A stretch of DNA of 64,000 nt, from contig NZ_CP109327.1 in assembly GCF_035918155.1 (NCBI RefSeq), positions 806,001 to 870,000 of the forward strand. Direction: 5' to 3'. Both the position numbers and the translations under genes were made by a program. Within the stretch, counting starts at the first letter, position 1. Every line of letters begins with the position of its first letter. The DNA comes from Streptomyces sp. NBC_01591 (GTDB lineage Bacteria > Actinomycetota > Actinomycetes > Streptomycetales > Streptomycetaceae). The notes below the pieces were generated by a model. That model did no database searches and was not told the origin of the DNA. It saw nothing but the letters and a program-made list of their open reading frames with translations. Shown here piece by piece: positions 1 through 64,000 of the stretch.

Positions 1-313
1 CACTTCCGACGGGGACCGGCTGGGGCTGCTGGTGCTCATCTCCGTGGCCATGGGCATCCAGGGCCGGATCCGCGCGACGCCCACCAATTACTTCACCGGT
101 ACGCTCACGGCTCTCGTCGGCCGAGCGGCTCTGCGGTCGTGGGAACAGGGGGACCGCTGGGTGGCCGGCCGGTTGATCGCGGTCGTGGTGGGCGCGGCCT
201 TGACCGCGCTGACCGTACGCCTCTGGCCGGACGCGGCAGGTGTGGTGGCAGTGGTGCCGACGGCGGGCGCGCTACTGATCGAGACGTTGCGCAGAAGGCT
301 GCCCGACGGCTGA
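1..313 (+). CDS. DUF1275 (YoaK-type) membrane protein, C-terminal part
   Basis: The reading frame is open from the left edge of the window, so the N-terminus is missing; about 103 residues remain. The visible part has the DUF1275 hallmark AMGIQGR followed by a threonine-rich TPTNYFTGTLTALV segment. It then has a charged loop and two hydrophobic stretches typical of the last membrane helices of this six-helix family. Family members are predicted inner-membrane transport-like proteins of unknown substrate. A strong hairpin follows immediately, so this is the last gene of its transcript. Family assignment is fairly secure; function is unknown. Confidence 0.75.
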   Translation, partial: TSDGDRLGLLVLISVAMGIQGRIRATPTNYFTGTLTALVGRAALRSWEQGDRWVAGRLIAVVVGAALTALTVRLWPDAAGVVAVVPTAGALLIETLRRRLPDG

Positions 314-323
314 CCCACGACCG

Positions 324-349
324 GGCCGGGGCAGAGGAAAGCCCCGGCC
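324..349 (+). terminator. Rho-independent-type hairpin after the DUF1275 gene
   Basis: A perfect 9-bp stem (GGCCGGGGC, 324-332; GCCCCGGCC, 341-349) with an 8-nt loop lies 11 bp after the stop codon. There is no long T-tract, which is usual for Streptomyces terminators. Confidence 0.7.
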
Positions 350-504
350 GGATCGGGGGAATCCAGCCGGGGCGGCTTATGGGTGGGCGCGGTGCGCGGC
401 ATCCACATATAGGTGAACGATAAACCACCACTCCCCGTTCCCGGAAACACCCATCCCGGACTGTGACCCACAGCACGGAATGAGGGCTTCCGGCAGATTC
501 GCGG

Positions 505-669
505 TCAGCGCTCCTCACGGAAGAGCACGTGCCGCCCCACCGCGGGGTCGAACTTGCGCAGCACCAGCCGGTCGGGGTTGTTGCGACGACTCTTACGGGT
601 CACATAACTCTGCCCCGTTCCGGCCGTCGACCGGAGTGTCACAACAGGGCGGGCCTCACTGCGGGCCAT
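505..669 (-). CDS. rpmG: 50S ribosomal protein L33, zinc-free (C-) paralogue
   Basis: A 54-residue protein. The C-terminal half [20 protein letters not shown] is diagnostic of bacterial L33. It is a component of the large ribosomal subunit near the E site. It contains no cysteine, so it lacks the two CxxC pairs of zinc-binding L33; it is therefore the C- paralogue that in actinobacteria replaces the zinc form during zinc starvation. The start is ATG with a GGAGG-type site (CTGGAGGCGCCC) upstream. It is a stand-alone minus-strand gene in this window, without the rpmB/rpmE/rpsN partners that accompany some zinc-free sets. The family is certain; the zinc-starvation role is inferred from the missing cysteines and the nearby Zur-like sequence. 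Confidence 0.93.
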
Positions 670-1057
670 GGGCGCCTCCAGACTCCTGCGTCACCATCCC
701 CTCCTGATGGGAATGGGTTTCATTTTCGTTCCGGTGCCATAACACGGCGGACCGCTGCCGCATTCCCACCCAGGAGCCGACGGCACCCCGCATATGCCCG
801 GATCGGGCGGGGCGCGCGGCGAGGCATCGACGCACGCGGGCGCGCAACCGTCCGCACACGCCGGATGACTTGCGTCAACGTCCGTCGAAAGCAAGGCTGT
901 TCGACGGATCGGCACCCAGCGCAGCCTGTGGCATATGCCAGACGCAACAACGCATCGAGTGTTGCCAAATCCCTTACGGGCTCCCGCAGGCTGTGCAACA
1001 GTCGTCTTCGGTCCACCCTTCAGACCTGGTTGTGCCGTGCCTGTATCGGAGTACGAG
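670..1057. other. Intergenic region with a 9-bp inverted repeat
   Basis: About 390 bp separate rpmG from the divergent phosphatase gene. No coding potential was recognised. Apart from the Zur-like site, it holds a perfect inverted repeat TCCGTCGAA (881-889) / TTCGACGGA (900-908) with a 10-nt spacer. This lies 150 bp upstream of the phosphatase start and could be an operator or an RNA hairpin. Confidence 0.4.
714..728 (-). promoter_or_regulatory. Candidate Zur box upstream of rpmG
   Basis: On the minus strand the sequence CGAAAATGAAACCCA lies 45 bp upstream of the L33 start codon. It matches 10 of 15 positions of the Streptomyces Zur consensus as recalled (TGAAAATGATTTTCA); the left half GAAAATGA is intact and the right half is degenerate. 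The location fits a repressor site for a zinc-free L33. The partial match keeps confidence low. Confidence 0.4.
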
Positions 1058-2527
1058 ATGCCGTCCCATCTGTCCGCGGACCGCCCCGCCCCACAACCAC
1101 CCGAGCGCGATGCCGTCGATGCGCTGATCAACCGGACCCTTCGGCTCCGTGGCGATATGGATGCCGTGCGGCGGGACACGGTGCTGATCGACCAGGAAGA
1201 CCCGCAGACGCGCTGGCAGCGGGCACTCTGCAAACTGGCGGTCCATCATCTCGACGACCTCGGCACGCACCTGGGACAGCTCAGGGAGGGCCTGTCACCC
1301 CGGGCCCCCGAACGCCTCGCGGAGACCTCGGCGCAGGGCGCAGGGCGGGACACGGCGGAGGAAAGCCCGCAGGAGCGTTACGACGAGCCGCAGCCGGGAT
1401 CGCTGATCGGCCGCGTGGGCAGCGCGGAGTGGAATCTGCTCACCGACGACGTCAGCTGGTCCGAGGAGCTGTTCCAGATCTTCGGCAGGTCCCCCGCGGC
1501 CGGACCGCTCTCGCTGGACGAGCTCCCATCCATGCTCCTTCCCGATGACCAGCCCCTGCTCACCGCCCTGGTGACGGACTGTCTGGTGGACGGGAAGCCG
1601 ATGGACGGCGAATTCCGCATCATGCGGACCGACGGCCGGATGCGCACACTCCACATGATGGGCGAGCCCGTCCTCGACTCGGACGGGTGCACCGCCTCCA
1701 TGTGGGCCGTCCTGCGTGACGTCAGCGAGCTGCGGCGCAGCCAGCAGGCAGTGCGCCGGACCCACGACTCGCTGCGCCGCCGGGAGCACAGGGCTCAGAC
1801 CGAGCACCGCATGGCGGTCGAGCTCCAGGAGGCCGTACTCCCCCCGTGGCGGGGATCTCTGCGGCTTCCCGCGCAGGGGCCCGGCGCACTGGACATCGCG
1901 GCCCACTACCTTCCGTCGGAGTCGAGTTCGCTCATCGGCGGCGACTGGTACGACGCGCTGGAATTGCCGGACGGCAGGACCGTCCTCACGGTCGGTGATC
2001 TGACCGGCCACGGTGTCCAGGCCACCTCGGCCATGGCGATGCTGCTGGGCGCGCTGCGTGGAATGGCCGTGGCCGGCATCGAGCCGGGTGCCCTGATGGG
2101 CCACCTCAATCAGTTACTGGAGTCCTCCGTTCAATCCGCTCTCGGCAGCGCGGTGTGCTGCCGTGTCGATCCGGCCACCGGCACCCTCGCCTGGGCGCAG
2201 GCCGGACACCCCGCTCCGTTGCTGTTCCGCGACGGAGAGGGGCGGCCGCTGCCCGCGCCGGACGGGGTCCTGCTCGGCGCGGCCCCCGGGGTCGCGTACG
2301 AGCAGGACGAAGTGCACCTGCTGCCCGGCGACGTGCTGGTACTGCACACCGACGGGCTGAACCGTCACAGCGACCGGGGTGCGGGCCCGGACGCGCTGCT
2401 TGCTCTGGCACCACGACTCGCGCAGGCCCGTTCGGCACAGGAGTGCCTGTGGGCCGTCGTCGCGGAGTTCGGCGACACCGAGCGCCTGGACGACGCCTGC
2501 GTGCTGATCGCCCGCATCGGGGCGTAG
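1058..2527 (+). CDS. PAS domain PP2C-type (SpoIIE/RsbU) serine/threonine phosphatase
   Basis: 489 residues. An N-terminal helical region (about 1-110) leads to a PAS_3-like sensor domain (about 120-225), a short coiled linker, and a C-terminal SpoIIE-type PP2C domain (about 255-489). The metal motifs IGGDWYDA, VGDLTGHG and HTDGL are visible. Such enzymes dephosphorylate anti-anti-sigma factors and so control partner-switching sigma factors; no kinase or anti-sigma gene lies beside it. The start is ATG 1058 with GGAG at 1048-1051; a longer frame begins at 935 but lacks a good ribosome site. Codon 353 (2114-2116) is TTA, so translation should depend on the bldA tRNA. Confidence 0.88.
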   Translation: MPSHLSADRPAPQPPERDAVDALINRTLRLRGDMDAVRRDTVLIDQEDPQTRWQRALCKLAVHHLDDLGTHLGQLREGLSPRAPERLAETSAQGAGRDTAEESPQERYDEPQPGSLIGRVGSAEWNLLTDDVSWSEELFQIFGRSPAAGPLSLDELPSMLLPDDQPLLTALVTDCLVDGKPMDGEFRIMRTDGRMRTLHMMGEPVLDSDGCTASMWAVLRDVSELRRSQQAVRRTHDSLRRREHRAQTEHRMAVELQEAVLPPWRGSLRLPAQGPGALDIAAHYLPSESSSLIGGDWYDALELPDGRTVLTVGDLTGHGVQATSAMAMLLGALRGMAVAGIEPGALMGHLNQLLESSVQSALGSAVCCRVDPATGTLAWAQAGHPAPLLFRDGEGRPLPAPDGVLLGAAPGVAYEQDEVHLLPGDVLVLHTDGLNRHSDRGAGPDALLALAPRLAQARSAQECLWAVVAEFGDTERLDDACVLIARIGA

Positions 2528-2709
2528 CAGCACGGCGGCACGCGTACAGAGCCACGGAAACGCGGAACACCGGACACGGCGCAGTGCGCAGGAGGGCGTG
2601 CCCGCCTGCGGGTGCGGTGCTCGGACGGCCGGAGGTCAGAAGGCCAGAGGTCGGAAGTCGGTGGTCGGACGGTCTGTGCTCGGCGCCCCTTCGTCGCGGC
2701 GCCCGCACT

Positions 2710-4209
2710 TCAGATCTCCGACGACCGCCTGGGCTGCTTGATGATGGAGCTCTGCGGCAGGGCGAGCTCGATCTCCTCGCGCAGGTCCTTGATCTTCGCG
2801 TACCCCGCGAACTGGCCCGTGAGCCGGTACATTTCGCGCAGCCGGTCCCAGGTGCGGTGCGAGGAGGTCTCCCCCATCGTCACCAGGGCGAGTCGCGCGT
2901 ACCGGTCGGCCTGCTCGGGATCGTCGGCGATGAAGCACGCCGAGGCGAGCGAGATGTAGTCGAAGATCTTGGACCGCTGGCGGCCATTGGCCCGCAGCTC
3001 CAGCGCCTGTTTGGCATGACGCTGAGCCACGATCGCCGCCGATGGCTCGTGTTCGGCGAGCGTACGGAACGCCAGGGCCTGCATGCCGTGCAGATCCGCC
3101 TCGTCGAACATCTGCATCCAACTGGGAGGCGGCATATCGCTCTTGTCCGAGGTGAAGAGTTCCTCGGCCTTCCCGAGCGTGCGCCGCATCGCCTGGCCGC
3201 GGCCCATGGACGCCTGTGCCCAGGCCTCGATGGTGTGCAGCATCGCCTGGGTGCGTGGCAGAACCATGTCCCCGGAGCCGGACTTGGCGAGCTTCATCAG
3301 GTCCAGGGCGTCGTCGGGACGGCCGAGGTGGACCATCTGACGGGCCGCCCTGGAGAGCGCCTCGCCCGCGCGGGGGCGGTCGCCGCCCTCGCGCGCCGAG
3401 TGGGCCGCGATGACGAAGTACTTCTGGGCGGTTGGTTCGAGGCCGATGTCGTGGGACATCCATCCCGCGAGTACCGCGAGGTTGGCCGCGACGCCCCAGA
3501 GCCGGCGCTGGAGATGATCGGGGTGGCGGTAGGCGAGCATGCCGCCCACCTCGTTGAGCTGGCCCACCACGGCCTTGCGCTGGAGTCCGCCGCCCCGTGA
3601 GGCGTCCCAGGCACGGAACACCTCGACGGACCGTTCGAGCGCCTCGATCTCGTCCGACCCGATGGGCGCGGCCTCGTACCGGTCGAAACCGGCCGGGTCC
3701 GCGTGCAGCGGGTCGTCGATCCGTGGCGCGTCGGCCGCCAGTACGGGGTCGGAGTGCAGCCAGTCGTGCATGGGGCCGGTGATGGTCGATCCTGCGGCGA
3801 GCGCGGCGCCCGCGCTCACCAAGCCGCGTCGGTTGAGCATGAGGTCCATTCCCGTGAATTCGGTGAGGACCGCTGCCGTCCGCTCGGGCGCCCACGGCAG
3901 TCCGTCGGGATTGTCCTGCGTCCCGGCCTCTCGCCGCTTCCCCACACGCCCGCGTCGGCCGAACCCGAGGTCCTCGATGGTCACGACACGACCGAGTCGC
4001 TCGGTGAACAGGGCAGCCAGCACTTTGGGCACGGGATCGCGGGGGGACTCCCCCATGTCGATCCAACGCCTCACCCGCGAGGTGTCGGTGGCCAGTTGCG
4101 GGTGGCCCATGGCGGCCGCCTGCCTGTTCACCATTCTCGCGAGTTCGCCCTTGGACCAGCCGGCGAGGCCGAACAGGTCGGACAGGCGGGTGTTGGGTTC
4201 TCCGGTCAC
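2710..4209 (-). CDS. nsdB: NsdB-like regulator with N-terminal DNA-binding region and TPR-like C-terminus
   Basis: About 500 residues from a GTG start at 4209 preceded by GGGGG; an in-frame ATG at 4263 has a poor ribosome site. The N-terminal block (WSKGELARMVNRQA, then DTSRVRRWIDMGE) is typical of the Streptomyces NsdA/NsdB regulators. A basic stretch (GRRGRVGKRRE) follows at about residues 84-94, and the rest is helical, TPR-like repeats. NsdA and NsdB were described as negative regulators of antibiotic production, and of sporulation for NsdA. The NsdB assignment is from remembered sequence similarity. An inverted repeat sits just upstream. The next gene is divergent. Confidence 0.68.
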   Translation of the reverse strand: MTGEPNTRLSDLFGLAGWSKGELARMVNRQAAAMGHPQLATDTSRVRRWIDMGESPRDPVPKVLAALFTERLGRVVTIEDLGFGRRGRVGKRREAGTQDNPDGLPWAPERTAAVLTEFTGMDLMLNRRGLVSAGAALAAGSTITGPMHDWLHSDPVLAADAPRIDDPLHADPAGFDRYEAAPIGSDEIEALERSVEVFRAWDASRGGGLQRKAVVGQLNEVGGMLAYRHPDHLQRRLWGVAANLAVLAGWMSHDIGLEPTAQKYFVIAAHSAREGGDRPRAGEALSRAARQMVHLGRPDDALDLMKLAKSGSGDMVLPRTQAMLHTIEAWAQASMGRGQAMRRTLGKAEELFTSDKSDMPPPSWMQMFDEADLHGMQALAFRTLAEHEPSAAIVAQRHAKQALELRANGRQRSKIFDYISLASACFIADDPEQADRYARLALVTMGETSSHRTWDRLREMYRLTGQFAGYAKIKDLREEIELALPQSSIIKQPRRSSEI

Positions 4210-4236
4210 GTCAAGCCCCCAGGTTCTCGGCTGTGT

Positions 4237-4255
4237 TGACAGTAACCCCCTGTCA
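4237..4255. promoter_or_regulatory. Inverted repeat TGACAG-N7-CTGTCA
   Basis: A perfect 6-bp inverted repeat centred 37 bp upstream of the nsdB-like GTG start. Its size and spacing suit a dimeric regulator, possibly autoregulation. No known consensus was recognised. Confidence 0.35.
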
Positions 4256-4441
4256 GATGCCATGCGACTATTCGCCAGGGTTCGCCAGGGTGCGCCAGAT
4301 GGTCTGCCACCCGTCGGCCGGTGTCAGGTAGGAAAGCGCCACCCCGCCCGGCAGCCCTAGGTACTCCCCAGGGTGCCGAACGGCCGCCGGCCGGGGCGGT
4401 GCACGCAACTTGTCGGCGCACGAAGGGATCTGTCTCGCCTC

Positions 4442-5578
4442 ATGTACACAGCATCGTCCTCCGTGACCGCCCCGCCCCGGCCGCTTCGTCCCCTGGGGGC
4501 GGGCGGCGGACCGTACCTCACTCCGCATGCCGCTCCACCGGTGCCCAACACGGTCCGGCCGCGGCGGCCGGCAGGGCTGGTCGGCCCCCCGCTCAGCGGT
4601 CGGCTGGACCTGTCCGGCGCGCAGGGCGCACAGCTGAGAATGGCGATCGCCTCGGTGCACCGGATCTGCCCCGAGTTCAACCCGGTCCAGGTGCTGCGCC
4701 GCAGCGGCCGTTCGGTGCTGCTCGTCGGCTCCACCGGCCGCGCGACCGCGGTCGCCAAGTGTTTACTGGACCACTCCCCCGCGTGGTCGGAGCGGTTCCG
4801 TCACGAAATAGCTGCATATCGTGCATTCGTCCGGCACCGTCCGCCGGTGCGCGTGCCGCGTCTCATCGCGGCCGATCCGGAGAACTGCACCCTGGTGATC
4901 GAGCGGATGCCCGGCCGGGTGGCCGCGTTGACCAGGCATCCGTCGGAGGCTCCGCCCCGTGCCGATATTCGGGCCGCGCTGGGCGCGATCAGCCGGGTCA
5001 ACGCCTGGCGGCCTGCGCCGGGCCTCTTCGACGCTCCGCTCGACTACGCCTCGCGGATCGCCCGGTACCACGAGCTGGGGCTCTTCACGGACCGGGATCT
5101 GGGCGATCTGCAGAAGCTGCTGCACGGCCTGGCGCACGCGGGCGGGCGGCAGGGCATGGGGCAGTTCTGTCACGGCGACGCGCTGCTTTCCAACATCCTG
5201 CTGTCGCCCACGGGTCCGGTGCTGGTGGACTGGGAGCACGCGGGCTGGTACCTGCCCGGCTACGACCTGGCGACGCTCTGGACGGTCCTCGGAGACGCAC
5301 CGGCGGCGCGGCGTCAGATCAGCCAGCTGGCGCAGGCCAACGGACCCGCCGCGCGGGACGCGTTCCTGGTGAACCTGATGCTGGTGCTGACCCGCGAGAT
5401 CCGTACGTACGAGACGGCCGTACAGCGGGCCATGCGGGATTCGACGGCCTCGGGCGCCGGTCAGGACCGCCCTGGTGCGCTGTCGTCGAGCGAGGAGCAG
5501 CGGCTGTTGCTGCGCCGGCTGCACGACGACTGCGCGATGGCCCGCAGGGCCGTGCGTGCCGCGGTCGGCACTCGCTGA
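4442..5578 (+). CDS. Aminoglycoside phosphotransferase-fold (APH/ChoK-like) kinase
   Basis: 378 residues. The first 45 are proline-rich and probably disordered; the kinase fold follows. The catalytic loop [13 protein letters not shown] and the metal motif [11 protein letters not shown] (about residues 240-270) are the HGDxxxxN and DW signatures of the APH family, which phosphorylates small hydroxylated molecules. The substrate is unknown and resistance cannot be inferred. Codon 108 (4763-4765) is TTA, making it a likely bldA-dependent gene. The ATG at 4442 has an AAGGGAT stretch upstream, rather distant. It stands alone, and a strong terminator separates it from the convergent gene. Confidence 0.8.
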
Positions 5579-5593
5579 CCCTGCCAGGGGGAT

Positions 5594-5637
5594 GCGCGCT
5601 GCGGGTCCGGTGCCGACACACCGGACCCGCAGCGCGC
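5594..5637. terminator. Bidirectional terminator, 19-bp perfect stem
   Basis: GCGCGCTGCGGGTCCGGTG (5594-5612) pairs exactly with 5619-5637 around a 6-nt loop, between two convergent genes. Confidence 0.88.
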
Positions 5638-5647
5638 CGATGTGCTG

Positions 5648-8600
5648 TCAGGGGCTCTTGAAGTCGACCGCGTCCACGTCGAACGAGTTGTTCTGCGGGG
5701 ACGTGAAGACGAGGTACAGCTTGTGGGTTCCCTTCAGGTCCTGGACGGGCACGGGTGGGGTCGCCTGATAGTTGTCCCAGCCGCCCGTATTGGGGACCGG
5801 GGTGGTGGCGAGCAGCGGGCCGTCGGCGGCGTCCGCGCGCAGTTCGATCGCGCCGACTCCGTTGGGTGAGGACAGCCGGTAGCTGACCGTACCGATGCCC
5901 TCGACGCTCATCGGGTCGAAGGCGACCCAGTCGCCGTGGGAGACGTCTCCGATCCGCTTGCCGTTCTCGGCTCCTTCCTGGGCGACGATCCGGGTGCCGG
6001 ACTGGGCGTCGTAGTACTCCGCCTGCTTGTGCTTCGGCTGGAGCACGGCGCGGCCGTAGCCGGTCAGGGCCGAGACGCCGTCGCCGCCCTTGTCGGTGTA
6101 CTTGGCGTTGAGTACGTAGGTGAGGTCCGCGCCTTCGGGGTGGCCGCCCAGATCACCGGTGTCCACGGTCCCTTCGCAACCGGGGATGTCGGTGGTGGGG
6201 TGCTCGTGGTCGTCGTGGCCCAGGGCCGGGTTGACGGTGACCTTGGAGCAGTCGACCGGGCCGTCCTCGGGATCGGTGACCGTGACCTTGTACGGGATCT
6301 TGTCGCCGAACTCGATGAGCTTGCCGCTGACCGGGAAATCGATGGTCACCTTCGGTGCCGTGTTGCCCGCGGTGACGGGAATGTTGGCGTAGCCGGACTT
6401 GCCGGTGGAGTCGGTGACCTTCAGCTGGGCGGCGAAGTCGCCCTTGGCCGTGTAGGTGTGGCTGGGGTCCGCCTCGGTGGCGTCGTAGGTGCCGTCGCCG
6501 TCGAAGTCCCAGGCGTAGCTGAGAGCGTCGCCGTCCGGGTCGTTGCTGCCCTCGCTGGAGAAGTCGACCTTCAGCGGTACGGGGCCGTCCGTGGCGGAGG
6601 CGGCGGCCTTGGCCATGGGCGCGCGCTGTCCCTGTGCGTAGTCGATGCGGTAGAGCCCGGAGTCGTTGTTGCCGCCGCCGAAGGAGCTGCCCCATTCGAG
6701 GACGTAGAGCGAGCCGTCGGGTCCGAACGTCATGTCCATCGGCTTGTTGAACTTCTGGGTGGAGAGGAAGTCATTGATCTTGAGCAGCTTCTGGTCCTGG
6801 TCGAAGCGGACTTCCTTGACGAAGTTGCGCGACCACTCGTAGAAGAAGCTCGCGCCCTCGAAGTAGGCGGGGAACTTCGTGGTGGACGGGTTCTTCCCGT
6901 CGTAGTGGTAGACGGGGCCGCTCATCGGGGCCGAGCCGCCGCTGCCGACCTCGGGGAATTCCTCGGACGCTCCGTAGCCATACCAGATCTCCGGCTGCTG
7001 GATGGGCGGGAGTTCGGTCAGACCGGTGTTGTTGGGCGAGGGGTTGACCGGGTTGGCGCAGTCGAACTTGGGGCCGACTTCCTTGGTGTCCGGGTTGTAC
7101 GGGGCGTACGCCTGGTTGTTGCCGTGGCAGAACGGCCAGCCGAAGTTGCCGGCCTTCTTGATGACGTTGTACTCGACGAGGCCCTCGGGTCCTCGGTCGG
7201 TGGTGGGCAGTCCGCGGTCGGGGCCGTAGTCGGAGGCGTGGACGTAGCCCGTCTTCGGGTCGACGGTGAAGCGGAAGGGGTTGCGGAAGCCCATCGCGTA
7301 GATCTCGGGGCGGGTCTTCGCCGTGCCGGGGGCGAAGAGATTGCCCTCGGGAATGGTGTAGCCGCCGGAGTTCTTGGGCTTGATGCGAAGGATCTTGCCC
7401 CGCAGGTCGTTGGTGCTGCCCGCGGTGCGGGCGGCGTCCAGCATCTGCTTGCCCTCGCGCCAGTCGAGCGGGGCGTACCCCTGCCAGTTCGGGTCGAGGT
7501 TGGGCGGGGTGTCGTCGCCGACGCCGAGGTAGAGCGTGCGGTCGGGGCCGAACTCGACGGCGCCGCCGGTGTGTCCGGGCTCGGGGAAGGTGCGGTCGCG
7601 GTAGGCGGGGACGTCGAGGAGCTTCTTCTCGCTGGCGCGGTCGAGGGTGTTGCCCTTGACCGTGAAGCGGGAGAGCCGGTTGACGTCCTCGGTGGCGTCC
7701 GCGGGGGCGTAGTAGAGGTAGATCCAGTGGTTCTTCATGAAGTCCGGGTCGAGTTCCATGCCGACCAGGCCGTCCTCGCCGCCGGTGTAGACGTCGAGCT
7801 TCCCGGCCGTGGTGGTGGCGTGGGTCGCCGGGTCGTAGATGTTGACCTCGCCGCTGCGCTGGACGTAGAAGACCCGGCCGTCCTTGGCCACGTCGAGTTC
7901 CATCGGGTCGGCGGTGTTGTCGTCGAGGGCGACCTTCTCGTAGCCGCTCCAGACGGTGCCGCCGCAGTCGCCGGGCTTGTTGCCCGCGGCCCACCTGACG
8001 CCGCCCATGACATGGGTACGGAAAGCTGCTTCGCTGTACGAGGCGGTGTCGTGGCCCATGGCGGTCGCCCAGACCTTGCCGCCCACGGTGTTGCGGCACC
8101 AGGAGATCGGGTGGTCGGCGCCCATGGCTGAGCCGCCGGGGTTGTACGTGGTTTCGTCGGCGGTGACCAGGACGTGGACGTCGCCACGGGGGTTCCGGTC
8201 GAAGTTGTACCACTCCTCGGGGCGCTCCCAGCGTTCGGGGAGCCCGGCGGTCGACGGGTGGACCCGGTCGGCGACCTTGGCGGTGCCCTGGAGGACACCG
8301 GGTGAGTGGGCGGGCATGTGGACGCCGCCGTTGATGGCCTCGTCCCACCAGGGGAAGGTTTCCTCGATGCCCATGTCGAGGGTGTTGTGGATGGCGACGA
8401 CGCCGCCACCGCCGCGCACGTAGGACTGCATCGCTTCGCGCTGGGCGTCGGTGTCCCAGACCATGCCGGAGTTCTGCAGCATGACGATGACGTCGAAGTC
8501 CTCGAGCTTCGCCGTGTCGAAGACCGCGGGGTCGGCGGTCTCGACGAGCTCGAAGCCTCCTGCGGCCGCCTCCTCCTTGAACATCTGGATGCCGGCCGGG

Positions 8601-8779
8601 ATGGAGGCGTGCACGTACCCGACGGCGCGGGTGAAGAGCAGGGCGCGGAAGGCGGGGGCCTTGCCGGTGGTGGCTGCGGTCGCGGGCAGTGCGGTCAGCG
8701 CGAGGAGCAGTGCGCCCACCAGCGCGATGAACGTGCACCGCATGTCACGAACATGACAGCGCAATCGGTGACGACTCAC
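5648..8779 (-). CDS. Secreted ThuA / glucose-sorbosone dehydrogenase-like / PKD / carbohydrate-binding protein
   Basis: 1043 residues with a GTG start preceded by AGAGGA and a Sec signal peptide (about 1-36, ending near TAAT). The order of domains is ThuA (about 43-275), a six-bladed glucose/sorbosone dehydrogenase-type propeller (about 290-700; GMELDPDF, ILRIKPKN and GNFGWPFCHG segments), a PKD domain (about 713-800; YAWDFDGDG), a linker domain, and a C-terminal CBM6-like module (about 920-1043). This multi-domain arrangement is common in Streptomyces exoenzymes acting on or binding polysaccharide; the reaction is not established. It is the distal minus-strand gene of the CUT2 sugar locus but is separated from it by a palindromic repeat. 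Confidence 0.85.
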   Translation of the reverse strand: MSRHRLRCHVRDMRCTFIALVGALLLALTALPATAATTGKAPAFRALLFTRAVGYVHASIPAGIQMFKEEAAAGGFELVETADPAVFDTAKLEDFDVIVMLQNSGMVWDTDAQREAMQSYVRGGGGVVAIHNTLDMGIEETFPWWDEAINGGVHMPAHSPGVLQGTAKVADRVHPSTAGLPERWERPEEWYNFDRNPRGDVHVLVTADETTYNPGGSAMGADHPISWCRNTVGGKVWATAMGHDTASYSEAAFRTHVMGGVRWAAGNKPGDCGGTVWSGYEKVALDDNTADPMELDVAKDGRVFYVQRSGEVNIYDPATHATTTAGKLDVYTGGEDGLVGMELDPDFMKNHWIYLYYAPADATEDVNRLSRFTVKGNTLDRASEKKLLDVPAYRDRTFPEPGHTGGAVEFGPDRTLYLGVGDDTPPNLDPNWQGYAPLDWREGKQMLDAARTAGSTNDLRGKILRIKPKNSGGYTIPEGNLFAPGTAKTRPEIYAMGFRNPFRFTVDPKTGYVHASDYGPDRGLPTTDRGPEGLVEYNVIKKAGNFGWPFCHGNNQAYAPYNPDTKEVGPKFDCANPVNPSPNNTGLTELPPIQQPEIWYGYGASEEFPEVGSGGSAPMSGPVYHYDGKNPSTTKFPAYFEGASFFYEWSRNFVKEVRFDQDQKLLKINDFLSTQKFNKPMDMTFGPDGSLYVLEWGSSFGGGNNDSGLYRIDYAQGQRAPMAKAAASATDGPVPLKVDFSSEGSNDPDGDALSYAWDFDGDGTYDATEADPSHTYTAKGDFAAQLKVTDSTGKSGYANIPVTAGNTAPKVTIDFPVSGKLIEFGDKIPYKVTVTDPEDGPVDCSKVTVNPALGHDDHEHPTTDIPGCEGTVDTGDLGGHPEGADLTYVLNAKYTDKGGDGVSALTGYGRAVLQPKHKQAEYYDAQSGTRIVAQEGAENGKRIGDVSHGDWVAFDPMSVEGIGTVSYRLSSPNGVGAIELRADAADGPLLATTPVPNTGGWDNYQATPPVPVQDLKGTHKLYLVFTSPQNNSFDVDAVDFKSP

Positions 8780-8830
8780 GAGCGGGTCCTCTCTGCGGGT
8801 TGCGGACGAGCGGGGTCAGGGGGTGGTGCC

Positions 8831-8994
8831 GAGGGCTGTCCCGTAATCCCTGGTGGATCAGCGTGCGGCGTCAGACGCGGTGCATCGCAAGGCGGAGGGA
8901 CGCCCGAATACTGGATGTATTCGGGTGTCCCGACAACGCGGCGAGGTGCCGTGGCTGTCGTCGCACGCCCGCCAGGGATTACGGGACAGCCCTC
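8831..8994. repeat. 164-bp palindromic interspersed repeat (MITE-like)
   Basis: A perfect 23-bp terminal inverted repeat (8831-8853 and 8972-8994; core GGGCTGTCCCGTAATCCC) encloses a non-coding interior that is itself an imperfect hairpin. The hairpin is centred near 8913, with stem GGGACGCCCGAATAC (8902-8916) / GTATTCGGGTGTCCC. No transposase is present. The same type of sequence is, from memory, dispersed in Streptomyces genomes. It spans the last 15 nt of the isomerase gene including its TAA stop, and could also act as a terminator before the ThuA gene. Confidence 0.82.
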
Positions 8995-9851
8995 AGGGCG
9001 CGGCGCAGAAAGGCCAGCCCGTCGGTCGCGATGCTGTCCTGGGTATCGGCGAGCGGCCGCCAGACCGAGGCGGCGACCGCGATGGCGTCGTTGTGCGCGG
9101 TGAACGACTCGATGCAGAGCGGGCCCCAGTAGCCGCTCGTGGTGAGCGCGGTGAGGAAGCCGGGCCAATCGAGACAGTCGGCGCCGGGGGTGCCCCGGTC
9201 GTTGGCGCACACCTGGACGTGGACGATGCGGCCCGCCGCGCGGCGTACGGCGTCGGGCAGCGAGCGTTCCTCGATGTTCTGGTGGTACACGTCGAGCGCG
9301 AGGCCGATGGCACCCTCGGGGAGCCCTGCCAGCGCTTCGAGGGTCTGGTCCACGGTGTTGAGCAGACTCGTCTCGTACCGGTTGAGAGGTTCCACGGCGA
9401 GCCGCACCCCCGCCGCGCGGGCGTGCTCGACGACCGGGGCGAGGTTCTTCCGTAACTCCTCGTACGCCGCGGCGCGTTCGGCGCGGTCCATCCGCCAGGT
9501 GCGGCCCACCGCCGCATACATGGGCCCGGCGACGGTGGGGGCGCCGAGCGTCCGGGCGGCGTCGACGCAGCGGTACAGATAGTCCTGGGTGACCCGGACG
9601 GTCTGCGGATCGGTGCGGACGAGGTCGCGGCCGGGCGGCATGACCGCGACCACTGCGGCGGGGGCGAGACCGGAGGCGTCGAGGAGCTTGGCGACGGATG
9701 CGGGCGCCCAGTCCCGTTCGTTCTCCAACGGGATCTCGACGCAGTCGAATCCCCACGCGGACAGCCGCGGCAGGACGTCGCCGAGCGTTTCGTACGTCAC
9801 CGGCGAGTGCCAGATCCACGGATTGGCACCGAGCGGGAAGGCGACGGTCAC
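8979..9851 (-). CDS. Sugar phosphate isomerase/epimerase (xylose isomerase-like TIM barrel)
   Basis: 290 residues; the GTG start at 9851 has GGAGG 6 nt upstream and overlaps the stop of the binding-protein gene by 4 bp (GTGA). The family fold is shown by the segments CVEIPLENE, AVEPLNRYE, GLALDVYHQNIEE, HVQVCANDRGTPG and LCIESF, which carry the acidic and histidine metal ligands of AP-endonuclease-2/xylose-isomerase-like barrels. It probably interconverts the sugar imported by the adjacent ABC system. Codon 133 (9453-9455) is TTA, so bldA dependence is expected. The last four residues (RAVP) and the TAA stop lie inside the 164-bp repeat, so the native C-terminus appears to have been replaced. 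Confidence 0.85.
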   Translation of the reverse strand: MTVAFPLGANPWIWHSPVTYETLGDVLPRLSAWGFDCVEIPLENERDWAPASVAKLLDASGLAPAAVVAVMPPGRDLVRTDPQTVRVTQDYLYRCVDAARTLGAPTVAGPMYAAVGRTWRMDRAERAAAYEELRKNLAPVVEHARAAGVRLAVEPLNRYETSLLNTVDQTLEALAGLPEGAIGLALDVYHQNIEERSLPDAVRRAAGRIVHVQVCANDRGTPGADCLDWPGFLTALTTSGYWGPLCIESFTAHNDAIAVAASVWRPLADTQDSIATDGLAFLRRALRAVP

Positions 9852-11062
9852 TTCTTGCCTCCCCACTTCTCCGGGAACCCGGGGAGGTTCTCGCAGCCGC
9901 ACATCGCGTAGTGCAGTGGTGGCATGCCGGGCTCGAAGTACTGGTCGAGGGTGGACTGGGTGACGGTGGGCTGCGGAAGCTTCCACTCCTTCGGGACCTG
10001 CTCCCCCTTGAGGATCCTCAGCGCGGCGATGACCGGGGTACGCCACTGGAAGGTGGGGTACGAGGGGGCGATCGCGGTGAGCTTCTTCTCCTTCCATGCC
10101 TGGAGGAAGTCCTGCTGGTCCTCGCCGGTGATGGGCGGTACGTCCTTGCCCGCGTCCTCGAAGGCTTCGACGGCGGCGACCGAGGTCGCCCCGGAGTCCA
10201 TCCAGACGCCGTCGATGTCGCCGTTGCGGGTGAGGGCGTCGGTGACGATCGCCTTGGTCTTGGCGGGGTCGCCGTCGGTGAACTTCACGTCCACGACATC
10301 GAGTCCGCTCTTGTCGAACGCGAGCTTCGCGGCCGACCAGCGGGTCTCCAGCACATCGACGCCGGGGGAGATCCGCAGGGCGAGGATCTTCCCCTTGGGC
10401 TTCACCTTCCCGACGAGGAAGTCGGCGGCGACCGCCCCGTATCCGTAACCGCCGATCGGGTTGATGAAGGTGACGGCGCAGTCGGTCTCGACACCCCGGT
10501 CGAAGACGATCACCGGCACCTTTCCGCAGGCCTGTTCGACGGCGGGGGTGAGGGTGGCCGTGGTGTTCGGGGAGACGATCAGGGCGTCGCAGTCCCGGCC
10601 GGCGAGTTCCTGGATGTCGGAGATCTGCTTGTCGTCCTTGCCCTGCGCGTCGAGCACGGTGAAGTCGGTGATCTCCTTGTGGAGTTCGGCCTCGGCCCGC
10701 ATGCTCTTCAGGCCGACCTGGCGCCAGGGGTTGAAGACTCCGGCGTTGGAGAAGCAGAGACGGATTCCGCCGGAGCCGTTCTTCTTGTACTGGGTGGTGT
10801 CGACGAGGCGGGGGCGCAGCATCTGCTCCCACGGTCTTCCGGCGGGACCCTGCGGGGTCACCTCGGCGAGGCCGAGCTGGCGCTCGTACTCGGCCCGGTC
10901 GAAGAACTTCGACTGCTCGCCGGTGCCCGGATCGCCCGTACTGCCGCTCGCTCCGGCGGCGGGCGCGTCGGGCGGTGCGTCGCTGGTGCAGCCGGCGAGC
11001 AGGGCCGCGCCGAGCAGGGCGGCGACCGGCGCGAGGAGGTGTCCGAGCTTTCGCGTACTCAT
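9848..11062 (-). CDS. CUT2-family sugar ABC transporter, periplasmic-type binding lipoprotein
   Basis: 404 residues. The N-terminus has a lipoprotein signal with lipobox LLAGC (Cys about 25), followed by a Pro/Ala/Gly-rich linker and a Rbs/Ara-type binding fold (CDALIVSPN, VIVFDRG, GDIDGVWMDSG). It delivers a sugar to the membrane permeases encoded just upstream. The start overlaps the preceding stop (ATGA). The ligand cannot be read from sequence; the segment GVFNPWRQVGLKSM resembles those of fructofuranose/galactofuranose-type binding proteins, but only weakly. Confidence 0.88.
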   Translation of the reverse strand: MSTRKLGHLLAPVAALLGAALLAGCTSDAPPDAPAAGASGSTGDPGTGEQSKFFDRAEYERQLGLAEVTPQGPAGRPWEQMLRPRLVDTTQYKKNGSGGIRLCFSNAGVFNPWRQVGLKSMRAEAELHKEITDFTVLDAQGKDDKQISDIQELAGRDCDALIVSPNTTATLTPAVEQACGKVPVIVFDRGVETDCAVTFINPIGGYGYGAVAADFLVGKVKPKGKILALRISPGVDVLETRWSAAKLAFDKSGLDVVDVKFTDGDPAKTKAIVTDALTRNGDIDGVWMDSGATSVAAVEAFEDAGKDVPPITGEDQQDFLQAWKEKKLTAIAPSYPTFQWRTPVIAALRILKGEQVPKEWKLPQPTVTQSTLDQYFEPGMPPLHYAMCGCENLPGFPEKWGGKK

Positions 11063-12063
11063 GAGGTTTTCGCTCCCGGGGGTTCGGTGCCGCGGCGGCG
11101 CAGCCGGGACCAGTCGGCTGCGCCGAGGGCGACGGCGGCTATGACGATGACGCCTTGCACGGTCGATTCCAGGGCGCCGGAGACGCCCTGGAGATTGAGC
11201 AGGGTGAACAGTGCCTGGAGCGAGAACGCCCCGGCCATCGCCGCGACGACGGATCCGCGCCCGCCGCCGAGCACCACGCCGCCCAGGACGACGGCGGTGA
11301 TCGCCTCGAACTCGTAGCCGCGGCCGGCCTGCGCCGAGACTCCGGAGAAGCCGCCGACGAGTACGGCCGCGAGCGCGGCCGCGACGCCGGAGAGGACGAA
11401 GGCGATGGTCCGGGCGCGCGTGACCCGGACTCCGGCGAGCGCCGCGGCACGTTCGCTGTCGCCGGTGGCGAGGAGCGTACGGCCGAAGTCGGAACGCATC
11501 AGGCGTACGGCCAGGAGGCCCGCGACGACGCAGGCGAGTACGGCCCACGGCAGCCAGCCGAACGCGGTGCCGCGCCCGAGGCGGCGGAACTCCGCGGGCA
11601 GCGCGCCGTGCGGGGAGCCTCCCGTCCAGAAGAAGACGGCACCTTCGAGGATCAGCATCATGCCGAGCGTGGTGATGAACGACGGCACGCGCAGCAGGGT
11701 GGTGATCAGTCCGCTGACGAGTCCGGCGAGGGCTCCGGCGAGCAGCAGGACCGCGGTGACGAGCGGCCAGGGTGCGGCCGGGAACGAGCCGTACAGTTCG
11801 GCGGCGACGACCACCCCGGCGGTGACGATCGCCCCGACGGAGAGATCGAACTCGCCGCAGACGATGACCAGGTACTGGCCGGCGGCGAGGATGACGAGGG
11901 GGGCGGCGCGCTTGACGAAGGAGAGGAAGCGGTCGGGTTCGTAGAAGCCCGGGTCGGTGAGGGCGAGTGCGGCGAGGAGCACCGCGAGCAGGAGGTAGAC
12001 GGGTGTGCCGGCGGTGAGGGCACACGGGACACGGCGGCCGGCGGGTGCCTGGGCGGTGGTCAT
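11059..12063 (-). CDS. CUT2 sugar ABC transporter permease (RbsC-like)
   Basis: 334 residues with about 8-10 hydrophobic helices. It carries the family signatures GEFDLSVGAI (about residues 70-79) and the cytoplasmic GRTLLATGDSERAAALAGV coupling region. It forms the translocation pore with the neighbouring permease. ATGA overlaps at both ends show translational coupling with the second permease and the binding protein. Confidence 0.9.
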   Translation of the reverse strand: MTTAQAPAGRRVPCALTAGTPVYLLLAVLLAALALTDPGFYEPDRFLSFVKRAAPLVILAAGQYLVIVCGEFDLSVGAIVTAGVVVAAELYGSFPAAPWPLVTAVLLLAGALAGLVSGLITTLLRVPSFITTLGMMLILEGAVFFWTGGSPHGALPAEFRRLGRGTAFGWLPWAVLACVVAGLLAVRLMRSDFGRTLLATGDSERAAALAGVRVTRARTIAFVLSGVAAALAAVLVGGFSGVSAQAGRGYEFEAITAVVLGGVVLGGGRGSVVAAMAGAFSLQALFTLLNLQGVSGALESTVQGVIVIAAVALGAADWSRLRRRGTEPPGAKTS

Positions 12064-13076
12064 GCGGTCCTCGCCTTCGGGGTGCGGCGGCCTCGCGCGT
12101 AGAGGGCGACGGCCGCGATGATGACGACGCCGCGGACGACGTTCTTGAAGAACGGATCCACGGACAGCTGGTTGAAGACGCTGTCGAGCACGGCGAGGAC
12201 GAGGACTCCGCCGAGGGTGCCCGCCACTCCCCCGCGCCCCCCGGCGAGCGCGGTGCCGCCGAGGACGACGGCGGCGACGGACTCCAGGTCGTAGCGCGCC
12301 TCCGTGCCCGCCCAGGGAGCACCGGCACCGAGCCGCGCGGCGAGGAAGAGGGCTGCGGCGCCGACGCAGAGCGAGCACAGCAGGTGCGCGGTGATGACGG
12401 TGCGCCGGGTGCGGACGCCGGAGAGCCGGGCGGCGTGCTCGTCGCCGCCGGTCGCGTACATGTGGTGGCCGAGCCGGGTGCGGCGGGTGATCAGCCAGAG
12501 GGCGGCGGCGACCGCGAGGAGGAGGAAGAGGGAGACCGGAACCGGTCCGATCCGGTCGTAGCCGAGGTGCTGGAAGGAGGCGGGGACCTTGCCCGCGGGG
12601 CCGGTGTAGTTGTCCTCGATCCAGCCGCGCAGGATGAAGGCCGTGCCGAGGGTGGCTATGAAGGCGTTGACCTTGAGGCCGGTGACGATCAGTCCGTTGG
12701 CCAGGCCGACGGCGGCGCTCAGGGCGAGGACGGCGATGACCGCGACGAGCACGCTGCCGCTCTCCATCGTCTCCGCGGCGACAAGGGTGCCCAGGCTGAT
12801 GAGGTAGGCGACGGACAGGTCGAGCGATCCGGTGAGGATGACGGCGGACTGGCCGACGGCCACGAGGCCGAGGGCGACACAGTTCTGGAGGATCGTCACC
12901 ACGTTGGTCACGGTCAGGAAGTCCCCGCCACGGGCCGCGACGACGATCCAGCCGAGCACGGTGACGGCGAGGGCGGCGAGCCAGACCCCGGCCACGGGGC
13001 CGGTGAGGTGCGGCCGGGCCGTCCGCGACGGGTCGGTGCGGGGCCGGGTGCTCAGGTCGGGCCGGAGTGCGGTCAT
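12060..13076 (-). CDS. CUT2 sugar ABC transporter permease (RbsC-like), second copy
   Basis: 338 residues, multi-spanning. It carries GSLDLSVAYL and the loop GHHMYATGGDEHAARLSGV, both hallmarks of the BPD_transp_2 family. It pairs with the other permease as a heterodimer; systems with two distinct RbsC-type permeases are common for CUT2 importers. It overlaps both the ATPase gene and the next permease gene by 4 bp, so the operon is tightly coupled. Confidence 0.9.
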   Translation of the reverse strand: MTALRPDLSTRPRTDPSRTARPHLTGPVAGVWLAALAVTVLGWIVVAARGGDFLTVTNVVTILQNCVALGLVAVGQSAVILTGSLDLSVAYLISLGTLVAAETMESGSVLVAVIAVLALSAAVGLANGLIVTGLKVNAFIATLGTAFILRGWIEDNYTGPAGKVPASFQHLGYDRIGPVPVSLFLLLAVAAALWLITRRTRLGHHMYATGGDEHAARLSGVRTRRTVITAHLLCSLCVGAAALFLAARLGAGAPWAGTEARYDLESVAAVVLGGTALAGGRGGVAGTLGGVLVLAVLDSVFNQLSVDPFFKNVVRGVVIIAAVALYARGRRTPKARTA

Positions 13077-14560
13077 GCTGCTCCCTCCCGCGTGCGGTCG
13101 CCGCTCGTGGCGACGCGCATGACGGCTTCTTCCGTGGCTCCGGCGGGCAGTTCGCCGGCGAGGCGGCCTTCGGACATGACGAGGATGCGGTCGCTCATGC
13201 CGATCAGCTCGGGCAGTTCGGAGGAGATGATCAGTACGGCGAGGCCCTCGCGTGCCAGTTCCCGTACGAGGGTGTGGATGGCCGCCTTGGCGCCGACGTC
13301 GACGCCACGGGTCGGTTCGTCGAAGAGGAGCACCCGGGGGCGGGCGGCGAGCCACTTGGCGATGACGACCTTCTGCTGATTGCCGCCGGACAGGTACTGG
13401 ACCTGCTGGTCCTCGCCGTGGGCATGGAGGCGTACGCGTTCCAGCAGCGCGGTCACCTCGCGGCGCGCGGCCGGTCTGCCGCGCGCGGGGACGGCGCGGG
13501 TCACGAGCAGCGCGTTGTCGGCCACGGACTGGTGCAGCGCGAGGCCCTCCCCCTTGCGGTCCTCGGTGACCAGGGCGATCCCGGCCCGGACGGCTTCCCG
13601 GGGGTGCGCCGGGCGCAGCGGTTCCCCGCCGACGGTCATGGTGCCCGTGGTGAAGGGGGCGGCGCCGAAGAGGGCGCGGGCGAGGGAGGTACGGCCGGAG
13701 CCCTGGAGACCGGCGACGCCGACGACCTCGCCCGCCCGCAGGGTCAGATCGATGCCGGAGATCCTGGAGTTGCCGCCGCCGCTCACCGTGAGCCGCTCCT
13801 CGCCCCGCTCTCCCGGGCGGGCCCGGGGCGGGTAGTAGGCGCCGAGTTCCCGTCCGACCATGGCGCGTACCACCGTGTCGGCGTCGGTGTCGCGGGTGTT
13901 GAGCGTGGTGACGCGGCGGCCGTCCTTGAGGACGGTGATGCGCTGCGAGAGGTCGAAGACCTCACGGAGCCGGTGCGAGATGTAAAGGATGCCGATGCCG
14001 CGGGCGATCAGGCGCCGTACGAGGGAACCGAGTTGCTCGACCTCGTGGTCGGCGAGTGCGGCGGTGGGCTCGTCCATCACCAGGATGCGGACGTCCGACG
14101 CGAGGGCCTTGACGATCTCCACAGTCTGCCGGCGTGCGACAGACAGCTCATGGACGGGGGTCCGCGGGGTGATGCCGGTCTCGTCGAGTTCGGCGAGGAG
14201 TTCGGCGGTGCGCCGCTCCATGGCGCGCCGGTCGACGAGTCCGTACCGGGTCGGCTCGCGGCCGAGGAAGACGTTCTCGGCGACCGTGCGGTGCTCCAGG
14301 AGCGCGAACTCCTGGTGGATGATGCCGACCCCGGCGGCCTGGGCCTGTGCCGGGTGGCTGAAGGAGTGGGTGGTGCCGTCGATGGTGAGGGTTCCCGCGT
14401 CGGGTAAGTGCTCGCCCGCGAGGATCTTCATGAGGGTCGACTTTCCGGCGCCGTTCTCCCCCACCAGGGCATGCACTTCTCCGGCTTCGAGGTCGAGCCC
14501 CACCCCATCGAGCACACGCACCCCGAGGAAGCTCTTGGACACACCCTGCATCGTCAGCAT
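13073..14560 (-). CDS. CUT2 sugar ABC transporter ATPase (RbsA/MglA-like, two nucleotide-binding domains)
   Basis: 495 residues with tandem ABC domains. The first has Walker A GENGAGKST, signature LSVARRQ and Walker B ILVMDEPTAAL. The second has a degenerate P-loop GLQGSGRTS, signature YLSGGNQQK and VLLFDEPTRGVDVG. This is the usual RbsA pattern, in which only one site is fully catalytic. It is the first gene of the minus-strand operon, with ATG 14560 after GAGGAG. It powers import through the two downstream permeases. Confidence 0.92.
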   Translation of the reverse strand: MLTMQGVSKSFLGVRVLDGVGLDLEAGEVHALVGENGAGKSTLMKILAGEHLPDAGTLTIDGTTHSFSHPAQAQAAGVGIIHQEFALLEHRTVAENVFLGREPTRYGLVDRRAMERRTAELLAELDETGITPRTPVHELSVARRQTVEIVKALASDVRILVMDEPTAALADHEVEQLGSLVRRLIARGIGILYISHRLREVFDLSQRITVLKDGRRVTTLNTRDTDADTVVRAMVGRELGAYYPPRARPGERGEERLTVSGGGNSRISGIDLTLRAGEVVGVAGLQGSGRTSLARALFGAAPFTTGTMTVGGEPLRPAHPREAVRAGIALVTEDRKGEGLALHQSVADNALLVTRAVPARGRPAARREVTALLERVRLHAHGEDQQVQYLSGGNQQKVVIAKWLAARPRVLLFDEPTRGVDVGAKAAIHTLVRELAREGLAVLIISSELPELIGMSDRILVMSEGRLAGELPAGATEEAVMRVATSGDRTREGAA

Positions 14561-14599
14561 CGAACTGCTCCTCGCTCAGTGGTCTGCAGAGCAGAGTCG

Positions 14600-14653
14600 T
14601 GACAGGCATTGGGAGTGTCAAGAGCTCAAGCACCTTTGTTTTTAGGAGGCTTG
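14600..14653. promoter_or_regulatory. Candidate operator region between the ROK gene and the sugar operon
   Basis: The 165-bp divergent gap holds two inverted repeats: TGACA-N11-TGTCA (14600-14620), and CAAGC (14627-14631) facing GCTTG (14649-14653) around an A/T-rich core TTTGTTTTTA. A/T-rich cores of this kind suit ROK regulators. Which one is used is unknown. Confidence 0.35.
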
Positions 14654-14725
14654 GCACGTACTTATGCCGATGGCCGAACACTGGATGCCTTGTGAGCAGC
14701 GGAAGTCGTCCCTAGGGTGACTGCC

Positions 14726-15913
14726 ATGTCTTCGCCGTCGGATCGCAATTCCGCTGCCGCATCGCACTCGCCGGGCGAGGTGCTCGCACTGATCGGTTCA
14801 GGGGCGGTCGCGACCCGTGCCGACATCGCCCGGGTCACCGGAATGGCCCGTTCGACGGTCTCCCAGCGAGTGGACGCACTGATCGCGCACGGTCTCGTGG
14901 ACGAGGACGCCGACGGCGGTTCCACCGGCGGCCGGCCGCCGCGACGGCTGGCGCTGCGCACCCGTGAACACGCGGTGGCCGGGGTGGATCTGGGGGCCTC
15001 GCACTGCCGGGTGGCGCTGATGGACATCGGTGGAACCACGCTCGCGTCGCACGAGGAACCGCTGTCGATCGGGGACGGCCCGGATTCCGTGCTGCGGCAC
15101 GTGGAACGCACCGTGCGAGCCCTGCTGGAGGAGACGCACCGGGAGCCGGCGACGCTGCGGTCCATCGGCGTGGGGGTGCCGGGTCCGGTGGAGTTCTCCA
15201 CCGGCCGACCCGTCGATCCGCCGATCATGCCGGGCTGGCACCAGTACCCGATCCCGGAGTTCTTCGCTTCCCGGTTCGGGGTGCGGGCGCTCGTCGACAA
15301 CGATGTGAACGTGATGGCGCTGGGCGAGCAGCGGCGAGCTTTCCCGGACTGTCGCTATCTGCTGTACATCAAGGTCGGTACGGGGATCGGCTGCGGAATC
15401 GTCGCCGACGGCAAGCTGCACCGGGGGGCGCAGGGGTGCGCGGGTGACATCGGCCATATCCGGGTCGGGGATCTCGACGATCCGTGCCGGTGCGGCAATT
15501 CGGGCTGTCTGGAGGCCGTCGCGGGTGGTGCGTCACTGGCGGCGAAGCTGGTCGGTCTGGGACTGGACGCGACATCGGGCAGCGATGTCGTGCGCCTGGT
15601 GCAGTCCGGGAACCGGGACGCCGTGCGGATGGTGCGGGAGGCCGGGCGAGCGGTCGGTGAGGTCCTCGCCGGTCTGGTGAACTTCTTCAATCCGGACACG
15701 GTGGTGATGGGCGGCGCGCTGGCCGCCGTTCACGACCAGTTGCTCGCGGGTGTCCGGGAGGCGGTGTACCGGCGCTCGCATCCGCTGGCCACCCAGCTGC
15801 TGCGGATCGAACCGAGCCGCACGGGTGAGAACGCGGCGGCGGTGGGGGCGGGGATCCTCGCGATCGAGCACGCCCTGTCTCCCGCGCAGGTGAACCGGCT
15901 GGTCGCGGGGTGA
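14726..15913 (+). CDS. ROK-family transcriptional regulator
   Basis: 395 residues. It has an N-terminal winged helix (about 20-75; ATRADIARVTGMARSTVSQR) and a sugar-kinase-like ROK domain with GVDLGASHCRVAL, VDNDVNVMALGE and GTGIGCGIV. The zinc motif GHIRVGDLDDPCRCGNSGCL is complete. ROK repressors sense sugars or sugar phosphates and control neighbouring uptake operons. Divergent transcription from the CUT2 operon makes it the likely local regulator. The start is ATG 14726, 7 nt after AGGGTG; an upstream GTG at 14717 is possible but less likely. Confidence 0.9.
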   Translation: MSSPSDRNSAAASHSPGEVLALIGSGAVATRADIARVTGMARSTVSQRVDALIAHGLVDEDADGGSTGGRPPRRLALRTREHAVAGVDLGASHCRVALMDIGGTTLASHEEPLSIGDGPDSVLRHVERTVRALLEETHREPATLRSIGVGVPGPVEFSTGRPVDPPIMPGWHQYPIPEFFASRFGVRALVDNDVNVMALGEQRRAFPDCRYLLYIKVGTGIGCGIVADGKLHRGAQGCAGDIGHIRVGDLDDPCRCGNSGCLEAVAGGASLAAKLVGLGLDATSGSDVVRLVQSGNRDAVRMVREAGRAVGEVLAGLVNFFNPDTVVMGGALAAVHDQLLAGVREAVYRRSHPLATQLLRIEPSRTGENAAAVGAGILAIEHALSPAQVNRLVAG

Positions 15914-15918
15914 GACCA

Positions 15919-15959
15919 AGTGCCCCCGCGTGCACGGACAGTGTGCATGCGGGGGCACT
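15919..15959. terminator. Bidirectional terminator hairpin
   Basis: AGTGCCCCCGC (15919-15929) pairs with GCGGGGGCACT (15949-15959), with an inner TGCAC/GTGCA extension, between convergent genes. Confidence 0.85.
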
Positions 15960-15969
15960 GGCCACGCGG

Positions 15970-16239
15970 TCACGCCGGAGTCATCAGGTCCCACCGGGCC
16001 TCGAAGAGCACGCACCGGTACTGCGCCCAGCTCCCGTCGGCGACGCCCGCGTCCCCGGCCGCGACGCACTCCTGCTGGGTGTCGAACGAGCCGGAGACGT
16101 CCCAGCCCTGCGCCCCGGTTTCGGACGCGGCGGCGGCCGAGGCGGTCGCGACGGTGACGACGGCTCCGGCGCCGGTGAGTGCGAGCGCCATGGCGACGCC
16201 TGCGGCCGCGGTGGCGGCGGTCCTGGTCGGCTTGTGCAT
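15970..16239 (-). CDS. Small secreted protein of unknown function
   Basis: 89 residues from ATG 16239. A Sec signal peptide (basic MHKPTRT, then a long alanine-rich core ending near ASA) takes up about the first 37 residues. The mature part of about 50 residues has two cysteines (in QQECVAAG and YRCVLFEA) that could form one disulfide, and is rich in Asp/Gln/Trp. It probably has its own promoter or reads through from the amidase 67 bp upstream on the same strand. No family was recognised; small proteins of this kind are common in Streptomyces secretomes. Confidence 0.65.
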   Translation of the reverse strand: MHKPTRTAATAAAGVAMALALTGAGAVVTVATASAAAASETGAQGWDVSGSFDTQQECVAAGDAGVADGSWAQYRCVLFEARWDLMTPA

Positions 16240-16306
16240 GAGGGCCTCCTTCTCGTTGTACGGATACCCGGCGTTCCGTCGCCGCTGCGACGGCCCCGGT
16301 ACGGTC

Positions 16307-17638
16307 TCAGCGAGTGCGCACGATGTCCACGTCGGACGCCTTCACGAAGGCGACCCGGTGGCCGATCTGCACCGTCACGTACTTCTCCTTGCCACCGAAG
16401 TAGGCGTGGTCCAGCGGGTACGAGGAGTCGATCGTGGGCGCGTAGAAATAGCCCGTCGGCGCCTCGCCGCCGCCGGGGTAGGACTGGCCGGCCTTGATCG
16501 TGTACTGGAGCGGCGCGCCCACCCGCTTGTCCGCGAAGTCCGCCGGGTACTCGGCCTTCTCCGGGTACGCGACCCCGTACACCGGTACGTCCGTACGGCC
16601 GGCCTTCGGCCTGACGACGTAGCCGGAGGTGGGCGTGGTGTTGCGGCTGTGGGCCGGGGTCTCGAACCAGGCCTTCTGGCCGTACCACCAGATCGCCGTC
16701 CAGCCGGGCGCGTGGTCCGCGACGACGGCCTGCTGGGTGGCGCTGATCTTGCTGCCCCAGTCGGCGGCGCAGTTCGTGCCGGGCGAGCCGTCGGTGTGCA
16801 GGCCGGGGTCGGAGAAGAGGGGCGCGTCGGTGGACGGTGCGGTGTGGAGCGGGACGGCGCTGGAGCCCTGGACCGGCAGGTCGACGCCCTTCTCGCAGTC
16901 GCGGAACGCCTGCCGGTTCTTCTTGAAGTCCGGGCTGACGGTGATCAGTTCGCTGCTCTTGGGGGCACTCGGCACGATGGGCTTGCCGAGCAGCTTCATG
17001 AAGCGGTTCCAGTCCCAGTACGTGCCCGGGTCCCAGTGCATGTTCTTGGTGCCGGACGCGCTGGTGGGCGGCACTCCGTCGTGGCCGATGATGTGCTGGC
17101 GGTCGAGCGGTATGTCGTACTTGGCCGCGAGGTAGCGCACCAGCTTCGCGGTCGAGCGGTACATCTCGGGGGTGTACCACTTGGCGCCCTCGACGGCGAC
17201 GCCCTCCTGCTCGATCCCGATCGAGTGGCTGTTGACGTACCAGTTGCCCGCCTGCCAGGCGACGTCCTTGCCCTTGACCATCTGGGTGACGTGCCCGTCG
17301 GCCGAGCGCACCACGTAGTGGGCGGAGGTCTGCTTCAGCGGGTTCTGGAAGATCTTCAGGGTGGTGTCGAAGTCTTCCTCGGTGTCGTGCAGAACGATGA
17401 ATCTGACCTTGTTGGTGTGCGGCCGGTCCGCGGTGTCGTAATTCCCGTACGTCTCCTTGTCGGCCGGGTCACCCGTCTGCTGGTAGGCCGCCGGTACCCA
17501 GTCGCAGCCGAGGCTGCGCGGGCATTCCGGTCGCACCCCGTCCGCACCGGCCTGCGCCACGGGGCTGAGCAGCGTCATGCTCAGTGCGCCGACACCTGTC
17601 AACGCGAGTGCGAGTCCGGTCCTCTGCTTGGACGTCAT
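16307..17638 (-). CDS. Secreted N-acetylmuramoyl-L-alanine amidase (Amidase_2/PGRP-type)
   Basis: 443 residues with ATG 17638 after AAGGG, and a Sec signal peptide (about 1-31, ending AQAG). The amidase_2 fold covers about residues 65-220. Zinc and catalytic residues are visible in FIVLHDTEE, HSIGIEQEG and QHIIGHDGVPP, followed by WDPGTYWDW. The C-terminal half (about 240-443) contains SH3-like segments (QAWFETPAHS and related), probably for wall binding. It should cleave the MurNAc to L-Ala bond of peptidoglycan outside the cell. The 5' leader has a 15-bp tandem repeat, and a DasR-like site lies 131 bp upstream. Confidence 0.88.
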   Translation of the reverse strand: MTSKQRTGLALALTGVGALSMTLLSPVAQAGADGVRPECPRSLGCDWVPAAYQQTGDPADKETYGNYDTADRPHTNKVRFIVLHDTEEDFDTTLKIFQNPLKQTSAHYVVRSADGHVTQMVKGKDVAWQAGNWYVNSHSIGIEQEGVAVEGAKWYTPEMYRSTAKLVRYLAAKYDIPLDRQHIIGHDGVPPTSASGTKNMHWDPGTYWDWNRFMKLLGKPIVPSAPKSSELITVSPDFKKNRQAFRDCEKGVDLPVQGSSAVPLHTAPSTDAPLFSDPGLHTDGSPGTNCAADWGSKISATQQAVVADHAPGWTAIWWYGQKAWFETPAHSRNTTPTSGYVVRPKAGRTDVPVYGVAYPEKAEYPADFADKRVGAPLQYTIKAGQSYPGGGEAPTGYFYAPTIDSSYPLDHAYFGGKEKYVTVQIGHRVAFVKASDVDIVRTR

Positions 17639-17651
17639 GACAACCCTTCTT

Positions 17652-17681
17652 GGAGCCGTGCGTGATGGAGCCGTGCGTGAT
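17652..17681. repeat. 15-bp perfect tandem duplication in the amidase leader
   Basis: GGAGCCGTGCGTGAT occurs twice head to tail directly upstream of the amidase ribosome-binding site (14 bp before the start). It is probably a slippage duplication. Confidence 0.85.
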
Positions 17682-17768
17682 CCGATCCCACTGTTCCGCT
17701 GTGCGCGCACACTCTCCGACCTGAGATGACAGCACGTCAAGGGATCCGTGGAGGTCGCGGGCCGAGCC

Positions 17769-17784
17769 AGTGGACCAGACCAGT
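17769..17784. promoter_or_regulatory. Candidate DasR-responsive element (dre)
   Basis: AGTGGACCAGACCAGT matches 14 of 16 positions of the palindromic dre consensus AGTGGTCTAGACCAGT. DasR is the GntR-type repressor of N-acetylglucosamine metabolism in Streptomyces. The site is 131 bp upstream of a peptidoglycan amidase, a plausible target, and 240 bp upstream of geoA. Confidence 0.5.
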
Positions 17785-17957
17785 GGCAGGATGTTTGACC
17801 TGCGGCGGAAAGAATCAACTGGTCACCTGCGACGGCTCGTTACCCGGGTTTCACGGAGGGTCCGGGTGGCCGGCCGGCCGCACCCGGCCACCACCAACGA
17901 GCGTGCCTTTTATGTGACTAATCCCGGACGTGCGTGCCCCGAACGGCCAAAGGGTAG

Positions 17958-22606
<4,649 letters not shown>

Positions 22607-22723
22607 GCGGCCGACGGTAAAGGTCCGATGACCAGCCCGACAAGGAGCATGACAAAGCGGCCTCTTGGACGGAGGCCGCGAGCACTTGGACGGATGTTGA
22701 GGTGTGCGCCCCGCAGCCGCCCG

Positions 22724-22780
22724 CTAGGGTCTGTCGTCAAACTGCCGCGCGGCAGACGGCAGTTTGACGACAGACCCTAG
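22724..22780. repeat. 57-bp perfect hairpin element flanked by CTAG
   Basis: A 24-bp perfect inverted repeat (22724-22747 / 22757-22780; begins CTAGGGTCTGTCGTCAAAC) surrounds a 9-nt loop. Both ends are CTAG, the target often duplicated by IS5-like elements, so this may be a miniature IS remnant. It could also terminate the upstream minus-strand gene. An 8-bp hairpin GCGGCCTC/GAGGCCGC (22657-22679) lies between it and the fucosidase start. Confidence 0.7.
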
Positions 22781-22807
22781 GCACGGACGGCCGACGGGAG
22801 GAGCGTT

Positions 22808-23308
22808 TCAGCCCTGCTGGAAGAGCTCGGCGGGCAGGGGCTTCAGCAGGGTGTACAGATCGTCGGTGATCGGCCGGTCCCAGCTGGCGATGGTGACGAG
22901 CACGCCGTCGCTGCGGTCGAACTGGACGCAGGAGATCCGGCTCTCGGAGAGCTTGACCCGGCGGACGATCAGCAGGTTGTCGCCCTGCATCACCGGCATG
23001 TCCTCCGTGCCGGTGACCTCGACCGGCTCGTCGTTCTCCAGCGCGAGCAGTAGCTGGGCGACCTCGAACGGGACCTGGCCCTCCTCGGTCTCGCGGGCGG
23101 GCGAGCCCTCCGGGAGGTTGCCGATGATCATCGCGGGGCCGCGGCCGCCGAACAGGTCGTAGCGCAGAAAAACGCCCTGACAGCTTCCGTCGGGCGCGGG
23201 CAGCAGGCCGGCGCCGAGGTTTCCGGGCCAGTCCCCCGGATCCATGGCCAGGACGTCGAAGTCGGGGCCCGCGGGTGTGGCGGCGCTACGGCGGCGGAGG
23301 AAGGACAT
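22808..23308 (-). CDS. Conserved Streptomyces protein of unknown function
   Basis: 166 residues from ATG 23308. It has no signal peptide, membrane helix or recognised catalytic motif, and is acidic overall with a basic N-terminus (MSFLRRRS). The body looks like an alpha/beta domain with segments GVFLRYDLFGGRGPAMIIGN, VEVTGTEDMPVMQGDN and GVLVTIASWDRPI. The pattern resembles proteins conserved among Streptomyces, but I cannot name a family. It is a single-gene transcript, with a 57-bp hairpin 28 bp beyond its stop. Confidence 0.6.
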   Translation of the reverse strand: MSFLRRRSAATPAGPDFDVLAMDPGDWPGNLGAGLLPAPDGSCQGVFLRYDLFGGRGPAMIIGNLPEGSPARETEEGQVPFEVAQLLLALENDEPVEVTGTEDMPVMQGDNLLIVRRVKLSESRISCVQFDRSDGVLVTIASWDRPITDDLYTLLKPLPAELFQQG

Positions 23309-23553
23309 GCAGACATGTTACGTGTCCGGGCTCACGTTGCGGAGCCGGGTCCGCGCAGGCCGGGGCGCCGACGGGTACGCGGGCCGGCCCCGGACGGGTA
23401 CGCGCAGCGGGCTCAGGCGGGTCCGTGCCCCGGCTCGGGCGCGGATTCCGCGGCCGACGCCAGCTGCGGCCCAGCCCGGCCGCGACCACTTCCGCTTCCG
23501 CCTCCGGAAGGACCAGCGTCAGACATGCTCACCACGCACGGCGACCACGCTGC

Positions 23554-24153
23554 CTACGGTGTGCGGTGACGCTCGTGGTGACGTGCCACCCGGGCACGGT
23601 TGCCGCAGGACGGCTTGCACCATTCCTGACGGGGGTGCGCCTTGACGAAGTAGCGCACGCAGCGCGGTGCGCGGCAGGCACGCAGTGCGGTGCGGTCCGG
23701 GCCGGCGAGGAAGCCGACGGCCGCGCGGGCGAGCGCGGCCGGCACGGCATTCCGTCCCGCCGCGCCGCCGATCGGGTGGTCATGGGCGACCGGATCACGG
23801 TCCGGCTGCCAGTCCAGGCGGGGCACGGTCGGGACCGCGCCAGCGGCGGCGTTCAGCAGGTGGAGGGCTTCGCCGAAGGGGAGCAGCCGGCCGGCGTCCG
23901 CGGGACTGGGTTCTCCGGGCCGGACGGCGTGCGCGAACAGTGCCCGGACGGCGGCGCGCAGCGACCGTACGGCCTCCAGGGTCTGTTCGTCGGCCGCCCA
24001 GGTGTCCTCGGCCGCCGCGTCACCGAGCAGGTCGCGCCGCTCGTGCACCCATCGGGTCAGTCCGTCCGGGGTGGCGAGGTCGTCGGCCACGCCACCGCGG
24101 CCGTCGTGGCGGATGGTGAGGGCGAGGTCGAGCGCGATCCGGGTGTCTGACAC
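23554..24153 (-). CDS. CGNR zinc-finger (ABATE-type) putative regulator
   Basis: 199 residues from GTG 24153 preceded by TCAGGTCT. The N-terminal ligand-binding-like ABATE region (LDLALTIRHDG, DGLTRWVHERR) is followed by a C-terminal treble-clef CGNR zinc finger: CRAPRCVRYFV, then EWCKPSCGNRARVARHHER, with the four cysteines present. Members are putative transcription factors of largely unknown target. It has no obvious operon partner. Confidence 0.82.
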   Translation of the reverse strand: MSDTRIALDLALTIRHDGRGGVADDLATPDGLTRWVHERRDLLGDAAAEDTWAADEQTLEAVRSLRAAVRALFAHAVRPGEPSPADAGRLLPFGEALHLLNAAAGAVPTVPRLDWQPDRDPVAHDHPIGGAAGRNAVPAALARAAVGFLAGPDRTALRACRAPRCVRYFVKAHPRQEWCKPSCGNRARVARHHERHRTP

Positions 24154-24217
24154 AGACCTGACGATAGCCGCGGCCAGGACCATTGACTTCAGGGCCGTGT
24201 CACGGCACGACGCGCCC

Positions 24218-24460
24218 TCAGGTGAGGTCGAACTCGCCGTCGCGGGCATTCACCACGAAGGCGCGTTATTCCGCCGGGGTGAAGATGAGCGACGGGCCGC
24301 CGGGTTTCCCCACGTTGCGCATCGCGATGAATACCTCGACGAAGGCGATCTGGACATCTCCCGCGCCCTGACCGCCGGACCGCCACTGCGCGTTGCTGAG
24401 ATCCAGGTCCGGCCTGTCCCAGCCCGCGAAGGGCTGCTGGGTCGTGGTGCGCTCCGCCAC
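24218..24460 (-). pseudogene. DUF397 protein with a premature TAA at a conserved Trp codon
   Basis: GTG 24460 follows a strong site (GGGAGGAG). The frame encodes AQWRSGGQG, EVFIAMRNVGKPGGPSLIF and TPAE, then TAA at 24266-24268, leaving 64 residues. Beyond it the same frame continues RAFVVNARDGEFDLT to a TGA at 24218, which is the usual DUF397 ending; DUF397 proteins normally have Trp (TPAEW) at this position. TGG to TAA requires two substitutions. DUF397 genes usually accompany an XRE-type regulator; none is adjacent. The truncated form may still be made. Confidence 0.75.
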
Positions 24461-24555
24461 GTCGGCTCCTCCCGCTTGTCGTCCCGGGCCAAGGCGTAGC
24501 CGGCTGCGGCGCGGACAGGGCGCGAACGGGGCTTCCGCCGGCCCGGGACGGCGCG

Positions 24556-25722
24556 TCAGCGGGTGGGGGGCTCGGCTCCGACCAGCCACATGGAGAAGAA
24601 CTGCGCCCCGCCGCCGTACGCGTGGCCGAGCGCCTTCCGGGCCCTCGCCACCTGGTGTTCGCCCGCCTGTCCCCGTACCTGCAACGCGGCTTCGGCGAAG
24701 CGGATCATGCCGGAGGCGCCGATGGGATTGGTGGAGAGCACCCCGCCCGAGGGGTTCACCGGCAGATCGCCGTCGAGTTCGGTGACGCCGGACTCGGTGA
24801 GCTTCCAGCCCTCCCCCTCGTCGGCGAAGCCGAGGTTCTCCAGCCACATCGGCTCGTACCAGGAGAACGGCACGTACATCTCCACGGCGTCGATCTCCCG
24901 TCGCGGGTCGCTGATGCCCGCCTGCCGGTACACATCGGCAGCGCAGTCCCGGCCCGCCCGCGGCGAGACGAAGTCCTTGCCGGCGAAGAGCGTCGGCTCG
25001 CTGCGCATCGCGCCGCCGTGCACCCAGGCCGGCGGATGCGGCGAACGGCCCGCTCCGGCACGGTCGGTGAGGATCATCGCGCAGGCCCCGTCGGAGGACG
25101 GGCAGGTCTCCGAGTAGCGGATCGGGTCCCAGAGCATCGGTGCCGACCGGACCTTCTCCAGGGTGATGTCCGGGTCGTGGATGTGCGCGTACGGATTCTT
25201 GAGCGCGTTGCGGCGGTCCTTGTACGCGACGAGGGAGCCGACCGTGTCGGGCGCGCCGGTGCGGCGCATGTACGCCCGCACGTGCGGGGCGAAGAAGCCG
25301 CCCGCTCCGGCCAGCAGCGGTTGCTGGAACGGGATGGGCAGCGAGAGCCCCCACATGGCGTTGGACTCGGACTGCTTCTCGAAGGCGAGTGTGAGGACGG
25401 TGCGGTGCACCCGTGCAGAGACCAGGTTGGCCGCGACGAGTGCGGTGGAGCCGCCGACGGAGCCCGCGGTGTGCACCCGGAGCATCGGTTTGCCGACCGC
25501 GCCGAGGGCGTCGGCGAGATAGAGCTCCGGCATCATCAGGCCCTCGAAGAAGTCGGGGGCCTTGCCGATGACGACGGCGTCGATGTCCGCCCAGGTCAGT
25601 GCCGCGTCCTCCAGCGCACGGACGGCGGCCTCGCGGACGAGTCCGGCGATGGAGACGTCCAGGCGCGCGGACACGTGCTTCGTCTGGCCGATGCCGACGA
25701 CGGCCACGGGCTCCTCAGGCAT
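24556..25722 (-). CDS. ltp3: Thiolase-fold lipid-transfer protein Ltp3 (sterol side-chain aldolase type)
   Basis: 388 residues. It is closely similar, from remembered sequence, to mycobacterial Ltp3 (Rv3523): GQTKHVSARLDVSIAGLVRE, IGKAPDFFEGLMMPELYLAD, RVHTAGSVGGSTAL, MLWDPIRYSETCPSSDGA, EMYVPFSWYEPMWLENLGF and NPSGGVLSTNPIGASGMIR. Ltp3/Ltp4-type proteins pair with a DUF35 partner in retro-aldol cleavage of C24-branched sterol side chains. The active-site Cys pattern differs from degradative thiolases. It overlaps the ltp4 gene by 8 bp. Substrate is inferred from family and gene order. Confidence 0.83.
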   Translation of the reverse strand: MPEEPVAVVGIGQTKHVSARLDVSIAGLVREAAVRALEDAALTWADIDAVVIGKAPDFFEGLMMPELYLADALGAVGKPMLRVHTAGSVGGSTALVAANLVSARVHRTVLTLAFEKQSESNAMWGLSLPIPFQQPLLAGAGGFFAPHVRAYMRRTGAPDTVGSLVAYKDRRNALKNPYAHIHDPDITLEKVRSAPMLWDPIRYSETCPSSDGACAMILTDRAGAGRSPHPPAWVHGGAMRSEPTLFAGKDFVSPRAGRDCAADVYRQAGISDPRREIDAVEMYVPFSWYEPMWLENLGFADEGEGWKLTESGVTELDGDLPVNPSGGVLSTNPIGASGMIRFAEAALQVRGQAGEHQVARARKALGHAYGGGAQFFSMWLVGAEPPTR

Positions 25723-26767
25723 GAGCGCTCTCCCCTTCGAGGACGGCGACCAGGTTCTGCTGCAGGCAGGGCCCGGAGGTGGCGTGGGCGAGCGCCCGGT
25801 CGGACTCGCCGCGGTGGATGCGGGCAGCGGCCTCGCCGAGGCGGATCAGCCCGGCGGCCATGACGGGGTTGGCAGCGAGGGCGCCGCCGGACGGGTTGAC
25901 GTCGACGCCGGCGTCGAGGCGGAGCGCCTTGCGCAGTATCACCTCCTGGGAGGTGAACGGGGCGTGCAACTCGGCGGTGTCCACGGGCCGTTCGAAGACC
26001 CCGGCGCGGGTCGCGGCGAGCCGGGTGGACGGTGAGTCGGTCAGCTCCCGCACCCCGAGCGAGTGGGCCTCGACGCGGTGGTCGATGCCGCGGATCCAGG
26101 CGGGGCGGGGGCACAGGGCCCGTGCGGTGTCACCGGCGGCGAGGATCACGGCGGCCGCACCGTCGCCGACCGGCGGGCAGTCGCCGGTGCGCAGCGGCTG
26201 CACGACGTAGTCGCCGACCGGGACCGGTCCCTTGAGCTGGGCGTGCGGGTTGTCAGCCGCGGCGGCGCGGCTGCGGTGGGCGATCGCGGCGAGAGCGGCC
26301 TCATCGGTTTCGCCCGCGTCGATCAGTGCCTGGGCCTGGAGGGCGGCGAGTGCGACGGAGTCCGGCCAGAGCGGGCCGACGTAGTAGGGGTCGAGCTGGC
26401 GGGTGAGGACGTCGCGCACCTCGCCGGGCGAGGACTTTCCGTAGGAGTAGACGAGCGCGGTGTCCGCCTGCCCCGTCTGGATCTTCACCCATGCCTCGTA
26501 CAGCGCCCAGGCACCGTCCATCTCCACATGGGACTCGGAGATCGGTGGGTACGCGCCGACGCCGTCGAGCGCCATGGTGAAGGAGAAGGCGCGGCCCGCG
26601 AGATAGTCGCTGGAGCCGGAGCAGGTGAAGCCGATGTCGCCGGCCCTGAGCCCGGTCGCGTCGAGGACCCGGTGGAGGACGGGCATCAGCATCTCGACTT
26701 CGGAGAGTTCGTCGGTGTGCCGCAGGTGGTCCGTCTGCGCGAAGGCGACGATCGCCACGTCTCGCAT
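25715..26767 (-). CDS. ltp4: Thiolase-fold protein Ltp4-like
   Basis: 350 residues, a thiolase superfamily protein lacking the normal N-terminal Cys context. Segments FTCSGSSDYLAGRAFSFTM, SESHVEMDGAWALYEAWVKI, DCPPVGDGAAAVIL and NPSGGALAANPVMAAGLIR match the SCP-x thiolase-like family. It sits between the DUF35 gene, whose stop directly abuts its ATG, and ltp3, as in the mycobacterial Rv3521-Rv3523 order. It probably forms a complex with Ltp3 and the DUF35 protein acting on a steroid acyl-CoA. Confidence 0.8.
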   Translation of the reverse strand: MRDVAIVAFAQTDHLRHTDELSEVEMLMPVLHRVLDATGLRAGDIGFTCSGSSDYLAGRAFSFTMALDGVGAYPPISESHVEMDGAWALYEAWVKIQTGQADTALVYSYGKSSPGEVRDVLTRQLDPYYVGPLWPDSVALAALQAQALIDAGETDEAALAAIAHRSRAAAADNPHAQLKGPVPVGDYVVQPLRTGDCPPVGDGAAAVILAAGDTARALCPRPAWIRGIDHRVEAHSLGVRELTDSPSTRLAATRAGVFERPVDTAELHAPFTSQEVILRKALRLDAGVDVNPSGGALAANPVMAAGLIRLGEAAARIHRGESDRALAHATSGPCLQQNLVAVLEGESAHA

Positions 26768-27712
26768 CTAGAGCAGCTCCTTGTACGCGTCGTAATCGGC
26801 GTCGGGCTCGCCGGTCGGCCGGTAGTGGTCGGGGTGCCGCCCGCCCTCGGTCCAGACGGGTTCGACGCGCAGGCCCATCCGCACCCGGTCGTAGGGGATG
26901 CCGCCGATCCGTGCGTGCAGTGCCAGGTCCGCGCCGTCGAGCGCGATGTGCGCGTAGACGTACGGGACTTCGATGTCGAGGTTCTTCGCCTTGATGTTGA
27001 CGATGCAGAACGTGGTCACGGTGCCGCGTGGGCCGACCTCGACCTGTTCGGCGGTGGCGACACCGCAGGTGGGGCAGGCGCCGCGGGGCGGTACGTACAC
27101 CTTGTGGCAGGACGGGCAGCGCTCGCCGACGATGCGTTGCCGGGCGAGTGCGCCGAGGTACGCGCTCTGGGCGCGGCCGGGGGTGTACCGGTAGTCGAGC
27201 CTGGCGGGGGTGACGATGCCGGTGACAGGGTTGGTGAACTCGCCGTCGTGCGGGCCGGATTGTCCGTTGCTTCCGCCGTCGTACGGTTCGAAGCAGGCGA
27301 TGTCCGTGATCGCGCCGGTCCGTTCGGGGGCCCAGCGGATCCGTACCCGCATGCCGGTGCGTACGGCGCCGGGGCCGGGTGCGGCGAGGGCGTGCAGCAG
27401 GGCGGTGTCGGCGCCGTCGAGCCGGACGAGGACCCAGGCGAAGGGGGTGCCGAGGGGCTGGCCGGGGCGCGGGTCGGGGTTCCAGGCCCAGGTGGTGACG
27501 GTGCCGGTGGCGGCGACCTCGGCCAGTTCACGGATCTCCTCCGCGGTGACGGGGTCGTACTCGACGGGCGGGACCAGGACCTTTCCCCCGGCGGTGCGGA
27601 CGCCCAGGACGGTGCGTTCGCGCAGTCCGGTGAGGAAGGCGCTCTGGACGGGGCCGAGGGAGCGGGTGAAGGGGAATTCGACCACCAGCGGTGCGCTGAG
27701 GGCATCGGGCAC
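26768..27712 (-). CDS. DUF35 zinc-ribbon/OB-fold protein, steroid thiolase partner
   Basis: 314 residues comprising two OB-fold halves. The C-terminal unit has a rubredoxin-like zinc ribbon (ERCPSCHKVYVPPRGACPTC) followed by the OB fold GTVTTFCIVNIKAKNLDIEV. The N-terminal unit (about 1-130) lacks the cysteines. Length and position match the mycobacterial partner of Ltp3/Ltp4 (Rv3521 type). DUF35 proteins supply an acyl-CoA-binding module needed by thiolase-like aldolases. The gene stops immediately before the ltp4 ATG and starts 15 bp after the echA19 stop. Confidence 0.83.
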   Translation of the reverse strand: MPDALSAPLVVEFPFTRSLGPVQSAFLTGLRERTVLGVRTAGGKVLVPPVEYDPVTAEEIRELAEVAATGTVTTWAWNPDPRPGQPLGTPFAWVLVRLDGADTALLHALAAPGPGAVRTGMRVRIRWAPERTGAITDIACFEPYDGGSNGQSGPHDGEFTNPVTGIVTPARLDYRYTPGRAQSAYLGALARQRIVGERCPSCHKVYVPPRGACPTCGVATAEQVEVGPRGTVTTFCIVNIKAKNLDIEVPYVYAHIALDGADLALHARIGGIPYDRVRMGLRVEPVWTEGGRHPDHYRPTGEPDADYDAYKELL

Positions 27713-27727
27713 GGTTGCCTCCTCGGC

Positions 27728-28528
27728 TCAGGCGCGCCGGTAGACGGGCGGGCGCTTCTCGGCGAAGGCGCGGGCGCCTTCCTTGGCGTCGTCGGTCGCG
27801 AAGACGGGCCAGCCGCGCTTCAGTTCGGCGGCCAGTCCCTCGGTCTCGGTCATCTCGGCGGTCTCGTACACGGAGGCCTTGACGGCTTCGACGGCGAGCG
27901 GTCCGCAGGCGTTGATCCGCTCGGCGACGGCGAGGGCGTGTTCCAGCGCGGTGCCGTCTGGGACGACCCGGCCGATCAGCCCGATGCCGGCCGCCTCCTC
28001 GGCGCTGTACGCGCGTCCGGTGAGGAGCATTTCGAGCGCGTGCGTCCGGGCGATCTGGCGCGGCAGCCGGACCGTCGACCCTCCGATGGGGAAGAGGCCT
28101 CGCTGCACCTCGAAGAGCCCGAAGGTGGCGCCCGCCCCGGCGATCCGGATGTCGGTGCCCTGGAGGATCTCGGTGCCGCCCGCGACGCAGTGGCCCTCCA
28201 CGGCGGCGATGACCGGTTTTCGGGGGCGGTGGTGGCGCAGCATCGCCTTCCAGTGCAGATCGGGGTCTGCGGTCATCCGGTCACGGTACTGCTCGCCCTC
28301 CATTCCCTTGCCCGCCAGGGCCTTGAGGTCCATGCCGGCGCAGAAGCAGCCGCCCGCGCCGGTGAGGACCACCGACCGGATCGTGTCGTCCTCGTCCGCC
28401 GCCAGCCAGCCGTCGTACAGCCCGACAAGCATCGGCAGCGACAGGGCGTTCTTCGCCTCCGGCCTGTTCAGGGTGAGCACCAGTGTGGCGCCCTCGCGCC
28501 GCACACCGAGGTGTTCCGTACCAGCCAT
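27728..28528 (-). CDS. echA19: Enoyl-CoA hydratase EchA19-like (crotonase)
   Basis: 266 residues with ATG 28528 after GGGAGG. Crotonase oxyanion-hole motifs CAGMDLKAL (about 68) and AGGTEILQGTDIRIAG are present, and the family end AKEGARAFAEKRPP is intact. It resembles mycobacterial EchA19 (Rv3516, also 266 residues), which hydrates steroid enoyl-CoA esters. It is the first gene of the minus-strand run echA19-DUF35-ltp4-ltp3 and is divergent from fadD19, the same divergent pairing as in mycobacteria. Confidence 0.82.
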   Translation of the reverse strand: MAGTEHLGVRREGATLVLTLNRPEAKNALSLPMLVGLYDGWLAADEDDTIRSVVLTGAGGCFCAGMDLKALAGKGMEGEQYRDRMTADPDLHWKAMLRHHRPRKPVIAAVEGHCVAGGTEILQGTDIRIAGAGATFGLFEVQRGLFPIGGSTVRLPRQIARTHALEMLLTGRAYSAEEAAGIGLIGRVVPDGTALEHALAVAERINACGPLAVEAVKASVYETAEMTETEGLAAELKRGWPVFATDDAKEGARAFAEKRPPVYRRA

Positions 28529-28551
28529 TGTCCGCCTCCCATCCAAAGACC

Positions 28552-28565
28552 TAGAACAGGTTGCA
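28552..28565. promoter_or_regulatory. KstR-type operator TNNAACNNGTTNNA
   Basis: TAGAACAGGTTGCA fits every fixed position of the mycobacterial KstR motif. It lies 23 bp upstream of the echA19-like start and 130 bp upstream of fadD19. No KstR gene is in the window. Confidence 0.55.
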
Positions 28566-28592
28566 GTAGGTGGTGGCCCAGTTCAATAGTTT

Positions 28593-28609
28593 TCTGACAG
28601 CTAGTCAGA
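28593..28609. promoter_or_regulatory. Inverted repeat TCTGAC-N5-GTCAGA
   Basis: A perfect 6-bp-arm palindrome in the echA19/fadD19 divergent region, 86 bp upstream of the fadD19 start. It suits a TetR-type dimer; it is a separate site from the KstR-type box. Confidence 0.4.
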
Positions 28610-28695
28610 TTTCCTCGGCGGCACCCCTTCCCAGTTGCGCCTCCCGGCGCTCTAATGACCGCCGAGCCAGTCAGCTTCCGGGGTCAGGAGGAACG

Positions 28696-30324
28696 GTGGA
28701 GTACAACCTTGCCGACCTGTTCGAGTCGGTCGTCGACGCGGTCCCGGAACGCGAGGCGCTCGTCTACCTCGACCATCCCGGCACGGGTGCGGAGCGCCGG
28801 CTGACGTACGCGGAGCTGGACGCGGCGGCCAACCGCATCGCCCACCACCTGATCGAGGCGGGCATCGCCCCGGGCGAGCATCTGGGGCTGCACCTCTACA
28901 ACGGGGTGGAGTACCTCCAGACCGTGCTGGCCTGCCTGAAGGCCCGCATCGTCCCCGTCAATGTGAACTACCGCTATGTGGAAGAGGAGTTGATCTACCT
29001 CTACCGTGACGCGGATCTGGCGGCGCTGGTCTTCGACGCCGAGTTCGACGAGCGGGTCGCGGCCGCCGCGCCGAAGGCCCCGGGCCTGCGTCATCTGGTG
29101 CGGGTGGGCGCACCGGCGGCGGGGGTCCGGGGCCCGGACACGGTCGCTTTCACGGATGCCGAGGCGGCCGGGAGCCCCGAGCGCGGCTTCCCGCCGCGGT
29201 CGGCCGACGACCAGTTCATCATCTACACCGGCGGCACCACCGGAATGCCCAAGGGTGTGATGTGGCGCCAGGAGGACCTCTTCTTCTCCGGCCTCGGCGG
29301 GGGCGCGCCGACCGGTGAGCCGGTGAAGTCCCCGCAGGAGCTGGCCGAGCGGGTCGCCGCGGGCGGTGACGGGATCACCTTCTTCCCCACTCCCCCGCTG
29401 ATGCACGGCACCTCGACACTCACCGCCTTCATCGGTTTCAACTTCGGGCAGCGGGTCGTGGTCCACCGCAAGTTCGTGCCCGAGGAGGTGCTCCGTACGA
29501 TCGAGAAGGAGAAGGTCACCAGCGTGTCGTTGGTGGGCGACGCGATGCTGCGGCCGCTGATCGACGCGCTGAAGGGCCCGCTGAAGGGCACCGACTGCTC
29601 GTCGATGTTCTCCGTGTCCAGCTCGGGCGCGATCATGTCGGACTCGGTGCGCGCGGAGTTCCAGGCACTCGTGCCGACGGTGATGCTGCTGAACAACTTC
29701 GGCTCCTCGGAGTCCGGGTTCAACGGCACGGCGACGGCCGACTCGGGCCCGGAGAACGGATTCCGGCTCCAGGTCAACTCCCGTACGGCGGTGGTCGACC
29801 CGGCGACGTACGAGCCGGTTGCTCCGGGTGAGCCCGGGCGGATCGCCCAGCGCGGGCACGTGCCGCTCGGGTACTACAACGATCCGCAGAAGACCGCGGA
29901 GACCTTCTTCCGCCGGGGCGACGAGCGATGGGTTTTGCTCGGTGACATGGCGACGGTCGACGAGGACGGAATCGTCACGGTCCTCGGCCGCGGCTCGCAG
30001 TGCATCAACACCGGGGGCGAGAAGGTGTACCCCGAGGAGGTCGAGCAGGCGCTGAAGGCCCATCCGGACGTGTACGACGTCCTGGTCGCCGCGGTGCCCG
30101 ACGCACGGTGGGGCAACCGTGTCGCGGCGGTGGTGCAGCTGCGCGACGGGGCTCCCGAGCCCTCGCTCGACGATCTCCAGGCCCACTGCAGGACCCGTCT
30201 GGCGGGCTACAAGATCCCCCGCCGGCTGGTGATCACCCCCCGGATCCAGCGCTCACCGAGCGGCAAGGCCGACTACCGGTGGGCCCGCTCGGTCGTCGCG
30301 CCCCGACGCGAGCCCGGGGAATGA
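28696..30324 (+). CDS. fadD19: Steroid side-chain acyl-CoA ligase FadD19-like
   Basis: 542 residues with GTG 28696 behind AGGAGGA. It is an ANL-family adenylating enzyme: P-loop YTGGTTGMPKGVMW (about residue 177), NNFGSSESGFNG, LLGDMATVDEDGIVTVLGRG and the C-terminal lysine motif RSPSGKADYRWAR. These diagnostic blocks agree with mycobacterial FadD19 as remembered, which activates C26 (including C24-branched) 3-oxosterol carboxylates to CoA thioesters. Together with the divergent echA19-ltp genes it would start side-chain beta-oxidation. The actual substrate in this organism is inferred. Confidence 0.85.
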   Translation: MEYNLADLFESVVDAVPEREALVYLDHPGTGAERRLTYAELDAAANRIAHHLIEAGIAPGEHLGLHLYNGVEYLQTVLACLKARIVPVNVNYRYVEEELIYLYRDADLAALVFDAEFDERVAAAAPKAPGLRHLVRVGAPAAGVRGPDTVAFTDAEAAGSPERGFPPRSADDQFIIYTGGTTGMPKGVMWRQEDLFFSGLGGGAPTGEPVKSPQELAERVAAGGDGITFFPTPPLMHGTSTLTAFIGFNFGQRVVVHRKFVPEEVLRTIEKEKVTSVSLVGDAMLRPLIDALKGPLKGTDCSSMFSVSSSGAIMSDSVRAEFQALVPTVMLLNNFGSSESGFNGTATADSGPENGFRLQVNSRTAVVDPATYEPVAPGEPGRIAQRGHVPLGYYNDPQKTAETFFRRGDERWVLLGDMATVDEDGIVTVLGRGSQCINTGGEKVYPEEVEQALKAHPDVYDVLVAAVPDARWGNRVAAVVQLRDGAPEPSLDDLQAHCRTRLAGYKIPRRLVITPRIQRSPSGKADYRWARSVVAPRREPGE

Positions 30325-30457
30325 GGGCGGCCCGGCCGCGCGGGCGGACGGGCCCGGTCACCGAGCGGCGGAGCCCGCGTAACCCATTCGCGCACGCTCC
30401 GGACCCATCCGCTCACCCTATGTGGCAAGAGGGGGAGATCGCCCATAGCTTCGGCTC

Positions 30458-31510
30458 ATGAAGAAACGAAACATCAAGGTCCTTGTCACGGTCGCGGTCC
30501 TCTCGGCCTCGGGGTGCGGAATGTCCTCCGCCTCGGCCACGGGCTCGCACGAGGTCCGTCCGGGCGAGTCGATCCAGAAAGCGGTGGACGCCGCCCAGCC
30601 GGGTGACACCGTCGTCGTACTGCCCGGCACGTACCGGGAGAGCGTCCTGGTCACCAAGCCCGGCCTGACCCTGCGCGGCTCCGGCAGCCGGACCGTGCTG
30701 CGGCCGGGCGCGAAGGCCGCCGACGCCTGCGCGAAGGCCGGCAACGGTATCTGTGTCCAGGGCCGGGCGGGCCAGACCGTGGACGGCGTCCGCGTCGAAT
30801 CGCTGACCGTCTCCGGGTTCAAGAAGAACGGCGTCTGGGCCTCCCGGACCGACCGGCTGACCGTCCGCCGGGTCACCTCCGAGCACAACGGTGTCTGGGG
30901 CATCGCCCAGGAGCGCTCCACCCGCGGTGCGTTCACCGGCAACACCGCCCGTGCCAACGGCGACGCGGGCATCTTCATCGCGAACACCATCGACGAGGAG
31001 GGCGGCGCCACCGACACCCGGGGCACCGAGGCCCGGGACAACACGCTGACGGACAACCGGATCGGATTCACCGCCAGGCGGGTTCGGAACCTGTCGGTCC
31101 ACGACAACACCGTCACCGGCAACTGCACCGGTGTGTTCGTCGTGGGCGACGAAGGAAAGCCGCAGGCCGGCGCCATGACGATCAAGTCCAACGCGATCAC
31201 CGGCAACAACAAGTTCTGCTCCGCGACCGAACGGCTGCCGGCCCTCCAGGGCTCCGGCATCGTGCTCACCGGCGCCGCGGACACCAAGGTGCGCTCGAAC
31301 ACGGTCCGCGACAACTCCGGCGCCAGCCCGATGTCCGGCGGTGTCGTCCTGTTCAAGAGCTTCGTGGGCATGAAGAACACCGGCAACACCATCAGCGGCA
31401 ACGTCGTGCTCGGCAACAAGCCGGCCGACCTCGCCAACGGGGACACCGGTAAGGGCAACTCCTTCACCGACAACGTCTGCGCCAAGTCCGCACCGGCCGG
31501 TATGTGCTGA
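30458..31510 (+). CDS. Secreted right-handed beta-helix repeat protein
   Basis: 350 residues. A short N-terminal export signal has a cysteine in LSASGCGMSS that could be a weak lipobox. After it, an N-cap (HEVRPGESIQKAVDAAQPGD) leads into repeated beta-helix coils rich in N-x-x-S/T-x-N turns (RDNTLTDNRIGF, VHDNTVTGNCTGVFVV, VRSNTVRDNSG). This is the pectate-lyase/NosD-like fold of extracellular carbohydrate-active or surface proteins. No catalytic set was identified, so activity is unknown. The ribosome site (GGGGGAGA) is distant from the ATG. Confidence 0.75.
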   Translation: MKKRNIKVLVTVAVLSASGCGMSSASATGSHEVRPGESIQKAVDAAQPGDTVVVLPGTYRESVLVTKPGLTLRGSGSRTVLRPGAKAADACAKAGNGICVQGRAGQTVDGVRVESLTVSGFKKNGVWASRTDRLTVRRVTSEHNGVWGIAQERSTRGAFTGNTARANGDAGIFIANTIDEEGGATDTRGTEARDNTLTDNRIGFTARRVRNLSVHDNTVTGNCTGVFVVGDEGKPQAGAMTIKSNAITGNNKFCSATERLPALQGSGIVLTGAADTKVRSNTVRDNSGASPMSGGVVLFKSFVGMKNTGNTISGNVVLGNKPADLANGDTGKGNSFTDNVCAKSAPAGMC

Positions 31511-31545
31511 CCGATGCACCCCCGCACGAGGAGAAGCGAAACAGC

Positions 31546-32622
31546 ATGACCACTGTGAGCCCCACCCCCACACCCTCCCCCGCACACGCCGCCCTCCCGC
31601 ACCCCGTCACTCCCCCGCAGCCGGCCATGCAGCTGCGTGAGCTCGTCTTCGGCGCGGCCAGGGCCGCCGCCGTGCGCGCCGCCGCCCGCCTGGGCGTCGC
31701 CGACGCGCTGGGCGAGACGCCCGCGACGGCGCAGGAACTCGCGGCACTGGTGAAGGCCGAGCCGGCGCCGCTGCGGCGGCTGCTGCGCGCCCTGTCCTGC
31801 TACGGGATCTTCACCGAGACCCCGGACGGGCAGTTCGCCCACACGGAGATGTCACGCCTGCTGCGCGAGGACGACCCCAACAGCCTGCGGTACATCTCGC
31901 TGTGGTGCACCGAGCCCTGGACCTGGGACGTCTGGCCGCACCTCGACGACGCGGTACGCACCGGCAAGAGCGTCTTCGCGGACGTGCACGGCAAGGGGTT
32001 CTTCGACTACCTCCACCAGGACGCCCACGAGTCCGCGCAGGTCTTCAACCGTGCGATGACCACCTCCAGCATGCAGTCCGCGCTGGACGTGGCCGAACTC
32101 CTGGACCTCACCGGGGTGTCCTCGGTCGTCGACATCGGCGGCGGCCAGGGGCACGTACTGGCGAGCCTGCTGGAGAAGCACCCGTCGCTCCACGGCACCC
32201 TGATGGACCTGCCGGGCGTGGTGGCCCGGGCCGACGCGCGGCTGCGGGACGAGGGCGCGCTCGTCGACCGGACCCGGATCGTCGCCGGGGACTGCCGTGA
32301 GGCCATCCCCGTCGAGGCCGATCTCTACATCATCAAGAACATCCTGGAGTGGGACGACGACAGCACCCGCCGGACGCTGCGCAATGTAGTCGCGGCGGCC
32401 CGGCCGGGAGCCAGGGTCGTCGTCATCGAGAACCTCGTCGACGACACCCCCTCGATGCGGTTCACCACCGCGATGGACCTGCTGCTGCTCCTCAACGTCG
32501 GCGGCGCGAAGCACACCAGGGAGAGCCTGGTCACCCGGATCTCGGACGCCGGGCTGCTGATCGGCGAGGTCGTCGCGGTCAACCCCTACCTCCACGCGTT
32601 CGAGTGCGTGGTCCCCGACTGA
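31546..32622 (+). CDS. SAM-dependent O-methyltransferase (TcmN/hydroxyneurosporene-type)
   Basis: 358 residues. It has an N-terminal winged-helix dimerisation domain (about 25-110) and a C-terminal Rossmann domain with SAM motif VVDIGGGQGHVLASLL (about 198-213) and IIKNILEWDDD. It is the type that methylates polyketide phenols. It lies 35 bp after the beta-helix gene and converges on the spore-pigment cluster across a strong terminator. It may tailor the pigment, but this is positional inference only. Confidence 0.85.
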   Translation: MTTVSPTPTPSPAHAALPHPVTPPQPAMQLRELVFGAARAAAVRAAARLGVADALGETPATAQELAALVKAEPAPLRRLLRALSCYGIFTETPDGQFAHTEMSRLLREDDPNSLRYISLWCTEPWTWDVWPHLDDAVRTGKSVFADVHGKGFFDYLHQDAHESAQVFNRAMTTSSMQSALDVAELLDLTGVSSVVDIGGGQGHVLASLLEKHPSLHGTLMDLPGVVARADARLRDEGALVDRTRIVAGDCREAIPVEADLYIIKNILEWDDDSTRRTLRNVVAAARPGARVVVIENLVDDTPSMRFTTAMDLLLLLNVGGAKHTRESLVTRISDAGLLIGEVVAVNPYLHAFECVVPD

Positions 32623-32642
32623 CCTCCCCTTCCCCAGCACAC

Positions 32643-32686
32643 AGAGCGCCCCGGGCCCGGCCGAAAGGCCGGGCCCGGGGCGCTCT
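32643..32686. terminator. Bidirectional terminator, 20-bp stem with GAAA tetraloop
   Basis: Arms 32643-32662 and 32667-32686 pair perfectly (AGAGCGCCCC.../...GGGGCGCTCT) around GAAA and are followed by TT. It separates the O-methyltransferase from the whiE cluster. Confidence 0.93.
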
Positions 32687-32692
32687 TCCGTC

Positions 32693-33025
32693 TCAAGCGG
32701 GGGTGCCGCGCTCCCACCGGTAGAACTCGTGGGCCATGGCGTCCTTGGGACTACGCCAGGTCTGCGGGTCGTACGCGCTGACATAGGCGGTGAGCTTGTC
32801 GCTGATGTCCTTGAACTCCGGGTGCTCGGTCACCTTCGCGATCTCGGGGCCCGGCGGGCGCTCCGATTCGATCAGGTGCAGATACACGTCGCCGAACTGG
32901 AAGAGCTTGCGCCGGGTGACGCCGACGAGGTGCGGCAGTTCGCCGCTGTCGGAGGCTGCGAACAGATCGGCGATGTCCGGCGCCGAACCCGGTGCCATCC
33001 GGGCGACGATCAGAGCGTGGTGCAT
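32693..33025 (-). CDS. TcmI-type polyketide cyclase (whiE ORFVII-like)
   Basis: 110 residues, a ferredoxin-like TcmI cyclase family protein (HHALIVARMAPG, FADS-like segment then LPHLVGVTRRKLFQFGDVYLHLIE). It performs a late ring closure of the polyketide chain in spore-pigment biosynthesis. It is the last gene of the minus-strand whiE operon, 74 bp beyond the aromatase, and is followed by a strong terminator. The ATG at 33025 follows GAAAGGCATC. Confidence 0.85.
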   Translation of the reverse strand: MHHALIVARMAPGSAPDIADLFAASDSGELPHLVGVTRRKLFQFGDVYLHLIESERPPGPEIAKVTEHPEFKDISDKLTAYVSAYDPQTWRSPKDAMAHEFYRWERGTPA

Positions 33026-33099
33026 CGGGAGATGCCTTTCTGGTTCCCGGCTCGGCACCCGGCCCTGGGCCGGGTGCCGAGCCGTGGGCGGATGGCGGG

Positions 33100-33838
<739 letters not shown>

Positions 33839-33853
33839 GAGGACTTCTCCTTC

Positions 33854-35104
33854 TCACGATTGGGGGTCGGCGGAGCGCCGCAGCACCATCGCTGCGTTCG
33901 AGCCCATGAGCCCGCGGCTGAGCACCAGCGCCGTCCGCAGTTCGGCGGGGCGGGCGCTGCCGGTGACCACGTCGAGGTCGTGGCACACCTCGTAGACGTT
34001 CGGGGTGGGCGGTATGAGCGCGTTCTCCATGGAGAGCACCGCGGCGGCCGCGTCCAGCACCGGTGCACCGCAGTAGGCGCGCCCGATACCGGTCTTGGGC
34101 GCCGTCACCGGAACCCGCTTGCCGTGCGCGCCGAGGGCGTCGGCGATCGCCAGCGCCTCGGCGCGGTCGGCCGCGGGTACGCCGAGGGCGTCCGCGAAGA
34201 CCACGTCGATCTCGTCGGGCGCGCAGTCGGCCTCCCGCAGCGCGCCGATGATCGCCTGGGCGAGGCCCTCCCGGGACTCCTCCCACCTGGCCGCTCCGGT
34301 GAACGTGGCGGCGTGCCCGGCCAGTTCGGCCCGCACGTTGGCGCCGCGCCGCCGCGCCGACTGCTCCTCCTCGACCACCAGCATGGCGCCGCCCTCGGCC
34401 GGCACGAAGCCGCAGGCGTCCGAGGTGAACGGCCGGTAGGCGCAGGTGGGGTCCTCGACGGTGCTCAGGTCCGCGTACCCGAGCTGGCAGACGACCGAGT
34501 AGGGCGCCAGCGGGGCCTCGGCCGCGCCGACCACCACCGCCTCGGTGCCGCCGCGGATCGAACGGGCGGCATGCGCCAGCGCGTCCAGACCGCCGGCCTC
34601 GTCGCTGGCCACGACCGCGCACGGCCCCTTGAAGCCGCCGCGGATCGAGATCTGGCCGGTGCTGGCAGCGTAGAACCAGGCGATGGACTGGTACGGACCC
34701 ACGTAGGTGGAGCCCTGTCCCCACAACCGCTGGAGTTCACGCTGGCCGAATTCGCCGCCGCCGGACCCTGCTGCGGTCACCACGCCGACGTCGAAGGGTG
34801 AATCCTCGTAGTCGGCGCGGCCGAGCCGGGCATCGTCCAGCGCGATGTCCGCGGCGGCCATCGCGAAGTGCGTGAACCGGTCGGTCTGGACGAGGAAACG
34901 CTCCTCGATCAGCTCGGCCGGCTCGAATCCCCGCACCTCGCCCGCGACCCGCAGGGGCAGGTGTTCGCAGCCCTCGCGGGTGATCCGGTCCAGGACGCTC
35001 ATTCCGTCGTGCGTCCACTTCCAGAAGGCCTCGGTGTTGGTGCCGTTGGGTGCGACCACACCGATGCCGGTGACGACGGTGCGCCGGGCTTTGCGGGTTC
35101 TCAT
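33854..35104 (-). CDS. Ketosynthase chain-length factor, KS-beta (whiE ORFIV-like)
   Basis: 416 residues. It is homologous to KS-alpha but with the catalytic cysteine replaced: the aligned position in [15 protein letters not shown] is Glu169, where most CLFs have Gln. It dimerises with KS-alpha, fixes chain length and, in studied systems, primes by malonyl-ACP decarboxylation. Its ATG overlaps the KS stop (ATGA), the usual tight coupling that ensures 1:1 subunits. The Glu could be a property of spore-pigment CLFs. Confidence 0.9.
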
Positions 35105-36369
35105 GGTGTCCTCCCACCTGTTCGCGTCAGGGCCACCGCGGACTGGAAGCCGCCGAACCCGCTGCCCACCGAGAGGACGCTGCGCAGCTTCATGGGGCGT
35201 GCGGTGCGCGGCACGTAGTCGAGGTCGCACTCGGGGTCGGGGGTCTCGTAGTTCGCCGTCGGCGGCACCGTCTGGTGCTCCAGGGCCAGTACGCAGGCCG
35301 CGATTTCTATCGCGCCGATGGCCCCCAGCGAGTGGCCGACCATGGACTTGATCGAACTCATCGGGACGTCGAAGGCGTGCGCGCCCAGTGCCCGCTTCAC
35401 GGCGGCCGTCTCGTGCCGGTCGTTCTGCTTGGTGCCCGAGCCGTGCGCGTTGACGTAGTCGATCTGCGAGCCGTCCATGCGGGCGTGGCCCAGCGCCCGG
35501 TTGATGGCCTCGGCCATCTCCAGGCCCTCGGGGGTCAGCCCGGTCATGTGGTAGGCGTTGCCGAAGGTGGCGTAGCCCGCGATCTCGCAGTACACGGTGG
35601 CACCGCGGGCACGGGCGTGTTCCAGCTCCTCCAGGACCAGGACCGCTCCGCCCTCACCCATGACGAAGCCGTCGCGGCGCGCGTCGAACGGCCGGGAGGC
35701 GTGCTCCGGGTCGTCGTTGTTCGCCGAGGTGGCCTTGATCGCGTCGAAGCACGCCACTGTGATCGGGGTGATCGGTGAGTCGGACGCCCCGGCGATGCAC
35801 ACATCGACGCGGCCCTCCTCGATGGACTGGAAGGCGTACCCGATCGCGTCGAGGCCGGAGGTGCAGCCCGTGGAGACGGTCTGCACCGGGCCGTGCGCAC
35901 CGACCTGCTCGGCCACCGCCGAGGCCAGGGAGCTGGGTGAGAAGGCCCGCTCCAGGTGGGGCCCGGCCGGCCGGTGGTCGACGTCCCAGCGGGCACCGCT
36001 CCCGCTGACGGCGACGTAGTCGTGCTCCAGTCGGGTGGTGCCGCCGACCGCGGTGCCCAGCGACACCCCCATGCGCCAGGGGTCCAGCTTCTCCGGGTCG
36101 AGTCCCGCGTCGCCGAGGGCCTCCCTGGCGGCCACCATCGCGAACTGGATGTAGCGGTCCGACCGGTCGACGGTGTCGGCGTCCAGTCCGTGCGCCGCCG
36201 GGTCGAAGTCGCACTCGGCGGCGATACGGGAGCGGAAGCCGGCCGGGTCGAAGAGCGTGATGCCCCTGGTTGCGGTGCGTCCGTTCGCGAGGAGGTCCCA
36301 GAAGGCTGGTGCGCCGATGCCGCCGGGGGCGACGACGCCGACGCCGGTGACCGCCACGCGGCGGGTCAC
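35101..36369 (-). CDS. Type II PKS beta-ketoacyl synthase KS-alpha (whiE ORFIII-like)
   Basis: 422 residues. The catalytic triad is intact: Cys169 in [13 protein letters not shown], His309 in [12 protein letters not shown] and His346 in [11 protein letters not shown], with Lys341. It catalyses the decarboxylative condensations of the spore-pigment polyketide with CLF and ACP. It overlaps the cupin gene upstream and the CLF downstream by 4 bp each. Confidence 0.94.
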
Positions 36370-36800
36370 GAGGCGGCCTCCGTTCGTTCCGGAGGTGCGA
36401 CGCGGTCGGAGGATTCGGTGTGCTCGGTGTCGACGTGGCCGAGCTCCGGTCGCGGGGCGAGCGGGCCGAGGTGGAAGACCATGCGCGCCTCGACGTCGCC
36501 CACGTTGCGGAATCGGTGGCGTACATGGGGCGGGATCAGCAGACCCTGGTCGGGCCGCATCCGGTGCGGTTCACCGTCCAGATCCACTTCCAGCAGACCG
36601 TTCACGACGTACACGAACTCCTCGGAGTACGGGTGGTAGTGCTCGCCGATGCGGTCTCCGGGCTGAACGATCGCCAGTCCCATGAAGCCGCTGGTGGCTC
36701 CCACCGCTGTCGGCGTGAGCATGGCGCGAAGGTCGCCTCCGCGCCTGCGGTTGGGCTGCGTCTCACTGAGGTCCACGATGCGTGGCCGGTGCATGGTCAT
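36366..36800 (-). CDS. Cupin-domain protein (whiE ORFII-like)
   Basis: 144 residues with a single cupin barrel. The metal-binding pattern [17 protein letters not shown] (motif 1) and [12 protein letters not shown] (motif 2) is complete. In whiE-type clusters a cupin gene always sits just before the KS; its role is not firmly known but may help cyclisation or oxidation. Coupled by ATGA overlap to KS. Confidence 0.88.
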
Positions 36801-36876
36801 GACTGCTTTCCTCCTGGCGCATTGCGCGTTGTGTTGACGGGTTGAGCGAGAACCCCCCAGGGTGCGGATGCGCGGT

Positions 36877-37998
36877 TCAGGACTCCATAGCCCGCCGATC
36901 TGTGATCAGGGTCATCTCGGACTGGTTGAGGAAGCGCGAGATGCCCTGATCGTCCATGGGCACGGCGCTGGTGCCGCCGTCGAGGAGGCGCCCGAGCCTG
37001 GCCACCTTGCCGGGGCCGTCGATGCCCACCGCCTGGGCAGGCTTCGCGTCGATGGGTTCGACCGCTTCGAGGAGGCGGACGACCACGTCGTCGCGCTGGA
37101 AGATGGTGCTGCTGTCGATGATGCTCGCCGGGTCGTCGGCCGCCTCCTCGTCGTGCTCGGCCAGGAGGCGGGCGAGTGACATGCCGCAGCCCTCCTTGGC
37201 CTGGTAGAAGAGTGCGTGCCGGCGGATGTCCTCGGCCTTGTGCCGTCCGGCGGTCACGTGGTGGACGGTGGGGAGCGCCGCCCTGGTGAAGAACATCCGG
37301 GCGGAGTCCGGGTCGCTGAGGTCCCGGTCCTGCTCCAGATACGGGTTGATCGCCTCTTCGACGGCCCTGACCTCGGGCTGCCGGGCGACGTGACGCAGGG
37401 CGGCGAGAAGGTCGCCCTCGACCTCGACGGCCCGCACGACGCGGTTTCCGTGCATGAAGAGCGAAGTGCGGCGCAGTCGGGTGTCCTCGTCGACCCGTGC
37501 GTTGGGGGAATCGTAGTCGGCCAGGATCTTCGCCACGATGTCCTCGGTGCCCGGCTTGACGGTGAAGGTGAGCGCGTGGCGCACCACCCCGTCGCCCAGG
37601 CGCGGGGACGCCTGGAGGCGGCCCTTGGCAGGCTCGGGCGCCATCTCGAAGGCCTTCCCGGTCTCCCGCAGGACGCTGAAGCGCAGCGACCGGGTGTCAC
37701 GCACGCAGTTGTGCAGCGGTTGGACCGTAGCGACGTGCTCCTCGCTGTTCACCCAGGCGAGGAACGGCGGTGCGCTGTCCCATTCGCTGGTGATCAGCCA
37801 CTGGGAGGGGTTCTCGATGGACTGGCACAGCTGGTCACTGATGTGCCCGGGGACGGACGCCACCTGATTGCGCAGGTGCTCGTACGCCTCCAGGAACTCC
37901 TTCTGGGCCCCGTCGTAGAGGTCCAGCAGCAGCACGACGCGCAGCCGGGATCCGTCGAAGGCGGACTGGGAGATCCGTTCCGAGAGGGTGGTGGTCAT
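36877..37998 (-). CDS. SchA/CurD-type protein with ABM-like domains (whiE ORFI-like)
   Basis: 373 residues, ATG 37998 after GGAG. Two antibiotic-biosynthesis-monooxygenase-like ferredoxin folds (about 18-110 and about 140-235) precede a SchA/CurD domain (about 245-373; [39 protein letters not shown]). SchA/CurD proteins are specific to whiE-type spore-pigment loci; the biochemical role is unknown. It is the first gene of the minus-strand operon. Confidence 0.87.
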
Positions 37999-38049
37999 CT
38001 TTCGATCTCCTTCGAGACGGTTTCGTGGTCGAGCCGGGTGGCAGGCCGT

Positions 38050-38062
38050 CAACCGTCGGTTG
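38050..38062. promoter_or_regulatory. Palindrome CAACCG-T-CGGTTG in the whiE divergent promoter region
   Basis: A perfect 13-bp palindrome 52 bp upstream of the SchA/CurD gene and about 200 bp from the FAD hydroxylase. In S. coelicolor the equivalent gap carries the sporulation-dependent whiE promoters; no clear sigma-factor motif was recognised here. Confidence 0.35.
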
Positions 38063-38265
38063 GCGAGTGGATTCGGAGCGGGGACTCTCCCGGCGGATGT
38101 GAATGGTCCGCCCCCGAGGCCGCGGGCGTCGTCTCCGTGACCGATCGTGAAACGCTGGTCCGGGTGGCGCGAGATTTATGAACCGTTCAGGTGAGCGGGC
38201 GTCCGAACCGCTCTCACCAGGGCATTGAACAATGCATCCGAACGGCGTCCGAGCTGGAGCAACTG

Positions 38266-39894
38266 ATGAACGAGAGCGTCGACATTCGCGTACCGGTCCT
38301 CATCGTGGGCGGCTCCCTGGTGGGCCTGTCCGCCTCACTTTTCCTCGGCCGGCTCGGTATCGAGCACCTGCTGGTCGAGAAACACCGGTCCACCTCGACA
38401 CACCCGCGCGGCCGCGGCAACAACGTCCGCACGATGGAGGTGTTCCGCACGGCGGGTGCCGAGGCGGGCATCCGGCAGGCGGCTTCGGTCCTCGCCGACA
38501 ACCACGGGATCCTGCAAGCCGGTTCGCTCACCGGGGACGACCAGGAGTGGCTGTTCAAGGAGATCGACCCGGGTGGCGGGATCGCCCGTTTCAGTCCGAC
38601 CGGCTGGTGCCTGTGCAGCCAGAACGACCTGGAGCCCGTGCTGGTGAAGCGGGCCCGGGAACAGGGCGGTGACCTGCGGTTCTCCACCGAGATGCAGAGC
38701 TTCGACCAGGACTCGTCAGGGGTGGACGCGGCGCTGAAGAACCGGGAGACCGGCGAGCACATCAGTGTGCGCGCGGACTACCTCATCGCGGCCGACGGGC
38801 CGCGCAGCCCCATCCGCGACCAGCTGCGCATCGACCGTACGGGCCCCGGTGACCTGTTCCACAACGTCAGCATCACCTTCCGCTCCCGGAAGCTCGCCGA
38901 TGTGCTGGGCGACCGGCGCTTCATCGTCTGCTATCTGACCAACCCCGCAGCGGACGGTGCCCTGTTGCCGGTCGACAACAAGAAGGAGTGGGTGTTCCAC
39001 GCGCCGTGGCAGCCCCAACTCGGGGAAACCCTGGAGGACTTCACGAACGAGCGGTGTGCCGAGCACATCCGTACGGCGGTCGGCGCCCCGGACATCGACA
39101 TCGAGATCACCGGCAAGGCGCCGTGGCACGCCGCGGAGCGGGTCGCCGAGCGGTACTCCTCCGGACGGGTCTTCCTCGCCGGTGACTCGGCGCACGAAAT
39201 GTCCCCCACCGGGGCGTTCGGCTCCAACACCGGTATCCAGGACGCGCACAACCTGGCCTGGAAGCTCGCCACCGTACTGAAGGGCGAGGCGGGCCCCGGC
39301 CTGCTGGACACGTACGAGGCGGAGCGGCTGCCGGTGGCACGGGCGACGAGCGTACGGGCATCGGCGCGCTCCAGCGAGCACAGTCACCCGGGATACTCCG
39401 CGGCTCCGGGCGTGGGCGGCGGAAAGCAGGGCGGAATGCTCAGCGTGGCGCTGTGCTACCGCTACGTCCGCGGCGCGGTGCTGGGCACCGACCCCGAGCA
39501 GCCGGTGGTGCCACAGGGGGTGCAGTTGAGCGGTGAACCAGGCAGCCGTGCGCCGCATCTGTGGGTCCGTCAGGGCGGCGAGCGCAAGTCCACACTCGAT
39601 CTGTACGAGCAGACGCTGGTGCTGCTCACGGACGGTGAGGACGTGGCGTGGCGCCGGGCGGCGGCGCGGGTCGCCGACCGGCTCTCGGTACGGCTCCAGG
39701 CGTACGGCATCGGCGCCGGCGCCGATCTGGAGCCGGAGAACGGCGTGGACTGGGCCGAGGTCCACGGGACGACGTCCGAAGGCGCCGTGCTGGTGCGTCC
39801 CGACGGCTTCGTGGCCTGGCGGTCGACGGGCCCCGCGGCGGATGCCGAGAGCACCCTCCACGAGGTCCTGACCTCCCTGCTGCACCGTTCCTGA
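38266..39894 (+). CDS. FAD-dependent aromatic polyketide hydroxylase (whiE ORFVIII-like)
   Basis: 542 residues with ATG 38266 after GGAG. It is a PHBH/RdmE-type flavin monooxygenase: GxGxxG-like FAD motif VLIVGGSLVGLSASLFLGRLG, the middle motif YLIAADGPRSPIR and the second FAD motif RVFLAGDSAHEMSPTGAFGSN (each cited in part). A thioredoxin-like C-terminal domain (about 430-542) is typical of the family. It hydroxylates the pigment aromatic core and is transcribed divergently from the rest, exactly as in whiE. Confidence 0.92.
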   Translation: MNESVDIRVPVLIVGGSLVGLSASLFLGRLGIEHLLVEKHRSTSTHPRGRGNNVRTMEVFRTAGAEAGIRQAASVLADNHGILQAGSLTGDDQEWLFKEIDPGGGIARFSPTGWCLCSQNDLEPVLVKRAREQGGDLRFSTEMQSFDQDSSGVDAALKNRETGEHISVRADYLIAADGPRSPIRDQLRIDRTGPGDLFHNVSITFRSRKLADVLGDRRFIVCYLTNPAADGALLPVDNKKEWVFHAPWQPQLGETLEDFTNERCAEHIRTAVGAPDIDIEITGKAPWHAAERVAERYSSGRVFLAGDSAHEMSPTGAFGSNTGIQDAHNLAWKLATVLKGEAGPGLLDTYEAERLPVARATSVRASARSSEHSHPGYSAAPGVGGGKQGGMLSVALCYRYVRGAVLGTDPEQPVVPQGVQLSGEPGSRAPHLWVRQGGERKSTLDLYEQTLVLLTDGEDVAWRRAAARVADRLSVRLQAYGIGAGADLEPENGVDWAEVHGTTSEGAVLVRPDGFVAWRSTGPAADAESTLHEVLTSLLHRS

Positions 39895-39920
39895 CCCCGC
39901 CGCCGGAGCCCGCGACGGAC

Positions 39921-41444
39921 TCAGGACAGTCCGAACGCCCTTAATTTCGCGAGGAATTCATCCGGCCGCTCGATGTGGACGAGGTGTCCGGCGTCGATGG
40001 TGACGAACCGGCCGCCGGGTATCCGCCCCGCCACCCAGACCAGTCTCTCCTGGGCGATCTGGCTGGTGGGGCCGCCGCCGATGACAAGGGTCGGTGCGGC
40101 GATCTCCCCGAGGCGTTCCCGCCAGGCCGGGTCCGGTTCGTTCAGCTGGGCATCGGTCGACGGGACCAGCGGCCAGTCGAAGTCCAGCTCCCCGTCGGGC
40201 CGTTCGGCCGGGCCGCGCGGCGGATCGAGCGGAAACGGTGGCGGCACCTCCTCCAGGACGAGCCTGCCGATCAGCCCGGGTTCCCGTTCGGCGAGCAGAC
40301 AGGCGGCAGCGGCGCCCATGGAGTGCCCCACCACGGTGGCCCCCGCCAGGTTGCGGGCCTCCAGGAAGGCATGCAGATCGTCCCGGAACAGCTCGAAGGA
40401 GTAGCGGCCGGGCCAGTCGCTGAGTCCGTGGCCCCGGAAGTCGAAGGCGTACACCCGGTGTTCGGCCGCGAGGCGTTCGGCGATCCCGGTCCAGGTCCGG
40501 CTGTCGCCGCAACGGCCGTGGGCGAGCACGACGGGCGGCGCCGACGGATCGCCCCACACCCGGTAGGCGAGCCGGGTGCCACCGGCCTGCACGCTGTGTA
40601 CGTCCGGGTCGAGGAAGGCCTCCACCGTACGGACGAAGGCGCCCGGGTCGTCCAGCCAGGGGAAGTGCGCGGCGCCGCGCTGCACGACGAACTCGGCATT
40701 CGGGAAGAGCGCGACCAGTTCGGCGGCGCGGTCCGGGGTCGGTCCCGCGTCGTACTCCCCCGCGAGGACGAGCACCGGTGCGGTCACCGCTGCCAGTGCG
40801 GCGACGGTGGCGGCCGGGTCGAAGGCGCCGTCCTCGTAATAGAAGGCGGCGGCACCGGAGTTGGCCTGTTCGGGCCCGGCGGCGGCATGGGCACGGGCGG
40901 CCTCGTCCCAGCGCCCGTAGGCGAACGGCGCGACAGTGGAACGGACATGGTCCGCAGCGCGACCCGCCAGAAAGTCTTCCAGGGCGGCCCGCGCGACCGC
41001 GTACCACGGCTCGTCGCGCCGGAGTTCGCTCGCCTCGCGCCAGTCCTGGTCGGTGACGTCGATGCCTACCGCCCGGGTGCCGGGCGTGACGAGCGTGAGC
41101 GTACGCAGCCGCTGCGGGTACCGGGCGGCGTAGAGCGCGGCCAGGTTGGCGGAGGCGGAGTGGGCGAGCAGGTCGATGCATTCCTCGCCGAGGTGTTCGC
41201 GCAGCGCCTCGACGTCGTCGACCAGCCGGTCGCAGCGGTAGCTCGACGGATCGTGCGGCACCGCGGAGTCCCCGGTGCCGCGCGGATCCGGCACCACGAG
41301 CCGGCGGCGGGCGGAGAGCCCGCCGAGGTCCCCCAGGTACGCACCGGCCCGCATCGGCCCGCCGGGCAGACAGATCAGCGGTGCGCCCTTTCCCAGAAGG
41401 CGGTAGGCGAGTTCGGTCCCGTCGTATGCGTGGAAGATCGGCAT
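39921..41444 (-). CDS. Tandem alpha/beta hydrolase fusion
   Basis: 507 residues made of two complete alpha/beta-hydrolase domains. Domain 1 (about 1-265) has nucleophile LLAHSASAN, acid AGEYDAGPTP and His in GAAHFPWLDDP. Domain 2 (about 270-507) has HGRCGDSRTW, nucleophile VVGHSMGAAA and His DAGHLVHIERPDEF. Both look catalytically competent. Substrate unknown. Codon 501 (39942-39944) is TTA, near the C-terminus. It converges with the whiE hydroxylase (26 bp gap) and diverges from the PaaK-like ligase. Confidence 0.8.
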   Translation of the reverse strand: MPIFHAYDGTELAYRLLGKGAPLICLPGGPMRAGAYLGDLGGLSARRRLVVPDPRGTGDSAVPHDPSSYRCDRLVDDVEALREHLGEECIDLLAHSASANLAALYAARYPQRLRTLTLVTPGTRAVGIDVTDQDWREASELRRDEPWYAVARAALEDFLAGRAADHVRSTVAPFAYGRWDEAARAHAAAGPEQANSGAAAFYYEDGAFDPAATVAALAAVTAPVLVLAGEYDAGPTPDRAAELVALFPNAEFVVQRGAAHFPWLDDPGAFVRTVEAFLDPDVHSVQAGGTRLAYRVWGDPSAPPVVLAHGRCGDSRTWTGIAERLAAEHRVYAFDFRGHGLSDWPGRYSFELFRDDLHAFLEARNLAGATVVGHSMGAAAACLLAEREPGLIGRLVLEEVPPPFPLDPPRGPAERPDGELDFDWPLVPSTDAQLNEPDPAWRERLGEIAAPTLVIGGGPTSQIAQERLVWVAGRIPGGRFVTIDAGHLVHIERPDEFLAKLRAFGLS

Positions 41445-41574
41445 GCACGCCATCCAAACAGCGCCGGACGGGTGGCGCAGCCATGTTCGGTACGAGCGTA
41501 TCCACGATGCGGACGAGCTGCGTCGCCCCTCTTGCCATGGGGCGGAACATACTGAATTACTACTACCGAAAGAT

Positions 41575-41592
41575 CGACCGAACGATCGGTCG
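41575..41592. promoter_or_regulatory. PaaR-like TetR operator CGACCGA-N4-TCGGTCG
   Basis: An 18-bp inverted repeat with perfect 7-bp arms, 25 bp upstream of the paaK-like start codon. It resembles the ACCGnnCGnnCGGT-type sites recalled for TetR regulators of phenylacetate and fatty-acid genes. No TetR gene is next to it. Confidence 0.5.
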
Positions 41593-41616
41593 CCTGCTCG
41601 GAAGAGGGAGATCCGG

Positions 41617-42906
41617 ATGACGTCTCTGCTGGACGAGGCGGAACGACTGGGTCGCGACGCGCTGGAAGCACTCCAGCTGGAGCGGCTGCGGGCCACGCTG
41701 CACCACGCGTACGAGAACGTCGGCCACTACCGGGCCGCGTTCGACAAGGCCGGACTGCGCCCGGACGACTGCCGTACGCTCGCCGATCTCGCCCGTTTCC
41801 CTTTCACGACCAAGGCCGACTTGCGGGACAACTACCCCTTCGGCATGTTCGCCGTCCCCGAGGAGCGCGTACGGCGGATCCATGCGTCCAGCGGGACGAC
41901 GGGCCGTCCGACCGTCGTCGGCTACACCCAGCGGGACCTGGACACCTGGGCCGACGTGGTCGCCCGCTCCATCCGGGCCGCCGGCGGGCGTCCCGGGCAG
42001 AAGGTCCATGTGGCGTACGGGTACGGGCTGTTCACCGGTGGGCTCGGCGCGCACTACGGGGCGGAACGGCTCGGCTGCACGGTCATACCCGCCTCGGGAG
42101 GCATGACGGCCCGCCAGGTCCAGCTGATCCAGGACTTCCGCCCCGAGATCATCATGGTGACCCCGTCCTACATGCTGACGCTCCTCGACGAGTTCGAACG
42201 GCAGGGTGTCGATCCGCGTGCGACCTCCCTCAAGGTCGGGATCTTCGGTGCCGAGCCGTGGACGGAGGAGATGCGGCGCGAGATCGAGGAGCGGTTCGCG
42301 ATCGACGCCGTCGACATCTACGGCCTTTCGGAGGTGATGGGGCCCGGTGTGGCGCAGGAGTGCGTCGAGACGAAGGACGGGCTGCACATCTGGGAGGACC
42401 ATTTCTATCCGGAGGTCGTCGATCCGTTCACCGGTGAGGTGCTGCCCGAGGGCGAGGAGGGCGAGCTGGTCTTCACCTCGCTCACCAAGGAGGCCATGCC
42501 GGTGATCCGCTACCGGACGCGGGACCTGACCCGGCTGCTGCCGGGCACGGCCCGGGTGTTCCGGCGGATGGAGAAGGTGACCGGGCGCAGCGACGACCTG
42601 GTGATCCTGCGCGGCGTGAACCTCTTCCCGACCCAGATCGAGGAGATCGTGCTGCGCACGCCGGGGGTGGCGCCGCACTTCCAGTTGCGGCTGACCCGCG
42701 AGGGCCGCCTCGACGCGCTGACCGTGCGGGCGGAGGCACGGGCGGGGGCCACCCCGGAGCAGCGGGCGGCGGCCGCGGCGTCGATCACGGCGGCCGTCAA
42801 GGACGGGATCGGGGTGTCGGTCGGGGTCGAGATCGTCGATCCCGAGACGCTGGAGAGGTCGGTCGGCAAATTCAGGCGGATCGTGGACGAGCGCGGCGGG
42901 CATTGA
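41617..42906 (+). CDS. paaK: Phenylacetate-CoA ligase-like enzyme (PaaK)
   Basis: 429 residues, ATG 41617 after GGGAG. Adenylate-forming family with P-loop SSGTTGRPTVVGYT (about 91-104), YGLSEVMGPGVAQEC, the DLTRLLPG segment and C-terminal GRSDDLVILRGVNLFPTQIEE, all typical of PaaK. It would convert phenylacetate (or a related aryl acid) plus ATP and CoA to the CoA ester. No paaABCDE epoxidase genes are in the window, so it may serve another aromatic acid. Confidence 0.88.
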   Translation: MTSLLDEAERLGRDALEALQLERLRATLHHAYENVGHYRAAFDKAGLRPDDCRTLADLARFPFTTKADLRDNYPFGMFAVPEERVRRIHASSGTTGRPTVVGYTQRDLDTWADVVARSIRAAGGRPGQKVHVAYGYGLFTGGLGAHYGAERLGCTVIPASGGMTARQVQLIQDFRPEIIMVTPSYMLTLLDEFERQGVDPRATSLKVGIFGAEPWTEEMRREIEERFAIDAVDIYGLSEVMGPGVAQECVETKDGLHIWEDHFYPEVVDPFTGEVLPEGEEGELVFTSLTKEAMPVIRYRTRDLTRLLPGTARVFRRMEKVTGRSDDLVILRGVNLFPTQIEEIVLRTPGVAPHFQLRLTREGRLDALTVRAEARAGATPEQRAAAAASITAAVKDGIGVSVGVEIVDPETLERSVGKFRRIVDERGGH

Positions 42907-42930
42907 GGGCTTCGGTCTGCACGCGGTCCG

Positions 42931-44430
42931 CTACGCGAACCGGTCGCGCAGCTCCCGCTTGAGGATCTTCCCGCTGGCGTTGCGCGGCAGTTCGTCCACG
43001 AAGAGGATCTTCTTCGGGGCCTTGAAGTGGGCGAGCCGTTCGCGGGCGTGGTCGATGAGTTCGGCCGCTGTCGCGTCCCCGCGCAGCACCACGACGGCGG
43101 TGACGGCCTCGATCCAGCGCTCGTCGGGCAGTCCGACGACGGCGGCCTCGGCAACGGCCGGGTGGGTGTAGAGGGCGTCCTCGACCTGCCGGGAGGCGAC
43201 GAGGACACCGCCGGAGTTGATGACGTCCTTCACCCGGTCGACGACGGTGAAGAAACCCTCGGAGTCGCGCACCGCGAGGTCGCCGGAGTGGAACCAGCCG
43301 TCGCGGAAGGCTTCGGCGGTCTCCTCGGGCTTGTCCCAGTAGCCCTCGCACAACTGGGGCGAGCGGTAGACCACTTCGCCGGCCGTGCCGTCGGGGACCT
43401 CCTTGTCGTCCTTGTCGACGACCCGGGCCTCGACGAAGAGGACCGGCCTGCCGCAGGAGTCCATCCGGCCCTCGTGCTCGTCCGGTCCGAGGACGGTGGC
43501 GAGCGGGCCGATCTCGCTCTGTCCGAAGCAGTTGTAGAAGGCGAGCGCGGGCAGCCGTTCGCGGAGCCGTTCCAGTACGGGTACCGGCATGATCGACGCG
43601 CCGTAGTACGCCTTGCGCAGGCCGCCGAGTTCGCGGGTGGTGAAACCGGGGTGCTGGGAGATGCCGATCCAGACGGTCGGCGGGGCGAAGACGCTGTCGG
43701 CCTGCCCCGTCTCCACGAGGTCGAAGATCCGGTCGGCGTCGGGTGCGTCGAGGATGGTGTTCTGTGCCCCGACCGCGAGGTAGGGCAGCAGGAAGACGTG
43801 CATCTGCGCGGAGTGGTAGAGCGGCAGCGAGTGGACGGGCCGGTCGGTGGCCCGCAGATCGAGCGCCGTGATCGCGCTGACGTACTCGTGCACGAGTGCG
43901 CCGTGGGTCATCATCGCGCCCTTGGGCAGCGCGGTGGTGCCCGAGGTGTAGAGCAGCTGGACGAGGTCTCCCGCGGCCGGTTCGCGTTCCGGGGCGAAGG
44001 GGCGCGGGGTGGCGGTCGCCGCCAGGAGGGAGCCGGGTGCGTCGCGCAGCGGGCGTACGGGGAACGCGGCCGGAATCCGGCCGGCGAGGTCCGGGTCGGT
44101 GAGGACGAGGGCGCTGCCGGACTGTTCCAGGATGTACGTGAGGTCGTCGCCGGTGAGGTTCTGATTGACCGGCACATGGACCAGGCCCGCGCGGGCACAG
44201 CCGAGGTAGCCGATCAGATACGCGTCGGAGTTGTGCGCGTAGCAGGCCACCCGGTCACCGGGGCGCAGTCCGTGCTCGCCGACGAGGACGGCGGCGGCGG
44301 TACCGACGGCCGCGTCGAGCTCCGCGTAGGTCCATGACCTGTCCGCGTACCGCAGGGCGGTGCGCTCGGGGGCGCGCCGGGCGCTGCGTGCCAGGACTCC
44401 GTCGACTGTGCTGCTCCGTACACCTGTCAT
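42931..44430 (-). CDS. Long-chain acyl-CoA ligase-like (ANL superfamily)
   Basis: 499 residues from ATG 44430. The AMP-binding motif LLYTSGTTALPKGAMM (about 160), NCFGQSEIGPLATV, WFHSGDLAVRDSEGFF and the C-terminal NASGKILKRELR with its catalytic Lys are complete. It activates a fatty or related acid to its CoA ester. It converges with paaK (24 bp gap). The substrate cannot be read from sequence. Confidence 0.86.
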   Translation of the reverse strand: MTGVRSSTVDGVLARSARRAPERTALRYADRSWTYAELDAAVGTAAAVLVGEHGLRPGDRVACYAHNSDAYLIGYLGCARAGLVHVPVNQNLTGDDLTYILEQSGSALVLTDPDLAGRIPAAFPVRPLRDAPGSLLAATATPRPFAPEREPAAGDLVQLLYTSGTTALPKGAMMTHGALVHEYVSAITALDLRATDRPVHSLPLYHSAQMHVFLLPYLAVGAQNTILDAPDADRIFDLVETGQADSVFAPPTVWIGISQHPGFTTRELGGLRKAYYGASIMPVPVLERLRERLPALAFYNCFGQSEIGPLATVLGPDEHEGRMDSCGRPVLFVEARVVDKDDKEVPDGTAGEVVYRSPQLCEGYWDKPEETAEAFRDGWFHSGDLAVRDSEGFFTVVDRVKDVINSGGVLVASRQVEDALYTHPAVAEAAVVGLPDERWIEAVTAVVVLRGDATAAELIDHARERLAHFKAPKKILFVDELPRNASGKILKRELRDRFA

Positions 44431-44580
44431 GGCGTGATCCTGTGCGGCCGGAACCCGGGGGTCAAGGGTCCGGATACCGGTGGGCATGTTGACAGGGGTG
44501 CGGAGGTGCTGGCTGAGTTGCGCGTGGCGACTCGAACCCTCGGGTAACCGCCTTTCGAACCCGCACAGTTGGGAGGACCG

Positions 44581-46998
44581 TTGCCTCTCCGCAACCGTCT
44601 GAGACTCCTTGCGATATCCGGCCTCGCGCTGTTCACCGTTTCGGCGTCGTTGCCGCCCGCCTCGGCCGACGGCTCGCGCTCCCACCGTCCGTCGGGCGGC
44701 GGGCTGTCCGCCACGATCCGGTACACCGAGTACGGCATCCCGCACATCCTGGCGAAGGACTACGCGAGCCTGGGCTTCGGCAACGGCTGGGCCCAGGCCG
44801 CCGACCAGGTGTGCACCCTCGCCGACGGCTTCGTGACCCTGCGCGGCGAGCGGTCCCGGTACTTCGGTCCGGACGCGGCTCCGGACGGCTCGCTCTCCGC
44901 CGCGACGAAGAACCTCTCCAGCGATCTCTACTTCCGCCGGGTCCGCGAGAGCCGCACCGTGGAGAAGCTGCTGAAGGCGCCCGCGCCGGCCGGGCAGAGC
45001 CGTGACGTCAGGGAGCTGGAGCGCGGCTGGGCGGCCGGTTACAACGCGTGGCTGGCGCAGAACCGGATCGACGACCCGGCCTGCCGGGGCGCCGACTGGG
45101 TGCGGCCGGTGACGACGCTGGACGTGGTGACGCGCGGCTACGCGCTCTCGGTGCTCGGCGGTCAGGGGCGCGGCATCGACGGCATCACGGCCGCTCAGCC
45201 GCCCACCGGCACGGCGGGGACGCCCGGTGTACCGTCGCCGGGCGACGCGGCGGACGCGGCCCGGCGGCTGCTGTCGACGCAGAACGCGGACATGGGCTCC
45301 AACGCGGTCGCGTTCCGCGGGGACACGACGGCGAACGGGCGGGGCCTGCTGCTCGGCAATCCGCACTACCCGTGGCAGGGCGGGCGGCGGTTCTGGCAGT
45401 CGCAGCAGACGATTCCCGGCGAGCTGAACGTGGCGGGCGGTTCGCTGCTCGGCGCGCCGATCGTCTCGATCGGACACAACGCGAACATCGCATGGAGCCA
45501 CACCGTCGCCACCGGTGTCCCGCTCAACCTTCATCAGCTCACCCTCGATCCGGCCGATCCGACCGTGTATCTGGTGGACGGCAGGCCCGAGCGGATGACG
45601 AAGCGTACGGTCTCGGTCGCGGTGAAGGGCGGCGGTACCGTGACCCGCACCCAGTGGTCGACCCGGTACGGACCGGTGATCACCTCGCTCGGTGCCGGGC
45701 TGCCGTTGCCCTGGACGACGACGACCGCGTACGCGCTCAATGACCCGAACGCCGTGAATCTGCGTTTCTCGGACGCCGGTCTCGGTTTCAGCCGGGCGCG
45801 CAGCACCGCGGACATCCAGGCCGCGCTGCGCCGTACCCAGGGGCTGCCATGGGTGAACACCATCGCCGCCGATTCGTCCGGGCACTCGTTCTTCTCGCAG
45901 TCGCAGGTGCTGCCGAGGATCACGGACGAGCTCGCGGCACAGTGCTCCACGCCGCTTGGCAAAGCGACGTATCCGTCGTCCGGGCTCGCGGTGCTGGACG
46001 GTTCGAGGAGCGACTGCGCACTGGGGTCGGACCCGGACGCCGTGCAGCCGGGCATCTTCGGGCCGGGCCGGATGCCCACCGTGAAGGACGCCCCGTACGT
46101 GGAGAACTCCAACGACAGCGCCTGGCTGACGAACGCGGACGCGCCGCTGACCGGCTACGAGAGGGTGTTCGGCACGATCGGCACACCCCGCTCGATGCGG
46201 ACCCGGGGCGCGATCGAGGATGTGTCCGCGATGGCGGCGAAGGGCCGGCTGACCGTGGCCGATCTGCAGGGCCAGCAGTTCGCGAACCGCGCACCGGCCG
46301 GTGATCTGGGCGCCGCGGATCTGGCGGGGGCGTGCGCGGCGCTGCCCGGCGGCACTGCGGTCGGCAGTGACGGCAGGGCGGTCGATGTGTCGGCGGCGTG
46401 CGAGGTGCTGAGGCGCTGGGACCGGAAGGTCGACACCGGGAGTCGGGGCGCGCTGCTCTTCGACCGGATCTGGCGCAGGGCGACGGCCACGGTCCCGCAG
46501 ACCGAGTTGTGGAAGGTGCCCTTCTCCCCCGCCGATCCGGTCGGTACGCCCAACACGCTGAACACCTCGGCGCCCGGCCTCACCAGGGCTCTCGCCGACG
46601 CGGTGGCCGAACTGCGGGCGGCCAAAATCGCGTTGGACGACCCGCTGGGGCGGCACCAGTCGGTGGAACGGAACGGGAAGCGCATCCCGATCGGCGGCGG
46701 TACCGAGTCGCTCGGCATCTGGAACAAGACGGAGCCGGTGTGGGACACGGCGGCCGGCGGCTACCGGGAGGTGCCGGCCGGCTCCAGCTACATCCAGGCG
46801 GTCGGCTGGAACGGCAGCAGGTGCCCGGTGGCGCGCACCCTGCTCACGTACTCCCAGTCCTCCAATCCGGGTTCGCCGTATTACAGCGACCAGACCGAGC
46901 TGTACTCGGGTGAGCGGTGGGTGACGTCCCGGTTCTGCGAGAAGGACATTCTGCGCTCGCCCGCACTGCGGGTCGTGCGGGTCCACGAACGCCGGTAG
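44581..46998 (+). CDS. Secreted penicillin/AHL acylase (Ntn hydrolase)
   Basis: 805 residues. The TTG start at 44581 is chosen because GGGAGG lies 4 nt upstream and a Sec signal peptide (about 1-30, PPASADG) follows. The proenzyme should self-cleave at Gly239/Ser240 (NADMGSNAV), exposing the N-terminal Ser nucleophile of the beta chain; GHNANIAWSHT and VENSNDSAWLTNA carry the oxyanion residues. The alpha chain starts near RYTEYGIPHI. The overall pattern resembles Streptomyces AHL/aculeacin-type acylases that remove long acyl chains from lactones or lipopeptides. Stands alone with its own terminator. Confidence 0.88.
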   Translation: MPLRNRLRLLAISGLALFTVSASLPPASADGSRSHRPSGGGLSATIRYTEYGIPHILAKDYASLGFGNGWAQAADQVCTLADGFVTLRGERSRYFGPDAAPDGSLSAATKNLSSDLYFRRVRESRTVEKLLKAPAPAGQSRDVRELERGWAAGYNAWLAQNRIDDPACRGADWVRPVTTLDVVTRGYALSVLGGQGRGIDGITAAQPPTGTAGTPGVPSPGDAADAARRLLSTQNADMGSNAVAFRGDTTANGRGLLLGNPHYPWQGGRRFWQSQQTIPGELNVAGGSLLGAPIVSIGHNANIAWSHTVATGVPLNLHQLTLDPADPTVYLVDGRPERMTKRTVSVAVKGGGTVTRTQWSTRYGPVITSLGAGLPLPWTTTTAYALNDPNAVNLRFSDAGLGFSRARSTADIQAALRRTQGLPWVNTIAADSSGHSFFSQSQVLPRITDELAAQCSTPLGKATYPSSGLAVLDGSRSDCALGSDPDAVQPGIFGPGRMPTVKDAPYVENSNDSAWLTNADAPLTGYERVFGTIGTPRSMRTRGAIEDVSAMAAKGRLTVADLQGQQFANRAPAGDLGAADLAGACAALPGGTAVGSDGRAVDVSAACEVLRRWDRKVDTGSRGALLFDRIWRRATATVPQTELWKVPFSPADPVGTPNTLNTSAPGLTRALADAVAELRAAKIALDDPLGRHQSVERNGKRIPIGGGTESLGIWNKTEPVWDTAAGGYREVPAGSSYIQAVGWNGSRCPVARTLLTYSQSSNPGSPYYSDQTELYSGERWVTSRFCEKDILRSPALRVVRVHERR

Positions 46999-47014
46999 TT
47001 CCTCACGGTGCGAT

Positions 47015-47052
47015 CGGTCCCTGTCCGCCCGGCGGGCGGCGGACAGGGACCG
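47015..47052. terminator. Bidirectional terminator hairpin
   Basis: CGGTCCCTGTCCGCC (47015-47029) pairs perfectly with 47038-47052 around an 8-nt loop between convergent genes. Confidence 0.88.
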
Positions 47053-47063
47053 GTCAGGAGGAA

Positions 47064-48170
47064 TCAGGGGCTGATCGCGAGGAAGACGAACGCGGCGAAG
47101 ATCGACAGATGGACGCCGCCCTGGAGCAGGGTGGCCCGTCCCGGTACGACGGTCAGCGCGCCGACCATCACGGTGAGTGCGAGGAGCACCATATGGGTGG
47201 CGCCGAGGCCGAGATGGAGCGGTCCGTCGAGCCAGACCGAGGCGAGGGCGATGGCCGGGATGGTCAGGCCGATGCTCGCCATCGCCGAGCCGAGGGCGAG
47301 GTTGAGGCTGGTCTGGACACGATCGCGACGGGCGGCCCGCACTGCCGCCAGGGTCTCCGGCAGCAGCACCAGCAGCGCGATGACGACACCGACCACCGCC
47401 TGGGGCATCCCGGCCGCCTCCACCCCGGACTCGATGGTCGGCGAGACGGACTTGGCGTCGCCGACGACCGCGACCAGCGCGACCAGCAGCATCACCAGGC
47501 TCAGCGCGGTGGCGCCCCGGCCGGGCAGCACCACGTGGTGCTCGTCCGGCTTGAGCGCGCCCTCGGGTGTGAGGGGCAGGAAGTACTCGCGGTGCCGCAC
47601 CGTCTGTACGGCGACGAACAGCCCGTACAGAAGGAGTGAGGCGACGGCCGCGAAGGCCAGTTGGGCGGTGGAGAATTCGGGGCCCGGTTTGCCGACGGTG
47701 AAGGTCGGCAGGACCAGGCTGAGGGTGGCGAGCGTGGCGACGGTCGCGAGGGCGGCCCCGGAGCCTTCGGCGTTGAAGACGACGACGCGGGAACGGACGG
47801 CCCCCAGGAGCAGGGACAGTCCGACGATGCCGTTGCAGGTGATCATCACGGCGGCGAACACGGTGTCGCGGGCGAGCGCGGACGTCTTGGGGCCGCCGTC
47901 CACCATCAGGGTGACGATGAGGGCCACTTCGATGACGGTGACGGCGACGGCCAGGACGAGGGAGCCGAACGGTTCCCCGACCCGGTGGGCGATGACCTCG
48001 GCGTGGTGCACGGCGGCCAGAACGGCGCCCGCGAGACAGAGCGCGACCACGGCGACGGCGAACGCCGGCAGCTCCCGTCCCCAGCTGAAGACCAGCGCGA
48101 GCGCGGCGACGATCGGCACGGCCACCGTCCACCGGGTCGCCAGTGACCGGACCGTCGCGCGCGCGTTCAT
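47064..48170 (-). CDS. Calcium:proton antiporter (ChaA-like)
   Basis: 368 residues with about 11 hydrophobic helices. Two inverted CaCA repeats carry the acidic ion-binding motifs: HRVGEPFGSLVLAVAVTVIE in the N-half and VLLPETLAAVRAARRDRVQT with LNLALGSAMASIGLTIP in the C-half. It exchanges Ca2+ (possibly Na+ or K+) for protons at the cytoplasmic membrane. ATG 48170 is preferred over GTG 48179. Single-gene transcript. Confidence 0.87.
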   Translation of the reverse strand: MNARATVRSLATRWTVAVPIVAALALVFSWGRELPAFAVAVVALCLAGAVLAAVHHAEVIAHRVGEPFGSLVLAVAVTVIEVALIVTLMVDGGPKTSALARDTVFAAVMITCNGIVGLSLLLGAVRSRVVVFNAEGSGAALATVATLATLSLVLPTFTVGKPGPEFSTAQLAFAAVASLLLYGLFVAVQTVRHREYFLPLTPEGALKPDEHHVVLPGRGATALSLVMLLVALVAVVGDAKSVSPTIESGVEAAGMPQAVVGVVIALLVLLPETLAAVRAARRDRVQTSLNLALGSAMASIGLTIPAIALASVWLDGPLHLGLGATHMVLLALTVMVGALTVVPGRATLLQGGVHLSIFAAFVFLAISP

Positions 48171-48233
48171 GGGCCACACCCTGCCAGAGCCGGTACGGGG
48201 GCGCTCGTCGGGCGGCGGCGGCCGGGCGGTGGT

Positions 48234-49784
48234 TCACACGGCCCGTTGGCGTCCTTCCCAGTACGGGTCGCGCAGCCGCCGCTTGTAGAGCTTGCCGTTG
48301 GGGTCGCGGGGCATCACGTCGATGAAGTCGATGGTCCTGGGGCGCTTGTACCCGGCGAGACGCTCTTCGCAGTGGCGCAGGATCCCGGCGGCGAGCGCCT
48401 CCCCCGCCTCGTGTCCCGCGGCCGGTTCGACGACCGCCTTGACCTCCTCGCCCCAGTCGGGATGCGGGATGCCGAAGACGGCGACGTCGGCGACCGCGGG
48501 GTGGCCGAGGAGAGCCCCCTCGATCTCGGCGGGGTAGATGTTGACCCCACCGGAGATGATCATGTCGATCTTGCGGTCGCGGAGGAAGAGGTAGCCGTCC
48601 TCGTCGAGGATGCCGAGGTCGCCGACGGTGAAGAAGTCGCCGATGCGGTTCTTCCGCGTCTTGGTCTCGTCCTTGTGGTAGCTGAAGCCGCCGGTGTTCA
48701 TCTTCATGTAGACGGTGCCGAGCTCGCCGGGCGGCAGCCGTTCGCCGTCGTCGTCGAAGACGGCGAGTTCACTGATCGGCCAGGCCCTGCCGACCGTGCC
48801 CGGTTTCTTCAGCCAGTCCTCGGCGGTGGCGAAGGCGCCGCCGCCCTCGCTGGCCGCGTAGTACTCCTCGACGCACCTCCCCCACCAGTCGATCATGGCG
48901 CGCTTGACGTGGTCGGGGCAGGGCGCGGCACCGTGGATGGCGTGCCGCATGGCCGTGACGTCGTAGCGCCGTTTCACCTCGTCGGGGAGGGAGAGGAGGC
49001 GGTGGAACTGGGTCGGGACCATGTGCGTGTGGGTGCAGCGGTGGGTGTCGATGAGCCGCAGCATGTCCTCGGGCGTCCACCTGTCCATCAGGACCAGCGG
49101 GTGTCCGATGTGCAGGGACGCGGCGGCGAACTGCAGCACGGCCGTGTGGTAGAGCGGCGAGCAGACCAGGTGGACGTTGCCGTCGAACGGTTTGATGCCG
49201 AAGATGCCGAGGAATCCGCCGAGGTGGCTCTCCTCGGGGAGCTTGCCGGAGAGCGGACGGCGGATGCCGCGCGGGCGGCCGGTGGTGCCCGAGGTGTAGT
49301 TCATGACCCAGCCCAGGGTGCGGTCGTCCGGGGCTTGTCCGGACTGCCCTTCGAGCAGTTCGGCGTACGGGCGGAAGCCGTCGACCGTGCCCACGGCGAA
49401 GCGGTGGGTGGCCGGCAGCTCCGCCTCGTCGGCGGCCTCGGTCGCGGCCTGGGCGAACCGCTCGTGGGCGATGAGCACCTTGGCGCCGGAGTCGGAGACG
49501 ATCCAGGCGATCTCGGGGCCGACGAAGTGGTGGTTGACGGGGACGAGGTAGAGGCCGGCCTGGGCGGCGGCGAGGTAGGCGGTGAAGAACTCGACGCCGT
49601 TGGGCAGCACGACCGCGAACGCGTCGCCCCGCCGCAGCCCGGCGGCGCGCAGTCCGTGGACGAGGCGGTTGGCGGCGGCGTGCAGCCGGCCCGCCGTCCA
49701 GCTCTCGCCGTCGGGTGCGGTCAGGACCGTGCGGTCGGGGTCGGCGGTTGCCTGGGCCCAGAAGCCGTTGGGCGGCGGGGTCAT
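48234..49784 (-). CDS. Acyl-CoA ligase (FadD8/FadD17-like ANL enzyme)
   Basis: 516 residues. The AMP-binding motif is NYTSGTTGRPRGIRR (about 168), followed by HMVPTQFHRLL, GDFFTVGDLGILDEDGYLFL and the C-terminal DPNGKLYKRRLRDPYW with its catalytic Lys. The enzyme type is common in actinobacterial lipid and steroid catabolism. It overlaps the nitronate monooxygenase stop by 4 bp, so the two are translationally coupled and probably act in one pathway. Confidence 0.87.
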   Translation of the reverse strand: MTPPPNGFWAQATADPDRTVLTAPDGESWTAGRLHAAANRLVHGLRAAGLRRGDAFAVVLPNGVEFFTAYLAAAQAGLYLVPVNHHFVGPEIAWIVSDSGAKVLIAHERFAQAATEAADEAELPATHRFAVGTVDGFRPYAELLEGQSGQAPDDRTLGWVMNYTSGTTGRPRGIRRPLSGKLPEESHLGGFLGIFGIKPFDGNVHLVCSPLYHTAVLQFAAASLHIGHPLVLMDRWTPEDMLRLIDTHRCTHTHMVPTQFHRLLSLPDEVKRRYDVTAMRHAIHGAAPCPDHVKRAMIDWWGRCVEEYYAASEGGGAFATAEDWLKKPGTVGRAWPISELAVFDDDGERLPPGELGTVYMKMNTGGFSYHKDETKTRKNRIGDFFTVGDLGILDEDGYLFLRDRKIDMIISGGVNIYPAEIEGALLGHPAVADVAVFGIPHPDWGEEVKAVVEPAAGHEAGEALAAGILRHCEERLAGYKRPRTIDFIDVMPRDPNGKLYKRRLRDPYWEGRQRAV

Positions 49785-50890
49785 GAGGCGCTCCGTCCGG
49801 CGATGCGGTTGATCCGGTCCACGGCTCGCTCGAAGCCGCGGGTCAGGTCGTCGAAGACGGCCTGAACGCTGCGCTCACTGTTCATCCGGCCGACGATCTG
49901 GCCGACGGGGGTGCCGAGCAGCGCGCCGGTCTCGTACTTCTGGATGCGCGACACGGCCTCGGCCACCAGCAGCCCCTGGAGCGGCATGGGAAGAGTGCCG
50001 GGCCCCGCCGGGTCGTCCCAGGCGTCGGTCCATTCGGTACGGAGCTGACGCGCGGGTTTGCCGGTGAGCGCGCGGGAGCGGACGGTGTCGCCGGAGCCGG
50101 CGGCGAGGAGTTTGCGGGTCAGCGCGCGGGAGTGGAGGTCGGCCTCCTCGGTGGTCAGCCAGAGGGAGCCGAGCCAGACACCCTGGGCACCGAGGGCGAG
50201 TCCGGCGGCGATCTGTTCGCCGCTGCCGATCCCGCCGGCGGCGAGGACGGGAAGCGGTCCGACGGCGTCGACCACGTCCGGGACCAGGACCATGGAGGCG
50301 ATCTCGCCGGTGTGGCCGCCCGCCTCGTACCCCTGGGCGACGACGATGTCGATGCCCGCGTCGGCGTGGTGGCGGGCGTGCTTGGCGCTCCCGGCGAGGG
50401 CGGCGACGAGTACGCCCCGGTCGTGGGCACGCTGGACGACATCGGCGGGCGGCGACCCGAGGGCGTTGGCGAGGAGCCTGATGGGGTAGTCGAAGGCGAC
50501 GTCGAGCTGGTTGCGGGCGACCTCCTCCATCCAGCCGGTGATGCGCCAGCCGGACGCCTCGCCGTCGGGAAGTTCCGGTACGCCGTGCTTGGCGAGGGTG
50601 TCCTGGACGAACTGGCGGTGCCCGGCCGGGATCATCGCCTCGACATCGGCCTCGGTCACCCCCTCCACCTTTTTCGCGGGCATGACGACGTCGAGGCCGT
50701 ACGGCTTGCCGTCGGTGTGCTCCTGCATCCAGTCGAGGTCGCGCGCGAGGTCGTCGGGGGCGGTGTAGCGGACCGCGCCGAGTACGCCGAATCCGCCGGC
50801 CCGGGTGATGGCCGCGGCCACTGCGGGGAACGGCGTGAAGCCGAAGATGGCGTGCTCGACTCCCAGTTTCTTGCTCAGCTCCGTCTCCAT
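49781..50890 (-). CDS. Nitronate monooxygenase / NPD-like flavoprotein
   Basis: 369 residues, TIM-barrel FMN enzyme: FGFTPFPAVAAAITRAGGFGVL at the N-terminus, VAQGYEAGGHTGEI, LPVLAAGGIGSGEQ and ALGAQGVWLGSLWL for FMN phosphate binding. The catalytic His of nitronate monooxygenases is in AGGHTGE. In actinobacteria such proteins often sit with fatty-acid activation genes, as here, so an oxidoreductase or isomerase role on an acyl-CoA is also possible. ATG 50890 fits the family N-terminus, although its ribosome site is weak. Confidence 0.85.
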   Translation of the reverse strand: METELSKKLGVEHAIFGFTPFPAVAAAITRAGGFGVLGAVRYTAPDDLARDLDWMQEHTDGKPYGLDVVMPAKKVEGVTEADVEAMIPAGHRQFVQDTLAKHGVPELPDGEASGWRITGWMEEVARNQLDVAFDYPIRLLANALGSPPADVVQRAHDRGVLVAALAGSAKHARHHADAGIDIVVAQGYEAGGHTGEIASMVLVPDVVDAVGPLPVLAAGGIGSGEQIAAGLALGAQGVWLGSLWLTTEEADLHSRALTRKLLAAGSGDTVRSRALTGKPARQLRTEWTDAWDDPAGPGTLPMPLQGLLVAEAVSRIQKYETGALLGTPVGQIVGRMNSERSVQAVFDDLTRGFERAVDRINRIAGRSAS

Positions 50891-51028
50891 GGGCCGCAGG
50901 ATGCCGCAGCCGGACATCCGAGGGAAGAGATTTTCTGATGCAGTGTCAGATTCTTTGTGACGCAGGGGACCTCCGTGACGGCGGGGGTGACAGTAATCTC
51001 TGCGGCGGCAGGAAGTTTCATTGTCGGA

Positions 51029-51051
51029 CGAAATTTCGAAAGTTACTTTCG
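51029..51051. promoter_or_regulatory. Two overlapping CGAAA palindromes upstream of the serine hydrolase
   Basis: CGAAATTTCG (51029-51038) and CGAAAGT-T-ACTTTCG (51037-51051) are both perfect palindromes sharing CG, ending 21 bp before the start codon. They resemble CGAA...TTCG operators of Streptomyces sugar repressors such as BxlR. Confidence 0.5.
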
Positions 51052-51072
51052 TGCAGCAGGAAGGGGTTCCGG

Positions 51073-52923
51073 ATGACCGAGGACGCGGCGGGCAGAGGGA
51101 TCAGCCGTCGGAGGCTGGGCGGTGGGATGCTGGCCCTGGGCGGGGCACTCGCCCTGGCGCCGATTCCGTTCGCGGAACGGGCGTCGGCCATGGAGTCGGG
51201 GACGGGGTCGTCGGACATGCGCACAGGGGCGCTCGGGAGCACCGCATCGGGTCAGGGCCGGCCGACGCTGCGGCGTGGACCGGCCGCCCGCGCCGGGCTG
51301 CTGCAGGAACCCCTTGACCAACTGGTCGCCGACGCGGAGAAGTTCCTCTCCGCCTCCCCCAAGCACCCCTGGTACGCGGGTGCGGTGCTGCTCGCCGGGC
51401 GGGGCGGCACGGTGGCCCTGCACCGGCCGATCGGCAAGGCCGTGCGCTATGCGGCGTACGACGAGAAGACCGACACCGGGGTGGAGTTCCCGCCCGACCA
51501 GCAGATCCCGATGGCCGAGGACACCGTCTTCGACCTGGCCTCGGTCTCGAAGCTCTTCACCTCGATCCTGGCCGTGCAGCAGATCGAGCGCGGGACGCTG
51601 GAGCTGGAGGCGAAGGTCGCCTCGTACCTGCCCGATTTCGGCGGCGGCGGCAAGCAGGACATCACGATCCGTCAGCTGCTCACGCACACCTCGGGCTTCC
51701 GTGCCTGGATTCCGCTGTACAAGGCGCCGACGCGGGACGGGAAACTGCAACTGCTGTGGAACGAGGTGCCGGCCAACCCGCCCGGCACGGTGTACCTCTA
51801 CTCCGACCTCAATCTGATCTCGCTCCAGCTGGTCCTGGAGAAGATCACCGGCCGCACGCAGGATGTCCTGCTCCGTGAGCAGATCACCGCTCCGCTCGGA
51901 ATGCACCGCACCCGGTACAACCCGCCGGCCTCCTGGAAGCCGAAGATCGCCGCGACCGAGGACGCCCGGCAGCCCTGGTCCGGACTGGACCGCGGGCTGG
52001 TCTGGGGCGAGGTGCACGACGAGAACGCTTACAGCCTGGACGGGGTGGCGGGCCACGCCGGAGTCTTCTCCTGCGCCTGGGACCTGGCGGTCCTCGCCCG
52101 TACGCTGCTCAACGGCGGGGTGTACGGGCGTGCGCGGATCCTCTCCGCCGAATCGGTCGACCTGCTGTTCACCGACTTCAACACCGCGTTCCCCGGCGAT
52201 GCGCACGGCCTCGGATTCGAGCTCTACCAGCACTGGTACATGGGGGCGATGGCCACGCCGCGCACCGCGGGCCACACCGGTTTCACCGGAACCAGTCTCG
52301 TACTGGACCCGACGACCGACTCGTTCCTGATCGTGCTCGGCAACTCGGTGCACCCGGTGCGCAGTTGGCGTTCCGGCAGCGCGCCGCGCGTCGCCGCGGC
52401 CAACCGGATGGCGCGCGCCGTCGCGGTCCGTCCCGCGCGTGGCCGTACGGCGTGGTTCTCGGGCATGGCGAGCGCCGCCTCGGCCACGCTCACACTGCCG
52501 GCGCTGCGCCTCGCCTCCTCGCACGCCCGGCTGAGCTCGGCCCTGTGGTGGGACACCGAGCCCGGCTCCGACTTCCTCTTCCTGGAGGCTTCGGCGGACG
52601 CCGGGGCGACCTGGCAGCCCGTACCCTTCACCACCGTGCCGACGGCGGAGAAACCCCACCCCGAGCCCGATCCGCATCCCAGCGGCGCGGTCTCCGGCTG
52701 GTCCGGCCGGGTATGGCACCGCCTCGACGCGGATCTCGCCGCCTGGCGCGGCAAGGAGGTCCGGCTGAGGTGGCGGTACACGACGGACCAGCTGTACGTC
52801 GGGCGCGGGGTGTACGTGGACGCCGTCCGGGTCGAGGACGGCAACCGGACGGTCTTCGACGAGGGCCGGTCCGGCGACGGTGCGCGCATCGAGGCGCTCG
52901 GCTGGACGGCGTCGGCGGACTGA
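51073..52923 (+). CDS. Tat-exported serine hydrolase (class C beta-lactamase/DD-peptidase fold)
   Basis: 616 residues with ATG 51073 behind AGGAAGGGG. A Tat signal (SRRRLGGGMLALGG) precedes a beta-lactamase-fold domain (about 75-470): nucleophile S157-V-S-K160, YxN motif in YLYSDLNLIS, and HTG in RTAGHTGFTG. The C-terminal about 130 residues (WWDTEPGSDFLFLEASADAG ... YVDAVRVEDGN) form a beta-sandwich like the immune-inhibitor-A/MAM-type carbohydrate-binding modules. It probably acts on an external ester or peptide; not evidence for antibiotic resistance. Confidence 0.85.
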   Translation: MTEDAAGRGISRRRLGGGMLALGGALALAPIPFAERASAMESGTGSSDMRTGALGSTASGQGRPTLRRGPAARAGLLQEPLDQLVADAEKFLSASPKHPWYAGAVLLAGRGGTVALHRPIGKAVRYAAYDEKTDTGVEFPPDQQIPMAEDTVFDLASVSKLFTSILAVQQIERGTLELEAKVASYLPDFGGGGKQDITIRQLLTHTSGFRAWIPLYKAPTRDGKLQLLWNEVPANPPGTVYLYSDLNLISLQLVLEKITGRTQDVLLREQITAPLGMHRTRYNPPASWKPKIAATEDARQPWSGLDRGLVWGEVHDENAYSLDGVAGHAGVFSCAWDLAVLARTLLNGGVYGRARILSAESVDLLFTDFNTAFPGDAHGLGFELYQHWYMGAMATPRTAGHTGFTGTSLVLDPTTDSFLIVLGNSVHPVRSWRSGSAPRVAAANRMARAVAVRPARGRTAWFSGMASAASATLTLPALRLASSHARLSSALWWDTEPGSDFLFLEASADAGATWQPVPFTTVPTAEKPHPEPDPHPSGAVSGWSGRVWHRLDADLAAWRGKEVRLRWRYTTDQLYVGRGVYVDAVRVEDGNRTVFDEGRSGDGARIEALGWTASAD

Positions 52924-52965
52924 GCCCCGCATCGCACCGGGCGGGGCCCGGTCCGGCCCGGCCCG

Positions 52966-53374
52966 GTGGGACGCCGCACCGCCTTGCTGGTCTTCCTGGC
53001 CCGGATGCCCCGACGCGGCCGCGAGGCGGCCGTGGTCCCGCGCACCGCTCTCGCGAAGATCGAGAGCCTGCGCGCCACCGGGGGCGAATCGGCAGACATA
53101 CCCATCCAGTTCGTCCTCTCGGTCGATCCGGACGACGCACCGACCCACCGCGTCGAGATGACGGCGGACATCAACCTGGTCGATGTCCCCGACTACCGGC
53201 CGGGCGGCACCGTGGTGGTCGAGTACCCGCCGGACCGGCCCTGGCGGGTACGGCTCGTCCAGCAACCGACACCGGAGTGGCGGAGCCACGCGGAATCGGC
53301 CCGCATCGACCGCGCCCGAGTCCACATTGGTCAAACAGCCCCCCGAGGGCTGCGCGTGGAGAATGCTCCGATGA
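52966..53374 (+). pseudogene. Frameshifted conserved small protein
   Basis: The first frame encodes VPRTALAKIESLRATGG, IPIQFVLSVDPDDAP and PDYRPGG...VVEYPPDRPW...PTPEWRS, recalled as part of a conserved Streptomyces membrane-anchored family. After the codon for Asp (53308-53310) the sensible continuation APESTLVKQPPEGCAW is in the +1 frame. That frame ends at TGA 53372-53374, overlapping the next ATG as ATGA. This indicates a 1-nt gain (or 2-nt loss) at about 53311. Without correction the frame runs straight into the APH kinase. Both ends also look shortened, lacking the usual hydrophobic segments. Confidence 0.65.
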
Positions 53375-54249
53375 CCACCTCACCGCAGCAGCACTGGGAA
53401 CGTGCCGAGCGCCTCGACGCCGGCCGGATGACGGATGCCGTGCACGCCCAGACCGGCGTACGGCTGCTGGTCGAGGAGCCCTGTCCGGGCGGCGAGGTGG
53501 GCGCCGCGTACGTCCGGTGGCCCGACGGCCACCGGTCCGTGCTGAAGTGGCGGCCGGACAGTCGGCTCGACGCCCTGCGGTCGGGGCCACTGGCGGTGTG
53601 CGAGGCGCTGCGCAGTCAGGGGTATCCCTGCCCGTCCACAGAACTGGCGCTCCAGGTGGGCGGCGGAGTGGTGCTGGTCCAGGAGCTTCTGCCGGGCGCA
53701 CCACTGGAGTTGCTGGACCACCACGCTCTGGATCAGGCTCTCGCTCTCAACGAGTCGCAGTCCGGGCTGTTGGCCGGGCGCGCGGACATCCCGTCGATGC
53801 ACCTGTATCTGCTCGACGACGGCCCCGGCTACTGCCTTCACGAGCCGCTGCGTCGGCACAGCCCACGCAGCGCCGCCCTTGAGCACCGGGTCAGTTCGGT
53901 CGGTGCCGATCACCCTCCCCGCCTGGCCGGGGACGATGTCGTGCACCAGGACTTTCACCACGGCAACCTGCTCGCCGTGGACGGCACGGTCACCGGGGTC
54001 ATCGACTGGGACGGCGCCGGGCGGGGAGACCGCCGTTTCGACCTGGTCACCCTGCGCTTCGGGATGCACACACAGGAGCAAGCGGCGGGGGTCGTCCGCC
54101 GGCTCGACGACATCCTGGACGCACTGCCCGACGACATCCTGCGCCCCTGCTGGGCCCATATGAGTCTGCGGATGACCGACTGGGCCATCCGGCACTTCGC
54201 ACCGAGCGATGTGGAGCACTGGCTGGATCTGGCCGAGCGACGTCTCTGA
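53371..54249 (+). CDS. APH-family phosphotransferase
   Basis: 292 residues. Catalytic loop VVHQDFHHGNLLAVDG (about 189-204) and metal motif VTGVIDWDGAGRGDRRFDLV are complete; the N-lobe lysine is in HRSVLKWRPD. It phosphorylates an unknown small molecule. Its ATG overlaps the original stop of the preceding pseudogene. The frame upstream is open because of that gene's frameshift, so a longer fusion start should not be used. The second APH-type kinase of the window. Confidence 0.8.
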   Translation: MTTSPQQHWERAERLDAGRMTDAVHAQTGVRLLVEEPCPGGEVGAAYVRWPDGHRSVLKWRPDSRLDALRSGPLAVCEALRSQGYPCPSTELALQVGGGVVLVQELLPGAPLELLDHHALDQALALNESQSGLLAGRADIPSMHLYLLDDGPGYCLHEPLRRHSPRSAALEHRVSSVGADHPPRLAGDDVVHQDFHHGNLLAVDGTVTGVIDWDGAGRGDRRFDLVTLRFGMHTQEQAAGVVRRLDDILDALPDDILRPCWAHMSLRMTDWAIRHFAPSDVEHWLDLAERRL

Positions 54250-54286
54250 CGGAGGCGGGACGTACGGGCCGGGGTAGGTTCCGGCC

Positions 54287-54610
54287 GTGACTTCGAACTG
54301 GCAGAACGACCGAATAGGCAGCGCGCCGCGAGTCGAGAACCCCGACCGTGCTGCGTCGGCTGGGCTCGGGATTCGCGGTGATCGGGGACGTGCAGTTCCT
54401 GCCGGGGTACTCGGTGCTCCTGGTCGACCGACCCCACGTACAGCGCCTTTCGGAACTCCCGCGTGGGAGCCGGACGATCTGGTACGCATGCCCGTCCGAC
54501 TGTTTCCCCATGACCGGTGGACCGACGAACGTTTCGCGCTCGGCCCGCAGCACGACGCGCTGCGGACGGCGATCGGCGAGGAGCTGGACGGAGCGCCGAC
54601 GGTGAGCTGA
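54287..54610 (+). pseudogene. Decayed HIT-domain (diadenosine tetraphosphate hydrolase-like) gene
   Basis: Pieces of one protein lie in two frames. It starts TSNWQNDRIGSAP...ENP in frame 2. After a 1-nt insertion (G54344) it reads VLRRLGSGFAVIGDVQFLPG and SVLLVDRPHVQRLSELP in frame 3. Near 54458-54463 it returns to frame 2 with WEPDDLVRMPVRLFPHDRWT and FALGPQHDALRTAIGEELD. The central part, including the HxHxH catalytic motif, is deleted. It cannot encode an active hydrolase. Confidence 0.78.
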
Positions 54611-54667
54611 CGGCCCGGCGGCACCAGGAGCCGGAGCCACCGCCACGACACCCACAGCAGGAGAATC

Positions 54668-55888
54668 ATGGAGTCCACCGTCGAGGCGCCCGCGACCCGT
54701 CCGACGCCCTTGCGGGTTCCGGCCTTCCGGCGGTTCGCGCTCGCCACTCTCGTCTCGGCGACCGGCTCCGCGATGGCGCCCCTCGCACTCGCCTACGCGG
54801 TGATCGGCCAGGGCGGCGGAGCCGGGCCGCTCGGTGTGGTGCTGGCGACCAATTCGGTCCCCACGATCGTCTTCACCGTCGCGGGCGGTGTTCTCGCGGA
54901 CCGTCTGTCACGCAGCCGGATCCTGTTCCTGAGCAATCTGCTGGCCGCGGCCGCGCAGGGCGTGCTCGCGACGCTCGTGGCCACCGGCCATGCGACAACC
55001 GTTTCGATCGCCGGGTGCGGCTTTGTTTCAGGGATCGCCACAGCCTTCACGGCTCCGGCCGCGACGGGCGTCGTGGCGCAGATCGTCGCGGCCGAGCATC
55101 TGCAACGGGCCAACGCGCTGCTCCGGCTTCCGAGCAATGCCGTCAAGGTGCTCGGCCCTGTTGCCGGAGGGGTGATCGTCGCGGTCGGCGGGCCGGCCTG
55201 GGCCCTGTCCTGGGACGCGCTCAGCTTTCTCGTCGCGGCGCTCCTGTTGCTCGGCCTGCGGCTGAGCGCCCCGGTCACGACGAGCAGCGCCCTGGCCGAC
55301 CTGCGGGCGGGGTGGTCCGGATTCCGGTCGCGCACCTGGCTGTGGACGTACACCGCCGCCGGCACGGTGGTGGTCGCCGCGTGGCTGGCCGGGTTTCAGC
55401 TGCTCGGTCCCGTGGTCGCGGCCGAGCATTACTCGGGGGCACGTTCCTGGGGGCTCGTCCAGGGCGCGTTCGCGTTCGGGCTGTTCGCGGGGACAGTGGT
55501 GTGCCTGCGCTGGAAGCCGTACCGTCTGCTGGCCGTCGCCGTCGTCAACGGCGCCGGGCTCTGTCTGCCGCCGGCCGCGCTGGGCTTCGGCCTGGCTCTG
55601 CCGTGGGTGCTGCTCGGCGCCGTACTCGCGGGCATCGGGCTGGATATCGCCATCGTGGCGTGGACCACGGCGCTCCAACAGCACGTGCCACAGGAGGAGA
55701 TGGGCCGGATGGGCTCGTTCAACGGTGTCGGGGAGCGTCTCGCCATCCCGCTCGGCTACCTGATCACCGCGCTCGCCGTGCACGCCTGGGCCGACCGGAC
55801 CGTGCTGCTGGTCTGCGCCGGTGTCATCGTGGCGACCACACTCCTCAACCTCTGCGTCAGGGACGTGTACCGCGTCAATCGCCGCTGA
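54668..55888 (+). CDS. MFS transporter
   Basis: 406 residues with about 10-12 hydrophobic helices, ATG 54668 after CAGGAGAATC. The MFS loop 2-3 motif appears as GGVLADRLSRSRILFLSN, and a related segment is LPSNAVKVLGPVAGG. The family resembles enterobactin exporter/tetracycline-type drug efflux proteins. Substrate unknown. No regulator is adjacent; the next gene converges. Confidence 0.82.
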   Translation: MESTVEAPATRPTPLRVPAFRRFALATLVSATGSAMAPLALAYAVIGQGGGAGPLGVVLATNSVPTIVFTVAGGVLADRLSRSRILFLSNLLAAAAQGVLATLVATGHATTVSIAGCGFVSGIATAFTAPAATGVVAQIVAAEHLQRANALLRLPSNAVKVLGPVAGGVIVAVGGPAWALSWDALSFLVAALLLLGLRLSAPVTTSSALADLRAGWSGFRSRTWLWTYTAAGTVVVAAWLAGFQLLGPVVAAEHYSGARSWGLVQGAFAFGLFAGTVVCLRWKPYRLLAVAVVNGAGLCLPPAALGFGLALPWVLLGAVLAGIGLDIAIVAWTTALQQHVPQEEMGRMGSFNGVGERLAIPLGYLITALAVHAWADRTVLLVCAGVIVATTLLNLCVRDVYRVNRR

Positions 55889-55895
55889 GCGCGAA

Positions 55896-55912
55896 CCGGG
55901 CGGCGCGCCCGG
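55896..55912. terminator. Short GC hairpin between convergent genes
   Basis: CCGGGCG-GCG-CGCCCGG just after the MFS stop; a second weaker stem (CACGGG...CCCGTG) follows within 30 bp. Confidence 0.5.
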
Positions 55913-55976
55913 CACGGGGCCACCGATGAATGGACCCGTGCCGCGAGCCGCCCGCGAAGTCCCGTGTACGCGCGGG

Positions 55977-56837
55977 TCAGTAGGAGTGGTCGGCCGTGAC
56001 GTCGGCCGAGAGGTGGAGTGTTCGTTCCGCCGTCGTCGTGCGCAGGGCGAGGAGGGTCTGGGCGAGTGCGTCGATGGTGACCAGGTGGGCGATGCGGCTG
56101 GCCGTGGTCTCCAGGCCGAAGACCAGGTCCTGTCCCCCGGCGACGAGCGTGTGCGTACTGGTTTCGCTCAGCGGTGACTGGGCGTAGCTGGTCAGGCCGA
56201 TGACCTCGGCTCCGGCCAGGCGGGCGCGGCGGGCGGTGTCGACCGTACTGCGGGTGGCTCCGGTGTGGCTGATGGCCAGGCAGACGGCGCCCGGCGGGAG
56301 TTGGGCGGCGGAGAGCTGGGCAGTGAGGGCGTCGGCGGGGGCGTCGACGACACAGCCGAGGGCACGCAGGCGGTACGCGGCGTCGGCGGCCACGGCGGCG
56401 GAGAGGCCGGCCGCGGCGACCACGACGCGGGGGGCCGCGTCCAGTGCGGCGGCGGCAGCGCGGAGCCCGGTGGCGGTGAGGGTGGTGGCCAGGTCGCCGA
56501 GTGCCTCGCGGGAGGCGTGCAGCGTGTCGGCCAGCGCACGGGCCGCCGGATCGTCGCCGGGGTCGGAGGCCAGCGCGCCGCTCCCCGCGGCGCCCTGGCG
56601 TGCTGCCGCGATCTTCAGTTCCTGATAGCCGCGGAATCCGAGGCGCTGACAGGCGCGGACGACCGACGACGGAGCCGTACCGGCCAGGGCCGCGACATCG
56701 CTGACACTGAGCCGGACCAGGTCGGCCCCCTGGTCGAGGATCACCTGCGCGACACGCGCCTCGGTCTCGCGGAGCTCCGGGAGCCTGGCTCTCACATGGG
56801 CACCGAGCCGGTACCCGTCACTGGAATTCTGTTCCAT
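55977..56837 (-). CDS. MurR/RpiR-family transcriptional regulator
   Basis: 286 residues. N-terminal HTH_6 domain (about 15-90: RLSVSDVAALAGTAPSSVVRACQRLGF, read in part) and C-terminal SIS domain (about 125-265: VVVAAAGLSAAVAADAAYRL, CLAISHTGATRSTVDTARRA) that binds a sugar phosphate or amino sugar. Divergent from an EamA transporter with a 59-bp gap holding operator-like repeats, one of which overlaps its own start codon, so autorepression and control of the transporter are likely. Confidence 0.88.
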   Translation of the reverse strand: MEQNSSDGYRLGAHVRARLPELRETEARVAQVILDQGADLVRLSVSDVAALAGTAPSSVVRACQRLGFRGYQELKIAAARQGAAGSGALASDPGDDPAARALADTLHASREALGDLATTLTATGLRAAAAALDAAPRVVVAAAGLSAAVAADAAYRLRALGCVVDAPADALTAQLSAAQLPPGAVCLAISHTGATRSTVDTARRARLAGAEVIGLTSYAQSPLSETSTHTLVAGGQDLVFGLETTASRIAHLVTIDALAQTLLALRTTTAERTLHLSADVTADHSY

Positions 56838-56866
56838 GTGATTAGAGTAGCGCGGAATTCTATTCC
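56823..56866. promoter_or_regulatory. Two RpiR-type operator-like palindromes 31 bp apart
   Basis: GGAATTCTGTTCC (56823-56835) and GGAATTCTATTCC (56854-56866) differ at one base. Centre-to-centre spacing is 31 bp, three helical turns. The first lies across the first codons of the rpiR gene; the second lies in the promoter gap. Confidence 0.6.
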
Positions 56867-56896
56867 AGATACTCTGTTGCCGCAGGGAGCCCCGTC

Positions 56897-57763
56897 ATGC
56901 CCTCGTTCCTTCCCCCTGGCTCAGCCGTGCCTGCGGCCGTGCTCTGCGCCGCCGTTCTCCATGCCCTGTGGAACGCGATGGCTCACCGCATCACCGACAA
57001 ACTCGTGGGTTTCACCCTCATCAACCTCGCGTACACCGGCTGCGCGGCGGTGATGGTCTGCCTCGTTCCGCTGCCCGAGGCCGGGGCCTGGCCGTTCATC
57101 CTGGTTTCCGCCGCGCTGGAGGTGCTCTCCCAGCTCTTCCTGTTGCGGGCCTACCAGCTCGGCGACTTCGGCCAGATGTACCCCATCGCCCGTGGCACCG
57201 CGCCATTGCTCGTGGCCGTCGCCTCCGTGACGCTGCTGGGCCGGCCGATCGCCGCCGCCGAAATGGCGGGCGTACTGGTCATCTCGGCCGGACTGGCCGG
57301 ACTGGCCTTCGCGGACGGGTGGCCCGGGCGCGCACAGCTGCCCGCGCTCGGCGCGGCGGTGGCCACCGGCGCGGTCATCGCGGCCTACACCGTCGTCGAC
57401 GGCACGGGGGTGCACCGGTCCCAGACCGTCATCGGCTACATCGCCTGGCTCTTTCTCTGCCAGGGCCCCGTTCTGCCACTGCTGGCGCTCGCCCGGCGCG
57501 GCCGTCCGCTGCTCGCACAGTTGAAGCCGGCCTGCGGGATCGGCCTGACCGGCGGCGTCGTCTCACTGACCGCCTACGGCCTGGTCATCTGGGCGCAGGC
57601 CCACGGCGACCTCGCGACCATCGCGGCCCTGCGCGAAACCAGCATCCTCATCGCGGCGCTGATCGCCACGCTCCTCTTCCGCGAACGGTTCGGGCGGCTG
57701 CGCCTCACCGCCGGCGCGGCCGTCCTCGCCGGCATTGTCGTACTCGAACTCGCCCATCCCTGA
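56897..57763 (+). CDS. EamA-family (DMT superfamily) transporter
   Basis: 288 residues with ten hydrophobic helices in two EamA repeats (repeat 1 about 15-138, repeat 2 about 150-287; LRETSILIAALIATLLFRERF is the typical second-repeat ending, read in part). It probably exports or imports a small metabolite. Divergent from the RpiR regulator, which should control it. Confidence 0.85.
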   Translation: MPSFLPPGSAVPAAVLCAAVLHALWNAMAHRITDKLVGFTLINLAYTGCAAVMVCLVPLPEAGAWPFILVSAALEVLSQLFLLRAYQLGDFGQMYPIARGTAPLLVAVASVTLLGRPIAAAEMAGVLVISAGLAGLAFADGWPGRAQLPALGAAVATGAVIAAYTVVDGTGVHRSQTVIGYIAWLFLCQGPVLPLLALARRGRPLLAQLKPACGIGLTGGVVSLTAYGLVIWAQAHGDLATIAALRETSILIAALIATLLFRERFGRLRLTAGAAVLAGIVVLELAHP

Positions 57764-57782
57764 ACCGCCGGACACGCCCCGG

Positions 57783-58892
57783 CTACGCCGTCCGGCCCGC
57801 GATCAGCTGCTCCGGTCCGCCCGGTGCAGGGATCGCGGCGCTCGCACCGGTCGGCGCCGGGGCCGTCGACTCCCGTACGATCAGGCGCGGCCGGATGAGG
57901 AGTGACCGTCCCGCCGCAGGGGCCGAGTCGATCCGGGCCCGCAGTTGCTGGAAGGTCTCCGCGGCCATCTCCGGCAGCGGCTGGCGGACCGTGGTGAGCG
58001 GCGGTTCGAAGAGGTCGGCGAGGAGGATGTCGTCGAAGCCGACCACGGAGACGTCCTGTCCGGCGCTGTGCCCGGCATCCTTGGCCCCACGGCAGATCCC
58101 GATCGCGCACATGTCGTTGATGGCGACGAACGCGGTGGGCGGACGGGGGCCGCCGAGGAGCTCCCTGGCGGCGTTGCGCCCCAGTTCGGCCGCGTCCTTG
58201 TCACCGAACTCGGTGGCGTCCGCGCCGGGCCAGACGATCGCGTCGTCCGGATCGAGGCCCGCCGACTCCAGTGCGGCCCGGAAGCCGCGCAGCCGCTCGC
58301 GGCGGTTGACGCTGTTGACCGAGCCGGAGACGAACGCCAGCCGACGGTGGCCGAGTTCGGTCAGATGACGGGTGGCGAGCTCGGCACCCATCGCGTTGTC
58401 GACACTGATGGAGGCCAGCGACGGCGGATCGCCCGCCTGCGCGGTGCGGTCGAAGGCGACCATCTTCAGTCCGCGGCTGAGCAGCGGCGTCATATGTTCG
58501 AGCGAGGGAAGCGAGGAGCAGAGCACCACTCCGCTCACCCCGTCGGCGAGCAACTCTTCGCCGTACTTGAGCTCGCGGGCCGGATCGCGCTCACTGTTGC
58601 AGAGCAGTACGTGATAGCCCTCGGCCAGCGCGATGGCCTCCAGCTCACGGGCGAGCGCCCCCCAGAACGGGTTGGCGACGGACGGCACGATGAGACCGAT
58701 GACCTTGATGCGTCCGGTGCGCAGCATCCGGGCCGCACGGTTGGGCCGGTAGCTGAGCTGCTCGATCACCTGCTCCACGCGCGCCAGCGTGGCCGCCTGC
58801 ATACGGTCCGTACGCCCATTGAGGACGTTGGAGACCGTGCTCGCGGAGACCCCCGCGGCCTCCGCGACCTGATGGATCGTTACCCCGCTCAT
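57783..58892 (-). CDS. LacI-family transcriptional regulator
   Basis: 369 residues, ATG 58892 right after GGAGG. N-terminal LacI HTH TIHQVAEAAGVSASTVSNVL with hinge YRPNRAARMLRTG, then a periplasmic-binding-like sensor domain (VIGLIVPSVANPFWGALARE, GVSGVVLCSS, DVSVVGFDDILLADLFEPPL). It is divergent from a CUT1 sugar transporter operon and likely represses it through the repeated sites in the gap. Confidence 0.92.
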   Translation of the reverse strand: MSGVTIHQVAEAAGVSASTVSNVLNGRTDRMQAATLARVEQVIEQLSYRPNRAARMLRTGRIKVIGLIVPSVANPFWGALARELEAIALAEGYHVLLCNSERDPARELKYGEELLADGVSGVVLCSSLPSLEHMTPLLSRGLKMVAFDRTAQAGDPPSLASISVDNAMGAELATRHLTELGHRRLAFVSGSVNSVNRRERLRGFRAALESAGLDPDDAIVWPGADATEFGDKDAAELGRNAARELLGGPRPPTAFVAINDMCAIGICRGAKDAGHSAGQDVSVVGFDDILLADLFEPPLTTVRQPLPEMAAETFQQLRARIDSAPAAGRSLLIRPRLIVRESTAPAPTGASAAIPAPGGPEQLIAGRTA

Positions 58893-58926
58893 GCCACCTC
58901 CGGTTCGGAACGCGTCTGACCCTAGC

Positions 58927-58941
58927 AGTGTATCGATTTAC
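58927..58941. promoter_or_regulatory. LacI-type operator candidate, copy 1
   Basis: AGTGTATCGATTTAC, preceded by CCTAGC, contains the ATCGAT core with a TTTAC half-site. It matches copy 2 at 14 of 15 bases and lies 35 bp upstream of the lacI start codon. Confidence 0.55.
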
Positions 58942-58999
58942 TTAACTCTGTTGACCGGTACACCCGTTAACATTCCCGAAAATTCATGTGCATCAGCTG

Positions 59000-59045
59000 T
59001 TGACGTCCCTCCGACAGCGTTCCTAGCATCAGTGCATCGATTTAC
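59000..59045 (+). promoter_or_regulatory. Promoter and LacI-type operator copy 2 for the sugar ABC operon
   Basis: A plausible sigma-70-type promoter TTGACG (59000-59005), 18-bp spacer, TAGCAT (59024-59029) is followed at once by AGTGCATCGATTTAC (59031-59045), the second copy of the operator-like sequence. Repressor bound here would block transcription start. Confidence 0.5.
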
Positions 59046-59118
59046 CAGCGCTTCTCAGCCATGGCCGGGATGCCATCGCTGGATCGATCCACAGTCTCCA
59101 CCTCAAAAGGGGTGTCCC

Positions 59119-60387
59119 ATGGAACTCAAAAGACGGTCGCTGCTTGCTGCCATCGGCGCCGGCACCGCTGCCGCCGCCCTCAGTGCGTGCGGCACCGGCA
59201 CTTCGGCGGGCGGTTCCGCCGACGGCCCCGCCGAGGGTGAGATCACTCTGCTCACCCCGATCTACGAAGGCGCCGACGGCAAGACGCTGTTGGAGAAGGA
59301 GATACTCGGCGGGTTCCGGAAGAAGTATCCGGACGTCAAGGTGAACGTGGACTACACCACGTACGACCAGCTCAACGAGAAGATCACCACAGGGCTCGCA
59401 GGCGGTCTGCTGCCCGACGTGCTGATGATGGGCGTGGGCTGGATCCCGCCGTTCGCCGCGAAGAAGGCGATCGCCGAGCTGCCGGAGAAGTTCGCCACCG
59501 CGCACGACTACGAGAAGCGGGTCCTGGAGCCGTCCCGGTACGACGGCAAGCTGTACGCGCTGCCGGTCGTCCTCGACACCCGCATCGTCGTCTACCGCAA
59601 GGACCACTTCGCCGAGGCCGGCATCAAGAAGACCCCGGCGAACTGGGCCGAACTACGCGCCGTGGCCAAGCAGCTGACCAAGGACGGCCGGTTCGGATTC
59701 GACCCGTTCTCCATCCATCTGCGCCAGTGCTGGGAGACCTTCCTCTTCGCCAACGGCGGCCAGCTGTTCAGCGCGGACGGCAAGAAGGTGCTGTTCACCG
59801 ACGCCCGCGGGGTCGAGGCGCTGCAGTTCTTCAAGGACCTGATCAAGGACGGCTCCGCCGACTACGCCAAGAAGACGGACCTCGGGGCCCCGACCAACGT
59901 ACAGACCGGCAAGGCGTCGATGATGATGACGAGCAGTGCCCTGTGGAAGCAGGTCGGGGAACAGAATCCGGAACTCCTCAAGGACGACAAGCTCGGGGCG
60001 TTCATCCTCGCCAACCGCAAGCCCGCGATGCTCCAGGGCGGCACGCTCGTCACCCAGTCCGCCAGTTCCAAGCACCCGGCAGCGGCCCGTGCGCTCGTCG
60101 AGTACCTCGCGACGCCCGAGTCCATCCTCGGTGCGGCCAAGCAGCGAGGATCGGTGCCCGGGCTGAAGGATCTCAGCGACTCCAGCTATGTGAAGGAGAA
60201 CAAGTTCGTCGATCTCTCCCTGCAGAGCATGGGTGACGCGTGTTCGGAGGGCGGCACCGCTGCCTGGATGGAGATCCGCGAAAAGATCAAGCCCACGCTG
60301 GAGCCCGCCATCGTGGGCAGCCAGTCCGCGAAGGACGCCATCGCGGAACTCGGCCGGCTCGCCGAGGCCGCCATCGGCCGGATGTAA
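59119..60387 (+). CDS. CUT1-family sugar-binding lipoprotein
   Basis: 422 residues, ATG 59119 after AAAAGGGG. Signal with a twin Arg (MELKRRSLLAA) and lipobox LSAC (Cys about 24). SBP_bac_1 fold: FRKKYPDVKVNVDYTTYDQL, GLLPDVLMMGVGW, YALPVVLDTRIVVYRKDHF, GKASMMMTSSALWKQ. It binds an oligosaccharide and delivers it to the two downstream permeases. No ATPase gene is present, as usual for Streptomyces systems that share the MsiK ATPase. Confidence 0.9.
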   Translation: MELKRRSLLAAIGAGTAAAALSACGTGTSAGGSADGPAEGEITLLTPIYEGADGKTLLEKEILGGFRKKYPDVKVNVDYTTYDQLNEKITTGLAGGLLPDVLMMGVGWIPPFAAKKAIAELPEKFATAHDYEKRVLEPSRYDGKLYALPVVLDTRIVVYRKDHFAEAGIKKTPANWAELRAVAKQLTKDGRFGFDPFSIHLRQCWETFLFANGGQLFSADGKKVLFTDARGVEALQFFKDLIKDGSADYAKKTDLGAPTNVQTGKASMMMTSSALWKQVGEQNPELLKDDKLGAFILANRKPAMLQGGTLVTQSASSKHPAAARALVEYLATPESILGAAKQRGSVPGLKDLSDSSYVKENKFVDLSLQSMGDACSEGGTAAWMEIREKIKPTLEPAIVGSQSAKDAIAELGRLAEAAIGRM

Positions 60388-60399
60388 GGACCCGTCACT

Positions 60400-61368
60400 G
60401 TGGGAGCGACATCCGTATTGAAGGCGAGGCCCACGCGGCCGCCTTCCCCGACCGGGCACCCGGTCGTGAAGAAACGCACCGGCCGGGCACCCACCGGCCC
60501 GGGGCGCCGCAGGCAACGCGCCGGCATGCTGATGGTGGCGCCCGCGCTGCTGCATGCCTCGCTCTGGATCGGCCTGCCTGTCGTCGCGTCGGTGGTTCTG
60601 GCCTTCACGAAGTACGACGTGCTGACGGCGCCGCAGTTCGTGGGCCTGGACAACTTCCGGGACATGCTGGACGACGCAGTGTTCCGCAAGTCCATCGTCA
60701 ACACCGTCGTCTACACCTTCTTCACCGTGCCGTTCGGCATGATGCTGGGGCTGCTCGTGGCCCTGGCGCTGCACACCGGGCTGAAGGCACGAGGCATCTT
60801 CCGTACCGCGGTCTTCATTCCCCAGGTGACGGCGACCGTCGCGATCGCCCTGGTCTGGCTGTGGATCTACAACCCGGGCAACGGGCTGCTGAACACGCTC
60901 CTGTCGTTCCTCGGGATCCAAGGCCCGGCCTGGCTGTCGTCGACATCGTGGGCGATGCCGTCGGTGATCCTGGTCGGCATCTGGCAGGGCATCGGCATGA
61001 AGATGCTCATCTACTTGGCCGCGCTGCAGTCCCTGCCGAAGGAACTGTACGAGGCGGCTTCGGTGGACGGCGCGTCCAAGGTGCGCCAGTTCTTCTCGAT
61101 CACTCTGCCGCTGCTGAAACCCGCGACGTTCTTCGTCCTCATCACGTCGATGATCAGCGCGTTCCAGTCCTTCGACCAGATCTACATCCTGACCGACGGC
61201 GGCCCGGGCAACAGCACCACGATGATGACGTTCGAGATCTACAAGTCCGCCTTCCGGGAGTTCCGCATCGGCTACGCCTCCGCGCAGTCACTGGTGCTGT
61301 TCGTGCTGCTGATGGGCTTCACCCTGGTCAACCGGCGGATCATGGGAGGCACCCGTGGCCACAACTGA
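60400..61368 (+). CDS. CUT1 sugar ABC permease (MalF-like)
   Basis: 322 residues, GTG 60400 after AAGGA. A basic N-terminus precedes six helices; the MalF-type EAA loop is YEAASVDGASKVRQFFSITL. Together with the next permease it forms the membrane pore. It is 12 bp after the binding-protein gene and overlaps the next gene by 14 bp. Confidence 0.9.
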   Translation: MGATSVLKARPTRPPSPTGHPVVKKRTGRAPTGPGRRRQRAGMLMVAPALLHASLWIGLPVVASVVLAFTKYDVLTAPQFVGLDNFRDMLDDAVFRKSIVNTVVYTFFTVPFGMMLGLLVALALHTGLKARGIFRTAVFIPQVTATVAIALVWLWIYNPGNGLLNTLLSFLGIQGPAWLSSTSWAMPSVILVGIWQGIGMKMLIYLAALQSLPKELYEAASVDGASKVRQFFSITLPLLKPATFFVLITSMISAFQSFDQIYILTDGGPGNSTTMMTFEIYKSAFREFRIGYASAQSLVLFVLLMGFTLVNRRIMGGTRGHN

Positions 61369-62278
61369 GCTTCACAGGCCCGGGGTTGCGGAGAAGGACC
61401 GGCCCCGGACGAAGGGCAAGCCGCTCTCCGTCGGCCGGATCGCGCTCTATCTGACGCTCAGCGTCGTCTCGCTGCTGATGGTGGCACCGTTCGTCTGGAT
61501 GGTCCTCACCTCGCTCAAGACCCCGGTGGAGATCGCCTCCCAGGACGCCGGGCTGCTGCCGGAACACTGGGAGTTCGGGAACTATGTCGACGCACTGAAG
61601 GCGGCGCCGTTCGCGACGTACGCGCGCAACAGCTTCATCATCGCGTTCAGTCACACCCTCATCAATGTGGTCGTGGCGTCGATGGCCGGGTACTCGCTGG
61701 CGCGGATCAAGTTCCGGGGCAGCGAGGTCATCTTCTACCTCTTCATCGCCGCGCTGATGATCCCCACGTACACCAAGGTGCTGCCGGAGTTCCTGATCGT
61801 CCGCTTCATGCCGCTGGCCGGCGGGAACGACATCTTCGGCCAGGGCGGCAGCGGCTGGCTGGACTCCTGGTGGGCGCTCATCATTCCCGGCGCCGTCACT
61901 CCGTTCGCGGTCTTTCTCTTCCGCCAGTTCTATCTGGACCTTCCGGTGGAACTGGAGGAGGCGGCCAGGCTCGACGGTCTCGGCGAGTTCCGGATCTACG
62001 CCCGGATCATGACGCCGCAGGTCAAGCCCGCGCTCACCACCGTGGCGCTGCTGACCTTCGAGTCGTCGTGGAACAACTTCCTCTGGCCACTGCTGGTGAC
62101 CCGTACGGACAGCCTGCGGGTGATCCAGGTGGGACTCTCCGTCTTCAAGACGGAGAACGGCCCCCAGTGGCACTTCCTGATGGCCGGCACCACGCTGGCC
62201 ACCCTGCCCATGGTCATTCTCTTCCTCATCGGCCAGCGCTACTTCGTGCAGGGCTTCGCGACCGCCGGCCTCAAGTGA
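61355..62278 (+). CDS. CUT1 sugar ABC permease (MalG-like)
   Basis: 307 residues, GTG 61355 with GGGAGG 5 nt upstream inside the previous gene. Six helices; EAA loop EEAARLDGLGEFRIYARIMT. Pairs with the MalF-like permease. A cytosolic ATPase (probably MsiK) must be supplied from elsewhere. Confidence 0.9.
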   Translation: MATTELHRPGVAEKDRPRTKGKPLSVGRIALYLTLSVVSLLMVAPFVWMVLTSLKTPVEIASQDAGLLPEHWEFGNYVDALKAAPFATYARNSFIIAFSHTLINVVVASMAGYSLARIKFRGSEVIFYLFIAALMIPTYTKVLPEFLIVRFMPLAGGNDIFGQGGSGWLDSWWALIIPGAVTPFAVFLFRQFYLDLPVELEEAARLDGLGEFRIYARIMTPQVKPALTTVALLTFESSWNNFLWPLLVTRTDSLRVIQVGLSVFKTENGPQWHFLMAGTTLATLPMVILFLIGQRYFVQGFATAGLK

Positions 62279-62325
62279 CCGGCACCGGTCCCGACGACCG
62301 TTTTTCCTCGAAAGGTACTTACTCC

Positions 62326-63090
62326 ATGTCTGCTGATCTCAACGGCTCCCGCGCACTGGTGACAGGGGCGGGCCACGGAATCGGCCGTGCCATCGCCGTC
62401 GCGCTCGCCGAGGCCGGCGCCGACGTCGCCGTCCACTACCACTCCTCCGCCGACGAGGCCGCGAAGACGGTCTCCGCGATCGAGGCGCTGGGCCGCCGGG
62501 CGAAGGCGTTCAAGGCCGATGTCACGGTGACCGGCGACGTGGACCGGCTCGTCGACGAGGCGACCGGCTTCCTCGGCGGCCTGGACGTCCTGGTCTGCAA
62601 CGCGGGTCATCTGATCGGCCGGGCCACCATCGCCGAGATGTCCGACGACCACTTCGACCAGGTCCTCTCCACCAATCTGACGTCCACGTTCCGCACCGTG
62701 CGCGCCGCGCTGCCGCACCTGAAGCAGTCGTCGGCAGGCCGCATCATCACGATGTCCTCGCTGGCCGCGCACAACGGCGGCGGCCCCGGCTCGGTGGCCT
62801 ACGCGGCGGCCAAGGCCGGTGTGCGCGGTTTCACCAAGGGTCTGGCCAAGGAGCTCGGCGGTACGGGCATCACCGTCAACACCGTCGCTCCCGGCTTCAT
62901 CAAGGGCACCGCCTTCCACGACACGTTCACCGCGCCCGAGGCGCAGCAGGCGATGGAAGCGGGCATCCCCGTCGGCCGGGCCGGCACCCCCGAGGACGTC
63001 GCCGCCGCGGTCGTCCACCTGGCGTCGCCGTCGTCCGGCTTCCTCACCGCCACCACCGTGGACATCGACGGTGGCGTGTGGCCGCGTTGA
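62326..63090 (+). CDS. SDR-family oxidoreductase (FabG/KduD-like)
   Basis: 254 residues, ATG 62326 after AAAGG. Classical short-chain dehydrogenase: cofactor motif VTGAGHGIGRAIA (about 13-25), NAG at 88-90 region, catalytic Ser in ITMSSLAAHNGG and Tyr/Lys in VAYAAAKAGV. In this context (sugar importer before it, polysaccharide-lyase-like gene after it) it may reduce a keto-uronate such as DEH or DKI, but the sequence alone cannot separate this from generic FabG-type reductases. Confidence 0.85.
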   Translation: MSADLNGSRALVTGAGHGIGRAIAVALAEAGADVAVHYHSSADEAAKTVSAIEALGRRAKAFKADVTVTGDVDRLVDEATGFLGGLDVLVCNAGHLIGRATIAEMSDDHFDQVLSTNLTSTFRTVRAALPHLKQSSAGRIITMSSLAAHNGGGPGSVAYAAAKAGVRGFTKGLAKELGGTGITVNTVAPGFIKGTAFHDTFTAPEAQQAMEAGIPVGRAGTPEDVAAAVVHLASPSSGFLTATTVDIDGGVWPR

Positions 63091-64000
63091 GGCGGATCGC
63101 CCGGGAGCGGGGCGGCTGGTGGCACGCGTACGTCTGCCCGGCGCACGGCGTGGAGCTCGACCACGGCGATCTGCTCGCCGGGGTGTTCCCCGAGGGCGGT
63201 GCGCGTTGTGCGTACGGCTGCCGGGTGGACGACGAGGCGGTGCGCGGCGCCTGGCTGGTGCTCTCGCACCAGGCGTGGGCGCGGCACCTGCGGGTGCTGG
63301 CCCACCGCAAGGAGCGCGCGGAGTCCGTGTCGCGGCTCGTGGAGTACGCGGGGCTGTACGCGTCGCTGGCCACCGAGCGGCACGGCGAGGCCCAGTCCTG
63401 GATGCTGCGCGGCAGGCTCTTCCACCAGGCGCTGACCGATGCCATCTGGGCGGTGAACGTCGGGCACGCCGTGATCACGCTCGCCGAGCACTCGACCGAG
63501 GACCTGGCCCCGGTGCTTCCGTTGCTGGACGCGCTGGAGCAGGCCGCTCTCGACGCCCGGGACGTGCTCACCGGCCAGGGCCACCTCGCCTCCAACTACA
63601 CCGCGTGGCTCAACGCGGCCGGTGTGGCGGCGAGCCGGGGGGCCGCGGCGGCTCGTGGCAGCGAGTGGGAGGGCGCCGGGCAGTGGCTGGAGGGCGAGCA
63701 CGGGCTGTACGCGCATCTGCGGGTCGCGGTCGCCGATGACGGCTGGGAGTGGGAGGGCAGCACCTACTACCACGGGTTCGTGCTGCGGGCCGCGCTGCTG
63801 GCGCTGCGGGGCACCGACCCCGCGGCGGTTCCGTCCGATGTGGTGGGTGTGCTGGCCGGGATGACGGATGTGCTGGCGGCGATCGCCACGCCGGGCGGCA
63901 TCCTGCCGGCGCTGCACGACGGCCCGTATCTGCGTGGTCCGCTCGCCCTGGAGTGGCTCGAACTCGTCGCGCTTGCCCAGCAGTTGGTGCCGTCACCGGC
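63078..64000 (+). CDS. Heparinase II/III-like protein, N-terminal part
   Basis: GTG 63078 overlaps the SDR gene by 13 bp; the frame is open to the right edge (about 307 residues). The visible helical (alpha/alpha)-toroid region has WWHAYVCPAHGVELDHGDLL with two further cysteines (ARCAYGCRVDD), a segment GHLASNYTAWLNAAGVAA and GWEWEGSTYYHGFVLRAALL, typical of heparinase II/III and alginate-lyase-type toroid domains. It has no signal peptide, so it would act inside the cell on imported oligosaccharide. The catalytic beta-domain is outside the window. Confidence 0.72.
   Translation, partial: MAALRRIARERGGWWHAYVCPAHGVELDHGDLLAGVFPEGGARCAYGCRVDDEAVRGAWLVLSHQAWARHLRVLAHRKERAESVSRLVEYAGLYASLATERHGEAQSWMLRGRLFHQALTDAIWAVNVGHAVITLAEHSTEDLAPVLPLLDALEQAALDARDVLTGQGHLASNYTAWLNAAGVAASRGAAAARGSEWEGAGQWLEGEHGLYAHLRVAVADDGWEWEGSTYYHGFVLRAALLALRGTDPAAVPSDVVGVLAGMTDVLAAIATPGGILPALHDGPYLRGPLALEWLELVALAQQLVPSP

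Follow-up and report, generated by a model that had tools for sequence, protein, structure and literature searches.

The closest described systems are the KstR-regulated genes of Mycobacterium and Rhodococcus (fadD19–echA19, DUF35–ltp4–ltp3, cyp125–fadA5 and igr), and members of the same families are found in Streptomyces sp. NBC_01591. In M. smegmatis, FadD19 is required when the chain is branched at C24 and dispensable when it is straight; Ltp3 and Ltp4 are cited to the same effect in the accessible text of that report (PMC6273163). A KstR site with positive experimental evidence lies in the Rv3515c/Rv3516 promoter, according to the available part of PMC1995591. Within Streptomyces, C27 hydroxylation of cholesterol has been shown in vitro for the S. 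peucetius enzyme CYP125A13 (PMC9728343); this P450 belongs to the same family as the enzyme described below, and the paper, in the part available, covers the P450 and mentions no pathway partners. When S. lavendulae is grown on yeast, choD and cyp125A13 are up-regulated and the yeast sterols vanish, and eight more strains vary in sterol loss (PMC13170338). That study shares with ours a sterol attack, with cyp125A13 induced, and differs in that its accessible text names no side-chain gene set, block genes, ring-gene absence or product. A survey of steroid degraders, seen in its available text, found no steroid pathway in 55 of 57 Streptomyces genomes (PMC4810484), in agreement with the rarity of KshA here (28 of 295 genomes at E≤1e-30, a count that would go up at a laxer threshold); it classifies whole pathways and, in the same text, leaves a side-chain-only set in Streptomyces unmentioned. 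A literature search of partial texts, with subscription papers mostly outside its scope, returned no description of such a set.

The NBC_01591 genes resemble those of Mycobacterium and Rhodococcus in the ordering of fadD19 and echA19 and their divergent orientation, in a KstR-type box within the promoter that holds the KstR site in the case of Rv3515c/Rv3516, in a cyp125 gene divergent from fadA5, and in igr-like gene content. They differ in standing at three or more unlinked loci, in having no HsaC or KstD match and only a weak KshA_C match, and in the igr-like operon, where the order of the two dehydrogenase genes is swapped and the ChsH2-like gene lies between them. They also have an additional palindrome, and no KstR gene was found in the own-genome stretches searched.

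The fadD19–echA19 and DUF35–ltp4–ltp3 block

The window (the whole 64-kb stretch of DNA analysed) is from a Streptomyces chromosome and contains a fadD19-like ligase gene divergent from echA19–DUF35–ltp4–ltp3, in the order seen in mycobacteria (Table 1). An earlier note had read these five genes as a mycobacterial-type set for C24-branched sterol side chains, and long family matches and protein identities bear this out. Orthologs of fadD19, echA19, DUF35, ltp4 and ltp3, the genes by which the actinobacterial C24-branched side-chain pathway is recognised, are all present, with EchA19 at 366 bits falling below the cut-off of 400 of its equivalog model. This shortfall counts against a sterol reading, as does the identity of FadD19 to mycobacterial-type FadD19, which is only 44%. 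The top PDB matches of EchA19 are EchA19 entries (6wyi, 4f47), and Ltp3 is 65% identical to a protein adjoining a mycobacterial-type kshA/echA19/fadD19 region (L109). The Ltp3 active-site motif reads YVPF in 39 of 40 aligned rows and YIPY in the other, and we propose the ltp3-like product as a candidate aldol-lyase for C24-branched side chains. The DUF35 protein, which matches ChsH2(DUF35) in the PDB (6ok1_B), is expected to be the partner subunit of the Ltp proteins. Two starts were reassigned: that of echA19 to 28528, and that of fadD19 to a GTG at 28696 instead of 28570, because in the longer frame the family match does not start until residue 43.

Table 1. Genes and promoter motifs of the window
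Feature	Coordinates	Strand	Evidence or context
ltp3-like thiolase-fold protein	24556–25722	-	PRK08313, 710 bits (cut-off 514)
ltp4-like thiolase-fold partner	25715–26767	-	PRK07937, 560 bits (cut-off 419)
DUF35/ChsH2-C protein, zinc ribbon and OB fold	26768–27712	-	Pfam OB_ChsH2_C (2 stretches) and zf-ChsH2
echA19-like enoyl-CoA hydratase	27728–28528	-	PRK07799, 412 bits (cut-off 316)
KstR-type box TAGAACAGGTTGCA	28552–28565		fits TnnAACnnGTTnnA; fadD19–echA19 promoter
Palindrome CTGACAGCTAGTCAG	28594–28608		fadD19–echA19 promoter
fadD19-like steroid side-chain CoA ligase	28696–30324	+	PRK07798, 743 bits (cut-off 543)
Acyl-CoA synthetase	48234–49784	-	assigned to block by neighbourhood
Nitronate-monooxygenase-family flavoprotein	49781–50917	-	Pfam NMO, 170 bits; neighbourhood
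Second palindrome copy CTGATGCAGTGTCAG	50935–50949		upstream of the 49781–50917 gene

The same five genes recur in identical order and orientation in all 20 Streptomyces neighbourhoods examined, the window's own counted. Of 80 named Streptomyces loci, 77 contain them in the same way, in a scan that cannot show absence of the block; the remaining three are partial, with sequence that is short on that side. Because it recurs in this way the arrangement is not a matter of chance, and misannotation is likewise ruled out by the family scores and the conserved neighbourhoods and promoters. Recent transfer into NBC_01591 is ruled out by the Ltp3 tree (30 rows), in which the 10 Streptomyces rows form a single fully supported clade separate from other families, and by the block being common to the other Streptomyces examined.

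Promoter motifs and an associated gene pair

The KstR-type box is the sole match to TnnAACnnGTTnnA in the window, where 0.10 are expected. Of 77 named Streptomyces promoters, 34 contain an exact box, versus none in the surrounding 527 kb, and the AACCTGTT core is kept in the consensus of all 77; a separate set of 20 Streptomyces promoters contains the exact box in only 11. Three exact boxes occur in 190 kb of NBC_01591 sequence, located before fadD19/echA19, a MaoC gene and a FadE34-like gene, and none is present at the igr-like and cyp125 loci (B and D) described below.

The palindrome in the same promoter is proposed, on its conservation, as a candidate shared operator. All 77 named Streptomyces promoters contain it, with no copy in the surrounding 527 kb, and it also precedes unlinked loci in the NBC_01591 genome, the first acyl-CoA dehydrogenase (ACAD) gene of locus B in five of six other genomes, and cyp125 in two of two. 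Within the window alone its two matches are not significant (0.83 expected; at least two in 17 of 100 shuffles), and 7 of the 16 palindromes across the 190 kb have no clear relation to side-chain genes. No copy was seen in front of the genes examined from outside Streptomyces. SAV576 was ruled out as its regulator, as the SAV576 site (CCRTACRVYGTATGS, from the available text of PMC3742746) differs from the palindrome.

A gene pair further along the window (48234–50917), encoding the acyl-CoA synthetase and the flavoprotein, appears from neighbourhood and promoter evidence to belong to the block. Orthologs of the synthetase (81–85% identity) adjoin fadD19 in 3 of 20 Streptomyces loci, and more distant ones (55–58%) adjoin the DUF35 gene in all eight loci of family f17 and in one further locus (L116). 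Of 20 loci from other families, 8 have a homolog of the flavoprotein (53–57%, >250 bits) around ltp3/ltp4, and in two loci (L067 and L069) a palindrome copy is located 32 bases upstream of the homolog.

Unlinked side-chain loci and ring-degradation markers

The earlier note offered a split pathway as one of two options, and in one sense this is what we find: CYP125, a FadA5-type thiolase and an igr-like operon are encoded in the same genome, unlinked to the block. The CYP125 of locus D (2.81 Mb) is an ortholog by 59% identity over 407 aa, and its gene is divergent from that of a thiolase above the cut-off of the steroid 3-ketoacyl-CoA thiolase model (690.7 bits, with 515 needed), a layout also present in a mycobacterial-type locus (L136); both enzymes belong to the C24-branched side-chain pathway. 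The full igr set (two ACADs, ChsH1, ChsH2 and Ltp2) is present at locus B (4.52 Mb), an operon ending in an Ltp2 of 67% identity that scores above cut-off and has the YDHF motif. Its dehydrogenases share 45% and 27% identity with those of the mycobacterial-type operon, and a 403-aa one has its match there in the dehydrogenase at the second (fadE29) position. The 27% identity of the second dehydrogenase counts against the sterol reading. A FadE34-like gene is located at 2.77 Mb and an Rv3538-like MaoC gene at 2.76 Mb.

In its other sense, that of ring-degradation genes elsewhere in the genome, the split found no support. None of the three markers of 9,10-seco ring degradation (KshA, HsaC and KstD) has a good match in NBC_01591, which argues against a ring cluster hidden elsewhere in the genome. 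The Rieske gene at 7.36 Mb matches the KshA_C domain at 73 bits, above the Pfam cut-off of 23.3, and was rejected as KshA on this score and its 22% identity to mycobacterial-type KshA; the 28 KshA-positive Streptomyces score 263–321 bits. No HsaC was found at E≤1e-20; among the matches listed in the same search nine genomes score strongly (268–310 bits), all of them KshA-positive and including every KshA-positive genome numbered below G121. No KstD was found at E≤1e-5, with a control by another program (tblastn) on two stretches (L144 and L145). Controls in the ring-cluster stretches of two other genomes (G103 and G179) gave KshA at 56–57%, HsaC at 46–47% and KstD at 48% identity.

Probable side-chain removal and alternative readings

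Gene identity, genome-wide co-occurrence, the lack of a good match to three ring markers and the shared promoter motifs were observed directly, and from them we infer the substrate, the order of steps, the regulator and a C19 17-ketosteroid product. The block probably belongs to a dispersed regulon for taking off sterol side chains, chiefly C24-branched ones (such as those of ergosterol and phytosterols), and leaving the rings. CYP125 would oxidise the terminal methyl group, and the FadD19 of the window would form the CoA thioester. Dehydrogenation by the FadE34-like enzyme and the two dehydrogenases of locus B, and hydration by EchA19 and the MaoC protein, would yield a β-hydroxyacyl-CoA, tertiary at C24 if the chain is branched, which Ltp3/Ltp4 with the DUF35 protein may cleave by a retro-aldol reaction. 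An unbranched round would use the FadA5-type thiolase, and the igr-like operon is predicted to take off the last three carbons to give a C17 ketone. The yeast-predation data, as far as the available text of PMC13170338 goes, agree with this side-chain-only reading.

Many Streptomyces appear to have scattered side-chain genes for fungal and plant sterols without known ring genes, which suggests that they consume the sterol tail and leave the steroid core. More tentatively, and short of what we would call probable, the pathway may be genus-wide, converting ergosterol and plant-sterol side chains to propionyl- and acetyl-CoA during predation or saprophytic growth and leaving the androstane nucleus in soil as C19 17-ketosteroids, with ring-degradation genes present too in roughly one genome in ten (28 of 295, by a strong KshA match). 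Should side-chain cutting with rings unopened hold for about two thirds of species, it would account for feeding on fungal and plant sterols, tie sterol consumption to the propionyl-CoA supply for antibiotics (propionyl- and acetyl-CoA are polyketide building blocks too), predict a bacterial source of soil C19 steroids, and offer hosts outside the mycobacteria for making steroid-drug precursors. It would also supply a short list of candidate genes for what becomes of yeast sterols when Streptomyces prey on yeast.

The locus is not peculiar to NBC_01591 and is common in the genus, with Ltp4 in 202 of 295 genomes (E≤1e-100). CYP125 is present in 207 and an Ltp2-like protein in 213, at a threshold (1e-80) that lets in paralogues; once four weak rows are dropped, 200 of the 202 genomes with Ltp4 also have Ltp2. 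All three proteins are found together in 199 genomes and none in 82, these being plain per-genome counts that ignore kinship, with losses that may be clustered in a few clades. KshA has no match at E≤1e-30 in 174 of the 199, nor in 9 of 13 family-f17 and 11 of 12 family-f18 genomes with Ltp4. These figures would suit a non-sterol substrate, some other bulky branched acid such as a hopanoid, terpenoid or polyketide side chain, as would the fact that a β-branched acyl-CoA is all the retro-aldol chemistry requires. We consider such a substrate unlikely: the CYP125 ortholog co-occurs with the block genus-wide, a steroid-type FadA5 thiolase is present in NBC_01591, and the promoters contain KstR-type boxes. 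Moreover, 26 of the 28 KshA-positive Streptomyces have CYP125 (one match each) and 25 have Ltp4, and therefore ring-degrading Streptomyces seem to use the same genes. The enrichment for Ltp4 over the 177 of 267 others is only mild (p=0.011), which counts against the sterol reading. The modified substrate offered by the earlier note as its second option, a hopanoid-like or polyketide acid, has lost ground because the block is accompanied by the CYP125 ortholog and by thiolase and aldolase partners of the steroid type.

Complete sterol mineralisation, with ring enzymes too divergent for our searches or absent from an assembly that is 97% complete, is a slightly poorer candidate still. The FadD3 and IpdE2 families are linked to rings C/D in mycobacteria, and a locus at 5.03 Mb encodes a ligase of the first, at 832 bits (cut-off 657), and a dehydrogenase resembling the second, at 209 bits (below the cut-off of 450). 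The weak KshA_C match points the same way, as does the almost total disappearance of yeast sterols reported for S. platensis (available text of PMC13170338); against complete mineralisation stand the three marker searches, whose controls work in G103 and G179. That the set is a decayed, functionless leftover of an ancestral full pathway would fit the lack of ring genes found and the spread of the parts over the chromosome, and is highly improbable given 77–94% protein identity to the 19 other Streptomyces neighbourhoods, no internal stop in any Ltp4 row among the matches listed in the genus search, a palindrome kept in every named promoter, and loci that are jointly present or jointly absent.

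A five-gene block conserved in Streptomyces

The genes ltp3, ltp4, DUF35, echA19 and fadD19, which the earlier note had described as a compact sterol side-chain locus of mycobacterial type, are confirmed as genuine members of the families named there; they lie at 24556–30324 of the window, itself bases 806001–870000 of an 8.8-Mb contig (genome 10.25 Mb). The starts of echA19 and fadD19 have been revised (see table), the latter being preceded by an AGGAGG-like site, and the intergenic region between the two genes is 167 bp.

The block is a genus-wide locus of Streptomyces. Ltp4 is found in 202 of the 295 Streptomyces genomes drawn (E≤1e-100), and fadD19 is divergent from echA19-DUF35-ltp4-ltp3 in all 20 Streptomyces neighbourhoods (the window's own included), with block proteins 77–94% identical in the other 19. 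The same order is present in 77 of 80 named Streptomyces loci (80 of 500 confirmed matches); the remaining three have a partial block, and the available stretch is short on that side. Among the matches listed, the closest homologs of Ltp4 are 89–96% identical and come from Streptomyces wherever the organism is named. In an Ltp3 tree of 30 rows (from 40 loci fetched, with ten Streptomyces rows omitted), the ten Streptomyces rows that were included form a single clade supported at 100/100.

The acyl-CoA synthetase and NMO-family genes of the window also belong to the block. They are separated from it by an aromatic-polyketide, whiE-like gene set (ketosynthase, cyclase, methyltransferase, SchA/CurD), which we take to resemble the whiE spore-pigment cluster. 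Orthologs of the pair adjoin fadD19 in three of the 20 Streptomyces neighbourhoods (L058, L067 and L069), the synthetase (55–58%) adjoins the DUF35 gene in all eight loci of family f17, and the palindrome of the fadD19-echA19 promoter recurs in the promoter of the NMO-family gene.

Three other features lie near the block. A small open frame follows ltp3 (~24266–24555, minus strand; presumably DUF397-like), with similar frames after ltp3 in loci L059, L060 and L072. A two-domain terpene synthase, which we take to be of the geosmin-synthase type, lies at 18024–20237, and homologs are near the block in several of the 20 neighbourhoods, among the matches listed. A GH95-family glycosidase gene (20213–22606) consists of two adjacent open frames of 218 and 578 aa that divide its N-terminal domain between them; in a related Streptomyces (L066, 13569–16007) it is a single 812-aa frame.

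Coordinates of genes in the window and of unlinked loci in the same genome
Feature	Position	Remarks
echA19	27728–28528 (window)	start revised
fadD19	28696 (window)	GTG start, revised
acyl-CoA synthetase	48234–49784 (window)	18 kb from block
NMO-family gene	49781–50917 (window)	18 kb from block
Locus B	4.518–4.523 Mb	order: ACAD, MaoC-DUF35 type protein, ACAD, small MaoC-type protein, Ltp2
Locus D	2.813–2.816 Mb	thiolase divergent from CYP125
Locus E	2.761–2.770 Mb	MaoC, Hsd4A-like and FadE34-like genes

Side-chain genes at unlinked loci and a proposed route

A split pathway, one of two explanations offered earlier, is borne out in that most of the remaining side-chain genes are present in the same genome, but not for the rings, as KshA has only a weak match and neither HsaC nor KstD was found in the searches described below. 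In the mycobacterial-type reference (G469, family f4), ltp3 and ltp4 are surrounded by kshA, kstD, fadA5, cyp125, igr and hsa genes; its gene names were assigned by comparison with what we take to be the M. tuberculosis order, the M. tuberculosis names being partly assumed in the same way. Identities to this reference are 65, 54, 45, 54 and 44% for Ltp3, Ltp4, DUF35, EchA19 and FadD19 of the block, 67, 52 and 37% for Ltp2, ChsH1 and ChsH2 of the igr-like locus B, 58 and 60% for CYP125 and FadA5 of locus D, and 50, 53 and 46% for the Rv3538-like MaoC, Hsd4A-like and FadE34-like proteins of locus E. The 403-aa dehydrogenase of locus B is 45% identical to the second, fadE29-position gene product and the 344-aa one 27% to the first, fadE28-position product. 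The 133-aa protein of this locus gives no Pfam match at 1e-8; its name comes from its 52% identity to mycobacterial-type ChsH1. The thiolase of locus D reaches 690.7 bits with the model for steroid 3-ketoacyl-CoA thiolase, where the cut-off is 515, and CYP125 (59% over 407 aa) is the best of 23 P450 matches, the next being 36%.

Ltp2 of locus B retains the YDHF motif together with the second-motif tyrosine described in the available text on TcLtp2 (PMC12329534), and we read this tyrosine as probably the same residue. YVPF is present in 39 of 40 Ltp3 rows across families, and Ltp4 has HAPF in 20/20 Streptomyces and is variable elsewhere, a pattern of motif residues that would be consistent with catalysis by Ltp3 and a partner role for Ltp4.

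The side-chain route is most likely CYP125, FadD19, Ltp3/Ltp4/DUF35, the FadA5-type thiolase and then the igr-like operon. CYP125 would oxidise a methyl group at the end of the sterol side chain, and FadD19 would activate the resulting acid; dehydrogenation and hydration would leave branched chains, such as that of C24-branched ergosterol, with a tertiary alcohol at C24 for retro-aldol cleavage by Ltp3/Ltp4/DUF35. Further beta-oxidation would involve the FadA5-type thiolase, and the igr-like operon would remove the last propionyl unit, with a C19 17-ketosteroid as the predicted end product. The enzymes of this set are already known. According to the portions of the reports consulted, M. smegmatis needs FadD19 for C24-branched and not straight chains, and the same is cited for Ltp3 and Ltp4 (PMC6273163), and CYP125A13 hydroxylates cholesterol in vitro (PMC9728343); Streptomyces grown on yeast induce choD and cyp125A13 while yeast sterols disappear and modified forms arise, S. 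lividans TK24 altering them least (PMC13170338). Within the text available, the literature search returned no account of side-chain genes that are dispersed and genus-wide, have promoter motifs in common and occur without ring degradation.

Shared promoter motifs and co-occurrence

The sequence TAGAACAGGTTGCA at 28552, in the fadD19-echA19 region, fits the KstR consensus TnnAACnnGTTnnA and is the sole such fit in the window (0.10 expected); for the M. tuberculosis Rv3515c/Rv3516 region a KstR site is tabulated with positive experimental evidence in the part of the source seen (PMC1995591). The consensus occurs three times in 190 kb of the genome's own sequence, before fadD19/echA19, the MaoC gene and the FadE34-like gene, a count that is not an unbiased genome sample because the stretches were picked for these genes. 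A second palindrome, CTGA[CT]-N5-[AG]TCAG, lies at 28594. It is present in 77/77 intergenic regions of the named loci and absent from the surrounding 527 kb, and the exact KstR consensus is present in 34 of the 77 and nowhere outside; the consensus of these loci keeps the AACCTGTT core. The 20 neighbourhoods have the palindrome in every case and the exact KstR box in 11. In other genomes the palindrome precedes cyp125 (2/2) and the first locus-B dehydrogenase gene (5/6, the sixth having no match to that gene). Nine of its 16 occurrences in the 190 kb of own sequence are before genes of loci A (the block) to E; the other seven have no clear relation to these loci, some being inside open frames, and the two matches in the window alone are not significant.

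A further palindrome-containing locus of this genome (5025086–5046247; L131, L132) includes a FadD3-family ligase, an IpdE2-like dehydrogenase, two Ltp/thiolase-like genes and a P450, along with DUF35-like, hydratase-like and TetR-like genes named by eye.

Among the 295 Streptomyces genomes, Ltp4 is present in 202, Ltp2-like in 213 and CYP125 in 207, with all three in 199 and none in 82. Ltp4 occurs without CYP125 in three genomes, all fragmented assemblies (G008, G144, G205), CYP125 without Ltp4 in eight, and Ltp4 without Ltp2-like in none, or in two once four weak Ltp2 rows are removed. Fisher values for co-occurrence are ~1e-60; they take no account of common ancestry and should not be read as probabilities of function.

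Ring-degradation markers

The genome has one KshA_C-domain match of 73 bits (Pfam cut-off 23.3), 22% identical to mycobacterial-type KshA; matches are of 263–321 bits in the 28/295 Streptomyces positive at E≤1e-30 (about one in ten, e.g. L144 and L145). HsaC has no match in the genome at E≤1e-20. It has matches in 27 of 121 genomes, and the nine strong ones (268–310 bits) are all KshA-positive and include every KshA-positive genome numbered below G121. KstD likewise has no match at E≤1e-5, in a search without a known positive, where an empty answer by itself carries no weight; by tblastn the same query gives 48% matches in ring-cluster stretches of two other Streptomyces. A 2016 survey, as far as its accessible text goes, reports steroid pathways in 2/57 Streptomyces genomes (PMC4810484).

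No KshA match at E≤1e-30 is present in 174 of the 199 Streptomyces genomes with Ltp4, Ltp2-like and CYP125. In a class-level draw, with Ltp4 in 87/345 genomes, KshA accompanies Ltp4 in all genomes of families f4 (29), f26 (10) and f35 (1), and in 1/22 Streptomyces, 4/13 of f17 and 1/12 of f18 (112 bits); ltp4 is thus largely separated from ring degradation in the latter three families. Ltp3/Ltp4/DUF35 blocks in KshA-less genomes are also common in the actinobacterial families f18 (L125–L128) and f17 (L117–L124), and in L126 an apparent MaoC-Ltp2 pair is found, together with ACAD genes, no more than 20 kb from the block.
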